From: Winogradskyella ursingii | GTDB taxonomy: Bacteria > Bacteroidota > Bacteroidia > Flavobacteriales > Flavobacteriaceae | Length of the DNA: 64,000 nt | Assembly (NCBI RefSeq): GCF_013403975.1 | Contig: NZ_JABFDH010000002.1 | Span: forward strand, 434,001 to 498,000 | Direction: 5' to 3' | In this document: piece after piece, positions 1-64,000 of the stretch | Position numbering within the stretch: position 1 is the first letter of the stretch | Layout: the number at the start of each line of letters is the position of its first letter | The notes under the pieces: generated by a model | The model's database searches: none | The model's input: the letters and a program-made list of their open reading frames with translations, nothing else | What the model was told of the DNA's origin: nothing | Program-made: the position numbers and the translations under genes

Positions 1-1586
1 TTTAAATCAGCTTCAGCTTCGTCAAAAACAAACTCTTTGTCCGCATCCTTTAGCTTTACTTTAAATTCTTTTTTAGGATGAACATATTGTGCCACGTAAG
101 GATCATAATAATGAGACATCATAAATTCAATCATCAAACTTTTAGAAAAATTTGAAAACTGGTTGCTAATACTTACTCCGCCAATTAAATATTTATGTTC
201 AGGATAGCGCAATGTGGTATGCACAATCCCTTTCCATAGTAAAAATAATGGCATCGGTTTTTGCTGATATTCCTTAATAATAAACGCTCGTCCCATTTCT
301 ATGGACTGGCTCATCATTTTATAAAGTTCAGGCTCAAAACGAAACAGATCCTGAAGGTAAAAACCATCAATGCCATGTGCTTCAAAAATCTTGGAGCCCA
401 ATCCCATTCGATAAGCACCGGCAATAATATTTTTTTCATTGTCCCATAAAAACATGTGATGGTAGTACGTGTCAAAAGTATCTAAATCAATAGCTTCATT
501 CGTACCTTCACCCACTTCTCTAAAAGTAATTTCTCGTAACCTACCAATTTCCCTTAGAATATTCGGTACTGCTTTTGCTTCGGCCAAAAACACTTCGTAA
601 TTTTTACTTTCTAATAGTCTACAATCATTTTTTCTTAGTTTTTCAACTTCAGAAATCATGAGTTTAGAATCGATAGGTGTTACGATCCGTTTTGGTAGTT
701 TTGGTACTTTTAAAGACGATTGTATATTATCTAAAATCTTCGGTTTATCCGCAAAAGCATTTGAAAGTATATAGGTTTTTCGTCTCAAAAAATCTGAAAA
801 ACCAGCTAAAGTTTCATGTTCCTTTTGGTCTGCAACTGAGATTGGCCTGCCTATTCTCACCTTAATTACACGTCTTTTTTGTGTCAATAATTCCGACGGT
901 AATTTTGCAGTTCTAAAAGTATCACTGATTTTTGATAGTCTATAGAATAACTGGCTGTTCTTAGCATGAAAATAGATTGGTACTACTGGCACTTCTGCCT
1001 TTTGTATCAACTTCATTGCCGCTTCTTCCCAAGGTCGGTCCACTACCAATTTACCATCCCTGTATGTTGACACTTCCCCTGCCGGAAACACACCGAGCGG
1101 ATGACCATCTCTTAAATGTTTAATCGCATTTTTAAAACCTGCGACACTGCTTTTTGCATCCTTTCTATCCTCAAAAGGATTGACTGGCATAATATATGGT
1201 TTCATGGGTTCTATCCTATGCAGCAAAAAATTGGCTATTATTTTGAAATCGTTGCGCTGTTCAATCATTAATTTCAACAATAATATGCCATCAATTCCAC
1301 CGAGCGGGTGATTAGAAACCGTTATAAAGGGCCCTTCTTTTGGAAGGCGTTTTAAATCTTCTTCGGGTATTTCGAACTTAATCTGAAATTCATCCAGAAT
1401 CCCATCCAAAAACTCAAGTTCACTCAGATGTTTGTTACGGTTATAAATTTTATTTAGAGTAGAAATTTTAAGGACCTTCATTAATATCCACCCAAAAAAA
1501 GTACCGACGAAGCCATATTTGTCTGCGTGAATGGCTTTGGCTACTTCTTTTGCGCTTACTAATCCTATATCAGATGATTTCCCCAT
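1..1586 (-). CDS. Lysophospholipid acyltransferase / GNAT fusion protein (3' end outside window)
   Basis: The reading frame starts with ATG at 1586 and is still open at the left edge, so at least 528 residues are present and the C-terminus is missing. The N-terminal half is a PlsC-like glycerolipid acyltransferase: a VSNHPLGG segment gives the NHx4-type catalytic block, and FPAGEVS the second block. The C-terminal half (from about residue 310) resembles the hemolysin/OlsB-type GNAT acyltransferase fold, with FLAEAKAVPNILREIGRLRE and a YHHMFLWD stretch. This two-domain architecture is common in Bacteroidota; the GNAT half of related proteins makes lyso-ornithine or lyso-glycine lipids and the PlsC half adds the second acyl chain. 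That role is inferred from family knowledge. The gene lies just downstream of lysC, in the same direction, with a 19-nt gap. Confidence 0.85.
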   Translation of the reverse strand, partial: MGKSSDIGLVSAKEVAKAIHADKYGFVGTFFGWILMKVLKISTLNKIYNRNKHLSELEFLDGILDEFQIKFEIPEEDLKRLPKEGPFITVSNHPLGGIDGILLLKLMIEQRNDFKIIANFLLHRIEPMKPYIMPVNPFEDRKDAKSSVAGFKNAIKHLRDGHPLGVFPAGEVSTYRDGKLVVDRPWEEAAMKLIQKAEVPVVPIYFHAKNSQLFYRLSKISDTFRTAKLPSELLTQKRRVIKVRIGRPISVADQKEHETLAGFSDFLRRKTYILSNAFADKPKILDNIQSSLKVPKLPKRIVTPIDSKLMISEVEKLRKNDCRLLESKNYEVFLAEAKAVPNILREIGRLREITFREVGEGTNEAIDLDTFDTYYHHMFLWDNEKNIIAGAYRMGLGSKIFEAHGIDGFYLQDLFRFEPELYKMMSQSIEMGRAFIIKEYQQKPMPLFLLWKGIVHTTLRYPEHKYLIGGVSISNQFSNFSKSLMIEFMMSHYYDPYVAQYVHPKKEFKVKLKDADKEFVFDEAEADL

Positions 1587-1605
1587 AAAACAAATGTAGT
1601 AAATG

Positions 1606-2856
1606 TTATTTAGTTACAATTTGAACCGTTTGTTGTGTCAATTGCTTCAGCAATACCGTTTTATCTTTTTCCAATGCATTAATGGCAACATCGTTATAAT
1701 GACGTATGGTATAAAGACTCACGTTTTCGTAAAACGTTACTTTGAATTTCGCTTTTAAATGCTGAAGCAGTTTTTCGAGATTATTATAAACATTTTCAAT
1801 GCATACTGAAAAACTGATAGCAGAATTCTGAATAACGTCCACCTTCATTTTATATAAATGCAACAAGTTGAATATATCGCTTATATTTTCTTCAACTATG
1901 TATGAGAAATCCAATGAGGACAATGAGATTAAAATCTGATTTTTCTTAACGATAAAACAAGGAATTTCCGGCTCTATAGCTTTGCCCTTGCTCACACAAG
2001 TTCCTTTTTCTTCAGGATTTAAAAATGATTTTACGTACAGTGGAATTTCCTTTCGCTGTAAGGGTTGAAGCGTTTTAGGATGGATGACAGACGCACCATA
2101 AAATGCCAGTTCAATCGCCTCCGTGTACGAAATTTGGTTGAGCAATTGGGCATTTTCAAAATAGCGAGGATCTGCATTTAGCACGCCTTTGACATCTTTC
2201 CAGATGGTAACACTATTGGCATTGAGACAATAGGCAAAAATTGCGGCTGTATAATCACTACCTTCTCTACCTAAAGTGGTTGTAAAATTGTTTGCATCAC
2301 TACCCAAAAAACCTTGTGTGATATTGAGAACGTTTCTATTAAAATTATGGGCGATATTGTTTTGCGTGGTGTCCCAATCTACATTGGCTCGTCTATAATA
2401 ATTGTCCGTTTTTATATATTCCCTAACATCTATCCAGTTATTTTTAATGCCAATTTCATTGAGATAATGACTGACTATGGTTGTTGAAATTAACTCACCA
2501 AAACCTATTATTTGGTCATACACGTAATTGTAATCAGGCGATTTGTTACTTTTAAAAAAGTGGTTTATTTCATCAAAAAATAACTTTACTGCACCAAAAG
2601 CTTCGTGTCTTTCATTATCAAACAGTTCAATTAGAATTTCATTGTGATATTTAATCACTTCATGAATTGAGCTTTGTAATTCCGTTTTGTTTTCAAAATA
2701 ATTTTCAGTGACCTGTTCTAGGGCATTGGTGGTTTTGCCCATTGCAGAAATGACGATCAGAGTTTTATCGTGACCAATGGTTTTTAAAACTTTTGCTAGA
2801 TTTTTTACCCCTTCAGCATCTTTAACAGAAGCACCACCAAACTTAAAAACGCGCAT
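1606..2856 (-). CDS. lysC: Aspartate kinase (monofunctional)
   Basis: Phosphorylates L-aspartate as the first step towards lysine, threonine, methionine and diaminopimelate. The amino-acid kinase domain is clear: KFGG at residues 5-8, VISAMGK near 35-41, FGEL near 119-122 and GREGSD at 196-201. The roughly 110 C-terminal residues carry the usual regulatory ACT region, but it is weakly conserved by eye. The length, 416 residues, fits a single-function enzyme; there is no homoserine dehydrogenase fusion. The start ATG at 2856 overlaps by one base the stop codon of the upstream GNAT gene, so the two are translationally coupled and transcribed together from the promoter at 3356-3363. Confidence 0.92.
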   Translation of the reverse strand: MRVFKFGGASVKDAEGVKNLAKVLKTIGHDKTLIVISAMGKTTNALEQVTENYFENKTELQSSIHEVIKYHNEILIELFDNERHEAFGAVKLFFDEINHFFKSNKSPDYNYVYDQIIGFGELISTTIVSHYLNEIGIKNNWIDVREYIKTDNYYRRANVDWDTTQNNIAHNFNRNVLNITQGFLGSDANNFTTTLGREGSDYTAAIFAYCLNANSVTIWKDVKGVLNADPRYFENAQLLNQISYTEAIELAFYGASVIHPKTLQPLQRKEIPLYVKSFLNPEEKGTCVSKGKAIEPEIPCFIVKKNQILISLSSLDFSYIVEENISDIFNLLHLYKMKVDVIQNSAISFSVCIENVYNNLEKLLQHLKAKFKVTFYENVSLYTIRHYNDVAINALEKDKTVLLKQLTQQTVQIVTK

Positions 2857-3332
2857 TATAATTGTTTTAGATAGTTTTCAATTCCCTCTTTATTGAGTTG
2901 TACGACGTTCCAGTCTCGCATCACCTTTGCGCCTTTGGTTTCATAGAATTTAATTGCAGGTTCATTCCAATCCAGCACTTCCCAACTGATTCTTTTTACG
3001 TCTTTTTGTTTGCCATATTTAACTATTTCGTCCAGAAGTAAAGTCCCTAATCCTTTGCCTCTTTGGGACTGGCTCACTATTAAATCCTCAAGATGCAAAA
3101 CAACCCCTTTCCAAGTAGAATATCGTGGATACACTAATGCCAAACCTTCTACTTTTTGTAAAACCTCAATCACAAAACACGTAAATTTAGGCTGTTCACC
3201 AAAACCATCTGCTATTAAATCATCTAGAGTAATTTCTACCGCCTCTGGTTCTTTTTCAAAAATTGCCAATTCGTTGATGAGCTCTAAAACTCTTGGCATA
3301 TCTTCTTTTTTCGCTAATCTTGGTTGATTCAT
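2856..3332 (-). CDS. GNAT family N-acetyltransferase (SSAT-like)
   Basis: A 158-residue single-domain acetyltransferase. The acetyl-CoA binding loop is visible as SQRGKGLG followed by a helix, and the C-terminal WNEPAIKFYETKGAK block is typical of spermidine/diamine N-acetyltransferase-like GNATs. The substrate cannot be read from sequence. A longer frame extends to 3452, but the ATG at 3332 is preferred because a consensus promoter (TATATTTG) lies at 3356-3363, inside that extension, and the extra residues look like translated leader. It is the first gene of a two-gene operon with lysC. Confidence 0.85.
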   Translation of the reverse strand: MNQPRLAKKEDMPRVLELINELAIFEKEPEAVEITLDDLIADGFGEQPKFTCFVIEVLQKVEGLALVYPRYSTWKGVVLHLEDLIVSQSQRGKGLGTLLLDEIVKYGKQKDVKRISWEVLDWNEPAIKFYETKGAKVMRDWNVVQLNKEGIENYLKQL

Positions 3333-3355
3333 TTTTAGTTTTAAAGACAGAAATT

Positions 3356-3363
3356 CAAATATA
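3356..3363 (-). promoter_or_regulatory. Promoter -7 element for the GNAT-lysC operon
   Basis: On the minus strand the sequence reads TATATTTG, a perfect match to the Bacteroidota -7 consensus TAnnTTTG. A TTG sits 21 nt upstream of it, within the 17-23 nt spacing usual for the -33 element. It lies 23 nt before the chosen ATG and supports that start. Confidence 0.7.
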
Positions 3364-3429
3364 AACCAAACCAACTTTAGATAACAATTTATTTGCTCAA
3401 CGAAAACGTTATAGTTTGTTAAAAAACAC

Positions 3430-3437
3430 GATATTTG
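3430..3437 (+). promoter_or_regulatory. Candidate promoter for fbp
   Basis: GATATTTG matches TAnnTTTG except for the first base and lies 29 nt upstream of the fbp ATG. No -33 TTG at the usual spacing is visible, so this is weaker than the divergent promoter at 3356-3363. Confidence 0.4.
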
Positions 3438-3466
3438 TACGCTACTAATCAATATTACACAACTTT

Positions 3467-4474
3467 ATGTCCAAAAGAAATCAGACCTTAGGTGAATTTA
3501 TAATTGAGAATCAAGCTTCATTTAAATACACCTCTGGCGAACTTTCCAGACTGATTAACTCTATTCGTTTAGCCGCCAAAGTTGTAAATCATGAAGTTAA
3601 CAAAGCAGGACTCGTTGATATTATCGGTGCTGCTGGCGACACGAACATCCAAGGTGAAGATCAGCAGAAATTGGACGTCTATGCCAATGAAAAATTTATC
3701 CAGACCATGACCAAAAGGAATATTGTCTGTGGAATTGCCAGTGAAGAAGAAGATGATTTTATTGCTATTAATAGCCAGGATGAAAACAATCAAAACAAAT
3801 ACATTGTACTAATTGATCCTTTAGACGGATCTTCTAATATTGACGTGAACGTTTCTGTTGGAACGATATTTTCAGTTTTTAGACGTGTCACACCTGTAGG
3901 AACTCCTGTAACCATTGAAGATTTTCTTCAAAAAGGAAACCAGCAGGTAGCAGCAGGTTACGTCGTTTACGGAACCTCTACAATGTTGGTTTATACCACA
4001 GGCGATGGTGTTAACGGTTTTACTTTAAACCCAGCTATTGGCACATTTTATTTATCACATCCTAATATGCAATTTCCTGAAGATGGTAGAATTTACTCTG
4101 TAAATGAAGGCAATTATATCCATTTTCCTCAAGGCATAAAAAATTATATTAAATACTGCCAAATGGAAGAAGGCGACCGACCGTATACATCAAGATATAT
4201 TGGTTCTCTGGTGTCTGATTTTCATAGAAACATGATAAAAGGTGGTATTTATCTTTATCCTAAAAGTTCTCAAAATGCTAAAGGAAAATTACGTTTGTTA
4301 TATGAATGTAACCCAATGGCATTTCTAGCTGAACAAGCTAACGGCAAAGCCAGCGATGGATTTATGAGAATTATGGATATAGAACCGACCGAACTTCACG
4401 AGCGTGTACCATTTATTTGTGGCAGCAAAAATATGGTTGAAAAAGCAGAAGAGTTTATGCGTAAAGCGCAATAA
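3467..4474 (+). CDS. fbp: Fructose-1,6-bisphosphatase class I
   Basis: Hydrolyses fructose 1,6-bisphosphate to fructose 6-phosphate in gluconeogenesis. The metal-binding and catalytic signature DPLDGSSN lies at residues 117-124, and the upstream ASEEED acidic block (91-96) supplies further metal ligands. The C-terminal part has the sugar-phosphate binding segment [20 protein letters not shown] region typical of class I enzymes. The length, 335 residues, is normal. The gene stands alone, divergent from GNAT-lysC and closed by a strong hairpin terminator shared with the convergent TerB-like gene. Confidence 0.95.
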
Positions 4475-4493
4475 CGATATAACCCAAAATAGA

Positions 4494-4540
4494 AAAAGCG
4501 ACTTATCACTTAAGGTTATCTAAGTGTAGTCGCTTTTTTT
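4494..4540. terminator. Bidirectional hairpin terminator between fbp and the TerB-like gene
   Basis: The outer stem AAAAGCGACT (4494-4503) pairs with AGTCGCTTTT (4528-4537), and an inner stem CACTTA/TAAGTG pairs at 4507-4512 and 4521-4526. It is flanked by an A-tract on the left and eight T on the right, so it can end transcription from both convergent genes. Confidence 0.85.
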
Positions 4541-4561
4541 TATGAGTTATTTTGAATTCTT

Positions 4562-4993
4562 TTACTCGTTCATCGATTTTATACCGTCAATGAATGTGTC
4601 CAAATCCACTTTATCGTGTGCTAGCACTAGTGCTTTATCTGCAATATATTTTACATTGGCAGAATTAAAACCTAACCCAACACATAATTTCTCTAGTAGC
4701 CAATGTTGGTTGGGCCCTTCGATATCGTCTGCCCAAACCATACGCGCCAAATCATATAGACGCTCTAAACGTACATCGTAAGACGTTGGTGGGTTAATAG
4801 GGTGACTCTTGTAATCTTTAAGTATTTGTTTGTAATCGAGTTCACTAATGTCTAAGCCTCTTGCTAAACGGTCTAAAAAAGCCTGTTCTTTATCGGTAAT
4901 AACTCCGTCGCTCATTGCGACTCTTACTATGGCAGCAAAATGGTCTTCGTTACGCTTTTTAAATCCGCTATCAAATAAATCTGAAAATGACAT
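4562..4993 (-). CDS. TerB-family (tellurite-resistance-like) protein
   Basis: A 143-residue helical protein with the TerB/DjlA-type core: HFAAIVRVAMSDGVITDKE at the N-terminal side has the conserved A-x-x-D-G-x-[IV] loop, and a second half-repeat ends with ALVLAHDKVD. TerB-like domains bind metal and often occur alone in Bacteroidota; the cellular role of the stand-alone form is not established. No signal peptide or membrane segment is seen. The gene is monocistronic, with its promoter at 5030-5037 and the bidirectional terminator just after its stop. Confidence 0.75.
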   Translation of the reverse strand: MSFSDLFDSGFKKRNEDHFAAIVRVAMSDGVITDKEQAFLDRLARGLDISELDYKQILKDYKSHPINPPTSYDVRLERLYDLARMVWADDIEGPNQHWLLEKLCVGLGFNSANVKYIADKALVLAHDKVDLDTFIDGIKSMNE

Positions 4994-5029
4994 GTTTTTT
5001 TATTTTAGTTATCCTGTAAAATGTGTGAA

Positions 5030-5037
5030 CAAATATA
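5030..5037 (-). promoter_or_regulatory. Promoter -7 element for the TerB-like gene
   Basis: TATATTTG on the minus strand is a perfect TAnnTTTG match 36 nt upstream of the ATG at 4993. No clear -33 TTG is seen. Confidence 0.55.
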
Positions 5038-5218
5038 AATCTATTAATACTTTTATCCGTTACCTAACCTTCAAATTATTGAATATTTTTTAAGCAAAAC
5101 AGACAACATTCTGCAATTAAAAAGAATATTAAGTTTCACCACTTTATTAAAGCTGTTCAATTAATCCATTAAATATTCTTCATTTTATTTTTTTCAATAT
5201 CCAAATAAAAAAATCATG

Positions 5219-5226
5219 TACTTTTG
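5219..5226 (+). promoter_or_regulatory. Promoter -7 element for mfd
   Basis: TACTTTTG is a perfect TAnnTTTG match 20 nt upstream of the TTG start codon of mfd. It supports initiation at the TTG, since no in-frame ATG lies between promoter and coding region. Confidence 0.6.
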
Positions 5227-5246
5227 CATCTTCAAACAAAAGAAAC

Positions 5247-8200
5247 TTGAGTAAAGTATCTATTGCCCAAACCCTCGCACAGACTTCGCAATTGCAAAAT
5301 CTGCAATCTGCTATTGCCCAACCGCAAAATAAAATACATTTAAAAGGCCTTGTAGGTTCTTCTTTTTCTCTTGTAATTTCACAAGTATTCAAATCGGCCG
5401 AACAACCGTTTTTAATTGTTTTTGACGATAAGGAAGAGGCCGCCTACTACCTCAACGATTTAGAGCAATTACTCAACGACAAAGATGTGTTGTTCTATCC
5501 AGCAAGTTACCGCAGACCTTACCAAAATGAAGAAACTAACAATGCGAATGTACTCTTACGCGCTGAAGTTTTAAACCGGATCAATTCACGTAAAAAGCCG
5601 TGTATTATTGTCACCTATCCTGACGCACTTTTTGAGAAAGTAGTCACCAAAAAAGAGCTTGAAAAGAATACGCTCAAAATTTCCGTTGGAAATGAATTAA
5701 GTATCGATTTCGTTAACGAAGTTTTATTTGAATATAAATTTAAGCGGGTCGATTTTGTAACCGAGCCAGGCGAATTTTCAGTGAGAGGTGGTATTATTGA
5801 TGTGTTTTCTTTTTCTCATGATGAACCATACCGAATCGAATTTTTTGGCGATGAAGTAGACAGCATAAGAACCTTTGATGTAGAAACCCAACTCTCTACC
5901 GAGCGTATTAAGAAAGTAAGTATAATTCCAAATGTAGCCAACAAAGCGATTGCTGAAAGCCGAGAGAGTTTTTTAAAATATATTTCTAATAAAACAGTGG
6001 TGTTTTCAAAAAATGCACCCCTTTTATTTTCCAGAATTGATGAGTTTTATACTAAGGCCGAAGAGGCGTTCAAAAATCTAAACTCAGAAGTTAAGCATGC
6101 CGAACCCGAAGAATTATTCTGTAATTCTGAATTATTAAAGCGTCAATTGTTGGATTATAGCTTGGTTGAGTTTGGTACTTCGGCTACGCTCAGCAGCCAA
6201 GATGTTTCTTTAGTCACCGAGCGAAGTCAAAGTGACAGGAGTGTAATCGCTTTCAATACAAAACCACAACCAGCGTTCAACAAACAATTCAATCTTTTGA
6301 TTGAAAACTTAAATACCAATCACGACAACGGTATTACCAATTATATTGCCTGTGTTAGTGAGCAACAGGCTAAACGGTTTCATGATATTTTTGATGATGC
6401 CGAAGAAGAAGTACATTACACAACTATAGTGCTGTCACTCTATCAAGGCTTTATTGATGCTGAGCACAAGATTGCTGTTTACACAGACCATCAGATTTTT
6501 GACCGTTACCATAAATTCCACCTAAAAAATGGCTACGCCAAAAAGCAGGCCATTACCTTAAAGGAACTCACCAATTTAGAAATTGGCGATTACGTCACTC
6601 ATATAGACCATGGGATAGGCAAGTTTGGTGGGCTTCAAAAAATTGATGTAGAGGGGAAAAAGCAAGAAGCAATTAAACTGGTCTATGGCGAACGTGACAT
6701 TTTGTATTTAAGCATTCATTCACTTCACAAAATTACCAAGTTTAATGGCAAGGATGGGAAACCACCAACAATTTACAAACTAGGAAGCAAAGCCTGGAAG
6801 AACCTTAAACAAAAGACCAAATCACGTGTTAAGGAAATTGCTTTCAATCTCATTAAACTGTATGCCAAACGGAAGCTCAAAAAAGGGTTTCAATATGCTC
6901 CAGACAGCCATATGCAACACGAACTGGAAGCTTCTTTTATTTACGAAGATACGCCAGACCAAGTGACCTCAACGGCAGACATCAAAGCCGATATGGAAAG
7001 TGAGCGACCAATGGATCGCTTAATTTGCGGTGATGTTGGCTTTGGTAAAACCGAAGTTGCGATAAGAGCCGCTTTTAAGGCTGTGGATAACGGAAAACAA
7101 GTAGCGGTTTTGGTCCCAACAACAATTTTGGCATATCAACACTATAGGACATTTACGGAACGATTAAAGGATTTTCCTGTTACTGTAGATTATGTAAACC
7201 GCTTTAGAACTGCGAAAGAAAAAAGAGAGACATTAGAAGGACTAGCAAAAGGCGCTGTGGATATCATAATTGGCACGCATCAATTAGCCAATAAAAATGT
7301 AAAATTTAAAGATTTAGGGTTGCTTATTGTAGATGAAGAACAAAAATTTGGTGTAGCAGTAAAAGAAAAATTAAAAACAATAAAAGAAAATGTGGATGTG
7401 CTCACATTGACGGCAACACCGATTCCAAGAACGCTTCAATTTAGCCTGATGGCAGCTCGTGATCTATCGGTAATTACCACTCCGCCGCCGAACCGATATC
7501 CAATTGAAAGTCATGTCATTCGTTTTGCCGAAGAAACCATTCGTGACGCAGTGAGTTATGAAATTCAGCGTGGTGGACAGGTGTTTTTTATTCATAATCG
7601 CATTGAGAACATTAAGGAAGTTGCTGGTATGATACAGCGTTTAGTGCCAGATGCTAAAATCGGCATCGGTCACGGTCAACTAGACGGTAAAAAACTTGAA
7701 AACCTGATGTTGGCTTTTATGAATGGTGAATTTGATGTTTTGGTCAGTACTACCATCGTTGAAAGTGGCTTGGATGTACCAAATGCCAATACTATTTTTA
7801 TTAATAATGCAAATAACTTTGGACTGAGCGATTTACACCAGATGCGAGGTCGAGTAGGTCGAAGCAACAAAAAAGCGTTTTGCTATTTTATTACGCCAGA
7901 ATATTCTGCAATGACCACAGATGCCAGAAAACGAATCACAGCGCTGGAACAATTTACAGAATTAGGAAGTGGCTTCAATATCGCCATGAAAGATTTAGAA
8001 ATTCGTGGAGCAGGTGATTTGCTGGGTGGTGAACAGAGTGGTTTTATAAACGATATTGGGTTCGACACTTATCAAAAAATATTAAACGAAGCTATTGAAG
8101 AGCTTAAAGAATCAGAATTTGCAGATTTATATAAAGATGATGGCAAACCTAAAAAATATGTAAAAGACATTACTATAGACACCAGTTTCGAATTGCTTTT

Positions 8201-8618
8201 TCCTGATGATTATGTCAATAATATTTCGGAACGTCTTAACCTCTACACCAAACTCAACGAATTAAAAACCGAAGAAGAACTGGCTAAATTTGAATCTGAA
8301 ATCATTGATCGTTTTGGAGAGTTACCAACCCAAGTTTCGGATTTATTGGATAGTGTACGCTTAAAATGGATTGCCACAAAATTGGGTATTGAAAAACTCA
8401 TTATGAAACAAGGAAAAATGATCGGTTATTTTATTCAAGATCAAAATAGCGGATTTTACCAGAGCAATGAATTTACCAAAGTGCTGCAGTTTGTACAAGC
8501 AAATGCCGATAAGTGCAAGATGAAAGAGAAAAAAACAAGAAATGGACTTCGCCTTATAATCACTTTTGAGCCGATTAAATCTACAAAACAAGCTTTAATC
8601 GCACTGTCACAAATATGA
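5247..8618 (+). CDS. mfd: Transcription-repair coupling factor
   Basis: Removes RNA polymerase stalled at DNA lesions and recruits nucleotide excision repair. The order of domains is complete: an N-terminal UvrB-homology region (with FSVRGGIIDVFS near residue 175), the RNA-polymerase-interacting CarD-like domain (GDYVTHIDHGIGKFGGL near 450), the translocase with Walker A GDVGFGKT near 594, the DEEQ box near 697, the QMRGRVGRS motif and the C-terminal TRCF domain. The start is TTG at 5247. The protein is 1123 residues long. Residues about 310-332 (6177-6240) look like an in-frame insertion of a palindromic repeat; see findings. The stop codon overlaps the next ATG by four bases. Confidence 0.95.
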   Translation: MSKVSIAQTLAQTSQLQNLQSAIAQPQNKIHLKGLVGSSFSLVISQVFKSAEQPFLIVFDDKEEAAYYLNDLEQLLNDKDVLFYPASYRRPYQNEETNNANVLLRAEVLNRINSRKKPCIIVTYPDALFEKVVTKKELEKNTLKISVGNELSIDFVNEVLFEYKFKRVDFVTEPGEFSVRGGIIDVFSFSHDEPYRIEFFGDEVDSIRTFDVETQLSTERIKKVSIIPNVANKAIAESRESFLKYISNKTVVFSKNAPLLFSRIDEFYTKAEEAFKNLNSEVKHAEPEELFCNSELLKRQLLDYSLVEFGTSATLSSQDVSLVTERSQSDRSVIAFNTKPQPAFNKQFNLLIENLNTNHDNGITNYIACVSEQQAKRFHDIFDDAEEEVHYTTIVLSLYQGFIDAEHKIAVYTDHQIFDRYHKFHLKNGYAKKQAITLKELTNLEIGDYVTHIDHGIGKFGGLQKIDVEGKKQEAIKLVYGERDILYLSIHSLHKITKFNGKDGKPPTIYKLGSKAWKNLKQKTKSRVKEIAFNLIKLYAKRKLKKGFQYAPDSHMQHELEASFIYEDTPDQVTSTADIKADMESERPMDRLICGDVGFGKTEVAIRAAFKAVDNGKQVAVLVPTTILAYQHYRTFTERLKDFPVTVDYVNRFRTAKEKRETLEGLAKGAVDIIIGTHQLANKNVKFKDLGLLIVDEEQKFGVAVKEKLKTIKENVDVLTLTATPIPRTLQFSLMAARDLSVITTPPPNRYPIESHVIRFAEETIRDAVSYEIQRGGQVFFIHNRIENIKEVAGMIQRLVPDAKIGIGHGQLDGKKLENLMLAFMNGEFDVLVSTTIVESGLDVPNANTIFINNANNFGLSDLHQMRGRVGRSNKKAFCYFITPEYSAMTTDARKRITALEQFTELGSGFNIAMKDLEIRGAGDLLGGEQSGFINDIGFDTYQKILNEAIEELKESEFADLYKDDGKPKKYVKDITIDTSFELLFPDDYVNNISERLNLYTKLNELKTEEELAKFESEIIDRFGELPTQVSDLLDSVRLKWIATKLGIEKLIMKQGKMIGYFIQDQNSGFYQSNEFTKVLQFVQANADKCKMKEKKTRNGLRLIITFEPIKSTKQALIALSQI
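6177..6240 (+). repeat. Palindromic repeat inserted in frame inside mfd
   Basis: ACTTCGgctacGCTC (from 6177) is partly complementary to GAGCGAAGT (6219-6227), and GTCAC (6213-6217) pairs with GTGAC (6232-6236). The sequence resembles the ACTTCG.CTxCGCTCAG / GTCACCGAGCGAAGTC class of dispersed intergenic repeats found in many Bacteroidota. Here it encodes a polar Ser/Gln/Arg-rich segment lacking the hydrophobic pattern of its surroundings, with the reading frame kept open. That it is an insertion relative to other Mfd proteins is from memory of the family, not from an alignment. Confidence 0.6.
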
Positions 8619-9484
8619 AACAATCAAGCCACTCACAGCATCTTTTGTGGCTTACCGTTGCTACTATTTTTATAAGCACCTCTGGTGCTTTGGGCAAATA
8701 TATAGAAATGCCAGCACCTGCAATCATATGGTGGCGATCTGCATTTGCTACGGTTTTTTTGTTGGTTTTTTGTATCTACAGAGGCATTAATCTTAAAATA
8801 AACTCGAAAAAAGATAGGTGGACATTTGTAATAAGTTCAATCCTTCTAGGCGCGCACTGGATTACCTACTTTTATTCTCTAAAATTATCTAACGTTGCTA
8901 TTGGCATGTTATCTCTATTCACATTTCCTATAATTACCGCCATTTTAGAACCGTTATTTTTTAAAACAAAATTCGACCCAATGTATATTGTTTTAGGAAT
9001 AATGGTATTGCTTGGTATTTATATTTTAGCACCAGAATTAAATTTACAGAGTGGTCAACTTAAAGGGGTTTTGTTGGGTTTATTATCGGCAATCTGTTAT
9101 GCTCTCAGAACTCTGATGTTAAAACAACATGTTTCAAATTATAACCCAACAATGCTCATGTTTTATCAGGTTGTGATATTGACTTTTGTTTTAATTCCTT
9201 TTTTGTTTTTTATGGATACTTCCAACATAAAAACACAATTTCCATTCGTTTTATTACTAGCTTTACTGACCACGGCGATTGGACATACCATGTTTGTAAA
9301 CAGCTTAAAATATTTTAAAGTTAGTACCGCCAGTATTATTGGTAGTGCACAGCCCGTATTTGGAATTATCATGGCCTATTTATTTTTGAACGAAGTGCCA
9401 AGTACCAACACTTTTTTAGGTGGTACATTGATATTATTGACCGTTATTATTGAAAGCGTACGTTCTAAGAAAAAACCAAATTGA
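8615..9484 (+). CDS. DMT-superfamily (EamA) transporter
   Basis: A 289-residue membrane protein with about ten hydrophobic segments in two EamA repeats; the first repeat starts with ISTSGALGKYIEMPAPAIIWWRS and the second with GLLSAICYALRTLMLKQ. Members of this family export small metabolites such as amino acids or nucleosides; the substrate is unknown. Its ATG overlaps the mfd stop (ATGA), indicating co-translation with mfd. The pairing need not be functional. Confidence 0.85.
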   Translation: MKQSSHSQHLLWLTVATIFISTSGALGKYIEMPAPAIIWWRSAFATVFLLVFCIYRGINLKINSKKDRWTFVISSILLGAHWITYFYSLKLSNVAIGMLSLFTFPIITAILEPLFFKTKFDPMYIVLGIMVLLGIYILAPELNLQSGQLKGVLLGLLSAICYALRTLMLKQHVSNYNPTMLMFYQVVILTFVLIPFLFFMDTSNIKTQFPFVLLLALLTTAIGHTMFVNSLKYFKVSTASIIGSAQPVFGIIMAYLFLNEVPSTNTFLGGTLILLTVIIESVRSKKKPN

Positions 9485-9581
9485 ATGGTATGGCTCAATT
9501 ATTGAAGTCGTATTTTAATAAACCACTATGAATTTGAAATTCATAGTTTTAGACAATGAATGAAACTCATCTTAAAGTATG

Positions 9582-9665
9582 TTGTCATTCCGACAGAGCA
9601 TAGCGACGAGGAATCTCATAATTGTACAATCATGATGAGATTTCTCACTTCGTTCGAAATGACAA
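9582..9665. repeat. Dispersed palindromic repeat, family A (copy 1)
   Basis: Outer arms TTGTCATTCCGA and TCGAAATGACAA, and inner arms GAGGAATCTCAT and ATGAGATTTCTC, enclose a short AT-rich loop, so the whole 84 bp can fold into one long hairpin. It lies in the 273-bp gap between the DMT transporter and the TlpA-like gene and may also act as a transcription end. A degenerate relative is at 42232-42325 and a related but different hairpin at 13336-13403. Confidence 0.7.
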
Positions 9666-9694
9666 ATACTTGAAAAACTTTATAGAAACTAAAG

Positions 9695-9702
9695 TAACTT
9701 TA
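9695..9702 (+). promoter_or_regulatory. Candidate promoter for the TlpA-like gene
   Basis: TAACTTTA differs from TAnnTTTG only in the last base; TTG at 9670-9672 gives a 22-nt spacing to a -33 element. The predicted start of transcription is about 50 nt before the ATG at 9758. Confidence 0.4.
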
Positions 9703-9757
9703 ATAAAACTGTTATTTTTTTTAACCTTTAACTAGATAATAAAATAGTATTGTAATT

Positions 9758-11053
9758 ATGAAAAATTTAATGTTCCTGATTTTAATTTTTCCGCTTATAG
9801 GATTTACGCAATCTGTGAAGGGCACATTTACTCCAGCAGAGGATTTCACCTATGCCTTTTTATATAAAGCCACACCAGAAGGTGCTGATTATGTAGAACG
9901 CGGCAAACTAGATGGTTCAGGTGGTTTTGAAATTGAATTGGATTCTACAATTGGCGCAGGAATTTATAAAATAGTATATGCAGTGCCGGCTGAGGAAAAT
10001 AATTTTGATTTCATTTATGATGGAAAAGAATCCATTGCTTTTAATTTCAGCTTTGAAAATGGTGTAGAATTCACCCAATCTGAAGAAAACAAGCTTTGGA
10101 ACTCCTACCTGAAAAGTATGGAAATGGTGAACCAGACCATTAGTAATTATTATGCAAAAGATAATCTAGATAAAGAAGGTTTTACTTCCATATTTAAAGT
10201 TCTAAAAGACACGCAAAAGGCTTACGAAGAATCTGCCAAAGAAAAATTGGTAAATACATTTATCAAGGCCAACCGACCTTATATTCCGAGTGAATATGAA
10301 AATATAGGAACTTATTCAAAAAATCTAAAAGCTAATTATTTAAAGCATTTAGATTTTAGTGATTACATGTTACAGAGTTCCTCCTTTTTAGTGGATAGAG
10401 TGACGTCCTATGTGTTTAATATGGTGCAAAACCCAACGGATGACACTTACAAAACACATATAGATGATGTGGCTTTGGCCATTAACGAGGATAATGCAGT
10501 AATCAAAACCAGTCTTCTGGAAATTTTATGGCTACGTTTTGTGACTTTAGAAAATCATGATGTGGCCAATTATATCACTGACAGGTATTTATTGGATTTA
10601 GCAAATAAAACAGATAACAGAGTTTTAGCAGAAACCATTACCACTTACAAAAACACATCAATAGGAACTAAAGCACCAGATTTTAAGATTAAAAATAATA
10701 GTAACGAAACGAGCTTACATCAATTAACAGGTGCCGACCAATATTTGTTAATTTTTTGGAGCAGTGGTTGCGGACATTGCCTAACAGAATTGCCAATGGT
10801 TAAAAAACTTACAGCTAATAGACCCAACTTGAAAGTAGTTGCTTTTGGCCTGGAAGATGATGACACTAAATGGTCTGAGGAAATCAAAAACTATCCAGAC
10901 TTTATCCAAACTATCGGTTTGGGTAAATGGGAGAATCCTGTTGTAAAAACCTACGGTATTGGTGCGACGCCAAGCTACTTTTTACTGAGTAAGGATAAAA
11001 TTATCACTGCAAAACCTTATGATTTTGAGGAACTGAAAATGGTTCTGGAATGA
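9758..11053 (+). CDS. Exported TlpA-like thioredoxin-fold protein
   Basis: A 431-residue exported protein. A signal peptide (MKNLMFLILIFPLIGFTQ) leads into a beta-rich domain of the DUF4369-like type (residues about 20-100), a helical middle, and a C-terminal TlpA/ResA-type thioredoxin fold from about 300. The redox motif CGHC is at about 337-340, followed by the cis-proline segment GATPSYF. Such proteins reduce or isomerise disulfides in the periplasm. The active-site pair CGHC (instead of CxPC) suggests a higher redox potential, but this is inference. It is a single gene, followed by a hairpin and a convergent gene. Confidence 0.85.
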   Translation: MKNLMFLILIFPLIGFTQSVKGTFTPAEDFTYAFLYKATPEGADYVERGKLDGSGGFEIELDSTIGAGIYKIVYAVPAEENNFDFIYDGKESIAFNFSFENGVEFTQSEENKLWNSYLKSMEMVNQTISNYYAKDNLDKEGFTSIFKVLKDTQKAYEESAKEKLVNTFIKANRPYIPSEYENIGTYSKNLKANYLKHLDFSDYMLQSSSFLVDRVTSYVFNMVQNPTDDTYKTHIDDVALAINEDNAVIKTSLLEILWLRFVTLENHDVANYITDRYLLDLANKTDNRVLAETITTYKNTSIGTKAPDFKIKNNSNETSLHQLTGADQYLLIFWSSGCGHCLTELPMVKKLTANRPNLKVVAFGLEDDDTKWSEEIKNYPDFIQTIGLGKWENPVVKTYGIGATPSYFLLSKDKIITAKPYDFEELKMVLE

Positions 11054-11069
11054 TTTCAGTAAAAGAAAA

Positions 11070-11107
11070 ACGCCCAGCAAAACTCACGTTTTATCTGAGC
11101 GCTTTAG
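11070..11107. terminator. Probable bidirectional terminator
   Basis: AAACGCCCAGCAAAAC and GTTTTATCTGAGCGCTTT form an imperfect stem with a four-base loop between the convergent TlpA-like and lipoprotein genes. The stem has small bulges and the T-tract is short, so efficiency is uncertain. Confidence 0.55.
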
Positions 11108-11128
11108 AAACTAAATAACCAACCAAAT

Positions 11129-12079
11129 TTAGCTTCTTAAATTTGCTCTAGGGTTATCAACCTTTGGGCTTTTTTGTTTTCTCTTTTTAGGTTGATCTGT
11201 TTGTACAGAAGTTTTACCTTGTGCATCAGAAGACCTATAATATTGTATGTATCCTTTACCTCTAAACTCATATGTTGTACCAGAGTCTGCATGATAAAGT
11301 TCTACCGTACCATCATCAATAACGCTGAGTTCAAAAAATTCATTGTCAAAAAAGTCATAATCTAATGTTAATGTTTTTAGGTAGCTATTATTTGACACAT
11401 CACCTACTCCATATACACCTGTATAATCCCAAAATATATTATCCGGATTGCTCACATTGGCATCTTGCGAACTTCTAAAGGTTGAGTCGTTGCCACCAGA
11501 TAAAAACTGCAAATAGTTTTCTTCATCAAATTCGTTTAATGCACCAACATTACTCGTATAGCTTTTTTCCCAAGCCTCATATTCCTGTAAGAAATAATGA
11601 ATATTATCATAGAACACAAAATCATAATCAAATGTTGCTCTTTGGTAGCCTTCTAAAAAATAAGAGGTATCATTAAATGGGTTGTATAATTCAATGGTAT
11701 TATTATCAATTTGAAACACATCAAAGCTCTCAAAACCATCAATCACATGATCAACATCCAATATCATATCATAAGCATCATAGTTGCCAATTGGCACACC
11801 ATAACCATTGCCTTGGCTTCCAAATCCAACTAAATTGTTATTGGCATATAATTCACCGTTTCTAAATGACAGGGTAAAAGCAATTTGTAAAAAAGGTGTT
11901 TCACCAGAACCCAAAGTTTCATTGATGTCCACGTACCATAAATCGTATGAATTCAATAATTGATTCAATGAAATTGCAGGACTGTTATCGTTAATATTTA
12001 TCTCCTCAGTGTAACACGAGGTAAACAAAGTTGCAGTTAGTGCAAATCCTAATAGTAGTTTCAATGTCTTCATAATCAT
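11129..12079 (-). CDS. Conserved flavobacterial lipoprotein of unknown function
   Basis: A 316-residue protein with a lipoprotein signal (cleavage before Cys in TATLFTSCYTE). The mature part is rich in Asp, Asn and aromatic residues and shows two similar halves: each has an [E/D]LYxxxxGTxYxxxG-like strand (TIELYNPFNDTSYFLEGYQ and TVELYHADSGTTYEFRGKGY), suggesting a duplicated beta domain. The tail is basic (KKRKQKSP). From memory, homologues in Flavobacteriaceae carry the label 'nicotinic acid mononucleotide adenyltransferase'; no nucleotidyltransferase motif (HxGH, ISSTxxR) is present, so I do not adopt that function. A second ATG six bases into the gene could also be the start. Confidence 0.75.
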   Translation of the reverse strand: MIMKTLKLLLGFALTATLFTSCYTEEININDNSPAISLNQLLNSYDLWYVDINETLGSGETPFLQIAFTLSFRNGELYANNNLVGFGSQGNGYGVPIGNYDAYDMILDVDHVIDGFESFDVFQIDNNTIELYNPFNDTSYFLEGYQRATFDYDFVFYDNIHYFLQEYEAWEKSYTSNVGALNEFDEENYLQFLSGGNDSTFRSSQDANVSNPDNIFWDYTGVYGVGDVSNNSYLKTLTLDYDFFDNEFFELSVIDDGTVELYHADSGTTYEFRGKGYIQYYRSSDAQGKTSVQTDQPKKRKQKSPKVDNPRANLRS

Positions 12080-12296
12080 ACGTTTTTAATGTTTATATTT
12101 TTGTAGTTTCAAAACATGTGCCAAAAATTTATTTTAAACTTATCCTTCTGTTTTTTAGATAATTACAAGGACAAGAAGTGTTTTACCCGATAGTAGCTTA
12201 GTAAGTAAGTCGAGAAATCTGTGTTATTAATGAAATCGCATGCAGACATTGCTCGATGTGACTGAAAAAACTCTACATTTTACATAAAAGATTTCT

Positions 12297-12304
12297 TATT
12301 TTTG
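12297..12304 (+). promoter_or_regulatory. Promoter -7 element for gpsA
   Basis: TATTTTTG is a perfect TAnnTTTG match 23 nt before the gpsA ATG. The -33 region lacks a clear TTG. Confidence 0.5.
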
Positions 12305-12327
12305 AATCAGACAATCCATAATATTCT

Positions 12328-13329
12328 ATGAACAACCTCAAAAATTATGCAGTATTCGGCGCAGGAAGTTGGGCCACCGCAATTGTAAAGATGCTTTGCG
12401 AAAATTTGGATGAGGTCGGTTGGTACATGCGCAGTGTTTATACCAAAGAACACTTACTAAAAGAGCAACACAACCCGAGTTATTTGAGTTCGGTAGAATT
12501 TAAAACGGAGCAGTTAAAAATTAGCAACGATATTAATGAAATGGCCGAATGGGCCGATGTGCTCATTTTTGTAATTCCGTCTGCGTTTATGTATTCTGAG
12601 TTAGAAAAATTGACATTTGACATTACGAATAAAGTGGTGGTTTCAGCAGTAAAAGGAATTATTCCTGAATCCGGAAAATTGGTTGGTGAGCATTTTCATG
12701 ACATCTACAATGTTTCTATCGAAAATATTGCAGTCATTGCTGGTCCTTGCCATGCGGAGGAAGTAGCACTAGAACGTCTTTCCTATTTAACCATTTCATG
12801 TGCAGACCCCAAAAAGGCACAAGCCATAGCAGACAATTTATCGAGCGATTATATAAAAACCAAAATCAGCGATGATATCATAGGTACGGAATATGCGGTT
12901 ATGTTGAAGAATATTTACGCCATTGCTGCTGGAATTGCCCATGGTTTGGGCTATGGCGATAATTTTCAGAGTGTATTAATGAGCAATGCGATTCGTGAAA
13001 TGAAACGCTTTATTAAAAAGATGCACAAGATGAAGAGAAACATCAATAACTCAGCTTATTTGGGTGATTTATTGGTGACGGGATATTCTACATTTTCCAG
13101 AAATCGTATGTTCGGTAATATGATTGGAAAAGGTTACACCGTAAAATCTGCACAAATGGAAATGAATATGGTTGCCGAAGGCTATTATGCTACAAAAAGT
13201 GCTTACGAATTAAACTCTACAAACAAAAAGAAAACACGTTTACCGATTATTAAGGCGGTTTACGATATTCTTTACGAGAATAAAAATCCTAAGAAAGTGT
13301 TTGCCAAGTTGACCGATAAGTTGGATTGA
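12328..13329 (+). CDS. gpsA: Glycerol-3-phosphate dehydrogenase [NAD(P)+]
   Basis: Reduces dihydroxyacetone phosphate to sn-glycerol 3-phosphate for phospholipid synthesis. The Rossmann motif GAGSWA is at residues 11-16, the block VSAVKGI near 109 is the usual substrate-side motif, and the catalytic-lysine segment LKNIYAIAAGIAHGLGYGDN is near residue 195. The 333-residue length is normal for bacterial GpsA. It is a single gene with its own promoter; a repeat hairpin follows the stop. Confidence 0.93.
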   Translation: MNNLKNYAVFGAGSWATAIVKMLCENLDEVGWYMRSVYTKEHLLKEQHNPSYLSSVEFKTEQLKISNDINEMAEWADVLIFVIPSAFMYSELEKLTFDITNKVVVSAVKGIIPESGKLVGEHFHDIYNVSIENIAVIAGPCHAEEVALERLSYLTISCADPKKAQAIADNLSSDYIKTKISDDIIGTEYAVMLKNIYAIAAGIAHGLGYGDNFQSVLMSNAIREMKRFIKKMHKMKRNINNSAYLGDLLVTGYSTFSRNRMFGNMIGKGYTVKSAQMEMNMVAEGYYATKSAYELNSTNKKKTRLPIIKAVYDILYENKNPKKVFAKLTDKLD

Positions 13330-13335
13330 TCTTCA

Positions 13336-13403
13336 TTGTCATCCTGAACTTGATTTCTGAATCTCATCATAATGAATTACGCATCAAGTGCCGAATGACA
13401 AAT
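13336..13403. repeat. Dispersed hairpin repeat downstream of gpsA
   Basis: Arms TTGTCATCCTGAACTTGAT and ATCAAGTGCCGAATGACAA flank a loop containing GAATCTCATCAT. It is of the widespread GTCATCCTGAACTTG type and shares the outer TTGTCAT/ATGACAA ends with the copy at 9582-9665. It sits between convergent genes and may serve as terminator. Confidence 0.6.
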
Positions 13404-13429
13404 ACTAAGGTTATTGCAATAAACAATGA

Positions 13430-13451
13430 GATTTTTGCTTTCCCAGAATTT
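13430..13451. repeat. Degenerate short hairpin repeat, family C (copy 1)
   Basis: GATTTTTGCTTTCCCAGAATTT resembles the short ATTCCTGC-loop-GCAGGAAT hairpins at 33980-33999 and 35428-35449. It is degenerate and abuts the stop codon of the 131-residue gene. Confidence 0.35.
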
Positions 13452-13846
13452 TATTTCACTAATACCCCTTTCAACTGCATCAGTGGTAATTGCTGAAGCG
13501 CATTTTCATTAATCGTATTTTTTCTAAAAACATAAGTTTTATCAAACATTTGGCTGTCTTTAAAGAAGGTCACTTTAAAGGTGTTGTTCAATTCTAAAAC
13601 CTGTTCTTGGAGATATTCAATTTTGGCGTAGCTTCTTGCCGGCAACATAGTAATAGTGTGTCGCATCGGTGGTGTCATCTTCTTATCGTTATAACCTTGC
13701 GAAACAATAAGTACCGTTTCTAAATCTGCATCACTATTATTTATGATGTAGGCATTCCAATCTTGAGTATTATATTCTGGGTGTTGTTCTTGCACAACTG
13801 CTACGTGAACATCTTTTACTTCTGGTATTTTTATGTCTTTTTTCAC
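13451..13846 (-). CDS. Conserved hypothetical protein, 131 residues
   Basis: I do not recognise a characterised family. The protein is soluble, with no signal peptide or membrane segment; it begins MKKDIKIPEV and has a beta-rich pattern with NAYIINNSDADLETVLIV and ARSYAKIEYL. Small proteins of this kind in Flavobacteriaceae have, from memory, been mislabelled as phenylalanyl-tRNA synthetase subunit alpha, probably because they neighbour pheS; no synthetase motif is present here. The true pheS lies 1.5 kb further on. Convergent with gpsA. Confidence 0.7.
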   Translation of the reverse strand: MKKDIKIPEVKDVHVAVVQEQHPEYNTQDWNAYIINNSDADLETVLIVSQGYNDKKMTPPMRHTITMLPARSYAKIEYLQEQVLELNNTFKVTFFKDSQMFDKTYVFRKNTINENALQQLPLMQLKGVLVK

Positions 13847-13933
13847 TGGGTTAAAGTTAAGTGTTTTGATTTTATATTTAAAAAGGCGATCTTACCTGAT
13901 ATTCATTACTAAAAAAATTTTTATAAATCTTAA

Positions 13934-14506
13934 ATGGGCAAGTCTAAAAGAAAGAAAACGAGAAAATATAAATTGAACACTTCACTTATGCTTTCAATAT
14001 TAGCCATAATTATTAGCCTTGGTCAGCTGATTTTCACGATGCCATTTGTCTTAAAACAGTTTGAAAAAGTCGAGCTTAAAGCTACAGAGATTGAATTTAG
14101 TAAAGTCAAAAATTTAGATGTATTAAATACTTCTTTTATAATAATGAATACAGGTGAAAATACTGCTGACAATGTAGAACTTCAAATAAGAACATTCAAT
14201 GAAGACAAAGTAATATTTAATCCAGATATTTTTGAATTAATAAAAGGTGATAATACTAGCGCCCCAGTAAAAAATTTGATTTATAAGTGTGAAGCTATAG
14301 TTCCTAATGAAAAGGTTAGGGTTTATATAAAATCAAGTTATACAAACTATTTGGACTTCTATTCAATTGATACTCTCGAATACGAAAAACCCATCTCATT
14401 ACCAGAATATCAATATGGCCCTACAATTATATATTTAAAACATTCTCTTGGAAAGGTGAATATTAGAAGAAAAGATTCACTATTACTCAAAGAGGTAGTT
14501 TATTAA
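13934..14506 (+). CDS. Hypothetical membrane-anchored protein, 190 residues
   Basis: Not recognised. A basic N-terminus (MGKSKRKKTRKYK) precedes one membrane segment at about residues 17-37 (LMLSILAIIISLGQLIFTM), so the rest is likely outside the cytoplasm by the positive-inside rule. The soluble part carries the pattern FIIMNTGENTADNVELQIRT, which resembles the beta-sandwich (CARDB-like) domains that follow a short anchor. The codon use is AT-richer than in gpsA or pheS. It belongs to a repeat-bordered islet. Confidence 0.6.
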   Translation: MGKSKRKKTRKYKLNTSLMLSILAIIISLGQLIFTMPFVLKQFEKVELKATEIEFSKVKNLDVLNTSFIIMNTGENTADNVELQIRTFNEDKVIFNPDIFELIKGDNTSAPVKNLIYKCEAIVPNEKVRVYIKSSYTNYLDFYSIDTLEYEKPISLPEYQYGPTIIYLKHSLGKVNIRRKDSLLLKEVVY

Positions 14507-14547
14507 GATAATTAAAATTTAATTTTAAGGTAAAAAAAACATTAATA

Positions 14548-14946
14548 ATGAAATTCAAATTACTAATACTTTTTTTATTTATTTGTTTTTCAATATTCAG
14601 CCAAAACGACAGAATCTCAACCGTTGAAACCGTAGAAATCCTGAATAACAATGAAGCTGAAGCCTTATTTTATTTTCAAAATAATTGGAAACTTTTAAGA
14701 GAAAAGGCAGTTCAAAAAAACTACATCCATTCCTACCAACTTGTAAAAACACTATATACGAAAGAGACACCATTTCATTTAATGTTAATCACCACTTATT
14801 CCAATAAAGCACAATATGATAAAAAAGAAGCCCATTTTTCTGAACTCATTAAAGAAAAAGGTGCTTTAAAACTATTAAACGAAAAAGAACCTTTTGAATT
14901 TAGGAAGTCTGTTTTTAGTGTTGAAGGTGCTGAACATTTGGAATGA
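14548..14946 (+). CDS. Hypothetical exported protein, 132 residues
   Basis: Not recognised. A signal peptide ends near FSIFSQ (residue about 20), leaving a mature protein of about 112 residues. The mature part contains AEALFYFQNNWKLLREKAVQK and a TTYSNKAQYDKKEAHFSELI segment that looks like a small alpha/beta fold similar in style to ABM-type or dimeric ferredoxin-like proteins, but I see no diagnostic motif. It lies 41 nt after the 190-residue gene in the same direction and may be co-transcribed. Confidence 0.6.
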   Translation: MKFKLLILFLFICFSIFSQNDRISTVETVEILNNNEAEALFYFQNNWKLLREKAVQKNYIHSYQLVKTLYTKETPFHLMLITTYSNKAQYDKKEAHFSELIKEKGALKLLNEKEPFEFRKSVFSVEGAEHLE

Positions 14947-15055
14947 AACCCATCCCTAGCCCTTCCGAGGAAGGGAACTTTTATAATTGAAAATTTACAC
15001 CACAACTTCAAATTTTACAATTTCCACTATTGAGAGGGGATTAAGGGGTGAGTTT
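14947..15055. repeat. MITE-like repeat with degenerate terminal inverted ends
   Basis: The left end AACCCATCCCTAGCCCTTCC and the reverse complement of the right end GGGGATTAAGGGGTGAG are similar (both CCCxTxxxCCCTT-like). An inner perfect hairpin CCTTCCgaGGAAGG lies next to the left end. The unit is about 108 bp, starts directly after the stop codon at 14946 and resembles C/G-rich intergenic repeats common in Bacteroidota genomes. It carries no gene. Confidence 0.5.
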
Positions 15056-15071
15056 TGATTTTGAAATATTT

Positions 15072-15311
15072 TTAAGCTTTTTTAATCCTAAAATGAATAA
15101 TAAGAATTTGAATTAATACAATTATCCAATAAATAGGAAACCTAAAACAGGTATAGAGTAAATTAAAAGCATTATCTCCTGGATTTGAGTTCACTTTTAT
15201 TTCAATAAACATAGAAACTAAAGGAAATATGAGACCAAATAAAACATAAGAGAGCAGTTGGTATGCAACTATTAAAAACTTGAAATATATTTCAGAAAAT
15301 ATAATTCGTAA
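15072..15311 (-). pseudogene. Possible remnant of a small membrane protein gene
   Basis: This part of the 427-bp gap between 14946 and 15374 has an open frame on the minus strand from a stop at 15312-15314 to a TAA at 15072-15074, about 79 codons. It encodes two hydrophobic stretches (SYVLFGLIFPLVSMFIEIK and FPIYWIIVLIQILIIHFRI) and a basic end, a believable membrane-protein pattern. The only ATG is internal (15212), giving 46 residues; no ATG, GTG or TTG occurs upstream. Either the 5' end was lost or an unusual start is used. The remainder of the gap shows only AT-rich sequence, including three tandem ATTAAG units at 15320-15337. Confidence 0.35.
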
Positions 15312-15373
15312 TTATGAAAATTAAGATTAAGATTAAGTCAAAATATCCAAAATAAATATTGAAGAATTCCATT

Positions 15374-16393
15374 TTAAAGTGCACTCTTAAACTGCTCTAA
15401 AAACCTAACATCATTTTCACTTAGAAGACGAATATCACTAATCTGGTTCAATAACATGGCAATACGGTCAATACCCATACCAAATGCAAATCCTGAATAT
15501 ACTTTTGAATCGATGCCACAGTTTTCCAAAACATTAGGGTCTACCATTCCGCAACCCATAATTTCTAACCAACCTGTACCTTTTGTGATTCTGTAATCAG
15601 TTTCGGTTTCGAGACCCCAATATACATCTACCTCAGCACTTGGCTCCGTAAATGGAAAATATGATGGTCGCAACCTGATTTTAGATTTACCAAACATCTC
15701 TGTCGTAAAATATTGGAGCGTTTGCTTTAGATCTGCAAAACTAACGTCTTTATCAATATATAAGCCTTCAACCTGATGGAAGAAACAATGTGAACGTGCC
15801 GAAATTGCTTCGTTTCTATATACACGACCTGGTGAAATTGTTCTTATTGGTGGCTTGTTATTTTCCATGTACCGTACTTGCACAGAACTTGTATGGGTAC
15901 GTAATAAAATATCTGGATTGGTCTGAACAAAAAATGTATCCTGCATGTCGCGTGCTGGATGATATTCTGGTAAATTCAACGCTGTGAAATTATGCCAATC
16001 ATCCTCAATTTCTGGACCTTCACTCACATTAAAACCGATACGTGAAAAGATATCTATAATCTGATTTTTTACGATTGAAATGGGGTGACGCGCACCTATT
16101 GAGATAGGTTCTCCTGGTCGAGATAGATCGCCATAAACACCTTTTTCCTCTTCCTGATTTTCAAAGGCCACTTTTAAAGTTTCAACTTTATCTTCAGCGG
16201 TTTTCTTTAATTGGTTGATGGTCTGTCCAAACTCTTTCTTTTGATCATTAGCTACATTCTTAAATTCGGCAAAATACTGTTTCAAAAGTCCTTTTGATCC
16301 TAAATATTTAATACGGAATGCTTCAACCTCATCTTTGGATTGGGCTGTAAATGCCTCTGCTTCGGCAATGAGTTCTTTTAGCTTTTCTATCAT
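15374..16393 (-). CDS. pheS: Phenylalanine--tRNA ligase alpha subunit
   Basis: The catalytic subunit of the alpha2beta2 enzyme charging tRNA-Phe. It has an N-terminal coiled-coil arm (residues 1-90) that binds tRNA, then the class II core: HPISIVKNQI near 110, SARSHCFFHQVEGL (motif 2 region) near 200 and GFAFGMGIDRIAML (motif 3) near 312. The length, 339 residues, is standard. PheT is not adjacent, which is usual in this phylum. The ATG is 74 nt downstream of the preceding gene in the same direction, so co-transcription is possible. Confidence 0.95.
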   Translation of the reverse strand: MIEKLKELIAEAEAFTAQSKDEVEAFRIKYLGSKGLLKQYFAEFKNVANDQKKEFGQTINQLKKTAEDKVETLKVAFENQEEEKGVYGDLSRPGEPISIGARHPISIVKNQIIDIFSRIGFNVSEGPEIEDDWHNFTALNLPEYHPARDMQDTFFVQTNPDILLRTHTSSVQVRYMENNKPPIRTISPGRVYRNEAISARSHCFFHQVEGLYIDKDVSFADLKQTLQYFTTEMFGKSKIRLRPSYFPFTEPSAEVDVYWGLETETDYRITKGTGWLEIMGCGMVDPNVLENCGIDSKVYSGFAFGMGIDRIAMLLNQISDIRLLSENDVRFLEQFKSAL

Positions 16394-16467
16394 TTTCTTT
16401 TATGCTGTACCGACTTGTGCCGGAATTAATCAGTATCTTAAAATTGAATCTGCAAATTTATAAAATC

Positions 16468-16824
16468 TTAATCTATATACTCTGTCTCAACGAAATAATT
16501 CACAATGGCCTCTTTCATTAAAATGCTTTGTTCTCCTGCCTTAAGATGTGGTAATTGCGCTTTTACTTTATAATGTGGCCAGCCTTCATCATCAACAAAA
16601 TCAAACTCATAAAAACCATAAGGTTCTAAAACTTTACAAATAGCAATGTGCATTAAATCGAGTTTGTGGTCTTTTTTATATTCGCGATGTATCTGACCAA
16701 GCTCTTGAACACCAATAAGATATATAATGGAATCCAGATCCAGCTTGTCACCATCTGCAAATTGGTTAGAGAGCTTTTCCACCACCAATTCCCATCGTTC
16801 TTTTAATTCTTCGTCTCTTGCCAT
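16468..16824 (-). CDS. Conserved hypothetical protein, 118 residues
   Basis: A small acidic soluble protein of unknown function, starting MARDEELKERWE. Conserved-looking features are IGVQELGQIHREYKKDHK, DLMHIAICKVLEPYGFYEF and DDEGWPHYK. I chose the ATG at 16824 instead of an in-frame ATG ten codons upstream, because the extra residues read as leader and the protein starts naturally with a helix there. A consensus promoter lies at 16895-16902. From memory the family is widespread next to pheS or cvpA in Flavobacteriia; that linkage does not reveal its job. Confidence 0.7.
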   Translation of the reverse strand: MARDEELKERWELVVEKLSNQFADGDKLDLDSIIYLIGVQELGQIHREYKKDHKLDLMHIAICKVLEPYGFYEFDFVDDEGWPHYKVKAQLPHLKAGEQSILMKEAIVNYFVETEYID

Positions 16825-16894
16825 ACTCGTTTCCCGATAGAACAGGAATTTCAATTTATATAATTTACTATTAAATCCTAACGTTATAATTATG

Positions 16895-16902
16895 CAAAGT
16901 TA
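16895..16902 (-). promoter_or_regulatory. Promoter -7 element for the 118-residue gene and perhaps pheS
   Basis: TAACTTTG on the minus strand is a perfect TAnnTTTG match. It lies 70 nt upstream of the ATG at 16824, back to back with the cvpA promoter four bases away. Confidence 0.55.
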
Positions 16903-16905
16903 ATT

Positions 16906-16913
16906 TATATTTG
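16906..16913 (+). promoter_or_regulatory. Promoter -7 element for cvpA
   Basis: TATATTTG is a perfect TAnnTTTG match ending 17 nt before the CvpA ATG. It nearly touches the divergent promoter at 16895-16902, so polymerases at the two sites should exclude each other. Confidence 0.55.
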
Positions 16914-16930
16914 CCTAAACCGCTAGTATT

Positions 16931-17455
16931 ATGAGTGTCATTGATATTGTTTTAGCTGCTATTCTTCTCTTTGGATTGATTCGCGGACTTTTTAAAGGCC
17001 TTTTTGTAGAAGTTGCATCTTTACTAGCATTGGTTTTAGGAGTTTATGGCGCCATTCACTTCAGCAATTTTGCAGCAGAATTTTTAGAACCACGAGTAGA
17101 TTGGGAAGAAAAAACCATTAATATTGTTGCCTTTGCAATCACTTTTGTGGTCATTGTGTTGGTGATTACCCTTGCGGGAAAAGCATTGACCAAACTGGCG
17201 AATTTTGCAGCTTTAGGTATCTTGAATAAATTGCTTGGCGCTGTTTTTGGTGCGCTTAAAATGGGTTTAATTCTCAGCGTCCTATTATTAATATTTGATA
17301 AGTTTAATAAAACACTTCCGTTTATGGATAATGAAGATATAGAAGAAAGTGTCCTTTATGAACCAGTTAAATCATTGGCTCCGATGATTTTTCCAAGTAT
17401 TATAAATTCTGAGGATGAGCTTGAAGAGGAAGGCGTTTTTGATGACGATGTATAG
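16931..17455 (+). CDS. cvpA: CvpA family membrane protein
   Basis: A 174-residue inner-membrane protein with four hydrophobic segments (about 5-22, 28-46, 64-86 and 99-125). The typical opening DIVLAAILLFGLIRGLFKGLF with the GxxRGxxKG motif marks the CvpA (colicin V production) family, whose members affect envelope integrity; their mechanism is not settled. The C-terminal tail is acidic (EDELEEEGVFDDD). A monocistronic gene with its own promoter and terminator. Confidence 0.88.
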   Translation: MSVIDIVLAAILLFGLIRGLFKGLFVEVASLLALVLGVYGAIHFSNFAAEFLEPRVDWEEKTINIVAFAITFVVIVLVITLAGKALTKLANFAALGILNKLLGAVFGALKMGLILSVLLLIFDKFNKTLPFMDNEDIEESVLYEPVKSLAPMIFPSIINSEDELEEEGVFDDDV

Positions 17456-17481
17456 CTCAATCATATTATTCAACGTTATTT

Positions 17482-17518
17482 AAAAAAGAAAAAAACCACT
17501 CTTTCGAGTGGCTTTCTA
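17482..17518. terminator. Bidirectional hairpin terminator after cvpA
   Basis: CCACTC (17496-17501) pairs with GAGTGG (17506-17511) around the tetraloop TTTC, with an A-rich left flank and a T-rich right flank. It separates cvpA from the convergent carbonic anhydrase gene. Confidence 0.8.
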
Positions 17519-17548
17519 TTTATATTTGATATACTTGATGTTGCATTT

Positions 17549-18178
17549 TTACAACATCACAACCTTACCTGAATGTAAGCTATAGACACCACCAACAATT
17601 TTTATCTCGCCATTATCTTCCATTTCTTTTAATATCTGGCTTTTTTCACGGATTCTATCGATGGTTAACTTTACGTTATTTTCGACTGTCTTAGCTACAA
17701 ACTCACTGTTTGAAGAATCGGCTGCTCCCTCAACTTCATCGGCAGATTTTCTTACTGCTGGCATTATATTTTCTAACATTGAAGTAATGTTTCCTAGCTC
17801 TACACCATCACAAGCAGCTTTTACCGCTCCACAACTTTCGTGACCGAGTACTAAAACCAATTTGCTTCCTGCGGCTTTGCAAGAGTATTCCAAACTTCCT
17901 AAAATATCAGTGTTTTCAAAATTACCTGCTACTCTGGCAACAAAAACATCTCCAATCGCTTGGTCTAAAACTGTTTCAACCGGAACTCTTGAATCTATAC
18001 AAGAAAGGACTACTGCCTTTGGAAACTGCCCACCTGTAGTCTGATTAATTAATGCTGAGTTATCTGTGCTTTCAGAATTTCCGTTTGTAAATCTTTTATT
18101 GCCTTCCAATAGATCCTTCAAGACACTATCTGGTGTCATTTTGCTTTGAACGTCTTTTGTTATTGCTGTATTTTTCAT
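17549..18178 (-). CDS. Beta-class carbonic anhydrase
   Basis: Interconverts CO2 and bicarbonate. All zinc ligands and the catalytic dyad of beta-carbonic anhydrases are present: Cys60 and the Asp62-x-Arg64 dyad in SCIDSRVP, then His113 and Cys116 in GHESCGAV. The protein has 209 residues and no signal peptide, so it is cytoplasmic. It is the last gene of a minus-strand run with two SulP transporters, at 63 nt from the nearer one, which strongly suggests that it handles bicarbonate imported by, or supplied to, the transporters. Confidence 0.93.
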   Translation of the reverse strand: MKNTAITKDVQSKMTPDSVLKDLLEGNKRFTNGNSESTDNSALINQTTGGQFPKAVVLSCIDSRVPVETVLDQAIGDVFVARVAGNFENTDILGSLEYSCKAAGSKLVLVLGHESCGAVKAACDGVELGNITSMLENIMPAVRKSADEVEGAADSSNSEFVAKTVENNVKLTIDRIREKSQILKEMEDNGEIKIVGGVYSLHSGKVVML

Positions 18179-18241
18179 TTTATAATTAATTTATTCTCAG
18201 AACCTCTGATTAATGGGTTCTGATGTGAGTTAAACATTATT

Positions 18242-20104
18242 TTAATATTTGTCTTTGACGTTTGCTCTAATCCAAACTAAGCATTCATCAAAATTTTTGA
18301 AGATGTGTTCCTCAGGAATTAAATCTGGAATAATATCAATACGTTCCATCATATAACGTGGCTGTTTCAACACATTAACCATTAGAACATTGATATTCTG
18401 TTTTTTTAGATCTACCAAAACATCCTCCATGGCATATAGACCACTTTGATCCATATATTGCATCCTGCCCAACCTGATTACAACTGTACTCGCCGTAAAA
18501 GGTATCTGTTTCGCCAGTGCTTGAAAATCACTAGTGGAGCCAAAAAATAAGGGCCCATTAACGTGCTTTATAAACACTTCCTGTTTGAGTTTTTCAGGGA
18601 AATCAGATTCATCTGACCAAGATTCTTCCTTCAAGGTTCTAACTGAAGAACGCTGCGCTGTTAAATCACCTATTTTTTTCATGAACATTAATGAGGCAAT
18701 TACCAGTCCAATACCTACAGCGTACACTAGGTTCCAAAATGTCGACAACACCAATACAATAAGCATTACCAAAACTTCCGAACTTAACTTAAATGGACCA
18801 AATTTGATGTCTTTTGGTAATGCAGGAATCGCTTTTAAACCTTTATAATCCATAACGCCAATACCTACAGTAATTAAAATACCTGCTAATACTGCAGCAG
18901 GAATTTCAGATGCTACAGGTCCAAGAGCTAATAGGATTACCAAAAGCAATACACCTGCAATCATACCAGAAAGCCTAGTCTTACCACCAGAATTGATATT
19001 TACAACCGTTCTAATCGTAGCACCTGCTCCCGGAATACCACCAAATATAGAAGCTATACTGTTTCCAATTCCTTGACCCACCAGTTCTTTGTTTGGTTTA
19101 TGTTTGGTCTTGGTCATGTTATCAGCTACAACACTTGTTAATAAGGAATCAATAGCACCTAATAAAGCTAGCGTTATTGCCGTAAATATGTATGGTGTAA
19201 TTGAAGCTAGACTAAATCCTGTAAATATTTCAAGTTTTGGTACTGGTAGTCCTGTAGGTATTTCTTCTATTGGTCTATAATCCAATCCAAAACCATATGC
19301 CACACCAGATACTACAATCAATGCTACTAAAGCACTTGGCACTTTGGTTGTTATACGTTTAAATCCATATACTATAAAAATGGTTGCCAATGCTAATATC
19401 AATTCTAACCAATTGATATTTTGAAGAGCTTTCGGCAGTACTTTAATAGTTCCTAACACTCCTGAGCTTGCAGATTTTGCTAACGTTTGTGATTCTTTGG
19501 CAATATCATCTTCCGTGGTTAGTTTGGCCCTTCTAATGGTTTCTTCAAAATTTTCTAAAACCAGAATACCCTCTCCCGCTTCTTCTTTCAAAATATTTTC
19601 CAGAATAATTTCTTCGGCCTGTGGTTTAAACTGGCTAACTAAATCGACATCTTCTTTTGGGTAATAACCAATTGCTGGTAAAATCTGTGTGATTAAGATG
19701 ATCACACCGATGGCTGTCATAAAACCTGATACGACGGGATAGGGTATATACCTAATATATTTTCCCAAGCCAATCGCACCTAACCCAATTTGAATTAAAC
19801 CTGCCAATAAAAAAACAGTTAAAATGGCTGGCAAGGCTTTTTCTACACTGCCATCATTTGCTGCAATTATACCAGCAATAATCACCATACTTACAGCTGT
19901 CATTGGCGCAGTTGGTCCAGAAATCTGGGTGTTTGTTCCACCGAAAAGTGCAGCGAAAAAACTGATAAAAATTGCTCCGTACAATCCTGCGCTAGGTCCA
20001 AGACCAGATGACACACCAAAAGCTAATGCTAACGGCAGTGCTACAATACCTGCCGTAATTCCACCAAAAGCATCACCTTTGATATGTTTAAAGAAGTCTT
20101 TCAT
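18242..20104 (-). CDS. SulP family anion transporter with STAS domain (bicarbonate/sulfate type)
   Basis: A 620-residue membrane protein. The N-terminal Sulfate_transp core begins GDAFGGITAGIVALPLALAFG and has the NTQISGPTAPMTAVS segment. About residues 510-615 form the cytoplasmic STAS domain (GRMQYMDQSGLYAMEDVL). A hydrophilic loop of about 60 residues (150-215, EDVDLVSQ...) interrupts the core. SulP proteins next to carbonic anhydrases, such as BicA-type transporters, move bicarbonate with sodium; other SulP proteins carry sulfate. Bicarbonate is favoured here from context only. Confidence 0.88.
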   Translation of the reverse strand: MKDFFKHIKGDAFGGITAGIVALPLALAFGVSSGLGPSAGLYGAIFISFFAALFGGTNTQISGPTAPMTAVSMVIIAGIIAANDGSVEKALPAILTVFLLAGLIQIGLGAIGLGKYIRYIPYPVVSGFMTAIGVIILITQILPAIGYYPKEDVDLVSQFKPQAEEIILENILKEEAGEGILVLENFEETIRRAKLTTEDDIAKESQTLAKSASSGVLGTIKVLPKALQNINWLELILALATIFIVYGFKRITTKVPSALVALIVVSGVAYGFGLDYRPIEEIPTGLPVPKLEIFTGFSLASITPYIFTAITLALLGAIDSLLTSVVADNMTKTKHKPNKELVGQGIGNSIASIFGGIPGAGATIRTVVNINSGGKTRLSGMIAGVLLLVILLALGPVASEIPAAVLAGILITVGIGVMDYKGLKAIPALPKDIKFGPFKLSSEVLVMLIVLVLSTFWNLVYAVGIGLVIASLMFMKKIGDLTAQRSSVRTLKEESWSDESDFPEKLKQEVFIKHVNGPLFFGSTSDFQALAKQIPFTASTVVIRLGRMQYMDQSGLYAMEDVLVDLKKQNINVLMVNVLKQPRYMMERIDIIPDLIPEEHIFKNFDECLVWIRANVKDKY

Positions 20105-20167
20105 AAAATAATTTTTTTCTAAATTAAGCTAATATTTACAATCGCGAAAATCGTTTTTTAACAATAT

Positions 20168-20833
20168 TTAGAAATTTACGAACGCTATTACATTGATTTG
20201 GTCCCTATTTGAGTTTTCAAAAAACTGATTCATGTATCCTAGTTCCATTCTTAAGGTTTTGGAAAATTTATAGCCCAACCCACCATACAACCTATTTCTA
20301 TCAAAGATAGATGATTCTGCATTAAGAAAAATTTCGTTGTAAGCAGAGAGGTACCATGGGTTTTTTCCCCCTTCTTCATTCTGTAGTGGCAGATTGAAAC
20401 TAAGAAAATATCGAAATCGCATTCTAAAATCGTCCTCAACAAATCGCTGTTCAAACCTGTACCGATGACTTAAACCTAATCTCCCTATTTTTTGTTTGGT
20501 AATGTACTGTTGGTAAATACGATGTTCGTTTACAGAAAATTTATCATCGGTATCTCCAATATAATTTTCAGATAAGATATATCCGTAACCTAACAGTACA
20601 TTATTATTTTCATCAATGTTATAACCCAAACCAGTACGCAGCAACAATTGTTCTAAATCGCCAATGGCATTGTAGTTTCTGTATTGAACTTCGTGATGAA
20701 TGTTCCATTTTTCATCTATTTGTTTATTACCAAAGTATATTAACCAGTTACCGAGGTTACTATCTTGGGAAGTTGCAATATTTGAAAAAAACAATAAACT
20801 TAATATTAGAAATATGTTGCTTTTATTCGTCAT
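20168..20833 (-). CDS. DUF2490 domain outer-membrane protein
   Basis: A 221-residue exported protein with a signal peptide ending near IATSQ. The body alternates aromatic and polar residues as in a small beta-barrel (GLSHRYRFEQRFVEDDFRMRFRYFLSFNLPL and LRMELGYMNQFFENS) and ends in the phenylalanine VNF expected of an outer-membrane barrel. DUF2490 proteins have no established function. Its place in the middle of the SulP/carbonic anhydrase run suggests that it could be an outer-membrane channel for the same anion, which is inference. Confidence 0.82.
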   Translation of the reverse strand: MTNKSNIFLILSLLFFSNIATSQDSNLGNWLIYFGNKQIDEKWNIHHEVQYRNYNAIGDLEQLLLRTGLGYNIDENNNVLLGYGYILSENYIGDTDDKFSVNEHRIYQQYITKQKIGRLGLSHRYRFEQRFVEDDFRMRFRYFLSFNLPLQNEEGGKNPWYLSAYNEIFLNAESSIFDRNRLYGGLGYKFSKTLRMELGYMNQFFENSNRDQINVIAFVNF

Positions 20834-20855
20834 AATTTATTCTGTTTTATAATGG

Positions 20856-21635
20856 TTATTTTGAAGTGACCATCAAAGATACATCTATCTTATCAAGTAA
20901 ATCTATGATGTTTGTTTTGGCTTCAGTTGTTTCATTCCTATCTAAACACAATAGATTAACACCACTTCTTTTAAGATACATCTTTAGATTGTCCATAAAC
21001 TTATCGTTATCATCGAAAGTATATTCTACAGTTTTAGCAACATTATCTATCGAATTGTTTAAATCAGAATGTATTTTAAATGCTGTAACCGGTTTTTTCG
21101 AATGACTTAATAGTTCATTCACAAATTTTAAATCGGTATAATCAGTATTGTTATTAAAAAAACCCAACGCAACTTCCTTGTCTGGTTCTACTGAATTAAT
21201 TTCTGATGCTACCACCACTGAACCATCATAATTTTTTATGATGAAATCCGTGATTCTATCACCTATAAAATTAAGGGCTTTTGGTTTACGTTTACCAATA
21301 ATTACCATATCTGGTTTGGATACTGTTAATCGATTTTTAATTTCGGTCTTAACATTTCCAATCGTGTGGTTATAACTTACATCAACTCCATTGGTTTTAG
21401 ATATTGAATCTGCCAACGCTTCGAGTCTATTGTTGATAACCACAAATTCTTTGTTCATGGTACGCATTGCAGATAATTGGCTATCACTGCCAACTACTTC
21501 TGTCGGTTGTTTTACGTAGAAAAATTCAATATTAGCATCAATCATTTTTGCGAAGCTAATAGTGCTTTTTAAAGTACTATCTAATGTGTTTTCCATATCA
21601 GATAGCACTAATATTTTATATTTATTTGTTTTCAT
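20856..21635 (-). CDS. Universal stress protein-like, tandem domain
   Basis: A 259-residue soluble protein with an N-terminal Usp-like Rossmann domain (starting KILVLSDMENTLDSTLKS, with VSKPDMVIIGKRKPK near 130 close to the usual ATP-binding region) and a weaker second half from about 150 (EVALGFFNNNTDYTDLKF). The classical nucleotide motif Gx2Gx9G[S/T] is not evident, so nucleotide binding is uncertain. It lies 11 nt from the downstream end of the second SulP gene and 22 nt before the DUF2490 gene. Usp domains adjoin or fuse to several anion transporters, so a regulatory role is plausible. Confidence 0.75.
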   Translation of the reverse strand: MKTNKYKILVLSDMENTLDSTLKSTISFAKMIDANIEFFYVKQPTEVVGSDSQLSAMRTMNKEFVVINNRLEALADSISKTNGVDVSYNHTIGNVKTEIKNRLTVSKPDMVIIGKRKPKALNFIGDRITDFIIKNYDGSVVVASEINSVEPDKEVALGFFNNNTDYTDLKFVNELLSHSKKPVTAFKIHSDLNNSIDNVAKTVEYTFDDNDKFMDNLKMYLKRSGVNLLCLDRNETTEAKTNIIDLLDKIDVSLMVTSK

Positions 21636-21646
21636 AACGCTCTAAA

Positions 21647-23239
21647 TTAGCTTAAACTGATATTGGATTTTGGTCTTAATTGGAAAAATTCAATAAAACT
21701 TGGTGGATTCTCAACAATACCACGTTTTGAAATTAATTTGATATCAATATTTCTCTCCTTTGCCTTAAAAGCAAAATCATCTAAAATTTCAACAATATCA
21801 TAATCAAGATATCTTGTTTTTGTAACATCAAATTCTAAATAGGTGTCTCTTGGTAAACTATCCAGCTCTTTTAAAATAGCACCTTTATTAAAGAAGGTCA
21901 CTTCTTCAGCCAGCTCCATTTTAATTCTGTGTTTTCCGTTACTCTTATCTTCAATATGAAGAAAATGAGAATTTTGGTAGCTTTTTAGTAAGATAACTAC
22001 AATACCTACGGCTAAACCTAAACCTATTCCCCATAATAAATCGATAAATACTATACCTAAAACTGTCACAAAAAATGGTACAGATTGTTTCCAACCTAGT
22101 TTGTACATTTTCATGAATAATGCTGGTTTTGCCAACTTATAACCTACAATTAAAAGTATTGCTGCTAAAACCGAAAGCGGAATCATGTTTAATAACCTTG
22201 GAATTAAGATTACAGAAATCAGCAATAAAAACCCATGAATTATAGCTGAAGCTTTGCTTTTTCCACCAGATTGGATATTTGCAGAACTTCTAACAATTAC
22301 CTGCGTAATTGGCAAACCTCCAATTAGTCCAGAAAGAATATTACCTGTACCTTGAGCTAATAATTCTCTATTGGTAGGTGTCACATTTTTTTCTGGGTCT
22401 AATTTATCCGTAGCCTCAACACAAAGTAACGTTTCTAAACTAGCAACTAAAGCAATAGTGAATGCTACAATCCATACATCAGGACTTGTAATAACAGCAA
22501 AATTAGGAAAACTGAATTGGCCCAAAAATGAATCTATACCTTCAGGTACAGGCACACTCACCAAGTGAGTAGCATCAATTGCTAAACTCTCATTAGAATT
22601 TGTAAGCACATAGAACAAAATACCTACAACTACAGCAACTAAAGGCCCTTGAACAATTTGAAAAATCTTTCCTTTCTTTGAAAGTACATTGCCCCAAAGT
22701 AAAAGAATTCCTAAAGAAATAAACCCTACAACCATAGAGCCTATGATTAGGTTATCGAAAATACCAATCAGTGCTGAAAATGTATTTTCCCCAGAGGACC
22801 AAGTAAAACTGTCCGATCCCTCTGGTTCGCCATCATAGCCAAAAAAGTGTGGAATTTGTTTTAATATGATAATGATTCCTATACCGGTAAGCATTCCTTT
22901 AATTACTGAAGAAGGGAAGTAATATCCAATAATTCCGGCTTTTAAAACACCAAATATGAGTTGAATAATTCCACCTAACACAACCGCTACCAAGAAATTT
23001 TCATAACCACCCAAGGTGCCGATTGCAGTTAATACAATTGCAGCTAGTCCAGCGGCTGGACCACTAACACCGATTTTAGATCCACTGAGGGACCCTACAA
23101 CAATTCCACCTACAATACCTGCAATTAATCCTGAAAATAAAGGCGCTCCACTCGCCAATGCAATACCTAAACATAGTGGTAATGCAACAAAGAATACGAC
23201 AATACTCGCTGGTATGTCATTTTTTAAAGTTTTAAACAT
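21647..23239 (-). CDS. SulP family anion transporter (shorter paralogue)
   Basis: A 530-residue transporter starting MFKTLKNDIPASIVVFFVALPLC. The membrane core has SGSKIGVSGPAAGLAAIVL and the GLIGGLPITQVIVRSSANI segment of the SulP family; a shortened STAS-like domain closes the protein (about residues 430-525, with KTRYLDYDIVEILDDF). A longer frame with a TTG at 23272 exists, but ATG at 23239 gives the family's normal N-terminus. It and the 620-residue SulP are clearly different subfamilies, not a recent duplication. First gene of the CO2/bicarbonate cluster or second after the 98-residue gene. Confidence 0.87.
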   Translation of the reverse strand: MFKTLKNDIPASIVVFFVALPLCLGIALASGAPLFSGLIAGIVGGIVVGSLSGSKIGVSGPAAGLAAIVLTAIGTLGGYENFLVAVVLGGIIQLIFGVLKAGIIGYYFPSSVIKGMLTGIGIIIILKQIPHFFGYDGEPEGSDSFTWSSGENTFSALIGIFDNLIIGSMVVGFISLGILLLWGNVLSKKGKIFQIVQGPLVAVVVGILFYVLTNSNESLAIDATHLVSVPVPEGIDSFLGQFSFPNFAVITSPDVWIVAFTIALVASLETLLCVEATDKLDPEKNVTPTNRELLAQGTGNILSGLIGGLPITQVIVRSSANIQSGGKSKASAIIHGFLLLISVILIPRLLNMIPLSVLAAILLIVGYKLAKPALFMKMYKLGWKQSVPFFVTVLGIVFIDLLWGIGLGLAVGIVVILLKSYQNSHFLHIEDKSNGKHRIKMELAEEVTFFNKGAILKELDSLPRDTYLEFDVTKTRYLDYDIVEILDDFAFKAKERNIDIKLISKRGIVENPPSFIEFFQLRPKSNISLS

Positions 23240-23325
23240 ATATAATTCATTTACGCTAATGAGAAATATCAAAAGCTAATTTTTAATAATTTTTATGGAC
23301 TAATGTTGTCCTGAAATTCGAAAAA

Positions 23326-23622
23326 TTATGAAATGAATTCGGGTGGTGGTGAGACTAGGTTAAGGTGTGGTTTAGGGTATTTTTTAAATTTATAGATTCC
23401 TTTACCCTTCCTTTTTTTTGCATCAAAAAAAATTTCAGAATCTGAATCAGTTTCAAAAACTAATTTGAAGTTTTTTTCGTTTTCTTCCTCTTCACTGAGG
23501 CTGTAAAAAAATGAAATGTCTATTGAGTCATCAAAAGATGTGATGATAGTTGGTGCAGACAACAACGCTACAAATAAAATCGTAAAGAAAACTGCCGAAC
23601 TATGTCTCAATTTTTGTCTCAT
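23326..23622 (-). CDS. Small hypothetical membrane-anchored protein, possibly leaderless
   Basis: Not recognised. From the ATG at 23622 it has 98 residues: a basic start (MRQKLRHSS), one hydrophobic segment (AVFFTILFVALLSAPTIITSF), then a short acidic stretch (SLSEEEENEKN) and a basic, proline-rich tail (KKRKGKGIYKFKKYPKPH). A longer frame starts at 23640, but the consensus promoter TATATTTG lies between 23629 and 23636, so transcription should begin at or near the ATG at 23622. It stands 86 nt ahead of the shorter SulP gene and may share its transcript. Confidence 0.6.
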   Translation of the reverse strand: MRQKLRHSSAVFFTILFVALLSAPTIITSFDDSIDISFFYSLSEEEENEKNFKLVFETDSDSEIFFDAKKRKGKGIYKFKKYPKPHLNLVSPPPEFIS

Positions 23623-23628
23623 AAGCGG

Positions 23629-23636
23629 CAAATATA
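23629..23636 (-). promoter_or_regulatory. Promoter -7 element upstream of the SulP/carbonic anhydrase run
   Basis: TATATTTG on the minus strand is a perfect match to TAnnTTTG. A TTTG lies 15 nt further upstream, a little closer than normal for a -33 element. Transcription would begin about six bases downstream, practically at the ATG of the 98-residue gene. Confidence 0.55.
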
Positions 23637-23669
23637 ACATTAAGAAATTATCAAACTGTTAAATAATTT

Positions 23670-24428
23670 TTAAAAAATATTCAACAATTTTATGTCTTGA
23701 GCAGAAATCCAGCCACTAGAATTATCCGAAATTTGAATTTTTTTCCAATCGTTATAACTTTCCAAAACTTGGACTTTGGTGCCTTCGTGGAGTCTAAATA
23801 CTTCCTCACTAGATTTGTTTGGATCGGTCATTACCCTGCTTTCTTGAACAAACACTATAGCCGGATTATCCTTTTTTTGCAGTTGTTCTTTTTGAAATGC
23901 CAACGCCAAAGCCATACAACCAATTAACAAACTCAATATACTTGTAACAAAAGCAAATCTTTTTCTCGAAGTTGAATAAGAAAAATGATACAATAAAAAT
24001 AGAAGAACAAATAAAACCACACCGACAATAGCAATAATTGCCCATGAGTCTCTACTCGCCATATTGACCACATTGTTAAAAATTCTTGAAAACCCAACTT
24101 TTGGAACATCACTTATAGCATCAATAGTCATGTTCTGCGCAAAGGACAAATTGTTCTTAATGTCTTCATCGTGAGGTGCTAATTGAAGTGCTTTTTCGTA
24201 ATTATAAATACTTGGCGCTATATTGTTGAGCCTGTAATGAGCATTACCTAAATTGAAATACAAATCTGCCGAATGCTCACCACTGTTAAGAATGGCTTTG
24301 TATTTTTCAATGGCCTCAGAATATTTTTCTTGATTGTACAAGGCATTACCTTCTTCAAAGAGCTGGTTATTTTGCGTAAATCCGAACAAACAGAAAACAA
24401 AAACAAATATGTTAGCTAAAACTTTCAT
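23670..24428 (-). CDS. batE: BatE: TPR and SH3 protein of the aerotolerance operon
   Basis: A 252-residue exported or membrane protein: signal peptide, two TPR units (about 20-95, EEGNALYNQEKYSEAIEKY and YFNLGNAHYRLNNIAPSI), two membrane segments at about 135-155 and 160-180, and a C-terminal SH3-like domain (LHEGTKVQVLESYNDWKKIQ). This layout is the one known for BatE in Bacteroides and Leptospira Bat operons. Last gene of the Bat run, separated from batD by a single base. Confidence 0.88.
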   Translation of the reverse strand: MKVLANIFVFVFCLFGFTQNNQLFEEGNALYNQEKYSEAIEKYKAILNSGEHSADLYFNLGNAHYRLNNIAPSIYNYEKALQLAPHDEDIKNNLSFAQNMTIDAISDVPKVGFSRIFNNVVNMASRDSWAIIAIVGVVLFVLLFLLYHFSYSTSRKRFAFVTSILSLLIGCMALALAFQKEQLQKKDNPAIVFVQESRVMTDPNKSSEEVFRLHEGTKVQVLESYNDWKKIQISDNSSGWISAQDIKLLNIF

Positions 24429-24429
24429 T

Positions 24430-26199
24430 CTATACCAATTGTTTATCTATTTGGGAAATGGTCTTTGCTGCCTTTTCATAATCATTTTGCATTGTAACTT
24501 GGGTAAATGGTGAGTAGCGAGCCATTTCACAACTTTTTAATATTGAAATAAATTCTGCCACAACCTCATCATTGACTTGTCTCTTTCTAAGTATTTCAAC
24601 AATTCTTTCTTTATTCATTTCGCTGGTTTCAATGTTGAGTTTGGCTTTTAAGTAATTGTGCAATGCCTTTTCCAAAGCGACATAAAACGCTTCTTTGTGG
24701 CCAAGTGCTTTTTTGGCTTCACCTAAATATTTCCGTGCTAATCGGTCTGCTTTTCTAATACGATTTCCATGAACATCCGCATCTCTCCTATCTTTTGCTT
24801 TTCTTGCAACAATGGCTAGCGGAATAAATAAAAATGGCAACAAGAATAATGACCAAAAAACAGTGGACTTAAAAAATGGTTCTGATTTTATACTTGTAAA
24901 ATTCGTTTTAGTTTTTATGAAAGCAAATGTGTTTGAGTTAGGAAAAACCGTTTGTCTAGAGCCATCAGTGATTGCATCTGACGTGTTTGAATTCGCCATT
25001 GGTCCTTCTAACACATCGATAATGATATCATCGGACGTCACACGTTTATAGGTTTCAGTCTTCGGGTCAAAATATGAAAAGGACAAAGTAGGCACTGGAT
25101 ACTTACCTCGATATTGCGGTACAATCGTATAAGTGTCGGAAATAGAACCTTGCATACCACCTAAATTAGTACGAACATTTTCTGAATGTTGCGGCTCGTA
25201 AACCTCAAGAGAACTTGGCACAGAAAGTTTTGGTAATTCAAATAATTTTAAATTTCCTCTACCAGATACTTCAATTTTGGCTTCAAGGGATTCTGTTGCG
25301 TTTAACTGTGTTTTGGATGTGGTAACCTTAAAATCGAAATCACCTACGGCACCTTTAAAGTCAGCAGGTTTATTTGTTTCAGGCAATGGTTTTACATTTA
25401 TAGTTCTGGTACCTGCGGTTACTGTTTTAGGCACTTTGGTCATTAATGGACGACCAAAAATATCAGTTCTATTGGTTGGCACTTCAACCGAGACGTCCAA
25501 TACCAAAGGTTCTAATTTTAATTTGCCTGTTTTCTGGGGATAGAGCACAGTCTTTCTGAGAACTACATAACGGTACTCCTCTCCTTTGTACATTCCTTTT
25601 TCAATATTCAGACCCTTAATCTCAATGTTTTGACTCCAAAAATCATTGTAACGTGGATTGTCTTTATAGTTCCAATTTCTTACACCAGTATCAAGAGAGA
25701 CATACAATTTGTAAACTACGGTTATCGCCTCGTTTAAATAAGGGTTTTCTTTTGAAACCTCAGCCACTAAATGAATGTTTTCTGATGCAACATAAGCTGC
25801 ATCATTGCCATCTTTTGGTTGTTCTACAGCAGCTGTAACATCAATGGTAACCGGAAATGTTTTGTAAGTCTCACCATCAATTTCTATAATGGCTTGTTTT
25901 ATGGTGAATTTTCCACGTTTTTTTGGAGCTAAGAAATAACTATACGTTTTAGTGTAGGAACGCTTACCATTAAGCCAAGAATTACTCACTGATGTATTTG
26001 GGCCACCAACAACTGTAAAATCGGCAAAACTAGGTGGCACGAAATTGTCACCGTCTTTGTTCATTTCAAAATCGATACGTAACCGCTCATTGACACCAAG
26101 TTTTGTCTTGCTTACTTTAGCCTCAAATTTTACTTGGGCTGAAGCCATAGTTGCGGCAAATACAAAAAATAATATTGATATTGTTTTGATGAATTTCAT
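24430..26199 (-). CDS. batD: BatD: oxygen-tolerance protein
   Basis: A 589-residue membrane protein with a signal peptide (MKFIKTISILFFVFAATMASAQ), tandem beta-sandwich domains (FEAKVSKTKLGVNERLRIDFE; YVASENIHLVAEVSKENPYLNEAITV; FDFKVTTSKTQLNATESLEAKI), one membrane segment at about 445-465 and a helical cytoplasmic tail. This matches Pfam BatD. An upstream in-frame TTG at 26205 is a poorer start than the ATG at 26199. BatD is required together with the vWA proteins for aerotolerance in Bacteroides, though the biochemical function is unknown. Confidence 0.9.
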   Translation of the reverse strand: MKFIKTISILFFVFAATMASAQVKFEAKVSKTKLGVNERLRIDFEMNKDGDNFVPPSFADFTVVGGPNTSVSNSWLNGKRSYTKTYSYFLAPKKRGKFTIKQAIIEIDGETYKTFPVTIDVTAAVEQPKDGNDAAYVASENIHLVAEVSKENPYLNEAITVVYKLYVSLDTGVRNWNYKDNPRYNDFWSQNIEIKGLNIEKGMYKGEEYRYVVLRKTVLYPQKTGKLKLEPLVLDVSVEVPTNRTDIFGRPLMTKVPKTVTAGTRTINVKPLPETNKPADFKGAVGDFDFKVTTSKTQLNATESLEAKIEVSGRGNLKLFELPKLSVPSSLEVYEPQHSENVRTNLGGMQGSISDTYTIVPQYRGKYPVPTLSFSYFDPKTETYKRVTSDDIIIDVLEGPMANSNTSDAITDGSRQTVFPNSNTFAFIKTKTNFTSIKSEPFFKSTVFWSLFLLPFLFIPLAIVARKAKDRRDADVHGNRIRKADRLARKYLGEAKKALGHKEAFYVALEKALHNYLKAKLNIETSEMNKERIVEILRKRQVNDEVVAEFISILKSCEMARYSPFTQVTMQNDYEKAAKTISQIDKQLV

Positions 26200-26280
26200 T
26201 TTCAACTATCCTCTCATACATAGGTGGTTTTTAGATTCCTCACAGGATACTCAATATTGAGACTGCGACTGTAAACTAAA

Positions 26281-27099
26281 TTACCAATCCTTTTCAGTTT
26301 TTACTTTGGCCCCTTTTTGTTTTTCGGCATTCATTTTTTCCTGAACCTTTTGTTCTTGGTTCTGCATGGCTTCTAAAATGTTCTTTATTTGTTGTGGAGA
26401 CATTTGTCCCGGCTTTGGTTTTGGCTTTTCGTCTTTCTTATCCTTATCACCATTGCCATCTTCTTTTTTATCGTCTTTTGGCTTTCCTTTTTCGTCCTCT
26501 TCTTCGTCACCTTCTTTCTTGTCGTTATCGCCTTCGTCTTTATTGTCTTTGTTTTCGTCTTCCTTTTCTTGTTCTTTCTCTTTGTCTTTTTCCTCTTCCT
26601 TGTCCTTATCTTCCTTATCGTCTTCACCTCCACCATCTTTTTGCTGATCTGCACAATCTTTAGCTAGCGCATAGTTGTAGCGGGTTTCTTCGTCTTTCGG
26701 GTTGTTTCTTAAAGCGTTTTTAAAAGCTTCCACAGCTTCTTTGCACAATTCGTTTTGCATTAAAATATTACCCAAATTATGAAACGCTCTGTGTTTTTCG
26801 TCTTTAGTTGTAGCGGTTCTGGCAGCCTCTTTTGTTCTGAAAAGAGCTTCATCATAACTACCCTTTTTATAATAAGAGTGTGCCAAGTTATATGCACCGA
26901 CTGTTTTATTTGGTGCTTCAGACAAGGCTTTTCTATATTCCATTTCGGCTTCAACATAGTTATCTTCCTCAACTAATTCGTTGGCTTTATAAACCAAGTC
27001 TGTTGCTCTTTTCTGAGCTTTCAATTGCGTTTTATCCTGTGTCTGTGCCACACTTGTAAAACCAATTAAAAGTGTTATTATGAATAGATGAAATTTCAT
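26281..27099 (-). CDS. batC: BatC: TPR protein with Lys/Glu/Asp-rich region
   Basis: A 272-residue exported protein with signal peptide (MKFHLFIITLLIGFTSVAQ), three TPR motifs (about 30-135) and a very polar stretch from about 145 to 230 made almost only of K, E, D, N and G, followed by PGQMSPQQIKNILEAM and a short basic end. This is typical of BatC, in which the low-complexity linker separates the TPR from a short conserved C-terminal helix. The ATG at 27099 starts the signal peptide; an in-frame ATG four codons upstream is less suitable. Neighbours are batB and batD. Confidence 0.87.
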   Translation of the reverse strand: MKFHLFIITLLIGFTSVAQTQDKTQLKAQKRATDLVYKANELVEEDNYVEAEMEYRKALSEAPNKTVGAYNLAHSYYKKGSYDEALFRTKEAARTATTKDEKHRAFHNLGNILMQNELCKEAVEAFKNALRNNPKDEETRYNYALAKDCADQQKDGGGEDDKEDKDKEEEKDKEKEQEKEDENKDNKDEGDNDKKEGDEEEDEKGKPKDDKKEDGNGDKDKKDEKPKPKPGQMSPQQIKNILEAMQNQEQKVQEKMNAEKQKGAKVKTEKDW

Positions 27100-27177
27100 T
27101 GTATATATCATTTCTTATCGCAAAGCCCTAAATTACTAAAGCCTTTGCTCTAGATGCGTTAAAATAATTCTAAAAAT

Positions 27178-28215
27178 TTATATGGCCTCGTTGAATAAAT
27201 TCAACTTTTTTAACCAAGCTGTTCTTCGTTCTAAAAAGAATATATCTATAAACAACAGAAAAATTCCGAAGGCCAAAAACCACTGAAATTGATCTTTGAA
27301 ATCTGCTATTTGTTTAGATTCAAATTCCGTTTTATCCGTTTGGTCCAATACGTCTTTTATTTGATCTACCACTTCTGCTGTGTTGGTACCATTGATATAA
27401 ACACCATTGGTTTCTTCGGCAATTTCTCTCAACGTGGTTTCGTCCAATTTTGTGATTACCGTTTCTCCGTTATTATCCTTTTTATAATTAAGTACAACTC
27501 CGTTTCGTTTTATAGGTATGGGTCCACCTTTGGTATCTCCAACTCCGACGGTAATAATTCTAATTCCCATTTCATTGGCTTCTTCAGCAATGTCCGTTAC
27601 CTCCCCTTCGTGATCTTCACCGTCTGAAATGATAATCAATATTCTATTAGTTTGTTCTTCATTGTCATAGTAAGTCTTAGCCAACTTTATAGCTTCACCA
27701 ATAGCAGTACCTTGGGACGAAAGCATATCGGTATTCATGTTCTGTAAAAACATTTTTGCAGAAGCATAATCTGTGGTAATAGGCAATTGCGGAAACGCTT
27801 TCCCTGCATAAGCAATAATTCCCACTCTGTCACTCGCTAAACTATTGATAATTTGCGTGACCAATTGTTTTGATTTTTCTAATCTATTAGGTGCAATGTC
27901 TTCTGCCAACATACTTTTTGACACATCTACTGCGAAAACAATATCGACACCTTCGCTTCTTACCGTTTCAAGTTTTGTGCCAATTTTTGGATTTACTAAT
28001 GCCAAAGACAAACATGCAAAAGCGCCACAGAGCACAACAACTTTCAATATACTTTTGAATAAGGATTGATTAGGACTTAAACGCTTTAAAAGTGCGGAAT
28101 CTGCAAATTTTTTCTGCGCAGAACGTCTCCATAATTGCAATAGCAAAAACAGCAGAATGATTACCGGAATTGCCAGTAATGTCCAAAACCATATTTTTTC
28201 ATCGAGTCTAAACAA
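27178..28215 (-). CDS. batB: BatB: membrane-anchored von Willebrand A protein
   Basis: A 345-residue protein with membrane segments at about 8-28 and 57-75, a vWA domain with an intact metal-ion-dependent adhesion site (DVSKS, residues 97-101; also a TDYA segment and SDGEDHEGE), and a C-terminal membrane segment near 315. BatA and BatB form part of a membrane complex in other species. The start overlaps the batA stop by eight bases. Confidence 0.92.
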   Translation of the reverse strand: MFRLDEKIWFWTLLAIPVIILLFLLLQLWRRSAQKKFADSALLKRLSPNQSLFKSILKVVVLCGAFACLSLALVNPKIGTKLETVRSEGVDIVFAVDVSKSMLAEDIAPNRLEKSKQLVTQIINSLASDRVGIIAYAGKAFPQLPITTDYASAKMFLQNMNTDMLSSQGTAIGEAIKLAKTYYDNEEQTNRILIIISDGEDHEGEVTDIAEEANEMGIRIITVGVGDTKGGPIPIKRNGVVLNYKKDNNGETVITKLDETTLREIAEETNGVYINGTNTAEVVDQIKDVLDQTDKTEFESKQIADFKDQFQWFLAFGIFLLFIDIFFLERRTAWLKKLNLFNEAI

Positions 28216-29212
28216 AACTTCTAAATATTGTATTTCTTAATAGTATTTCAATTAAAAGCAATAAACCTGCCAATAACACTAACGGTCTATATTTTTCTTC
28301 GTAATTGTAATATTTTTTCTCTTCGATCTCGGTTTTTTCGAGCTTGTTGATTTCTTTATAGATTTCAGCTAACTTCTGATTGTTGGTTGCTCTAAAGTAT
28401 TTTCCACCTGTAACTTCGGCAATTTCCTTCAATAAACCCTCATCAATTTCAACCTGTTGCCTTCCGTATCTAAAACTTCCGTTCTGATTGATGGAAACTG
28501 GTGTCAGCGCCAAACCGTTTGTGCCTAAACCAATAGTATATGTTTTTACGCCATATTCCAGAGCTAATTCACTAGCAATTTTTGGATCTATAAATCCTGA
28601 ATTATTTACACCATCCGTTAATAAAATGATGACTTTACTTTTGGCTCTGCTATCTTTTAAACGGTTAACAGACGTTGCCAATCCCATACCAATCGCAGTA
28701 CCGCCCTCAATTATGTTATTATATTTTATATCTCTAAGGGATCTCAACACAATAGATTTATCTGTAGTAATCGGTGTTTTTGTATAGGCTTCTCCAGCGT
28801 ATTCTACTAAGCCAATTCTGTCATTTGGTCTGCCATTGATAAAATCTGCTGCGACTTCCTTTAAGGCTTCTAATCGGTTGGGACGTAAATCTTTTGCCAA
28901 CATACTTGCCGAAACGTCAATTGCCATTACAATATCAATACCACTTGTGGTTTTGGTTCGTGTGGATACATCTACTGTTCTTGGTCTTGCCAACGCTGTA
29001 ATTAATAGCGCGAGAGCAATTAATCGCAACGCAAACAATACGTGTTTTAGCTTTGACCAAACAGAAGATGTCGTTTTAAAACCTTTAAGGCTGGACATTT
29101 TTAGTTCTGCCGTTTGGCTATTTCGCTTTACCACATACCAAATTACAGCGAGTGGTAGTAATAGCAACAACCAGAAAAAACCTTTATTTAAAAATTCTAT
29201 ATTCTCTAGCAT
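28208..29212 (-). CDS. batA: BatA: membrane-anchored von Willebrand A protein
   Basis: A 334-residue protein with N-terminal membrane segments (about 10-27 and 58-76), a vWA domain with DVSAS at residues 99-103 and LLTDGVNNSG, and a C-terminal membrane segment (LVLLAGLLLLIEILL). It is the paralogue of batB. It starts on the final base of the preceding gene's stop codon (one-base overlap). Confidence 0.92.
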   Translation of the reverse strand: MLENIEFLNKGFFWLLLLLPLAVIWYVVKRNSQTAELKMSSLKGFKTTSSVWSKLKHVLFALRLIALALLITALARPRTVDVSTRTKTTSGIDIVMAIDVSASMLAKDLRPNRLEALKEVAADFINGRPNDRIGLVEYAGEAYTKTPITTDKSIVLRSLRDIKYNNIIEGGTAIGMGLATSVNRLKDSRAKSKVIILLTDGVNNSGFIDPKIASELALEYGVKTYTIGLGTNGLALTPVSINQNGSFRYGRQQVEIDEGLLKEIAEVTGGKYFRATNNQKLAEIYKEINKLEKTEIEEKKYYNYEEKYRPLVLLAGLLLLIEILLRNTIFRSFV

Positions 29213-30909
29213 TATTCTCTTTCTTCTTGTTGAGGCACTTCTGGATTCAGTTCGATTGAATTAACAATACGTTCTACCATTTCATCTGCGTAAATATCAT
29301 CCTCCGGATATGTAATTACAATTTGCTGAAGCACATTGGCATTTGAAAAACAAAGCAATATATATTTAGCATCGGTACCATTGTTTGAAGTTGGTGTGTT
29401 TATATTCATAGTACCAAATGTTTTTAAGCCCTCAGCTTTATTTGGCGTTGTAAACTTCTCTCGTTTTACCGTGATATCTGTAATTCCTTTTGCCTCAAAC
29501 CCTTTAATGGTTTCTTCTGAAACCTTTACTAAATCAAAAGTCGGATTTTCTGTTTCTGCAGTTTGCTCTTTTTGATTCGGAACTTTTAGTGTCGTTGTAT
29601 TAATCGTAACACTAAAAACATCTAATAAAGTTCCATAAGCAAAAGTCGTCATGCGCATTTGCTGTTGTGCTTCATCTGGCAATTCCACCTCAATACGTCT
29701 TAAAACTCTAGGTGTTTCAATATAAACTGGTGGATATCCATAAGCACTTTTTACCCAGTCTTCCTCTAATAATTCTTTACTTTCGTGACCAATAATTGTG
29801 TCTTTAACATAGCTGAAACCATACTTGATTCCAAAACCAACGATTGTCGCAATAACTAAAAACAGGGAAATGGCAACCGTGATGATGACCTTATTTCGTT
29901 TCTGCTTTCGCTCTTGTTCTTCTTTATATTGTTGGTCCAGTAATTTTTCTTCTTCCGTAGGTTCTGGCAGAGCCTCTTTGACTTGGTCAATCTCTACGTC
30001 AATGGTTTTTCTGTCGATTTCCGCCAAAGCTACATCTGGTGACGACTTGGCAAATTTTACTAAATCCGCACGCTTAAAGATGGTTTCGATATTATTGATG
30101 TCATCTTTGCTTAGCTTAATTTGATTGCCATCTTTTAATAAATGTAATCTTGAAATCAATTCGTCCGTGGTGCTTTCCAACGCACGGTCATATACTTTCT
30201 CGTCGAGATATTTTCTGATGATGAAGGTTAATTCGGAATAATATTCCTTCATCTTATAATCTTGAAGATAATGGCTCTCATCCAATTTTTGTAATGCTAA
30301 TTTTGCACGATCGTACGGTGGCAACAATGCAATTTGTTCTTCTTCGGTAAGTGGTTTCTTTCGCCAAATAAACCAATACAATAAAAAGGCAACTAATGCG
30401 ATGGCAGCTAAAATATCCAATAACCATTTCCACCAATTACCCATGCTTTTGTCGACTTCAATGATGGGTTTGATGTCGTAAAGTTTTTGCTTTGTCGTAT
30501 CGACTTCAATGGTGTTGACTTCAATTTTAAGCGAATCCGTGAAGAATGGCTTTTCTGCAATAATGATTTTTTGACGCGGAATGGTATATGATCCTGAATC
30601 AAATTGTGTTAATTTATATAATCTTGAAAGCAGGAACTTGGCGTCTTTTCTAGTGGTATCTATTGGCAATGCTTCCACCATTTCCAAAGGCATGAAGGTT
30701 TGACCTTCTGGAAATACAACCAATAATGATGAATCTGCTTCAACATTTATTTTATAATCGATTTGCTCTCCGATTCTAATCTTAGTGGTATCAACTTCAG
30801 TTTTAACCTGGGAAAAAGAAATCAAAGAACAAAGTACAAAGAGAAAAGACAAAACTATAGTTCTGAGTTTGCCGGCTTTCAAATTCTTATTTCGTAATTC
30901 GTAATTCAT
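29212..30909 (-). CDS. Bat-operon membrane protein (DUF4381-like region)
   Basis: A 565-residue protein placed between the DUF58 gene and batA, where Bacteroidota Bat operons usually carry such a gene. It has a signal peptide after an unusual leader (the first residues MNYELRNKNLKAGK are encoded by repeated AATTACG units), an extracytoplasmic beta domain (about 35-150), a membrane segment near 162-178 followed by EEEQIALLPPYDRAKLALQKL as in DUF4381-type proteins, a second hydrophobic segment near 338-357 and a C-terminal soluble domain. Function unknown beyond its place in the operon. A translation start further in cannot be excluded, but no internal ATG is in the first 20 codons. Confidence 0.75.
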   Translation of the reverse strand: MNYELRNKNLKAGKLRTIVLSFLFVLCSLISFSQVKTEVDTTKIRIGEQIDYKINVEADSSLLVVFPEGQTFMPLEMVEALPIDTTRKDAKFLLSRLYKLTQFDSGSYTIPRQKIIIAEKPFFTDSLKIEVNTIEVDTTKQKLYDIKPIIEVDKSMGNWWKWLLDILAAIALVAFLLYWFIWRKKPLTEEEQIALLPPYDRAKLALQKLDESHYLQDYKMKEYYSELTFIIRKYLDEKVYDRALESTTDELISRLHLLKDGNQIKLSKDDINNIETIFKRADLVKFAKSSPDVALAEIDRKTIDVEIDQVKEALPEPTEEEKLLDQQYKEEQERKQKRNKVIITVAISLFLVIATIVGFGIKYGFSYVKDTIIGHESKELLEEDWVKSAYGYPPVYIETPRVLRRIEVELPDEAQQQMRMTTFAYGTLLDVFSVTINTTTLKVPNQKEQTAETENPTFDLVKVSEETIKGFEAKGITDITVKREKFTTPNKAEGLKTFGTMNINTPTSNNGTDAKYILLCFSNANVLQQIVITYPEDDIYADEMVERIVNSIELNPEVPQQEERE

Positions 30910-30915
30910 TATTCG
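30883..30915. repeat. TTCGTAA tandem word at the start of the Bat membrane protein gene
   Basis: TTCGTAATTCGTAATTC units (on the plus strand) span the start codon of the 565-residue gene, so its first codons are made from a tandem word seen in many flavobacterial intergenic spacers. Confidence 0.5.
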
Positions 30916-30916
30916 T

Positions 30917-31783
30917 TTATCCTCTTCGTTTAAAATAACCCAACAACTTTTTTACATAGCTTTCATCAACTCTGCAATTGATAGCTCCTGCCCCAGATTT
31001 TGTAAAGCTGTCCTTGAAATAATCTACTTTTTCGTTATAGAATCTACTGTAATTCTGTCTCACTTTTTTGGATGCCGTGTTGACCAAAAGCAATTCTCCA
31101 GTTTCTTCATCTTCCATTTGAACCATACCTAAATTCGGGATGGCTTCTTCATGCTTATCGTAAACTCTTATGCCTGTAATGTCGTGTCTCCCTGCAGCAA
31201 TTTTTAAATTTTGTTTGTAATCGTCTGCTATAAAATCTGAAAGCACAAATACAATTGCCTTTTTCTTCATCACGTTTGAAAGAAACTTCAACGCTTCAGC
31301 CACATTTGTTTTTTTGCTTTTTGGTTTAAATTCTAACAATTCCCTTATAATTCTAAGCACATGGGACCTCCCTTTTTTTGGAGGAATGTAAAGTTCAATT
31401 TCATCTGAAAATAAAATCAAACCTATCTTATCATTATTTTGCGTTGCCGAAAATGCCAACGTCGCTGCAATTTCAGTTACAATTTCATCTTTAAACTGAT
31501 TTTGCGTACCAAATAATTTACTACCAGACACATCTGCCATTAGCATCATTGTGAGTTCTCGTTCTTCCTCAAAAACCTTGATGTATGGTTCATTGTAACG
31601 TGCTGTGACGTTCCAATCTATGTTTCTCACATCGTCACCAAATTGGTATTGTCGGACTTCAGAAAAAGTCATACCACGACCCTTGAAGGTCGAGTGATAC
31701 TCGCCACCAAAAATATGATCAGACAACCGACGTGTCTTGATTTCTATTTTTCGTACTTTTTTAAGAAGTTCTTTAGTGTCCAT
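30917..31783 (-). CDS. DUF58 domain protein of the Bat operon
   Basis: A 288-residue soluble protein with the DUF58 signature RNIDWNVTARYNEPYIKVFEEERE (about 52-76) followed by a vWA-like core (MADVSGSKLFG). DUF58 proteins are paired with MoxR ATPases throughout bacteria and are thought to assist maturation of metal- or redox-dependent complexes. The DxSxS motif here reads DVSGS. It is seven bases before the next gene and 96 bases after moxR. Confidence 0.9.
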   Translation of the reverse strand: MDTKELLKKVRKIEIKTRRLSDHIFGGEYHSTFKGRGMTFSEVRQYQFGDDVRNIDWNVTARYNEPYIKVFEEERELTMMLMADVSGSKLFGTQNQFKDEIVTEIAATLAFSATQNNDKIGLILFSDEIELYIPPKKGRSHVLRIIRELLEFKPKSKKTNVAEALKFLSNVMKKKAIVFVLSDFIADDYKQNLKIAAGRHDITGIRVYDKHEEAIPNLGMVQMEDEETGELLLVNTASKKVRQNYSRFYNEKVDYFKDSFTKSGAGAINCRVDESYVKKLLGYFKRRG

Positions 31784-31787
31784 GATC

Positions 31788-31870
31788 CAGTTTGCAGTTT
31801 GCAGTCTTCAGTTTGCAGTCAGTTTTCGAGTAAACAGAAAGCGACTGCTTACTGCCTACTGATTACTTTT
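31788..31870. repeat. Word-repeat spacer inside the Bat operon
   Basis: The 96-bp gap between moxR and the DUF58 gene contains CAGTTTG-CAGTTTG-CAGTCTT-CAGTTTG-CAGTCAG, five heptamers in a row, and then a partly complementary ACTGCTTACTGCCTACTGATTAC stretch. The two halves can fold into an imperfect hairpin. It is not a terminator (no T-run at the right distance on the minus strand), and not a CRISPR because units are directly adjacent. Confidence 0.55.
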
Positions 31871-31879
31871 TTACTGATT

Positions 31880-32881
31880 TTATGGTACCTCAATCACATT
31901 AACAATTTTGTTAATGATATCCTCTGACGTGATATTTTCGGCTTCGGCTTCGTAAGTAATCCCTATTCTGTGGCGCAAAACGTCATGAACGATGGCTCTC
32001 ACATCTTCTGGAATCACATAACCTCTGCGCTTGATGAAAGCATAGCATTTTGCCGCTGTTGCCAAGTTGATACTTCCTCGAGGTGATGCTCCGAATGAAA
32101 TTAATGGCTTTAAATCTGGAAGTTTATATTTTTCAGGATAACGTGTAGCGAAAACAATATCGAGAATATATTTTTCGATTTTTTCATCCATATACACTTC
32201 TCTTACTGCTTCTTGTGCCGTGAGAATCTGCTTGGTTGAAACCACTGGATTTACCTTATCGTAACTGCCTTTTAAATTGGCCCTTACAATGAGTTGCTCT
32301 TCATCTAACTTTGGATAATCAATAACAGTTTTTAGCATAAAACGATCAACTTGTGCTTCCGGTAACGGATAGGTACCTTCTTGTTCAACAGGGTTTTGAG
32401 TTGCCATAACCAAAAACGGTTTTTCCAGTATAAAAGTCTCATCACCAATGGTCACTTGCTTTTCCTGCATGGCTTCTAATAAAGCCGACTGCACTTTTGC
32501 AGGTGCTCTGTTAATCTCATCTGCCAAAACGAAGTTGGCAAAAATCGGGCCTTTTTTTATCGAAAAGTCGTTTTCTTTTATATTATAAATCAATGTACCG
32601 ACCACATCGGCAGGTAATAAATCTGGTGTAAATTGTATTCTGCTGAAACTTGCATCAATTGCTTTTGAAAGCGTGTTAATCGCTAAGGTTTTTGCTAATC
32701 CCGGAACACCTTCCAGTAAAATATGACCTTGACCAAGTAAACCTATCAACAAACGCTCTACCATGTGTTTTTGACCTACGATGACCTTATTCATTTCAAA
32801 CGTAAGCAAGTCTATAAACGCACTTTCTTTTTCAATCTTTTCATTAATTGACTTAATGTCAACTGTATTCGTTTCTTCCAT
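31880..32881 (-). CDS. MoxR family AAA+ ATPase of the Bat operon
   Basis: A 333-residue AAA+ ATPase with Walker A GVPGLAKT (58-65), Walker B LADEINRAP (about 125-133), a sensor segment MATQNPVEQEGTYPLPEAQVDRF (about 172-193) and C-terminal lid domain. MoxR proteins act as chaperones for the co-encoded vWA proteins. First gene of the operon that continues with DUF58, the membrane protein and batA-E; the promoter is at 32899-32906. Confidence 0.93.
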   Translation of the reverse strand: MEETNTVDIKSINEKIEKESAFIDLLTFEMNKVIVGQKHMVERLLIGLLGQGHILLEGVPGLAKTLAINTLSKAIDASFSRIQFTPDLLPADVVGTLIYNIKENDFSIKKGPIFANFVLADEINRAPAKVQSALLEAMQEKQVTIGDETFILEKPFLVMATQNPVEQEGTYPLPEAQVDRFMLKTVIDYPKLDEEQLIVRANLKGSYDKVNPVVSTKQILTAQEAVREVYMDEKIEKYILDIVFATRYPEKYKLPDLKPLISFGASPRGSINLATAAKCYAFIKRRGYVIPEDVRAIVHDVLRHRIGITYEAEAENITSEDIINKIVNVIEVP

Positions 32882-32898
32882 ATTTATGAGTTTAATAG

Positions 32899-32906
32899 CA
32901 AAACTA
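32899..32906 (-). promoter_or_regulatory. Promoter -7 element for the Bat operon
   Basis: TAGTTTTG on the minus strand, a perfect TAnnTTTG match, lies 17 nt upstream of the moxR ATG, giving a very short leader. A TTG about 25 nt further upstream is slightly outside the usual spacing. Confidence 0.55.
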
Positions 32907-33061
32907 TTTTTTAGTAATTTTTAAAGTGTTGCAAATTGTTAAAATTATTCTTGTATTGCTGTTAACAATTGGTTAAAAATAGGGCTTCACAATTCAGTTG
33001 CAAAGTTTTAACTATTTTTATGCAACAATTGCTATTAACCTTTTTGTAAACATACTAACCT

Positions 33062-33925
33062 TTGAAATATTCTAGAATAATTGCAGGTACCATGACTTGG
33101 GGAAGTTGGGGCAAGCAACTTTCAAAAAAAGAAATGGATGCGCTGATACACCATTGCACATCTCTTGGCATTACCACTTTTGATCATGCAGATATTTACG
33201 GCGCCTACACCACTGAAGCTCATTTTGGAAATGCTTTTAAAGACTCGGGAATTGAACGTGAATCGATTGAGCTAATTTCTAAATGTGGTATTCAGTACAT
33301 GAGCGACAACCGTAACAATAAAGTAAAGCATTATGATTATAGTAAAGACTATATTATTTGTTCGGTTGAAGCATCCTTAACAAATCTCAACACCGAGTAT
33401 CTGGATTTATTACTGCTTCACAGACCAAGCCCTCTTATGGTTGCCGAGGAAATTGCAGAAGCCGTTACTATATTAAAGAAGGACGGAAAAATAAAAGATT
33501 TTGGCGTCTCCAATTTTACATCATCCCAAATGGAAATGATTGGTTTGCGAACTGATATTGACGTTAACCAAATTGAATTTTCGTTGACTCAACATTCCGC
33601 AATGCATGATGGTACTTTGGATTATATAAAAACCTGTGGCATTAAACCAATGGCTTGGTCGCCGTTGGGAATCGTATTTAAAGAAGATAACGAAAAGACT
33701 CGACGAATCCATAAGCAACTTGGTGAACTGATGGATAAATACAATGCTACAGAAGACCAATTGATATTAGCTTGGATTTTGAAACATCCTGCTGGGATAC
33801 ATCCAGTTGTCGGAACCACGAATAAGGAGCGGTTAAAACAAGCCATGCATGCTACAAAAATTGAACTTGAACTAGAAGATTGGTTCTTGATTTTAGTAGC
33901 TGCCCAAGGTCATAAGGTGCCTTGA
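33062..33925 (+). CDS. Aldo/keto reductase (YdhF-like)
   Basis: A 287-residue NADPH-dependent aldo/keto reductase. The catalytic tetrad is visible: Asp41 and Tyr46 in DHADIYG, Lys74 in ISKCG and His120 in LLLHRPS; the C-terminal ILKHPAGIHPVVGTTNKERL is the cofactor-phosphate binding part. The start is a TTG (33062), with no in-frame ATG until residue 11, which would cut into the first strand. Substrate unknown. Starts a plus-strand run with an SDR gene 83 nt later; divergent from moxR. Confidence 0.88.
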   Translation: MKYSRIIAGTMTWGSWGKQLSKKEMDALIHHCTSLGITTFDHADIYGAYTTEAHFGNAFKDSGIERESIELISKCGIQYMSDNRNNKVKHYDYSKDYIICSVEASLTNLNTEYLDLLLLHRPSPLMVAEEIAEAVTILKKDGKIKDFGVSNFTSSQMEMIGLRTDIDVNQIEFSLTQHSAMHDGTLDYIKTCGIKPMAWSPLGIVFKEDNEKTRRIHKQLGELMDKYNATEDQLILAWILKHPAGIHPVVGTTNKERLKQAMHATKIELELEDWFLILVAAQGHKVP

Positions 33926-33979
33926 TTGACTTGGCAGTCCAAGTACAGATGAAAGTATATAATCAACATAAAATTTTAG

Positions 33980-33999
33980 ATTCTTGCATGCGCAGGAAT
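33980..33999. repeat. Short hairpin repeat, family C (copy 2)
   Basis: ATTCTTGC (33980-33987), loop ATGC, GCAGGAAT (33992-33999): an eight-base stem with one G-T pair, followed by GAC. It resembles the well-known GGATTCCTGC...GCAGGAATGAC type repeats. It ends nine bases before the SDR start codon. Confidence 0.6.
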
Positions 34000-34008
34000 G
34001 ACTGAACT

Positions 34009-34758
34009 ATGAGGAAAACAGCATTAATTACAGGCGCAACCAGCGGAATTGGCAAAGCTACAGCTCAAGAATTCGCAAAACAAGGTATCAATTTAATCTT
34101 GTGCGGCCGACGTCAAGAACGTTTGGATAAAATTAAAAAAGAGCTCTCCAAAAAAGTCGATGTACATACTTTAAATTTTGATGTACGTGACCGAGAAAAA
34201 ACATTGGAAGCAATTGCTTCTTTGCCTACAGAATTTCAAGATATTGATATTTTAATAAATAATGCTGGTAATGCCCATGGATTAGATCCAATAGAAAATG
34301 GAAGTTTGGATGATTGGGATGCCATGATGGACATTAATGTTAAGGGTTTACTTTATGTAAGTAAAAGTGTAATTCCCAATATGACAAAACGCAAAGTAGG
34401 ACACATAATCAATATTGGTTCATCAGCAGGCAAGGAAGTATATCCAAAAGGCAATGTGTATTGTGCCAGTAAACATGCAGTTTTGGCTATAACTGAAGGC
34501 ATGCGGATAGACCTCAATCCATACGGTATTAAGGTAGGCGCCGTCAATCCAGGACTTGTTGAAACTGAATTTTCAGATGTCCGATTTAAAGGAGGAAAGC
34601 AAGCCGATGGCGTTTACAAAGGCTACAAAGCCTTGCAGGCAGAAGATGTGGCTGAAGTCATCTATTTTGCAGTGTCCAGACCTGCCCATGTTAATATTGC
34701 TGATGTTTTGATGTTTTGTACAGCTCAGGCAAGTTCTACAATTGTGAAAAAAAATTAA
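34009..34758 (+). CDS. Short-chain dehydrogenase/reductase (YdfG-like)
   Basis: A 249-residue classical SDR: cofactor motif TGATSGIG (residues 8-15), NNAG (84-87), catalytic Ser139 region in INIGSSAG and the YCASK motif (Tyr151, Lys155). The positioning and the RxxR after the second strand (LCGRRQERL) suggest NADPH. Members of the closest group act on 3-hydroxy acids such as serine, allo-threonine or 3-hydroxypropionate; that assignment is by overall similarity. Confidence 0.9.
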   Translation: MRKTALITGATSGIGKATAQEFAKQGINLILCGRRQERLDKIKKELSKKVDVHTLNFDVRDREKTLEAIASLPTEFQDIDILINNAGNAHGLDPIENGSLDDWDAMMDINVKGLLYVSKSVIPNMTKRKVGHIINIGSSAGKEVYPKGNVYCASKHAVLAITEGMRIDLNPYGIKVGAVNPGLVETEFSDVRFKGGKQADGVYKGYKALQAEDVAEVIYFAVSRPAHVNIADVLMFCTAQASSTIVKKN

Positions 34759-34791
34759 AATATAGTGATTTCCACTTTTGTGAGAAATGAT

Positions 34792-35421
34792 ATGATTGCT
34801 CAACTCAGATCTAAATGGATTAATTTATCTTCAAAATATGCTGAAGATGAAAAAATTACAATTACATTTTGGGACGAGATTTTGAAACACTACACTTCAA
34901 ATAATAGATACTATCACAATCTTTATCATATTCAAAATATGCTTTTACAAGCCGAAGAGCACAAATCTGTTATAGAAGATTTTGACGTTTTAGTTTTTTC
35001 AATTTGGTACCATGATATCATTTATAAATCAACCAAAAAGGACAACGAAGAAAAAAGTGGGCTTTTTGCCAAAAAAGCTTTAAAAAAATTGAATATTGAA
35101 GAAAAACGAAGAGAAAACGTTCAGAAATTGATTATTTCAACCAAAAAGCATCAAATAGTTTTGGATAACAATCAAGATAATGCATTTCTCCTGGATTTTG
35201 ATTTATCAATACTTGGAGCTGATTGGGAAACCTATAAAAATTATACGCATCAAATAAGAAAAGAATATAAAATCTACCCAGATTTTATATATAAACTGGG
35301 TCGAAAAAAAGTGCTTCGTCATTTTTTAGATCGAGAAACGTTGTATTTTACAAAAGCTTATAGATTAAAGTTTGAATACCAAGCTAGAGAAAATTTGCTA
35401 AAGGAAATAGAATTACTTTAA
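34792..35421 (+). CDS. HD-domain phosphohydrolase-like protein
   Basis: A 209-residue soluble protein of the predicted metal-dependent HD superfamily (COG4339 type). Metal ligand candidates are His in NRYYHNLYHI and the His-Asp of WYHDIIY, with FLLDFDLSILGADWETY further on. The substrate is unknown. An in-frame GTG at 34765 would add nine residues (MISTFVRND) with no visible role, so the ATG at 34792 was chosen. It lies between the SDR and an AlbA_2 gene in the same direction. Confidence 0.8.
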   Translation: MIAQLRSKWINLSSKYAEDEKITITFWDEILKHYTSNNRYYHNLYHIQNMLLQAEEHKSVIEDFDVLVFSIWYHDIIYKSTKKDNEEKSGLFAKKALKKLNIEEKRRENVQKLIISTKKHQIVLDNNQDNAFLLDFDLSILGADWETYKNYTHQIRKEYKIYPDFIYKLGRKKVLRHFLDRETLYFTKAYRLKFEYQARENLLKEIELL

Positions 35422-35427
35422 GGAGAC

Positions 35428-35449
35428 ATCTGCTTTCCCAGGATTGACA
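35428..35449. repeat. Degenerate short hairpin repeat, family C (copy 3)
   Basis: ATCTGCTTTCCCAGGATTGACA resembles the repeat type ATTCCTGCTTTCGCAGGAATGACA with several substitutions. It ends three bases before the next ATG, and the TTG at 35444 that could serve as alternative start lies inside it. Confidence 0.45.
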
Positions 35450-35452
35450 GCT

Positions 35453-36586
35453 ATGATTAACAAAAGGCTTCTCATAAAAAACCTACTATCTCACAACGAT
35501 GAGAACAGTTTTTATGACAAAAAGCGAAAAATTGACATTAGTTTTAAAGAGGGCAAAGCCAAGTTTTTGAAACATATCTGTGCGCTCTCTAACAGTAACC
35601 CAAAAAATAATTCTTACATCGTAATTGGTGTTGAGGACGAAGATAATAACATTGTAGGAGTTGATTTTTTTGATGATAGCAAAATTCAGAACCTCATCAA
35701 TGCTTACTTAACAAATCCACCGATTGTACAATACGAAAACATCCCTTTTCCTCATTTACCAGACGATAAAGTAGTTGGATTGGTGACCATTAGGCCAATT
35801 GATAAAATTACTTCACTAAGAAAAAATATATGGAAATATTATGGCGGCTCCGTTTTCTTTAGGGACGGCAGCATTAGTATGCCAAAGGTTTTTGATATTG
35901 AGGTGAAGGATGTCAACTCAAAAATTGTTGCAGCAATTGAAAATCATGCTCAAAACAATATTCAGCTGACTTTGGATGGTGTGTTTGATTTTCTGAACAA
36001 ACGGCAAGATTTTAATCCACAGTACCAAGTTTTTAAAGAGTATTTTGTACTGTGCTGGTCCGGACAAAAGAAGCAGGTTAAAGATGAAGTGTTTTTTTCT
36101 CGTGTGGATATTGAGCTCATTAACGAACAGGTCCGTCTATTCTATTCTGCATTAGATGAAGTTTCAATTTCCTATACCGAAGATTCCTTCAAAATAATTG
36201 AGTATGTACGGCTTGGACTTTATCAGTCTTATAAATATTATAAATTAGAAGAAACTACGATTCATTTTGATAATAACGCCAACTATTCCATATCGGCAGA
36301 TTTGATTTTTCAACCACCACAATTCGACAAACGAGTGTTGCACCATATTTATAATGCTAATAATTCTATTTTAGAAAAACTTGAAAAAAGCCTATCACTT
36401 AACAAAAATGAGACTGCCGATTTAAAAAATCTAGCTTCAAGTTATCTCATTTGTTATCTCAATAGGTTCGATGATGCGCTTTTAAAATTGGAAGCTGCCA
36501 AGCCTTACATCAGAAACGAGAGCGAAATTTTATATCAATCCTACAAAGAAACCATTAGAATTTTACGTAAAGTGAAATACAGCTAA
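35453..36586 (+). CDS. AlbA_2 (Schlafen-type) domain protein
   Basis: A 377-residue soluble protein. The N-terminal 130 residues form an AlbA_2 domain: FKEGKAKFLKHICALSN, then YIVIGVEDEDNNIVGVDFF and the strand FFRDGSISMP. In many proteins this domain accompanies helicase or HATPase parts, but here the C-terminal 240 residues are a helical region without those motifs. Function unknown; related Schlafen-type domains bind nucleic acid. The ATG at 35453 is preferred over an in-frame TTG at 35444 located in a repeat. Confidence 0.72.
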   Translation: MINKRLLIKNLLSHNDENSFYDKKRKIDISFKEGKAKFLKHICALSNSNPKNNSYIVIGVEDEDNNIVGVDFFDDSKIQNLINAYLTNPPIVQYENIPFPHLPDDKVVGLVTIRPIDKITSLRKNIWKYYGGSVFFRDGSISMPKVFDIEVKDVNSKIVAAIENHAQNNIQLTLDGVFDFLNKRQDFNPQYQVFKEYFVLCWSGQKKQVKDEVFFSRVDIELINEQVRLFYSALDEVSISYTEDSFKIIEYVRLGLYQSYKYYKLEETTIHFDNNANYSISADLIFQPPQFDKRVLHHIYNANNSILEKLEKSLSLNKNETADLKNLASSYLICYLNRFDDALLKLEAAKPYIRNESEILYQSYKETIRILRKVKYS

Positions 36587-36744
36587 TCGTCAGGGCTCTT
36601 ATAAAATTTACCGACAATTTTTGCAACTTATCGAGATTAGAATTAAAAGCATACCAGTTATACATTTTTTTTAACCATTCATCAAAAAAATCAAGTCACT
36701 AAATAATAAATATGCATCTTTGAAGTGCTATTAATCAATTATAT

Positions 36745-36792
36745 AACCTTGTTTCTCCCGATAAAGATTCGGCATTGGAACAAGGTTTATTT
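36745..36792 (+). terminator. Hairpin terminator between the AlbA_2 and DUF1501 genes
   Basis: AACCTTGTT (36745-36753) pairs with AACAAGGTT (36779-36787), with a 25-nt loop and followed by a T-run that ends at the DUF1501 stop codon. It could serve both convergent genes. The loop is unusually long. Confidence 0.55.
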
Positions 36793-36794
36793 TT

Positions 36795-37982
36795 TTAAAT
36801 AAAATTGAGGCTTTGTTGTGGTGAGGCAATAATACCTTCTGTAGAAACTCCCATCCAACTTTTGAGAATAGTCGCATAAACTTGTCTGAAGTCAATTTCG
36901 AATTTTATATCTCCGTTGTCATCCAAATCTTTGAGGCTTGCTAAGTTGTTGTAAAATCCAGCTGACTTTAGATTTTTACCAATAATGAAAATATTATTTG
37001 CTGCTCCGTGATCAGTACCGTTGGCCGCATTTTGTTTTACACGTCTTCCAAATTCTGAAAAAGTAAATATTAATGTATCCTCAAAACTCTCGTTTCGTTT
37101 TAAATCCTTTACGAAGGCCGAAACACTATCAGCATATTGAGACAGTAATCTTTTTTGTCTGTTAGGTTGATTGGCGTGTGTATCAAAACCACCAAGTGAC
37201 GTGTAAAACACCTTTGTTTCCAATCCTGAATTTATAAATTGTGCCACATTCTTTAACTGTCTCGCAAACAGATTTTGAGGATAGTCCTCTTGAGAAAGAT
37301 TAATCTTTGTATTCTCGTATATATACTTGGCCGAAGATTTGGCTTCAATCATAGTTTGGTATAAATAACCCAAATTATGTTCGCTCAAATGCGCATCATT
37401 ATAATGATTAACTACGTTATTAAAATATGGATCTTTCGATGTGTTGTATAGCACACGATAATCATTGGTGGCTAAACCATTAAAATGTTCCCCTTTCATG
37501 GCCAAGCTCAATTGCTCGTCCATTTCCATGGCATTATATGGTTTTTTGCCATGCAAATCCATATATCTTCCTAGCCAACCGCTTTGTAAATATTCATCTG
37601 AACCACTTGCAGTTTGCCATATATCCATGGATCTAAAATGAGAACGTACGGGATTTGGATACCCAACGTTATTTAAAATTGAAAGTTCTCCATTATCAAA
37701 CAGAGGTCTTAAAGGTGCCAAACTTGGGTGGAAACCTAAATCGTCATTCAATTTTATAATATCTTGGTTTATAGCCAACCTTGGTCTGGAATTGTAATAA
37801 ATATCGTTGTTATGCGGTATGATAGTATTAAGCCCATCGTTACCTCCTGCCAACTGTACTATTACCAAGCGTTTGTAACCCAACCGCTCAGTAGCCACAG
37901 ACTCTAAAGCCTTAACAAAACTTGGCACCAACAACATAGTACTCGCTAATGAGGAACTTTTTAAAAATTTACGTCTGTCCAT
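36795..37982 (-). CDS. DUF1501 domain protein
   Basis: A 395-residue protein with a twin-arginine-like start (MDRRKFLKSSSLASTMLLVPSFVKALE), LVIVQLAGGNDGLNTIIPH (the GGNDGLN motif of the family) and FGRRVKQNAANGTDHG. DUF1501 proteins are alkaline-phosphatase-fold proteins, exported, with unknown activity. They almost always neighbour a DUF1800 gene, and here the two are 10 bases apart. Confidence 0.9.
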   Translation of the reverse strand: MDRRKFLKSSSLASTMLLVPSFVKALESVATERLGYKRLVIVQLAGGNDGLNTIIPHNNDIYYNSRPRLAINQDIIKLNDDLGFHPSLAPLRPLFDNGELSILNNVGYPNPVRSHFRSMDIWQTASGSDEYLQSGWLGRYMDLHGKKPYNAMEMDEQLSLAMKGEHFNGLATNDYRVLYNTSKDPYFNNVVNHYNDAHLSEHNLGYLYQTMIEAKSSAKYIYENTKINLSQEDYPQNLFARQLKNVAQFINSGLETKVFYTSLGGFDTHANQPNRQKRLLSQYADSVSAFVKDLKRNESFEDTLIFTFSEFGRRVKQNAANGTDHGAANNIFIIGKNLKSAGFYNNLASLKDLDDNGDIKFEIDFRQVYATILKSWMGVSTEGIIASPQQSLNFI

Positions 37983-37992
37983 AATTATGGTA

Positions 37993-39366
37993 TTAACACA
38001 TTTGATATTCTGGCAACGACATGAGTTGAATGCAGAAGTCTTGCTTCGATTTTTTATTCAGCGTATTGACGTATGCAATAGTTCCGTCATTAATATTACC
38101 TTGTATTATATAGGAAGCCAATTCTTCCGTCTCAACAGATTTATAACTTTTTGAAAAGGCATCCCAGTTGGGTATAGTTTTAAAAGGCAATTTACCTTTA
38201 CGTCTTTCGAAATACTTTTCCTTAAAATCTTCACTAAAATCGCCTTCTACCTTTAAAGAGATGAAAGCATTATTAAGTAATATCGAAGGCAATTTGAGAC
38301 GCAACATAATGGTGTTAGCGTCAATCCACGCTTTATCACCTTTCCAACCAGCTACATTTGGTGGGTCTAAAAGGGTTTGACCCAATATCCTCTGAAGCCT
38401 TATAATATCTCTCTCTCTTTCAAATTTTACAGGAACAGTATTCACAATTCCTACAAAGTATTCAATAGGCGATTTAATTTTAGCACCAATATTTTTTTCA
38501 TCATAAAACCAATCTGACATAAACACATATCGCATGAGATTTTCAATGTTATAGTCTTTGTAAAACACATCTGCCATGGCATTGATATGATTTTTATTCG
38601 GAATTGGATTCACAAAATAGCGGTAAATCTTATTCGAAATAAACTGAGCGACCTGCCTTTCTTCTAAAATTATATCGATAATATCGTCGCCAGAAAAATC
38701 ACCTGTTTTCCCGAAAAACGTTTTTGAATCGTAATCGTGCTGGCTTTTTATTAAGCGAAATGTTCCGCCGTAATCGTGGTTATACCCTGTAAATGCACGT
38801 GCACTTTCTTTAATATCAACTTCAGAATAATGGCCTTCACCCAAAGTGAAGAGTTCCATAAGTTCGCGTGCAAAATTTTCATTGGGTTTACCCTTTCGAT
38901 TTTGTTTGCCATTTAGGTAACCTAACATCGCAGCTTCCTTTGAAACAGCTTTTACAAAATCCCTAAAATTACCTAATGTATGTTCTCGTAACGTATTATT
39001 GAATTGCTGAATATATATCACATTATTATCACGACATACAAAGTGATTGGCCCAAAATAACGTCATTCTTTCCCTGAGCAATTCTTTTGGGTTGACCATT
39101 CGTTCTATCCAAGCGTAATTGAGCTCCAAAACTTTTTTTCTGGATTTTGCTCTTACATCAGCTGCAAATTTTGGATCATCTTTTAAATCGGAACGTGTAA
39201 TATTTTTAAAATATGACAAGTTCAATTCAAGTGGAGTTATAGTTTTGGAATCTTTAAAAAGCGTATCAACAACCTTCATTCTCTTTTTGTCGAAAGTTTT
39301 AGAGATATCAGGCTGTAGACCAAAACCGGCTCTCCAATATAAATGTTGAAGTTCTTGACGTTTCAT
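37993..39366 (-). CDS. DUF1800 domain protein
   Basis: A 457-residue protein matching the DUF1800 family: LYWRAGFG at the start, RERMTLFWANHFVC, ENFARELMELFTLGEGHY and RAFTGYN, then the SPIEYFVGIVNT end block. No signal peptide is apparent. With its partner DUF1501 it forms a conserved module of unknown function, probably in a large extracytoplasmic assembly. The promoter was not found by eye. Confidence 0.9.
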   Translation of the reverse strand: MKRQELQHLYWRAGFGLQPDISKTFDKKRMKVVDTLFKDSKTITPLELNLSYFKNITRSDLKDDPKFAADVRAKSRKKVLELNYAWIERMVNPKELLRERMTLFWANHFVCRDNNVIYIQQFNNTLREHTLGNFRDFVKAVSKEAAMLGYLNGKQNRKGKPNENFARELMELFTLGEGHYSEVDIKESARAFTGYNHDYGGTFRLIKSQHDYDSKTFFGKTGDFSGDDIIDIILEERQVAQFISNKIYRYFVNPIPNKNHINAMADVFYKDYNIENLMRYVFMSDWFYDEKNIGAKIKSPIEYFVGIVNTVPVKFERERDIIRLQRILGQTLLDPPNVAGWKGDKAWIDANTIMLRLKLPSILLNNAFISLKVEGDFSEDFKEKYFERRKGKLPFKTIPNWDAFSKSYKSVETEELASYIIQGNINDGTIAYVNTLNKKSKQDFCIQLMSLPEYQMC

Positions 39367-39427
39367 ATTAACTAAGACCCTTTAATGACGAAAACGTTTA
39401 ATTAAGATTTTAACATTTCGGTATGAA

Positions 39428-39460
39428 ACAAAAAAAGCCGAATCTCTAGAAACGGCTTTT
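39428..39460 (-). terminator. Terminator for the aldehyde dehydrogenase gene
   Basis: AAAAGCCG and CGGCTTTT flank a 12-nt loop, with A-rich flank on the plus strand giving the T-run for minus-strand transcription. It lies just after the stop of the 517-residue gene and ahead of the DUF1800 gene. Confidence 0.8.
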
Positions 39461-39484
39461 AGAACTAAAATATTAAAGAATGGT

Positions 39485-41038
39485 TTAGAGATCAAATTTT
39501 ATCCCTTGCGCCAATGGCAATTCATCCGAATAGTTAACCGTGTTGGTTTGTCTTCTCATATAAACCTTCCAAGCATCTGAGCCAGATTCTCGACCACCAC
39601 CTGTTTCTTTTTCGCCACCAAAAGCGCCTCCAATCTCAGCACCTGAGGTTCCTATATTAACATTAGCAATACCACAATCTGAACCTGCATATGAAAGGAA
39701 TTTTTCAGCTTCTTTCATTTCATTGGTCATAATGGCCGAGGATAATCCTTGTGCCACTCCATTTTGCTTCTCAATAGCATTTTCTACATCACCAGAATAT
39801 TTCATTAAGTATAAAATTGGTGCAAACGTTTCGTGCTGTACAATTTCATAATCATTCTCAGCTTCAATAATGGCTGGCTTTACATAGCAGCCACTTTCAT
39901 AACCTTCTCCTTCTAAAACACCACCTTCTACTAAAACATTCCCACCTTCGGCTTTTGCTTTTTCAATCGCAGCCAAATAAGTGTCAACTGCGTCTTTGTC
40001 AATTAACGGTCCTACGTGATAGTTTTCATCTAGCGGATTTCCAATTTTTATTTGTTTGTAAGCACCAACTATGGCGTCTCTAACTTTGTCGTAAACTGAC
40101 TCATGGATAATCAATCGTCGTGTACTTGTACAGCGTTGTCCACACGTACCAACCGCGCCAAAAACAGCACCTGGCACCACTACTTTTAAATCTGCAGTGG
40201 GTGTAATAATGATGGCATTATTTCCTCCTAATTCCAACAAAGACTTACCAAAACGCTCTGCCACGGTTTTGCCGACAATCCGTCCCATTCTGGTAGATCC
40301 TGTAGCAGACACTAACGGTATTCTAGAGTCCGTAGTCATAAATTCACCAACTCTATAATCGCCATTTATAATACATGAAATACCTTCAGGCATATTATTT
40401 TCTTTTAAAATACCTGCAATGATGTTTTGGCAAGCAATTGAGCATAAAGGTGCTTTTTCCGAAGCTTTCCAAACACAAACGTCTCCACAAATCCATGCTA
40501 AGGCTGTGTTCCAAGCCCAAACGGCTACAGGGAAATTAAATGCCGAAATAATACCTACCACACCAATTGGGTGCCACTGTTCTCGCATTACGTGTCCTGG
40601 TCTTTCAGACGGAATTGTTTGCCCATTTAATTGTCTCGACAAACCGACCGCAAAATCACAGATATCAATCATTTCTTGTACTTCACCGTAACCTTCTTGC
40701 AAAGATTTACCCATTTCATAAGAAACCAATTTACCAAGTGGCTCTTTTAGATCTCTCAACTTATTTCCAAACTGGCGTACAATTTCTCCACGCTGCGGAG
40801 CTGGTATATCGCGCCAAGATTTAAAAGCTTTGGTCGCTGCATCCATTACCTTATCATAGTCTGCTCTGGTGGTGGTTTTAACCTTGCCTATTAATTGTCC
40901 ATCTACAGGAGAATAAGATTCAATAACTTCACCATTGGAAAAGTTATTGGAACCTGTTGACGTTCCATTGTTTATATCTTTAACACCTAACTGGTCTAAG
41001 GCTTCTTTTATTCCGTAATCGGTAGCTACTGCTTCCAT
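39485..41038 (-). CDS. amaB: ALDH7-type aldehyde dehydrogenase (aminoadipate semialdehyde type)
   Basis: A 517-residue NAD(P)-dependent aldehyde dehydrogenase. The catalytic Glu lies in LELGGNNA and the catalytic Cys in GTCGQRCTSTRR (about residue 310); FNFPVAVWAWNTALAWICGD is the typical substrate-side block of the ALDH7 family. ALDH7 enzymes (antiquitin, AmaB) oxidise alpha-aminoadipate semialdehyde in lysine breakdown; the specific substrate is inferred from family similarity. A single gene with its own terminator. Confidence 0.85.
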   Translation of the reverse strand: MEAVATDYGIKEALDQLGVKDINNGTSTGSNNFSNGEVIESYSPVDGQLIGKVKTTTRADYDKVMDAATKAFKSWRDIPAPQRGEIVRQFGNKLRDLKEPLGKLVSYEMGKSLQEGYGEVQEMIDICDFAVGLSRQLNGQTIPSERPGHVMREQWHPIGVVGIISAFNFPVAVWAWNTALAWICGDVCVWKASEKAPLCSIACQNIIAGILKENNMPEGISCIINGDYRVGEFMTTDSRIPLVSATGSTRMGRIVGKTVAERFGKSLLELGGNNAIIITPTADLKVVVPGAVFGAVGTCGQRCTSTRRLIIHESVYDKVRDAIVGAYKQIKIGNPLDENYHVGPLIDKDAVDTYLAAIEKAKAEGGNVLVEGGVLEGEGYESGCYVKPAIIEAENDYEIVQHETFAPILYLMKYSGDVENAIEKQNGVAQGLSSAIMTNEMKEAEKFLSYAGSDCGIANVNIGTSGAEIGGAFGGEKETGGGRESGSDAWKVYMRRQTNTVNYSDELPLAQGIKFDL

Positions 41039-41126
41039 ATTTGCTTAATTTTTATGAATTATTGAAATTTTATGCGAAGTTACTAATAATTTGTTGGTTT
41101 TGCTTGAACCAAGTCGTCTAAAAATG

Positions 41127-41134
41127 TAACTTTA
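41127..41134 (+). promoter_or_regulatory. Candidate promoter for the isoaspartyl peptidase gene
   Basis: TAACTTTA, one mismatch to TAnnTTTG; a TTG at 41104-41106 gives a 20-nt spacing to a -33 element. The ATG follows 25 nt downstream. Confidence 0.5.
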
Positions 41135-41159
41135 AGGCACTTGTAAAATCTAATTTATT

Positions 41160-42230
41160 ATGAAAAAAATCATTCCATTATTTCTACTTTTATTAATCTG
41201 TTTTTCGTGTGAAAACCAATCAAAATCAGATACTCCATCTCAAAATGAATCTGCTGAAATGTCTGAAGACAAAAGACAAGAATTCGCGATCGTTATCCAT
41301 GGAGGAGCTGGTACAATTTTAAAAGAAAATATGACTCCAGAGCGTGAGGCCGAATACCAAGCCAAACTTGAAGAAGCCATTAGAGTGGGTTATGAAATAC
41401 TTAAAAATGGTGGAAGCAGTCTAGATGCAGTCGAAAAAACCATCAATGTCATGGAAGACTCGCCGCTCTTTAATGCTGGTAAGGGTGCAGTATTCACCAA
41501 TGCTGAAACCAATGAACTTGATGCCTCAATCATGGATGGCAAGACGTTAAATGCAGGAGCTTCTGCTGGAACCACCACGGTTAGAAACCCAATTAATTTA
41601 GCTCGTGCTGTCATGGAAAAATCCGAACATGTGATGCTCTCAGGAAAAGGTGCAGAAACCTTTGCAAAGGAGCAAGGTATAACAACAGTTGAACCAGAAT
41701 ATTTCTATACCGAAAACCGATTCAATTCATTAAAACGAGCAAAAGACAGAGAAAAAGTAGAATTGGACCACGACGATAAAACAGCATTCTACGACCCATT
41801 AATTAAAGACTCAAAATACGGTACTGTTGGTTGCGCTGCATTAGACAAAAATGGAAATCTTGCTGCTGGCACTTCTACGGGTGGCATGACCAACAAACGT
41901 TATGGTAGAATTGGTGATGCACCAATCATCGGTTCTGGGACTTATGCCAATAATGCGACGTGTGCTGTATCTAGTACTGGTTGGGGTGAGTATTTTATTC
42001 GTGGGCAAGTGGCTTATGATATTTCTGCTATGATGGAGTACAAAGGTGTTTCTTTGGAAGAAGCTTCAAAAGAAGTTATTCAAAATAAACTTACAAATTT
42101 AGGAGGCACTGGAGGAATTATTGCTTTAGATAAAACTGGTAATATCGTTATGGAATTTAATACCGCTGGTATGTACCGTGCAAAAATGAATGATAAAGGT
42201 GAGCTAACGGTTGGGATTTATGAGAAGTAA
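41160..42230 (+). CDS. Isoaspartyl peptidase / L-asparaginase (Ntn hydrolase), lipoprotein
   Basis: A 356-residue proenzyme of the plant-type asparaginase family. The autocleavage site and nucleophile is Thr222 in KYGTVGCA, preceded by the usual VIHGGAGT motif (46-52) and DASIMDG, and followed by AGTSTGGMTNKR. A lipoprotein signal (LLICFSC, Cys17) places it outside the cytoplasm, anchored in a membrane; a spacer of about 25 polar residues follows. Unusual for bacterial members is this membrane anchoring, though it is common in Bacteroidota. It removes isoaspartyl or asparagine residues from peptides. Confidence 0.9.
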   Translation: MKKIIPLFLLLLICFSCENQSKSDTPSQNESAEMSEDKRQEFAIVIHGGAGTILKENMTPEREAEYQAKLEEAIRVGYEILKNGGSSLDAVEKTINVMEDSPLFNAGKGAVFTNAETNELDASIMDGKTLNAGASAGTTTVRNPINLARAVMEKSEHVMLSGKGAETFAKEQGITTVEPEYFYTENRFNSLKRAKDREKVELDHDDKTAFYDPLIKDSKYGTVGCAALDKNGNLAAGTSTGGMTNKRYGRIGDAPIIGSGTYANNATCAVSSTGWGEYFIRGQVAYDISAMMEYKGVSLEEASKEVIQNKLTNLGGTGGIIALDKTGNIVMEFNTAGMYRAKMNDKGELTVGIYEK

Positions 42231-42231
42231 T

Positions 42232-42325
42232 TTTTCATTTCGATAAACCGCTATACCGAGAAATCTCATGAGAAAAGCTTAATAGCTTAACTTTTGAGAT
42301 TTTTCGTTTTAGCTCACAATAACAA
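42232..42325. repeat. Dispersed palindromic repeat, family A (degenerate copy 2)
   Basis: In the 218-bp gap before the macroglobulin gene, CATTTCGA, GAGAAATCTCATGAG, then TTGAGATTTTTCG and TCACAATAACA follow the same order as the 9582-9665 element, with several substitutions and a shifted loop (AGCTTAATAGCTTAA, itself a small hairpin). Confidence 0.55.
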
Positions 42326-42448
42326 AATTTATATTTTTTTTAACTTCTAACAACAGACTAAACCACAAAAAACCCACGTACTTATTTAACAAGAATGTCC
42401 CTATCCATTTTTTTCGTTACTATTTTTACTTATTAATACCCTGTTACC

Positions 42449-45400
42449 ATGCGCATCAATAAACACCTTGTTTTTGTACTCCTTTTTATTTTAATTTATT
42501 CTTGTAAAAAAAAGCCTGTTGAAACTGATAACATTTTCAAGTTTCGAGATTATATAAACTACACTACTTCCGGGTTGGTTTCAGTTGTTGATCCCATAAA
42601 AATTAATTTTGCAAATTCAGTAAAAGGCTGGGAGAGCGAGCAGGAATTAGATGCTGATTTTATTAAAATCACACCTCATGTTCAAGGAAAATTAAAAGCG
42701 CTCAACAAAAACACCTTAGTTTTTACACCCGACGAGCCATTGGAACCATCAACTGAATATACAATCACGGTTCAACTCAATGAAATCTATAATTCCATGC
42801 CCGAGGGTTATGAAGATTACACATTTCAATTTAAAACCATTACACCAAGTTTTAATATAACGACTGGCAACCTTCAATCTTACTCAAAAGAATTGCAATA
42901 CCTAACTGCCCGTTTACAGTCCGCTGATGTTATTTCATTAGAAGATGCCAAAAAATTAGTCTCAGCATTTCAAGATGAAAACACATTGGAACTGGTTTGG
43001 AATGAAGCTCAAAGTCGTTCAAAATATTTTGAATTTAAAATTGATAATATTAAACGCTTTGTTGATAATAGTAAAGTTGAAATACAGTGGGATGGAAATG
43101 CAATAAATTCAGAAAATAAAGGAGAGAACACTCTTACAATTCCAGGAAAAAATAATTTTACTATAGTAGACACTGAAGTCTTTCAGTCACCAGAACAATT
43201 TCTTTCCATCAACTTTTCAGATCCTATTGATAAACAGCAGAATTTTGCTGGGTTGGTAACCATACAAGGTGTTAAAAACCCAAAATATATTGTAGATGGC
43301 AATGTTCTAAAAGTATATCCAGACACCAAGTTAGTAGGTGATATTCAGGTAGACGTTTTCACGGGCATCAAAAGCACTGACAATTATAAACTAAAAAAAG
43401 CTCTTTCAGAGGTATTTCTATTTGAAGCTCTAAAACCACAGGTTCGTTTAATAAGTAATGGTATAATTTTACCAAATTCAAAAGATCTAAAATTCAATTT
43501 TGAAGCTGTAAATCTGAGTAAAGTTGATGTTAGAATCATTAAAATATATGAAGACAATGTGCTTCAATTTCTTCAGGATAACAATCTGAGCAGTAACGAC
43601 CAATATTCTATTAAAAAAGTAGGCCGTCGCATTGCAAAGGAAACGATAACCTTGATTCATGACGAAATTCAAAATACTGGAAAATGGAAAGCCTACAGCA
43701 TTGATCTTTCAAAATATCTTAATGCCCATCCTGGATCAATTTACCGTGTGGAATTAAGTTTTAAAAGGGATTATTCGTTGTACGACTGCAATTCAATTGC
43801 AGAAGTCACCAACATTGAAAATGATGAATATGAGGAATATTACGAAGAAGACTATTTTGCTTACGATGAAATTTCAGAAGATGACGAAGAATTACGTGAA
43901 GAGCGCTATTGGGACAACCTAACCTATAGTTACCGCAACCAGAATTACAGATGGAGGGACCGAGAAAATCCATGTACGGATTCCTATTTTAACTATGAGA
44001 GCAACAGTGTTGTTTCGCAAAATATTTTAAGTTCAGATCTGGGTGTTATCGCCAAACAGGGAAATGACAACACTTATTTATTTGCAATCACAAATATTAT
44101 TACAACTGAACCAGAACGTGGAGCTAAAGTGCAGTTGTTCAATTTTCAGCAACAAAAACTGGCCGACGGAGTGAGTAACAGTGAAGGCATAGTAGAAATT
44201 GATGTGAAAAACAGGGCCGCTTTTGCCATTGTTTCAAAAGCGAAACGCGTTAGTTATTTAAAGCTTCAAGAAGGTAACTCACTGTCATTAAGCAAATTTG
44301 ACGTTTCAGGAAATCGTTTAGAGCGTGGACTCAAAGGATATATCTACGGCGAGCGAGGGGTATGGCGACCTGGTGACAGTTTGTTTTTAACATTTGTTCT
44401 GAACGATAATGACAATAAACTACCTAAACACCATCCCGTAAAACTTGAAATCACAGATCCTGTTGGAAAATTGGTTTACAGAAAAATTTCCATTGACAAC
44501 ATCAACAATTTTTATGATTTTAAAGTGCCAACTTCGCAAGACTACAAAACAGGTAATTACAACGCAAAAGTATCGGTTGGTGGTGCTTCATTTTCAAAAT
44601 CATTAAAGGTTGAAACCGTAAAGCCTAATCGATTAAAAATTAAAATTGATTTTGAGAATAAAATTTTAACCAATAATGAGCCATTACAGGGAGATCTCAA
44701 AGTAACATGGCTCCACGGTGCACCTGCAAAAAATTTAAAGGCCGAGGTAAAAGTTAAGTTCACAAATGCCTATACAACTTTTGACAACTATAAAGACTAC
44801 GTTTTTAGTGACCCAACTAGAAAATTCAACTCCGAAGAAACCAATGTATTTGACGGTAGTCTCGATGCTAATGGAAATGCGATAATGAGTTCAAAATTAA
44901 ATATCGGAAAAAATGCACCTGGTATGTTGAGCGCACAATTTTTAGTCCGTGCATTTGAAAATGGAGGTGATTTTTCCTTAGATGCTTTTACAATGCCTTA
45001 TGCACCATATGAAAGTTTTGTTGGGTTACGTTCGCCCGAAGGAAGTAGATACGGTTCCTTTTTTACGGATGAAAATCACACCTTTAATTTAGCAACGGTC
45101 AATGCAAAAGGACAGCCAATTAAACGCGAAAATGTAGAGATAAAAGTCTATAAAATTGAATGGCGTTGGTGGTGGAATTCTTCTTATGATGATTTAGCCA
45201 GCTATGTGTCCAGCAATTTCCACAGACCTGTCCAAGAATTTATAGTAAATACCGATAACCGTGGAAAAGCGAATTTTAAACTCAATATTCCGGAAAACGA
45301 ACGTGGAAGATACCTCATTAGAATTACAGATCCTGTGAGTGGGCACGCTACAGGTAGAACTGCTTATTTTTACAAAAACTGGTGGCAGAATACGCCATCG

Positions 45401-48022
45401 ACAGATAAGGAAGCAGCAAAAATGCTGGTGTTTTCAACCGACAAGGAAAATTACATTGTGGGCGAAATTGCAAAACTTACGTTTCCTTCTGGCAGTGAAG
45501 GCAGAGCCCTAGTAAGTATTGAAAACGGCACCGAAGTATTACAACACCAATGGATAAAAACCAAACCTGGTGAAACTACAGTAGACATACCCGTGACCGA
45601 AAAAATGGCACCAAACGTTTTTATCAATATTTCTTTACTACAGCCTCATGCGATTACGGCCAACGATTTACCGATTAGATTATATGGCGTCATTCCTATG
45701 ATGGTAGAAAATCCTAGAACTAAATTAGAACCTCAATTACAAATGCCAGACGTCATAAGACCTGAGGAATCCTATGAAATTAAAATTTCAGAAAAAAGCG
45801 ATAAAACTATGACTTATACTATAGCTGTCGTTGAGGAAGGCTTGTTGGATTTGACCCGATTTAAAACACCAAATGCTTGGGATAAGTTTTACGCTCGTGA
45901 AGCCTTAGGTGTAAAAACTTGGGATATTTTTGATGATGTAATTGGAGCATATTCAGGCAGTATTGATCAAGTTTTTGCTATTGGTGGTGACGGCAGTGCT
46001 GCTGCAGGCAAGAACAAAAAAGCCAACCGTTTTAAACCCGTAGTGACCTATTTAGGCCCATTTCTTTTAAATAAAGGTGAAACCAAAACGCATCAACTTA
46101 AAATGCCCAATTATATCGGAGCCGTTAGAGCGATGGTTGTAGCAGGAAATAATAATGCTGAGGCTTACGGAAGTGCAGAAAAATCGGTACAAGTTAAAAA
46201 GCCGTTAATGGTTTTGGCTACGCTTCCCAGAAAGTTGAGTCCAGGCGAAAAAGTAACACTTCCCATTACGGTTTTTGCCATGGAAAACAAAGTGAAAAAC
46301 GTCAATCTGTCTTTAAAGACGAGTGATGGAATTACTATAAAAGGTGAAGCTTCGCAAACACTTCAATTTAATAAACCAGATGAAAAAATGGCGTATTTTG
46401 AATTGGACGTCTCGCAAGCAAAAGGTATCAATACGGTAGAAGTTGTTGCCCAAGGAAATGGCGAACGCTCCACTTACAAAGTTGAAATTGACGTAGAAAA
46501 TCCAAACCCAATAACATCACGAGTTATTGATAACGAACTCGACGCAAATACTAAAAAAACTATTGAGATCACAACATTTGGTGTAGCAGGTACAAATTCT
46601 GCAACGGTAGAATATTCAACCTTGCCACCAATGGATTTTACTAAACGATTGCAATATTTAATCCGTTATCCACACGGTTGTTTGGAGCAAACTACATCAA
46701 GTGTATTTCCGCAATTGTTTCTGCCAGATATGTTTGATTTGACATCAAAGAAAAAACAGGAAATCCAAAATAATATCGAAAATGGCATCAAACGTTTGGG
46801 ACAATTTCAACAACCTAATGGCGCTATGAGCTATTGGATTGGAGAGAATTCAGCCAACGACTGGAGTACGAGTTATGCCGGGCATTTTATGATTGAAGCT
46901 GAGAAAAAAGGGTTTGTACTCCCTCTTACTTTTAAGAGTAACTGGATTGCCTATCAGAAACAAGCGGCGAGAAATTGGAGACCTAGTTATCGCATTTATC
47001 ATTCAGATTTGGCCCAAGCCTATCGACTATATACATTAGCATTAGCTGGCAGTGCAGACTTGGCAAGTATGAATAGATTAAGAGAGTTTGATGAAATTTC
47101 TAATGAAGCCAAATGGCGATTGGCAGCAGCATACGCACTCGTAGGACAAAACGAAGCGAGTGAAGCCATTTCAAGAACTGCAAATATTAATTTTTCTTCT
47201 CCAAATTCTGATAATTACACCTACGGTTCAGTCGATAGAAATAGAGCTATGGCATTGGAAACCATGATTATTACTGGTAACGATAAAGCTTATGATTTAG
47301 CTAAAACAATTGCCAAGGATTTATCGAGTAACCAATGGATGAGTACCCAAACCACTGCTTATAGCCTATTGGCTATGGGCAAAATGGTTATTAAAAATGG
47401 CGGAAAAGATCTAAAATTAAACTATACCATAAACGGTAAAACCGAAACCATTGATACCAAGAATGCCATTGCCCAACGCAGCCTTCTTATTAACGATGGT
47501 AATAATAAATTGGTTATTACCAATCAACGGGATAACTTGGTTTATGTGCGTGTTTTAAATTCAGGAAAATTAAAATTGGGCGAAGAACTGGCCGAACAGC
47601 GTGGTTTTTCAATTTCTACAGTTTATAAAGATTTAAAGGGCAATAAAATTGAAGTTTCCAAATTAAAACAAGGTCAAGATTTTGTCGCCACCGTGAATAT
47701 TTCTAATCTTACCAATAGTAAAGTTAACGACGTAGCATTGACACAGATTTTTCCATCGGGTTGGGATATTGTAAATACACGTTTTACCGATTTTGGAGAT
47801 ACTACAGTGAGCCAAGCACGATACACGGATATTAAAGACGACCGCGTCAATTTTTATTTTGATATAGGTCCAAAAGGAACATATGGTTCCAAAACATTTA
47901 CCGTTATGCTGAATGCATCATATCTTGGCACCTACTATTTACCTGGTACACAAGCTGAAGCAATGTATAATAATGATTATTTGGTGCGGAATAGAGGGCG
48001 TTGGATTACTGTTGAAAAATAA
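42449..48022 (+). CDS. Alpha-2-macroglobulin family lipoprotein with thioester
   Basis: A 1857-residue protein anchored by a lipoprotein signal (LILIYSC, Cys19). Order: macroglobulin-like beta domains from about 40, an acidic hydrophilic insert (454-490, rich in E, D, Y), further MG domains including LERGLKGYIYGERGVWRPGD (about 630), a bait region, and the thioester block with Cys1411 and Gln1414 in HGCLEQTT, followed by the alpha/alpha barrel and the C-terminal domain. Bacterial A2M traps proteases in the periplasm and is commonly encoded beside penicillin-binding protein 1C; here PBP1C is 2.3 kb downstream. Confidence 0.92.
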   Translation: MRINKHLVFVLLFILIYSCKKKPVETDNIFKFRDYINYTTSGLVSVVDPIKINFANSVKGWESEQELDADFIKITPHVQGKLKALNKNTLVFTPDEPLEPSTEYTITVQLNEIYNSMPEGYEDYTFQFKTITPSFNITTGNLQSYSKELQYLTARLQSADVISLEDAKKLVSAFQDENTLELVWNEAQSRSKYFEFKIDNIKRFVDNSKVEIQWDGNAINSENKGENTLTIPGKNNFTIVDTEVFQSPEQFLSINFSDPIDKQQNFAGLVTIQGVKNPKYIVDGNVLKVYPDTKLVGDIQVDVFTGIKSTDNYKLKKALSEVFLFEALKPQVRLISNGIILPNSKDLKFNFEAVNLSKVDVRIIKIYEDNVLQFLQDNNLSSNDQYSIKKVGRRIAKETITLIHDEIQNTGKWKAYSIDLSKYLNAHPGSIYRVELSFKRDYSLYDCNSIAEVTNIENDEYEEYYEEDYFAYDEISEDDEELREERYWDNLTYSYRNQNYRWRDRENPCTDSYFNYESNSVVSQNILSSDLGVIAKQGNDNTYLFAITNIITTEPERGAKVQLFNFQQQKLADGVSNSEGIVEIDVKNRAAFAIVSKAKRVSYLKLQEGNSLSLSKFDVSGNRLERGLKGYIYGERGVWRPGDSLFLTFVLNDNDNKLPKHHPVKLEITDPVGKLVYRKISIDNINNFYDFKVPTSQDYKTGNYNAKVSVGGASFSKSLKVETVKPNRLKIKIDFENKILTNNEPLQGDLKVTWLHGAPAKNLKAEVKVKFTNAYTTFDNYKDYVFSDPTRKFNSEETNVFDGSLDANGNAIMSSKLNIGKNAPGMLSAQFLVRAFENGGDFSLDAFTMPYAPYESFVGLRSPEGSRYGSFFTDENHTFNLATVNAKGQPIKRENVEIKVYKIEWRWWWNSSYDDLASYVSSNFHRPVQEFIVNTDNRGKANFKLNIPENERGRYLIRITDPVSGHATGRTAYFYKNWWQNTPSTDKEAAKMLVFSTDKENYIVGEIAKLTFPSGSEGRALVSIENGTEVLQHQWIKTKPGETTVDIPVTEKMAPNVFINISLLQPHAITANDLPIRLYGVIPMMVENPRTKLEPQLQMPDVIRPEESYEIKISEKSDKTMTYTIAVVEEGLLDLTRFKTPNAWDKFYAREALGVKTWDIFDDVIGAYSGSIDQVFAIGGDGSAAAGKNKKANRFKPVVTYLGPFLLNKGETKTHQLKMPNYIGAVRAMVVAGNNNAEAYGSAEKSVQVKKPLMVLATLPRKLSPGEKVTLPITVFAMENKVKNVNLSLKTSDGITIKGEASQTLQFNKPDEKMAYFELDVSQAKGINTVEVVAQGNGERSTYKVEIDVENPNPITSRVIDNELDANTKKTIEITTFGVAGTNSATVEYSTLPPMDFTKRLQYLIRYPHGCLEQTTSSVFPQLFLPDMFDLTSKKKQEIQNNIENGIKRLGQFQQPNGAMSYWIGENSANDWSTSYAGHFMIEAEKKGFVLPLTFKSNWIAYQKQAARNWRPSYRIYHSDLAQAYRLYTLALAGSADLASMNRLREFDEISNEAKWRLAAAYALVGQNEASEAISRTANINFSSPNSDNYTYGSVDRNRAMALETMIITGNDKAYDLAKTIAKDLSSNQWMSTQTTAYSLLAMGKMVIKNGGKDLKLNYTINGKTETIDTKNAIAQRSLLINDGNNKLVITNQRDNLVYVRVLNSGKLKLGEELAEQRGFSISTVYKDLKGNKIEVSKLKQGQDFVATVNISNLTNSKVNDVALTQIFPSGWDIVNTRFTDFGDTTVSQARYTDIKDDRVNFYFDIGPKGTYGSKTFTVMLNASYLGTYYLPGTQAEAMYNNDYLVRNRGRWITVEK

Positions 48023-48028
48023 AACTAA

Positions 48029-48361
48029 ATGATAGACCTCAAAACATACTACGCCGTAATTTTCACCTCAACACAATCTGAAGAAATTGAAGGCTATGCA
48101 GAAATGTCAGAAAAAATGGAAAGTTTAGCAAAACAACAAAAAGGTTTTTTGGGTTTTGATTCTGCGCGTAACGACACTTCGACTTCACTTAGTAACCACA
48201 TTGGGATTACCGTAAGTTATTGGGAAAATCTCGAAGCTATTAAAACCTGGAAGGCTAATTCTGCACATTTATTGGCCCAACAAAAAGGACGCAAGCAATG
48301 GTATGATTGGTATAACGTTAAAATTTGTAAAGTTGAGCATGAATATGAATTTGAAAAGTAG
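48029..48361 (+). CDS. Antibiotic biosynthesis monooxygenase-type protein
   Basis: A 110-residue dimeric alpha/beta-barrel (ABM) protein: VIFTSTQSEE, a helix to KQQKGFLGFDSAR, then IGITVSYWENLEAIKTWKAN and HLLAQQKGRKQWYDWYNVKI. Most such proteins are stress- or quinone-related oxygenases of unclear substrate. The six-base gap places it in one transcript with the macroglobulin gene. Residues about 49-58 (48175-48198) look like a short insertion derived from a palindromic repeat; see findings. Confidence 0.82.
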   Translation: MIDLKTYYAVIFTSTQSEEIEGYAEMSEKMESLAKQQKGFLGFDSARNDTSTSLSNHIGITVSYWENLEAIKTWKANSAHLLAQQKGRKQWYDWYNVKICKVEHEYEFEK

Positions 48362-48365
48362 TTAT

Positions 48366-48389
48366 CATTACTGGTATAGCATAGTAATG
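48366..48389. terminator. Weak hairpin between ABM and type IX secreted protein genes
   Basis: CATTACT (48366-48372) and AGTAATG (48383-48389) form a seven-base stem with a ten-base loop between convergent genes; T-runs are short. Confidence 0.35.
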
Positions 48390-48394
48390 TTTAG

Positions 48395-50281
48395 TTATCG
48401 TTTCAATGCAAAATGCCCTCTCAATTGCTGTCCACCAATCTCTATAAGATACCAATAGTCCGATGTTGGTAAATCCTCACTATTAAATGTTCCATCCCAA
48501 TTAATATTTCTATTTATGGCTGAGAACAATAGCTTACCGTAGCGGTCAAAAATGAAAACCTTAGAGGATGGGAAGAATTCAAGTGCATTTATAGAGAAAA
48601 AATCATTTACACCATCATTGTTTGGCGTCATAAATTTTGGGATAAAGAAATGTAAGTGCTCCTGAGATACTTCAAAATCACATTCTATAGACCGCACAAA
48701 AACTGTATATAATCGGCTAGGTTGATTATTAAAAACATTACAACTTTGAAAATTGACGCCATCAACGGAATATTGATAATCACCTTCTGTTAATAGGTTA
48801 ACTATTATAGAACTGCCATCTGATTCAATAGTTTCAATCACTGGTGGGATAATTTCATTTACAGTAAAGGTGATGATCTCAGTTAAACAGCCATTTGTGA
48901 CCTCAACTACGTAAACACCAGCACTATTAACATTAATAGATTCTGTTTCTTCACCACTATTCCACATATATTCCGGATTCACAATATCCGACTCTACTTC
49001 TAATTCAATAATTTCGTCTTGACACAGATTGATAAATACATCTCTTGATTCTATAGGTTGGGTCCCAGTAATTTCCCATTGGCAAGTCTCATTATTGAAT
49101 GTGGTAGATTGCCAGCACAGCAAATCAGTTGGCGCTTCGGGTTGCATACCAGAAACTTCCCAACTACATGTAGCATCATTAAAAAAAGTAACTTCCCAGC
49201 ATTCTAAATTTGTTGGTTGAGGTGGTTGTGTTCCTGAAATTTCCCAACTACATGTGTTATCATTAAATGTAGCAGTTTCCCAACATTCTAAATTTGGTTG
49301 GGCTGGAGCTTGATTAATAATTACTTGAAAAATATCAGAAAAAGTAATACAATCCGAGTTATCCAAATTACCTTGAAACTCAGCAACCTTTGCTCTGTAG
49401 AATGCAGACGTCGTTACGTTATTAATGTTTAGCGATGCACCGGTTTCACCATTTATGTCAGTCCAATTCGTTCCATCTGTACTAATTTGCCATTGGTAAA
49501 AATGATTGCTGAATACAGCATTATCTGGCATAGCTGTAATTGTCTCTGAATACGGAACTTGGGTACTACATACCGTTACCGAATTATTATTGCTAGTATC
49601 TGCAACTGCAATAGAATCACCACAACTTTTAAAGGTGATATCATCAATTGCCAAATCATTACCACAACCACCAGAACCATTATTCAGCATTTTTAGGATT
49701 ACTGAAGTTTGACTGGGAGCTGTTTGAAAAACCAATGCATACTGATCCCAATTTGGTGAGTTTGAGCCAAAAATATCTCCCGTATTTCCAGATGCCAGTA
49801 AATTAGTATCTGTATTATCCCAAATTTCAAACCTTACATTTATAGGAATTTGACTATTACCACAAAAGCCAGTAGATGGTGTTAAATTAATAAGCCATGA
49901 TGAAAACTCATAAGTAGTATTTTCACAGAGACCGTTGATATTGGTTCTGTAAAATTCACCTGCGGTGAAATCAGAATTGACGATAAGCATTCTACCGTTA
50001 TTATCATTTGGTGTATGATCATCAATATCAAACCAATCAAAATAATTTGAATTACTCGACACCGTGTAAAGTCCATCTTCCGGTGCTTGGCCGTTGGCAT
50101 AAGTATATGTAGTTGTTCCTGCAGGTAAAGGGGAGTCCGTTAACCCTGTACCAAATGTTTCTAAAAATATCGGATCGCCAGAATTGCCCTGACAGAATCC
50201 CAATTGAGCAAACATGGATTCTGAAAAGATAAAAAGACAACAAATTAGGATTAGTTTTAGACTTAAAAAGGGTTTTCTCAC
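48395..50281 (-). CDS. Type IX secretion (type B sorting) surface protein
   Basis: A 628-residue exported protein. The start is GTG (50281), followed by a signal peptide ending at FAQ. The first domain (about 25-215) resembles a carbohydrate-binding or jelly-roll module (FLETFGTGLTDSPLP; FEIWDNTDTN). Then comes an Ig-like segment and three nearly identical Cys/Trp-rich units of about 26 residues (49070-49300). The last roughly 85 residues, starting FFIPKFMTPNNDGVNDFF and ending GHFALKR, are the gliding-motility-associated (CHU_C, TIGR04131) sorting domain recognised by type IX secretion. It lies opposite to the A2M and PBP1C genes. Confidence 0.92.
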   Translation of the reverse strand: MRKPFLSLKLILICCLFIFSESMFAQLGFCQGNSGDPIFLETFGTGLTDSPLPAGTTTYTYANGQAPEDGLYTVSSNSNYFDWFDIDDHTPNDNNGRMLIVNSDFTAGEFYRTNINGLCENTTYEFSSWLINLTPSTGFCGNSQIPINVRFEIWDNTDTNLLASGNTGDIFGSNSPNWDQYALVFQTAPSQTSVILKMLNNGSGGCGNDLAIDDITFKSCGDSIAVADTSNNNSVTVCSTQVPYSETITAMPDNAVFSNHFYQWQISTDGTNWTDINGETGASLNINNVTTSAFYRAKVAEFQGNLDNSDCITFSDIFQVIINQAPAQPNLECWETATFNDNTCSWEISGTQPPQPTNLECWEVTFFNDATCSWEVSGMQPEAPTDLLCWQSTTFNNETCQWEITGTQPIESRDVFINLCQDEIIELEVESDIVNPEYMWNSGEETESINVNSAGVYVVEVTNGCLTEIITFTVNEIIPPVIETIESDGSSIIVNLLTEGDYQYSVDGVNFQSCNVFNNQPSRLYTVFVRSIECDFEVSQEHLHFFIPKFMTPNNDGVNDFFSINALEFFPSSKVFIFDRYGKLLFSAINRNINWDGTFNSEDLPTSDYWYLIEIGGQQLRGHFALKR

Positions 50282-50359
50282 GTTTAAATATATAGATAAA
50301 TTTGTGTACTATCTTGCCTTTTCGATAAGATGGTTATAATAATCGCTTTTGTATAGCAC

Positions 50360-52711
50360 ATGTATAGGTTAATAAGGTTTTTTAAGAGAAATAAGTTGAA
50401 GTCAGTAGTGCTTATCGCCCTATTATTAGCGTATTATTTCTGCTTGCCAAAACATCTATTTAGAGATCCAACAGCGACAGTAATTACAAGTTCTTCGGAT
50501 ATTTTGTTGGGCGCACAAATTGCGGATGATGGACAGTGGAGATTTCCTACCAATGATAATATTCCCAATAAATTTAAAACTTGTATACTTCAATTTGAAG
50601 ACGAATATTTCTACAAGCATCCCGGCTTTAATCCAGTTTCAATTTTCAAAGCTTTAAAGAAAAATGTAAATTCGGGTTCAGTAAAACGAGGTGGAAGTAC
50701 AATTACACAGCAAGTAATTAGACTGTCTAGAAAAGGCCAATCTCGAAGTTATTTTGAAAAATTAAAAGAACTGATTCTTGCAACACGGTTAGAATTTCGA
50801 TTATCGAAAGATGAAATTTTAAACCTTTACGCTAGTCATGCACCTTTTGGTGGCAACGTAGTTGGTATTGATGCTGCCGCTTGGAGATACTTTAATAGAG
50901 ATGCTTCTAACTTATCCTGGGCAGAATGTGCCACTCTTGCCGTACTGCCAAATGCACCGAGCCTCATCTATCCAGGAAAGAACCAGATACGTTTATTGGA
51001 AAAGCGAAATAGATTATTAAAAAAACTTTTTGAACATGGAGATATAGATGAATTGACCTATGAACTCTCAATTGCCGAAGGGCTGCCCCAAAAACCGTAT
51101 CCGCTGCCTCAGATCACTCCACATTTAGTTCAGAAAATAGCGAAAACCAAAAAGGGTAAACGCATAAAAACTACAATTAATATTGCTTTACAGGAACAAA
51201 CAAATGAAATCGTAGAGCAACATCATAATCGACTAAAACAGAATGAAATTCACAACATCTCAGTATTGATATTAGATGTAAAAACTCGAAGAGTATTAAC
51301 TTACGTTGGAAACTCACCAACGGATAAAGCCCATCAAAAAAATGTGGACATTATTGACAAACCAAGGAGTACAGGCAGTATTTTAAAACCTTTTCTATAT
51401 GCTGCCATGCTTGATGCAGGTGATTTGTTACCTAATACTTTAGTGCCAGATGTGCCAACACAATTTGGAAGCTATCAACCCGAAAATTTCGATAAGTCTT
51501 ATGATGGAGCTGTGTTTGCAAATGAGGCTTTATCCCGTTCTTTGAACGTGCCTGCCGTACGTATGCTTCAGGATTTTGGATTGGACAGATTCTATCATTA
51601 TTTAAAACAACTACAATTAAAAGACTTAAAATATAATGCCAATCATTACGGTTTGTCCTTAGTGCTTGGTGGTGCAGAAAGCAACCTTTGGGATTTGTGT
51701 AAAAGTTATGCCGCTATGTCTTCGACCTTAAACCATTTTAGTGAAAATTCCAGCGAATATTTTACAAATGAATTTTGCGAACCAATAGTTTTTGATAATG
51801 AAAATGTTGATTTTGGACAAAAAGTAAAAGACAAAATTATTTATGATGCTGGTTCTATTTTTCTCACTTACGAAAGTATGAAGCAAGTCAACCGACCTGA
51901 GGGTGACGATAGTTGGGAATACTATGATTCGTCCAAAGAAATTGCATGGAAAACAGGTACAAGTTTTGGCTTTAGAGACGCGTGGGCTATAGGTACCACT
52001 AAAGATTATGTGGTTGGTGTTTGGGCAGGTAATGCAGATGGAGAGGGCAGACCAGGTTTGGTTGGCGTACAGACTTCAGCGCCTATTTTGTTTGATGTTT
52101 TCGATTTGTTACCGAGAGGGGAATGGTTTGCTAAGCCATACGACGAATTGTTTGAAGTGGATATTTGTAAAAAAAGTGGTTACCGCGCTTCTACTATTTG
52201 TGATGATACGGAAATACGATTGATTCAAAACAGCGGAAAAAAGACAGAGCCTTGTCCTTTTCATCAATTGGTACACTTAGATGTCTCTAAACAGTTTCAA
52301 ATTAATTCTTCTTGTGAAAATATTTCAGCTATAAATAGTGAAGCTTGGTTTATCCTTCCGCCCTTACAAGCGTTTTATTTCAAAAATAAAAATCCGTTTT
52401 ATAAAGATCTACCTCCTGTGCGGTCAGATTGTAAAGGCAACTCTGGTGTCCATATGGAATTTATTTATCCAAATAAAAAAAGTACCATCTTTTTACCAAA
52501 AGATTTTGACGGCAAAATCAATGATTTAATTTTGAAAGTCGCCCACTCCAAACCAGAACTCGAGCTGTATTGGTACATTGACGCTCAATATATTGGCAGC
52601 ACAAAAGATATTCATGATATGGCCGTGAAACCTACTTCTGGTGATCACTTAATTACAGTTGTGGATGCTCTCGGAAATGAGCTGAAACGTAAAATAACCA
52701 TTTCAGAATAA
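50360..52711 (+). CDS. pbpC: Penicillin-binding protein 1C
   Basis: A bifunctional peptidoglycan synthase of 783 residues. An N-terminal membrane segment (about 14-28) precedes the GT51 transglycosylase (EDEYFYKHPG, RGGSTITQQV), the transpeptidase with SILK at about 340 (active serine), SLN near 395 and KTGTS near 532, and a C-terminal BiPBP_C beta domain. Transpeptidase motifs are complete, so both activities are probably present. Family context: pbpC and an A2M gene are often co-conserved, pairing cell-wall repair with protease defence. Confidence 0.92.
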   Translation: MYRLIRFFKRNKLKSVVLIALLLAYYFCLPKHLFRDPTATVITSSSDILLGAQIADDGQWRFPTNDNIPNKFKTCILQFEDEYFYKHPGFNPVSIFKALKKNVNSGSVKRGGSTITQQVIRLSRKGQSRSYFEKLKELILATRLEFRLSKDEILNLYASHAPFGGNVVGIDAAAWRYFNRDASNLSWAECATLAVLPNAPSLIYPGKNQIRLLEKRNRLLKKLFEHGDIDELTYELSIAEGLPQKPYPLPQITPHLVQKIAKTKKGKRIKTTINIALQEQTNEIVEQHHNRLKQNEIHNISVLILDVKTRRVLTYVGNSPTDKAHQKNVDIIDKPRSTGSILKPFLYAAMLDAGDLLPNTLVPDVPTQFGSYQPENFDKSYDGAVFANEALSRSLNVPAVRMLQDFGLDRFYHYLKQLQLKDLKYNANHYGLSLVLGGAESNLWDLCKSYAAMSSTLNHFSENSSEYFTNEFCEPIVFDNENVDFGQKVKDKIIYDAGSIFLTYESMKQVNRPEGDDSWEYYDSSKEIAWKTGTSFGFRDAWAIGTTKDYVVGVWAGNADGEGRPGLVGVQTSAPILFDVFDLLPRGEWFAKPYDELFEVDICKKSGYRASTICDDTEIRLIQNSGKKTEPCPFHQLVHLDVSKQFQINSSCENISAINSEAWFILPPLQAFYFKNKNPFYKDLPPVRSDCKGNSGVHMEFIYPNKKSTIFLPKDFDGKINDLILKVAHSKPELELYWYIDAQYIGSTKDIHDMAVKPTSGDHLITVVDALGNELKRKITISE

Positions 52712-52720
52712 TTATATTGT

Positions 52721-52728
52721 TATTTTTG
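52721..52728 (+). promoter_or_regulatory. Promoter -7 element for the 146-residue membrane protein
   Basis: TATTTTTG is a perfect TAnnTTTG match 26 nt before the ATG, between the pbpC stop and the next gene. Confidence 0.45.
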
Positions 52729-52754
52729 TGTCATAAACAACCAACCTTTTAATT

Positions 52755-53195
52755 ATGGAAACTGTTCAATTTATTCATTCCTATTGGGCCTATTTGGTAC
52801 TTTTAGTTCTTGTAGTGGCTACTTTTAATGCTTTGTTCAAATTTTTTAGCAATAAGCCTTTTGACGCTATAGATTTTAGAATGTCGCTTTTTGCTTTGAT
52901 TACAATGCACATTCAGTTGCTAATTGGTATTATTTTATTTTTTACTAAAGATTATTTCGGAACGATTGAGGAAGTTGGTGGTATGGGAGAAGTGATGAAA
53001 AATGATGTATTACGCTCTAATATCATCGAGCATCCATTAACTATGATGATAGCGGTTGTTTTAGTGACTGTTGGTTATTCTAAACATAAGAAAAAGCTGG
53101 TTTCTAAACCAAAATTTAAGATGCTTGCTATTTTTTATACATTGGCACTAATACTTGTACTTGCTAAAATTCCTTGGAACTTGTGGTTTGATTAA
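52755..53195 (+). CDS. Small four-helix membrane protein (cytochrome b-like)
   Basis: A 146-residue protein with four hydrophobic helices (about 9-31, 44-65, 95-112 and 123-141) and histidines at or near the ends of helices (FIHSYW, TMHIQLLIG, IEHPLTMM), which could be haem ligands. From memory, similar flavobacterial proteins are annotated as cytochrome B; the heme role is unproven and the family is small. It is not related to the larger cytochrome b of bc1 complexes. Single gene with a promoter before and a terminator after. Confidence 0.6.
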   Translation: METVQFIHSYWAYLVLLVLVVATFNALFKFFSNKPFDAIDFRMSLFALITMHIQLLIGIILFFTKDYFGTIEEVGGMGEVMKNDVLRSNIIEHPLTMMIAVVLVTVGYSKHKKKLVSKPKFKMLAIFYTLALILVLAKIPWNLWFD

Positions 53196-53200
53196 AATAA

Positions 53201-53237
53201 AAAAATGCTCAAAATTATATTTTGAGCATTTTTTTTA
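53201..53237. terminator. Strong bidirectional hairpin terminator
   Basis: ATGCTCAAAAT (53205-53215) pairs perfectly with ATTTTGAGCAT (53219-53229), with a three-base loop, an A-run before and a T-run after, between convergent genes. Confidence 0.9.
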
Positions 53238-53254
53238 TAATTCAATTATAGATA

Positions 53255-54322
53255 TTATTCTTCGCTATCCTTTACTTCTTTAATCAGATAAACATAAACA
53301 GGAAAGTGGTCACTATACCCGTCTGTAAATCCTCCATCGGCAAAACTTCTAAACGGATAACCTTCATATCTTCCTCGTTTATTACTTAAATATGCCTTAT
53401 TGTAGATTCCAGCTTTCCAATATCTAAAGGATGAATAATCGTCCTCCAATAATGGTTGTGTTACCATAATCTGGTCAAACAAACTCCAAGCATCACGATA
53501 CGCGGTTGTTCCATATCCTTTCTCGGTAAACATTTTTTCAAACGGGTTATAGATGCCTTTTAAACCTACATCTTCTTTTTCTTTTTTTGCTTTTAATACT
53601 TCTTTTACACTATCGTTAGTTGGGTCATCGTTTAAATCTCCCATGGTAAAAATCTTAGCATAAGGATCTATGGATTGTAAAGAATCGATGATGCGCTTGT
53701 TCAACTTTGCGGCTCCCACTCTCTTCGAGCGACTTCGAGCTTCACCACCACTACGCGATGGCCAATGGTTGACGATGACGTGAATTAAATCACCATCCAA
53801 TTTACCAGAAACCAGCAACTGGTCTCTAGTGTAAACACGATTTCTTGTAAGATCATCATAAATTACCAACTCATGTGATTTTGAATCTATAGGTTGGAAC
53901 AACGCTTTTTGATATAATAGCGCTACGTCGATACTTCGTCTATCTGGTCCTTCGTAATGAATAATTCCGTAATCTTTACCTAAGAGTAGTGGATCATTCA
54001 CTAAATCTTCAAGAACTTGTCTGTTTTCAATTTCGCACACACCAATAATTGCGGGCGCATTCTTAGCCATATCGCTACCAATATTAGCAACCACGCGCGC
54101 CATATTCTTCACCTTTTTCTTATAGACTTCACCTCGATTGGCATTCATCTCCATAATAGGGCTTGCCTCATCGTATTTTGTAGGATCATTTATGGTATCA
54201 AATAGATTTTCTAAATTATAAAACGCGACGGTATGAATTTTAAAGCGTTTCTTTTCTTGTGCTGAAACATGAGTAATACTCAAGAAAGCGAGTAGAACAA
54301 AAAGTAATTTTATTGATTTCAT
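53255..54322 (-). CDS. Exported endonuclease/exonuclease/phosphatase family protein
   Basis: A 355-residue protein with a signal peptide (MKSIKLLFVLLAFLSITHVSAQ) and a complete EEP fold: FYNLENLFDT (with the metal Glu nearby), GVCEIENRQVL, NHWPSRSGGEARSRSKR, GDLNDDPTNDSV and the final SDHFPV. Such exported enzymes cleave phosphodiesters in nucleic acids or inositol phosphates. It is divergent from a TonB receptor and DUF5689 lipoprotein, with back-to-back promoters. Confidence 0.88.
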   Translation of the reverse strand: MKSIKLLFVLLAFLSITHVSAQEKKRFKIHTVAFYNLENLFDTINDPTKYDEASPIMEMNANRGEVYKKKVKNMARVVANIGSDMAKNAPAIIGVCEIENRQVLEDLVNDPLLLGKDYGIIHYEGPDRRSIDVALLYQKALFQPIDSKSHELVIYDDLTRNRVYTRDQLLVSGKLDGDLIHVIVNHWPSRSGGEARSRSKRVGAAKLNKRIIDSLQSIDPYAKIFTMGDLNDDPTNDSVKEVLKAKKEKEDVGLKGIYNPFEKMFTEKGYGTTAYRDAWSLFDQIMVTQPLLEDDYSSFRYWKAGIYNKAYLSNKRGRYEGYPFRSFADGGFTDGYSDHFPVYVYLIKEVKDSEE

Positions 54323-54366
54323 TTCTATATATTATATAATCGTTATGTCTAAAGCAAATTGCTTGC

Positions 54367-54374
54367 CAAAAGTA
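54367..54374 (-). promoter_or_regulatory. Promoter -7 element for the nuclease/phosphatase gene
   Basis: TACTTTTG on the minus strand is a perfect TAnnTTTG match, about 45 nt upstream of the ATG at 54322 and 20 nt from the divergent promoter. Confidence 0.55.
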
Positions 54375-54394
54375 TGTATTTATTATAAAAAACG

Positions 54395-54402
54395 TACATT
54401 TG
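54395..54402 (+). promoter_or_regulatory. Promoter -7 element for the TonB receptor gene
   Basis: TACATTTG is a perfect TAnnTTTG match 56 nt before the ATG, so the receptor mRNA has a leader of about 50 nt. It faces away from the promoter at 54367-54374. Confidence 0.55.
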
Positions 54403-54458
54403 CACGCCTTAAATAACTATTATTTAATGTACACTAACAATCAATTTTAATCTTAGGC

Positions 54459-57323
54459 ATGAAAAAAAGTTTTTTACTCTTTCTGTCGTTAACCGCTTTT
54501 ACTTTAGTAAGTTTTGCTCAGCAAACCTTAATCAAGGGAAGTGTTTTCGATGGAACTACAGGAGAACCAATTCCTGATGTGACAATTACTATTGAAGAGA
54601 CTGGACAAACTACAAAAACGGACGCAAAAGGTGAATTTAGGTTTGCCCAAAATGTACCGCTTGGAGAACAAGTTTTAAAAGTAGAAAAAGTCAGTTTTGT
54701 CACTAAACGCTATCCCATTATCGTAAACGAAGGACAGACCGTTGATATCAGCGGAATGACTTTGGATTTTGATGATAACAAAGACGATCTTTACATTATC
54801 TCTATTTCAGATGATAATCTTAATAGTGAAGATGATGGTTTAACGGATAATGTATCTGGCTTGTTACAAGCATCTAACGATGTTTTTCTCAATGCGGCCG
54901 CTTTTGACTTTAGCGCTACGTTTTTTAGACCAAGAGGTTTAGACAATGCCAACGGTAAGGTACTCATTAACGGTATTGAAATGAACAAACAGTTTAATGG
55001 TAGACCACAATGGGCCAATTGGGGAGGACTGAACGATGCACAAAGAAATCGCGAGTTTTCTATGGGTACGTCTGCTAATGATTACAACTTTGGAGACCTT
55101 GCTGGAACCAACAATATAATTATGCGCGCTTCAAAATATAGAGAAGGTGGTCGTATATCTTATGCATCTGCCAATAGAAGTTATACAGGTAGAGCTATGG
55201 GAAGTTATAGTTCTGGACTGTTAAAAGATGGGTGGTCCTTTTCTTTATTATTATCTAGACGTTTCGGGGAAGAAGGTTATGTTGATGGCACACTTTATGA
55301 TGCCAACTCAATTTTCGCAGCAGTTGAAAAACGAATTAATGCTAAACACAGCATCAACTTTACAAGTATTTATGCGCAAAATAGAAGAGGACGTTCAACC
55401 GCTATAACAGAAGAAGTTTTTGACCTTAAAGGAAGAAAATACAATCCTTTTTGGGGAAATTTAAATGGTGAACAACGCAACTCCAGAATGCGTGAAACCA
55501 ATGAGCCAATTTTAATGTTGAGCCACTATTGGGATATGACTCCTAAAGTAAGATTAAATACTAATGTCGCGTATCAGTTTGGTGAGATTGCCAATAGCAG
55601 AATAGATAATGGTGGTACACGTTTAGTTAGATTTAATGGAGAAACCTCATATATTGGTGGAGCACGAAATCCTACACCAGAGTATTATCAAAATCTACCA
55701 AGCTTTTTCTTACAGGATGCCAACCCAACTGCTTACGATTACCAACAAGCATTCTTAGCCCAAGAGGAATTTGTTAACGACGGTCAGTTAGATTGGAACA
55801 ATCTATATGAAGCCAACGCTATTTTAAGGAATCAAGGAGGTAATTCGCTTTACGCCATACAGTCGGATGTTATTGAGGATAAACAATTATCGATAAATTC
55901 AATTTTAGATGCGGAATTGGCAGAAAACATTAAACTTAATGCGGCAGTCAATTACAGACGCCTCAAAAGTGAAAACTATGCTAGAATTGAAGATCTTTTA
56001 GGCGGTACAGGTTATTTGGACGTAGATTTCTTTGCAGAAGAAGATGATAATGCTGCCATTGACGATGATATCGCAGCCAACTTAGCCCAGAGTGACGTTA
56101 ACAATCCCAACCGTATTGTAAGGGAAGGTGACAGATATAAATATAATTATGAAATAGATGCCAATGTAGTTAGCGCATTTGCACAGGCGCAATTCAAATA
56201 TAGCATCATTGATTTTTATGTAGGTGCAAATGTTTCTCAAACCAAATACCAAAGAACTGGACTTTACGAAAATGGCTTCTTTAGAGGTGGCGGTAATGAT
56301 GGCTCTTTTGGCGAGAGTGATAAATTGGATTTTTCTAACTACGGTGCAAAAGCAGGTTTTACATATAAAATCACTGGAAAGCATTTAGTAGATGTTAATG
56401 GAAGCTATTTCACAAAAGCACCAACGATTAGAAACTCTTTTAGTAATGCTAGACAGACCAATGCAAAAGTTATCGGCCTGGAAAGCGAAAAAATTCAATC
56501 TTTAGATGTGAGCTATATCTTTAGATCACCAATTGTTAAGGCAAGACTTACTGGATTCTATTCTGGTTTTAAAGATGGTACTGACATTGGTTTCTATTTT
56601 ACCGAAGACCTCGCAGGTTTAGGAGTGGACGAAGGCGATGCTTTTGTCCAGGAAATCATGACCAATATAGAAAGAAGACATGTTGGAGTAGAATTTGGTA
56701 TTGAAGCACAAGTAACTCCAACCATTAAATTAAAAGGTGCTGCTTCGGTTGGGCAATACACATTTAACAACAACCCTAATTTATACTTGACAAGTGTAGA
56801 TTTTGATGGTCCGTTGACCTTCGGTGATGGTACAACTCAGATCAAGGATTATCACGTAGCTGGTGGTCCAGAGCGCGCGTATCAAATTGGATTTGAATAT
56901 AGAGATCCAGAATACTGGAATATTGGAGTGACGAGCAACTTTTTCTCAAATGCATATTTAGATATGAGTAATTTGGCAAGATCAGCTAACTTTACTTCAG
57001 ATTTTGATGGCAATACGTTTAACGATTATGACCCAGTTTTGGCAAAAGAATTGTTGAAACAAGAACAATTTGACGATTATATGTTAGTAAATGTTATAGG
57101 TGGAAAATCTTGGAAAATAGACGATTATTTCGTTGGCTTCTTTGCTACGATTAATAACATTTTTAATCAAGAATACCGTACAGGAGGTTTTGAACAATCA
57201 CGATTGGCTAATTTCCGTCGTTTGCAAGAAGATAAATCACGCGAAAATGGCCCTGTTTTTGGTCCTAGATATTTCTATGGTAACGGTACTACATATTATC
57301 TAAACGTATATGTAAGATTTTAA
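54459..57323 (+). CDS. TonB-dependent receptor with carboxypeptidase-regulatory domain
   Basis: A 954-residue outer-membrane protein. Signal peptide to about residue 20 (SFAQ), a CarboxypepD_reg-like beta domain (24-105, IKGSVFDGTTGEPIPDVTITI), a plug domain (about 130-260) and a beta-barrel ending with the aromatic NVYVRF. The plug contains RPRGLDNANGKVLINGIEMN. It is not a SusC (no second short subunit SusD follows). The next gene is a DUF5689 lipoprotein, seven to 35 bases away; the ligand is unknown, but the neighbouring exported nuclease suggests nucleic-acid fragments or organophosphate. Confidence 0.9.
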   Translation: MKKSFLLFLSLTAFTLVSFAQQTLIKGSVFDGTTGEPIPDVTITIEETGQTTKTDAKGEFRFAQNVPLGEQVLKVEKVSFVTKRYPIIVNEGQTVDISGMTLDFDDNKDDLYIISISDDNLNSEDDGLTDNVSGLLQASNDVFLNAAAFDFSATFFRPRGLDNANGKVLINGIEMNKQFNGRPQWANWGGLNDAQRNREFSMGTSANDYNFGDLAGTNNIIMRASKYREGGRISYASANRSYTGRAMGSYSSGLLKDGWSFSLLLSRRFGEEGYVDGTLYDANSIFAAVEKRINAKHSINFTSIYAQNRRGRSTAITEEVFDLKGRKYNPFWGNLNGEQRNSRMRETNEPILMLSHYWDMTPKVRLNTNVAYQFGEIANSRIDNGGTRLVRFNGETSYIGGARNPTPEYYQNLPSFFLQDANPTAYDYQQAFLAQEEFVNDGQLDWNNLYEANAILRNQGGNSLYAIQSDVIEDKQLSINSILDAELAENIKLNAAVNYRRLKSENYARIEDLLGGTGYLDVDFFAEEDDNAAIDDDIAANLAQSDVNNPNRIVREGDRYKYNYEIDANVVSAFAQAQFKYSIIDFYVGANVSQTKYQRTGLYENGFFRGGGNDGSFGESDKLDFSNYGAKAGFTYKITGKHLVDVNGSYFTKAPTIRNSFSNARQTNAKVIGLESEKIQSLDVSYIFRSPIVKARLTGFYSGFKDGTDIGFYFTEDLAGLGVDEGDAFVQEIMTNIERRHVGVEFGIEAQVTPTIKLKGAASVGQYTFNNNPNLYLTSVDFDGPLTFGDGTTQIKDYHVAGGPERAYQIGFEYRDPEYWNIGVTSNFFSNAYLDMSNLARSANFTSDFDGNTFNDYDPVLAKELLKQEQFDDYMLVNVIGGKSWKIDDYFVGFFATINNIFNQEYRTGGFEQSRLANFRRLQEDKSRENGPVFGPRYFYGNGTTYYLNVYVRF

Positions 57324-57357
57324 AAAAGCTATGTTAGAACAAAATAAATTTAAACAA

Positions 57358-58779
57358 ATGAAAACTTTAAAAATTAACAAAATTATACTGCTATTAATAG
57401 GGTTAGTAGTATTTAACGGTTGCGTCGAAGACGATGATTTTAATACACCGGATACTTCTATAGTTGAGCCTGTTTTAGATGGTCCTGTAATTTCTATTGA
57501 TGCTGTTGCTGGTCAATTAGCTCAAGAACAAGATAATGGTGGTATGTTAGATTATGAAGATGAAGAAAGTGTAGTTACTTTCGCTTTTAACGACACAAAT
57601 CAGTATTTGGAAGGTTATGTAATTTCTTCCGATGAAGGTGGAAATTTCTTTGAAGAATTGATTCTTCAAGATCAACCAGAAAATCCAACTATCGGAATTA
57701 AACTTCTAATTGATGTCAATCCTTTATTTGTTAGATATGAAGTAGGTAGAAAGGTTTATATAAAATTAAATGGTTTGGCTGTAGGTATTACCAATGGTCT
57801 TCTTACTGTAGGTGCTCTTAATGGAAATGAAGTTGATAAAATACCGTCTGCCTCAGAGAACGATTTCATTTTGAGATCTGCTGAAAAAGCAACTTTAGTC
57901 CCTCTGCCATTAGCATTTGATGAGATTGCAGATGACAAAACCAACTTGTTTATACAATTGCAAGATGTACAGTTTAATAGAAACTTAGTTTTAGGCGATA
58001 ATCCTCAAACTTTCGCTTCTGAACCATCAGATGAATTTGATGGTGAGCGCACATTGGAAAGTTGTGCAACCGCTTCATCTATTACTTTCAGCACGAGCAC
58101 ATTTGCTGATTTCAAAGGTTTAACGCTTCCTTCTGGCAGAGGTAGCTTAAATGCTGTATTAACCAAAAACTTTTTTGGCGATGTCTTTAACGTATCAATC
58201 AACACCCCAGAAGATATTAATTTTGATAGTGCAGATCGTTGTGATCCAGATTTCTTAGAATGTAACGGAGCTTCTGGTGGAGGTTCGGAGATCTTTTCTG
58301 AAGACTTTAGCAATTTTGGCACGTATGCGTCAGAAGGGTGGACAAACACTAACGTTAGCGGCACGGATACGGACTGGTTTATCAGTAGTTTTAGTGGCAA
58401 CTTCTATTCTAGAGTTTCTGCGTTTAACTCTGGTAATGCCGAAGCCAATGTTTGGTTAGTTACACCAGCAGTAAATATGGATTCAACCACAGGAGAGGAA
58501 TTATCTTTTGATGTGGAAGCTGCATTTGACAATGGAACCATCCTTTCGGTTTTCGTTTCAACAGATTTTACCGGAGATCCTACAACGGCCACATGGCAAC
58601 TTTTGGATGCTACAATTCCTGCAGGCCCTTCAAGTGGTTTTGGTGGATTCAATACTGTTGGCCCAATAAACGTTTCATGTATAGATGGTGATGCTTATTT
58701 TGGTTTCTTCTATGAAGGATCTGATCCAAGCGCAACTACGAGGTATCACATAGACAATGTTGTGGTAACTGGCAATTAA
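57358..58779 (+). CDS. DUF5689 domain lipoprotein
   Basis: A 473-residue lipoprotein with the signal MKTLKINKIILLLIGLVVFNGC (Cys22). The DUF5689 region is about 35-280 (LEGYVISSDEGGNFFEELILQDQ; VYIKLNGLAVG); the C-terminal 160 residues are a beta-sandwich of the choice-of-anchor J type (EDFSNFGTYASEGWTN; SSGFGGFNTVGP). An in-frame ATG at 57331 would add nine residues without a signal, so the ATG at 57358 was chosen. Downstream partner of the TonB receptor; presumably its surface binding protein. Confidence 0.8.
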   Translation: MKTLKINKIILLLIGLVVFNGCVEDDDFNTPDTSIVEPVLDGPVISIDAVAGQLAQEQDNGGMLDYEDEESVVTFAFNDTNQYLEGYVISSDEGGNFFEELILQDQPENPTIGIKLLIDVNPLFVRYEVGRKVYIKLNGLAVGITNGLLTVGALNGNEVDKIPSASENDFILRSAEKATLVPLPLAFDEIADDKTNLFIQLQDVQFNRNLVLGDNPQTFASEPSDEFDGERTLESCATASSITFSTSTFADFKGLTLPSGRGSLNAVLTKNFFGDVFNVSINTPEDINFDSADRCDPDFLECNGASGGGSEIFSEDFSNFGTYASEGWTNTNVSGTDTDWFISSFSGNFYSRVSAFNSGNAEANVWLVTPAVNMDSTTGEELSFDVEAAFDNGTILSVFVSTDFTGDPTTATWQLLDATIPAGPSSGFGGFNTVGPINVSCIDGDAYFGFFYEGSDPSATTRYHIDNVVVTGN

Positions 58780-58800
58780 TTATAACTTATTAAATACCAA

Positions 58801-58832
58801 AAAACCACATCAACTATTTGATGTGGTTTTTT
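58801..58832. terminator. Strong hairpin terminator after the DUF5689 gene
   Basis: AACCACATCAA and TTGATGTGGTT form a perfect stem with the loop CTAT, followed by seven T. It ends the receptor/lipoprotein transcript. Confidence 0.88.
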
Positions 58833-58844
58833 TATTATTGCACT

Positions 58845-59207
58845 ATGCTAGACCGATATTATATTTCAATTTTCAACCATTACAAAAAGCAATTTGGTAA
58901 GAAGAGCTTGAACCTCGCACTTTTTTATATTTGCTCATTAGAGTTATCAATTATTCTAGCTGTCTTGGCATTTTTTATGGCTTTTGCCAGTCAAATGAAT
59001 ATGGATGTTATGTCTCCGATTAAATTCTGGATGCTTTTTTTATTAATTTCAATAGCAATCATATTTAAAAATTGGATGCGCTATAATGGCAAAAAAAGGA
59101 ACATTCTTAATGCAAAATTGAAGTCCCAAACAACACCTTTAATTCTTCTTTGGATTTTGCCTTTTGGATGTTTGTTTATAGCTTTGATTCTTTTACAAGT
59201 ACCATAA
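58845..59207 (+). CDS. Small hypothetical membrane protein, 120 residues
   Basis: Not recognised. From ATG at 58845 it has 120 residues with three hydrophobic segments (about 29-54, 60-76 and 98-118) separated by basic loops (NWMRYNGKKRNILNAKLKS). An in-frame ATG at 58818 lies within the preceding terminator and is rejected. It starts 13 nt after that terminator, so it needs its own promoter, which I could not identify. Confidence 0.55.
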   Translation: MLDRYYISIFNHYKKQFGKKSLNLALFYICSLELSIILAVLAFFMAFASQMNMDVMSPIKFWMLFLLISIAIIFKNWMRYNGKKRNILNAKLKSQTTPLILLWILPFGCLFIALILLQVP

Positions 59208-59265
59208 AAAAACGCTATCCTTTGGGACAGCGCTATGAAATTAATTTTTATGGACTAAAAAGGTT

Positions 59266-59778
59266 TTACTCAACTTTCTTTTCTTTACAGCATTCCATTT
59301 TACAGTCTTCTGAGCATGCTTTTTTATCTATTTTTGCATCTCCTGTGCAGCATTCCATCTTACAATCTGCTTTACAAGTTTTGGCGTCGCTTCCAAAGTT
59401 ATCTACATTTTTCATGTCTTTAACTTTATAAACCTCGCCAACTTTTGCAACAGTTTCTTCTAATGTCTTTGGTGTTACTTTGGCTTCGTCGTACTCTACC
59501 ATAGCCAAACGCTTGTCAAAATCTACTTTGGCACTTTTTACACCTTCAACTTTTGCCATTTTCTTTTCAATAGTCTTCGCACAACCCATAGCACAAGTCA
59601 TACCATCAATACTAAACTCTACCTTTGCATAGGTTGCATTTGGGTCTAGTGATTGTGAAACATCTTTATTTACAACTTCTACATCTACTGTTCTAACTTC
59701 TGGTTGCTCATTGTTCTTACACGATGCAAGGGTTGTCACCAAAAATGTTATTGCAAATATGCTTCTTAATGTCTTCAT
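59266..59778 (-). CDS. Heavy-metal-associated domain lipoprotein with Cys-rich tail
   Basis: A 170-residue protein with a lipoprotein signal (LVTTLASC, Cys20). Residues about 51-115 form a ferredoxin-like HMA domain; the metal-binding loop reads GMTCAMGC, that is Cys62-x-x-x-Cys66 where most have CxxC. The C-terminal 45 residues carry two copies of a cysteine motif, ending CKADCKMECC and CSEDCKMECC, giving eight extra cysteines. This suggests an extracytoplasmic metal scavenger or carrier, perhaps for copper. Convergent with the 120-residue gene. Confidence 0.8.
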   Translation of the reverse strand: MKTLRSIFAITFLVTTLASCKNNEQPEVRTVDVEVVNKDVSQSLDPNATYAKVEFSIDGMTCAMGCAKTIEKKMAKVEGVKSAKVDFDKRLAMVEYDEAKVTPKTLEETVAKVGEVYKVKDMKNVDNFGSDAKTCKADCKMECCTGDAKIDKKACSEDCKMECCKEKKVE

Positions 59779-59843
59779 TGAATTATTCTATTAAAATTTG
59801 GCTAAATCTAATAAATATTGATGTTTCTTGCATAACAATTAAC

Positions 59844-59851
59844 GAACTTTG
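59844..59851 (+). promoter_or_regulatory. Candidate promoter for the second DMT transporter
   Basis: GAACTTTG has one mismatch to TAnnTTTG, and a TTG about 23 nt upstream gives a plausible -33 element. The predicted transcript starts about 59858, after a GTG at 59851, which argues for the ATG at 59875 as translation start. Confidence 0.4.
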
Positions 59852-59874
59852 TGAATTCTTCACATAACTATTGT

Positions 59875-60753
59875 ATGAAAAATCTGAATATAAAATGGGT
59901 CTATCTTTTAATTTTATCAGCAATTTGGGGCAGCTCTTTTATTTTAATTAAAAAGGGGCTTTTAGGTCTTTCTGCATACCAACTTGGAGCGCTTCGTACT
60001 ATTATAACCGGCTTTATTCTATTGGCTTTTGGCTACCATAAACTGAAAACTATACCAAAACCAGCATGGAAATGGATTGCAATTTCGGGATTTCTTGGAT
60101 CATTTTTTCCTGCATTTCTCTTTGCTATTGCTGAAACTGAAATTGATAGTGTAGTAGCTTCAATATTAAATTCGTTAGTACCACTAAACACTATACTTTT
60201 GGGATTTGCTGTTTTTAAAATTGCCTCTACTAAAAAACAGATTTTAGGTGTTATTATCGGTTTTGTTGGAACTGCTATTTTAATTTTAGAAGGTTCTGAG
60301 CTCAATCCAAAACAGAACTATCTCTTTGCAGGATATGTTATTGTCGCAACTATAATGTATGCGGCTAATACCAATATCATTAAACGTTATCTACAAGACG
60401 TAAAGCCTTTGGCCATCGCTGCTGGAAATTACCTATTTATTATTGTGCCTGCTACTATCGTATTGTTGTTTTCTGATTTTTTTAATGCTACGACGTTTGA
60501 GAACCCTTTACTCTTAGAATCACTACTCTATGTGACGATTCTATCGGTCTTTGGTACGGCCTTAGCAAAAATCTATTTTTTTAGGCTTGTGCAAATATCA
60601 ACACCTGTTTTTGCGTCGTCAGTAACCTATTTGATGCCCGTAATTGCATTAGCTTGGGGTTTGTTGGATAATGAGACCTTTAGCATAATTCAAGCATTAG
60701 CGGCACTCTTAATTTTGGCTGGAGTTTATTTAGCCAATAAAAACAAGCCATAA
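59875..60753 (+). CDS. DMT-superfamily (EamA) transporter
   Basis: A 292-residue protein with ten hydrophobic segments in two EamA repeats (first: YLLILSAIWGSSFILIKKGL; second: GYVIVATIMYAANTNIIKRYL). The ending is basic (NKNKP). A different subfamily from the DMT transporter at 8615-9484. ATG at 59875 is preferred over a GTG at 59851 that lies at the promoter. Substrate unknown. Convergent with the M16 gene and separated by a hairpin. Confidence 0.85.
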   Translation: MKNLNIKWVYLLILSAIWGSSFILIKKGLLGLSAYQLGALRTIITGFILLAFGYHKLKTIPKPAWKWIAISGFLGSFFPAFLFAIAETEIDSVVASILNSLVPLNTILLGFAVFKIASTKKQILGVIIGFVGTAILILEGSELNPKQNYLFAGYVIVATIMYAANTNIIKRYLQDVKPLAIAAGNYLFIIVPATIVLLFSDFFNATTFENPLLLESLLYVTILSVFGTALAKIYFFRLVQISTPVFASSVTYLMPVIALAWGLLDNETFSIIQALAALLILAGVYLANKNKP

Positions 60754-60754
60754 A

Positions 60755-60784
60755 AAAACCGAAGCTTTCGCTCCGGTTTTATGT
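60755..60784. terminator. Bidirectional hairpin terminator
   Basis: AAAACCGaAGC pairs with GCTcCGGTTTT around the tetraloop TTTC, with an A-run before and a T-run after, between the DMT transporter and the M16 gene. Confidence 0.8.
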
Positions 60785-60804
60785 AAACATTTTTTATTTA
60801 ATAC

Positions 60805-62856
60805 TTAGTCAAAATCCGCATCAGTTACACCTTCGTTTACTTTTACTTCTTTAACCATAAAATCAAATTTACGTGGTCCTACCGTTTGTGAAATTTTAAA
60901 CGGGAACATAATTCCTGCTACTTCTTTGTAATCGGTATAAAATGTAGATTGAGAACCCATTGGAGTGGTTTTTACCTCCTTTATTTTTAATCCAGTATCT
61001 ACACTGTAATATATAGAAGTGTCATTGCCAACATTTACCTTATATGCTTTTTCACCATCTACATCTTCAATTTTCTCTAAAGTTGCACCACCGTTTAGGT
61101 AATTTACTTCAGGGAACGGAGAAGTTTCTGCAGAGGATTTTTTAAGATCGTCCTCGCTCATATCTGATTTTTGTCCTTGCATTACCACGTAACCAGACTC
61201 GCCGTCAATTACAGTTTTCATTACAGATTGTCCCATTGCTGTGACCTCTTGAGAAAACTGATTTTTGTTGGTTTTCTTCATTTCTAGGTTCATCATCATT
61301 CCTGGTTGCAATTCTGCTTCGGCCATAATATTTACAGAGGTAACATTACTTAACTTTTCTTTGCCACCAATTTTTTCGATGTAAGCATTTAAAACCTTTG
61401 CTACATCGATGTCTGCTGACATCTCGATTTCGTAATTTGGCTTTTCAGTTGGAGCAGCATACTTATCATAATATTTAATTGGTATACCTGTTTTTTCCAA
61501 ATTCTCTAATACCTCATCACCATTACCTACAACAACAATTCTTGCGTTATCGGTTTTGAGGTGTTTATTGGCAACTCTCTGTACATCTTCTACAGACACA
61601 TCCTTAATTTTCTGCAAATAAGTTGAATAGAAGTCTTCAGGCAAATCATTAATTTTAATATTTAAAGCATAATTGGCTATGGTTTCAGGACGCTCTAAAG
61701 CCATCACAAAATTACCAATGTATTTTGCTTTCGCGTCACTAAGAGTTTGAGGATCTACTGGTTCTGTCTTAATTCTATTGATCTCTTTTAAAGCTTCAAC
61801 CACAGCACTGTCTGTAACTGCATTTCTAACTTTCGCAGAAGCGTTAAAACGAGAAGCACCATAACGGTCTGTCCCTAAGCTTGAATATGCTCCATAGGTA
61901 TATCCTTTATCTTCTCTAAGGTTTTTGAATAAGTAACCTTCACCGCCACCACCTAAGATATTATTAGTAATTAAAGCTGCATGATAATCTTTATCATTCA
62001 TCTTCAAATCTACATTATTAGTGATAGAGAGGTTAGATTGTGTTGCATCTGGTACATCAACAAAATTAATCTGTGTGTATTGTACATTCTCATTCGGTTC
62101 TGGTACAGAAGTATTAACACCAACTGATTTGGTCCAGTCTCCAAAATGCTTTTCAATCTGCTTTTTAACTGTTTTAAAATCAACGTCGCCTATAACAACC
62201 AAATAAGCGTTATCAGGATTGAAATATTTTTCATAGAAAGAAACAGCATCACCATAGGTTACATTCTCTACAGTTTCTTTGGTCGTAAATTCACCATAAG
62301 GATGTTTGGTTCCATAAGACAAGGCAGAACCTACTCGCCCTGCGATTACATCTGGATTTTTCTCATTGCTTTTTATATTTTCAAGCAAGATAGTTTTCTC
62401 CTTTTCAAACTCTTCTTTGGTAAGTAGTGGGTTAATTGCCGCACCAGCCATTAATTCTAAAATTCTATCCGAATATTTAGATAAAGAGCTCGCAAATCCT
62501 CCACTAAATCCAAAATTTAAACTTGCCCCAAGAAAATCGATCTCTTCGTTAAATTCATCCTTGGATATTTCGGTAGTTCCGTTTCCTAACATACTTCCAA
62601 TAAGCGATTCAACACCTGCCTTATCTGCCGTAGCAATTGGTTTGTTATCTATCCTCAATGAATAAGATACACGTGGTAATTTGTGATTTTCCACAACTAA
62701 CACTTTGAGTCCATTCTTTAATTGGAATTCCTGTGGTTTTTCTATAGAAATTTCTGGTTCTGGACCAGCTACAGGCATTGTAGATCTATCTATCTGTGCA
62801 TTAGCACTAAAAGTTATTAGGAGTAATGCTAAAAATGCTGTTAATTTAGTTTTCAT
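60805..62856 (-). CDS. M16 peptidase-like protein, non-catalytic, with LolA-like tail
   Basis: A 683-residue exported protein (signal MKTKLTAFLALLLITFSANAQ). Two M16 domains at about residues 35-440 lack the zinc motif HxxEH; the equivalent place reads GVESLIGSML. The C-terminal 190 residues (from VLNAYIEKIGGKEKLSNV) resemble a LolA/outer-membrane-lipoprotein-sorting beta fold. It follows the active M16 gene with a short gap, as in known M16B heterodimers where one subunit is inactive. An in-frame ATG further upstream overlaps the previous stop; the ATG at 62856 begins the signal peptide. Confidence 0.87.
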   Translation of the reverse strand: MKTKLTAFLALLLITFSANAQIDRSTMPVAGPEPEISIEKPQEFQLKNGLKVLVVENHKLPRVSYSLRIDNKPIATADKAGVESLIGSMLGNGTTEISKDEFNEEIDFLGASLNFGFSGGFASSLSKYSDRILELMAGAAINPLLTKEEFEKEKTILLENIKSNEKNPDVIAGRVGSALSYGTKHPYGEFTTKETVENVTYGDAVSFYEKYFNPDNAYLVVIGDVDFKTVKKQIEKHFGDWTKSVGVNTSVPEPNENVQYTQINFVDVPDATQSNLSITNNVDLKMNDKDYHAALITNNILGGGGEGYLFKNLREDKGYTYGAYSSLGTDRYGASRFNASAKVRNAVTDSAVVEALKEINRIKTEPVDPQTLSDAKAKYIGNFVMALERPETIANYALNIKINDLPEDFYSTYLQKIKDVSVEDVQRVANKHLKTDNARIVVVGNGDEVLENLEKTGIPIKYYDKYAAPTEKPNYEIEMSADIDVAKVLNAYIEKIGGKEKLSNVTSVNIMAEAELQPGMMMNLEMKKTNKNQFSQEVTAMGQSVMKTVIDGESGYVVMQGQKSDMSEDDLKKSSAETSPFPEVNYLNGGATLEKIEDVDGEKAYKVNVGNDTSIYYSVDTGLKIKEVKTTPMGSQSTFYTDYKEVAGIMFPFKISQTVGPRKFDFMVKEVKVNEGVTDADFD

Positions 62857-62875
62857 TTTATATAATATTTTCATT

Positions 62876-64000
62876 TTATTGCTCATCTTTTGTTGGTAAA
62901 TACTCTATTTCAACACGTTGGTTTGGACTCAAATACTTTTTGGCTGCTGCCTGTATTTCTTCTCTTGTGATAGATCTGTAAGTCTCCAATTGATTGTTGA
63001 TTATATCTACGTCGCCATATAACAAATAATATGTTGCCAAAGAACTTGCAATTCCCTCTACACTAGAATTTGAATTTACAAACTGATTCTCAAACTGGTT
63101 TTGAAGTTTTTGATAATCACGCTCACTTATTAATTCATTTTGAAGTTTCACAATTTCCTCGTCCATTTCAGCCAATAAGGTTTCTAGACTTACATCTCCC
63201 AATGGCAACGCAAAAAGTGCAAACACGTTATAGTCTACTTGACCTAAATTTACAGCCTGAACTGTTAAAGCTTGCTTTTGTTCGTCAATCAATTTTTTGT
63301 ATAAAACCGAACTTTTACCTCCACTTAAATACGTTGCAATCATGTCTAGTACATGCGCATCTCTGGTGGCTTGTCCTGGTAATCTGTAAGCCGCTACAAT
63401 TGCAGGCACTTGAATATTCTTGTCGTAAGCTGTTGCCTTAATTGTTTCGGTTATGGGTGTTTCTTTTGGAAAATTACGGACTACTTCTGGTCCCTTTTTC
63501 ACAGCACTAAAATAATCACGCACCATTTTTTCTGTTTTATCATAGTCTATATCTCCAGCTACAATTAGAACAGCATTGTTAGGTACGTAGTATTTTTCGA
63601 AATATGCATTGAACTCTTCTAACGTTGCAGCGTCTAAATGCTCCATTTTACCAATGTTCTCATCTTTGTAAGGGTGTACCTTAAATAGATTTTCGCCAAT
63701 AGCCTTTAGTAAACCACCATAAGGTCTGTTTTCGTAACTTTGACGTTTTTCTTCCTTAACGACTTCATTTTGTGTATCCACACCAACTTGATCGATAACT
63801 GGATGCAACATACGTTCAGATTCCAACCATAATCCCAATTCTAATTTATTAGAAGGGAAAATTTCATAATAGTAAGTTCTATCTTGAGAGGTATTGGCAT
63901 TAAATCTTCCTCCATTTGCTGGGATAATTTTCATGAATTCCCCGCGTTCAATATTTTCTGAACCTTCAAATAACAGGTGCTCAAAGAAATGTGCAAAACC
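62876..64000 (-). CDS. M16 zinc metallopeptidase, catalytic subunit (5' end outside window)
   Basis: The frame is open to the right edge, so the N-terminus and about 60 to 100 residues are missing. The first residues visible contain the inverted zinc motif HFFEH (codons at 63991-63977), and the downstream glutamate EVVKEEKRQSYENRP completes the zinc site. Then come the typical second-domain motifs LIVAGDIDYDKTEKMV and EYLP at the end. It probably forms a heterodimer with the non-catalytic M16 product encoded next. The substrate is unknown; extracytoplasmic location is inferred from the partner's signal peptide. Confidence 0.9.
   Translation of the reverse strand, partial: GFAHFFEHLLFEGSENIERGEFMKIIPANGGRFNANTSQDRTYYYEIFPSNKLELGLWLESERMLHPVIDQVGVDTQNEVVKEEKRQSYENRPYGGLLKAIGENLFKVHPYKDENIGKMEHLDAATLEEFNAYFEKYYVPNNAVLIVAGDIDYDKTEKMVRDYFSAVKKGPEVVRNFPKETPITETIKATAYDKNIQVPAIVAAYRLPGQATRDAHVLDMIATYLSGGKSSVLYKKLIDEQKQALTVQAVNLGQVDYNVFALFALPLGDVSLETLLAEMDEEIVKLQNELISERDYQKLQNQFENQFVNSNSSVEGIASSLATYYLLYGDVDIINNQLETYRSITREEIQAAAKKYLSPNQRVEIEYLPTKDEQ

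Follow-up and report, generated by a model that had tools for sequence, protein, structure and literature searches.

One loop of the transcription-repair coupling factor Mfd has probably been occupied repeatedly by small repeats that are copied widely in Flavobacteriaceae genomes and retained where the reading frame is open and the host loop is tolerant. This reading is drawn from a stretch of 64,000 nucleotides of the Winogradskyella ursingii genome (the window; G000:C14:434001-498000), followed into related genomes. In our proposal, small dispersed REP-like palindromic repeats of several unrelated families would be copied to new sites in these genomes, and the majority would land between genes. 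Selection would act as a sieve on genic landings, which would persist in flexible loops as long as the frame is not closed, presumably with neutral effect on Mfd. The Mfd loop, which runs from the EFG strand to the strand before xPQPxFNK, would thereby have been filled by different families in different lineages, and the window would hold one such occupation, a decayed inverted pair of family II arms that adds 14 codons.

A family II repeat pair in the mfd gene of the window

The mfd gene of the window (positions 5247 to 8618, plus strand) encodes a protein of 1,123 amino acids in an intact frame with the Mfd domains present. On the same strand, the left arm of the repeat (ACTTCGGCTACGCTCAGCAGC, read TSATLSS) occupies positions 6177 to 6197 and is separated by a spacer (6198 to 6212) from the right arm (GTCACCGAGCGAAGTCAAAGTGAC, read VTERSQSD; 6213 to 6236), which has one mismatch to the family II pattern. 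The DNA words picked out in an earlier note on this sequence, ACTTCGGCTACGCTCA (6177 to 6192) and GTCACCGAGCGAAGTC (6213 to 6228), are indeed present in frame, and the two inverted arms are translated together as TSATLSSQDVSLVTERSQSD, at about residues 311 to 332. Each word, with up to three mismatches allowed, matches the 64-kb window at its own position only, so the window alone gives no evidence of a repeat.

As DNA, the window copy appears decayed, with no significant hairpin detected. By eye, 16 of the 24 positions of its arms are paired, an inverted-repeat search with 6-base seeds did not report the arms as a pair, and the copy folds no better than dinucleotide shuffles (z scores of +0.26 and −0.25); the z scores of inserts from three relatives are −5.2 to −7.0. 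The shuffles and the inverted-repeat search gave no sign of a strong hairpin in this copy and do not bear out the earlier description of the element as hairpin forming.

The distance from VEFG to FNK is 26 residues in most of the Winogradskyella Mfd proteins read, compared with 40 in the window, and the resulting net gain of 14 codons (42 nt) falls at approximately 6201 to 6242 on the plus strand, the exact ends depending on the alignment. The extra codons predicted in the earlier note are therefore present, but the gain is shorter than the 64 bases first named because the left arm overlies codons that relatives with an empty loop also possess; G004, for instance, reads TSATLSNQ there. In the alignment, the length difference lies between VEFG and xPQPxFNK. 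Searches with the 360-residue Mfd segment that spans the site gave a match in 38 of 40 relatives, 390 of 397 genomes of the family, and 66 of 68 genomes of the genus. Long pieces (at least 1,062 nt) occur in 11 of these 66 genomes, namely, G000 (the host), G006, G009, G011, G012, G017 (represented by two partial matches), G448, G457, G462, G467, and G472; the remainder measure 1,029 to 1,047 nt, and the window piece measures 1,080 nt. Inspection by eye revealed a further palindrome in the Mfd linker of G467 and family II-like words in those of G011 and G012. At locus L214 (G451:C60:56500-57800), the mfd frame is interrupted by TAA stops beyond the site, which reflects either a gene that is broken or a fault in the assembly.

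When Mfd residues 1 to 551 are modeled with AlphaFold (mean pLDDT, 65.6), a strand at residues 305 to 309 precedes the site, residues 318 to 330 have pLDDT values below 50, and the next strand spans residues 332 to 335; the site is thus modeled as a loop between two strands. Because 201 of the 551 residues, some of them conserved, fall below 50, the low confidence of the loop is weak evidence for disorder. The regions that align with Escherichia coli structures all lie outside the site, so these structures do not locate it.

Family II is dispersed in the genus

In the host genome, a loose family II pattern has nine matches (reversed control, 0), comprising both mfd arms, a polA linker, two other open reading frames (ORFs), and four intergenic positions. 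The copies elsewhere in the host that the earlier note anticipated are found at this stringency, four of them intergenic, but when no more than two mismatches are allowed, the repeat is left in mfd and polA alone. Across the genus, the same limit yielded 137 copies in 28 of 60 genomes (reversed control, 0); family II is dispersed in the lineage as a REP-like repeat would be, and the host itself contributes two copies. The central suggestion of that note, a dispersed repeat carried in frame in a tolerant mfd linker, is upheld by relatives shorter by 14 codons, by the copies elsewhere, and by the modeled loop.

As expected of a REP-like repeat, family II is mostly extragenic: among the 83 of 137 copies that had flanks and could be assessed, 57 lie outside ORFs of at least 80 amino acids and 26 lie inside. 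The latter number includes every ORF copy, among them the doubtful L181, L200, and L255 (probably upstream of the actual start), L204 and L276 (close to the gene end), and the sugar-nucleotide-transferase-like L234, L248, and L265, which may be native sequence. L004 and L005 were dismissed as chance matches, and chance similarity as a general explanation is excluded by the reversed and shuffled controls. In-frame copies are found in several unrelated genes, such as those for PolA, mevalonate-pyrophosphate decarboxylase, LeuRS, PDH-E2, and others. A protein family scan covered ten proteins, of which nine represent coding copies from the set of 26: mevalonate-pyrophosphate decarboxylase (two), methylmalonyl-CoA mutase small subunit, PDH E2, LeuRS, a BioF-like enzyme, an FAD-linked oxidase, an alpha-2-macroglobulin-like protein, and a glycosyltransferase. 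The tenth is a 110-residue ORF at window positions 48029 to 48358, within which a family II-like arm (FDSARNDTSTSLSNHIGIT; 48176 to 48196) is read in frame; this ORF gave no family match in the scan.

Four of the six frames of the family II sequence are open. By translated motif, the 26 coding copies comprise 13 SLSEVEV, 9 TSTxLSD, 4 VTERSRS, and 0 LRLRSVT, with the window copy tallied under TSTxLSD although its right arm reads VTERSQS. The LRLRSVT frame, unused in these copies, is not barred altogether, as outside the genus the Mfd linker of L147 reads LRLRSV. In host polA, a family II arm lies in the linker following QFSLFG (G000:C14:301513-301536), and by eye about 9 of 30 PolA sequences (the best 30 of 65 genomes matched) have an arm at this position with a small change in length.

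Six repeat families share one Mfd loop

Besides family II, five further families were recognized in the Mfd loop of other species by their translations: VIANEVKQS...RND (family I), CHSERSEES (III), HPELVSGSH...ILKQVQND (IV), VTSSAVEM...LDSARDD (V), and PDSYR (VI). We parsed 167 of 170 Mfd loci (all but L043, L107, and L226) into 154 distinct Flavobacteriaceae linkers, each paired with one reversed and one shuffled control. A repeat family scored below every control value in 41 of the 154 linkers, a sample that includes seven rows with short flanks and is enriched for long linkers, as 35 plus five loci were picked for a long piece among the matches listed. Matches by unit were I, 16; II, 7; III, 3; IV, 8; V, 8; and VI, 3. 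The lowest control mismatches were 8 (I left), 13 (I right), 6 (II), 10 (III), 10 (IV left), 8 (IV right), 7 (V), and 5 (VI), and the corresponding strict cutoffs of 4, 6, 4, 4, 3, 2, 3, and 2 were fixed after the controls had been seen, with family patterns partly derived from the linkers themselves. Under the stricter rather than the looser cutoffs, L137, L133, L208, L060, L080, and L112 turned to "none."

Three more families are dispersed as well, with matches in 16 of 18 genomes for family I, 15 of 17 for V, and 14 of 17 for IV (reversed controls, 0). Some of these matches fall inside Mfd itself (G009, G017, G090, G164, G247, and G298 for I; G330, G457, and G472 for V; G127, G270, and G462 for IV). 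Genome-wide searches returned no family I match in G423 and G111, though their Mfd inserts resemble family I, and no family IV match in G160, though its Mfd insert resembles family IV.

The repeats are concentrated in the loop: 66 pattern hits fall within 22,296 nt of linker, compared with 7 in the 365,310 nt that make up the nonlinker parts of the mfd ORFs, and 5 occur in 92,200 nt outside mfd ORFs, with self-complementary words scoring on both strands within the linker and outside alike. A single 16-nt word, perhaps native, accounts for four of the seven nonlinker hits, on both strands of L066 and L099; the remaining hits are located in a different loop (L039) and near the N terminus (L084 and L099). 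L039, the mfd of G017, contains three repeat units, with families I and VI represented in its linker and family II in a second loop. The Mfd loop thus seems to tolerate repeated invasion by unrelated repeats.

Probable repeated gains and possible shared ancestry

On a tree of the 154 rows built without the linker, parsimony requires at least 29 changes of presence and 36 changes when all states are considered (by family: I, 12; II, 7; III, 3; IV, 8; V, 7; VI, 3); 52 of the 151 inner branches of this quick tree are open, and the counts do not separate gain from loss. This ambiguity leaves room for an explanation by shared ancestry, according to which a few old insertions were kept, decayed, or lost, and repeated invasion is overcounted. 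Family I fits such a history within one clade, where it has similar spacers and, in the linkers inspected, a single reading frame, so that one old insertion followed by losses is likely there; decayed inserts are seen in L131, L133, and L148, and the TSATLSNQ or TSALLSNQ of several empty Winogradskyella proteins could be a remnant of the left arm. As an account of the whole series, however, shared ancestry is unlikely, because six different families share the site and because I, I+VI, II, IV, and V occupy single species of one genus amid mostly empty relatives. Within Winogradskyella, the occupied Mfd loops of G000 (II), G009 (I), G017 (I+VI), G457 (V), G472 (V), and G462 (IV) are most plausibly separate gains. 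As judged by eye, the distance between EFG and the repeat start varies from 0 to about 10 residues.

Reading frames at single sites also differ between species in two other genes, those for mevalonate-pyrophosphate decarboxylase (L188 versus L227 and L252) and the FAD-linked oxidase (L201 versus L247), which, as judged from sequence, points to independent events.

Mode of copying and choice of site

Some arms lie over sequence of native length with little or no net gain, as for the window left arm, L095 (family V), and polA. Simple insertion does not describe such arms; copy-in with replacement, or insertion followed by deletion, is favored and fits PolA and L095. A Y1 tyrosine transposase can be set aside as the mover, with no PF01797 match in the host genome; this domain is found in 19 of 41 genus genomes and is absent in the repeat carriers G009, G017, G020, G441, and G467. 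It is also conceivable, though quite unlikely in our view, that across Flavobacteriaceae the loop is a peptide sink fed by circulating palindromes through template switching that replaces native codons at short homologies, and that some of the resulting loops have acquired a function in Mfd.

Nine of the 57 noncoding family II copies (L185, L187, L190, L194, L195, L245, L259, L262, and L263) lie within loops of perfect stems of at least 8 bp, several of them terminator-like, compared with 0.14 expected from shuffled flanks or 0.52 from swapped flanks; hairpin loops may thus be a preferred target of family II. If the DNA of the mfd loop likewise drew the copying machinery, e.g., through a short homology such as TTTGGT/CAC or through hairpin loops, the site would be filled by targeting rather than by tolerance, and the FG found ahead of the TSTxLSD arm of Mfd, PolA, and the glycosyltransferase (L267) is consistent with this. 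We nevertheless regard targeting as improbable, since families and start positions differ within the Mfd loop, copies are present in many other genes, and none of the 26 coding copies is located in a stem of 7 or more.

The least probable alternative, and a very unlikely one, is that the inserts are retained because they alter Mfd or the mfd mRNA, a speculation that PMC3733652 offers for repair genes. It draws on the many REPs reported there in such genes and on the location of the two best host copies in two repair genes, mfd and polA. Against it stand the free variation of length and sequence at the Mfd site and the situation in the genus, where by our reading mfd (L202) and polA (L192) are the only repair genes among the 26 coding copies; a special link to repair genes in this genus is not borne out.

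Relation to known repeats

Coding REPs, some of them in repair genes, are already published. PMC3733652 (2013) describes in its main text intragenic CGTC and GTAG REPs, small palindromes that are single or paired; many occur in replication and repair genes, including that for DNA polymerase I, and in two Xanthomonas roughly one position of recB is occupied by different REPs. The Flavobacteriaceae repeats resemble these in being palindromes within genes, repair genes included, and in the presence of different REPs at one site, but here six sequence families share one Mfd loop across one bacterial family. The constant CGTC end is not seen, by eye, in the family II copies read, and family I often shows CGTCATTGCG (an impression from the copies read rather than a count). 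Unlike GTAG REPs with their RAYT transposase, the host repeats are not accompanied by a Y1 transposase. Compared by description only, Rickettsia palindromic elements (RPE) are similar in being in-frame palindromes in unrelated protein genes; the arms described here are about 24 nt, and the main text of PMC3733652 lists the intragenic repeats of R. conorii as RPE-4 and RPE-6 and describes RPE-1 as longer. The rarity of coding repeats outside Rickettsia, asserted in the earlier note, does not stand, given these published cases, the 26 genus copies, and the 41 of 154 linkers. The main text of PMC3733652 makes no mention of Mfd or "Flavobacteri," and no report of a multifamily landing site in Mfd was found in the open-access main text that the search covered.

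Significance

Flavobacterial proteins with segments such as VTERSRS, TSTSLSDQ, SLSEVEV, or VIANEVKQS may owe them to translated repeats, and the annotation of such segments calls for caution. Mfd, a conserved repair protein, provides a natural replicated series of in-frame repeat insertions, in which several families are found in a single loop and empty relatives serve for comparison. Through this series, it becomes testable how REP-like repeats spread without a known transposase and whether the repeats translated within repair genes merely ride along or alter repair.
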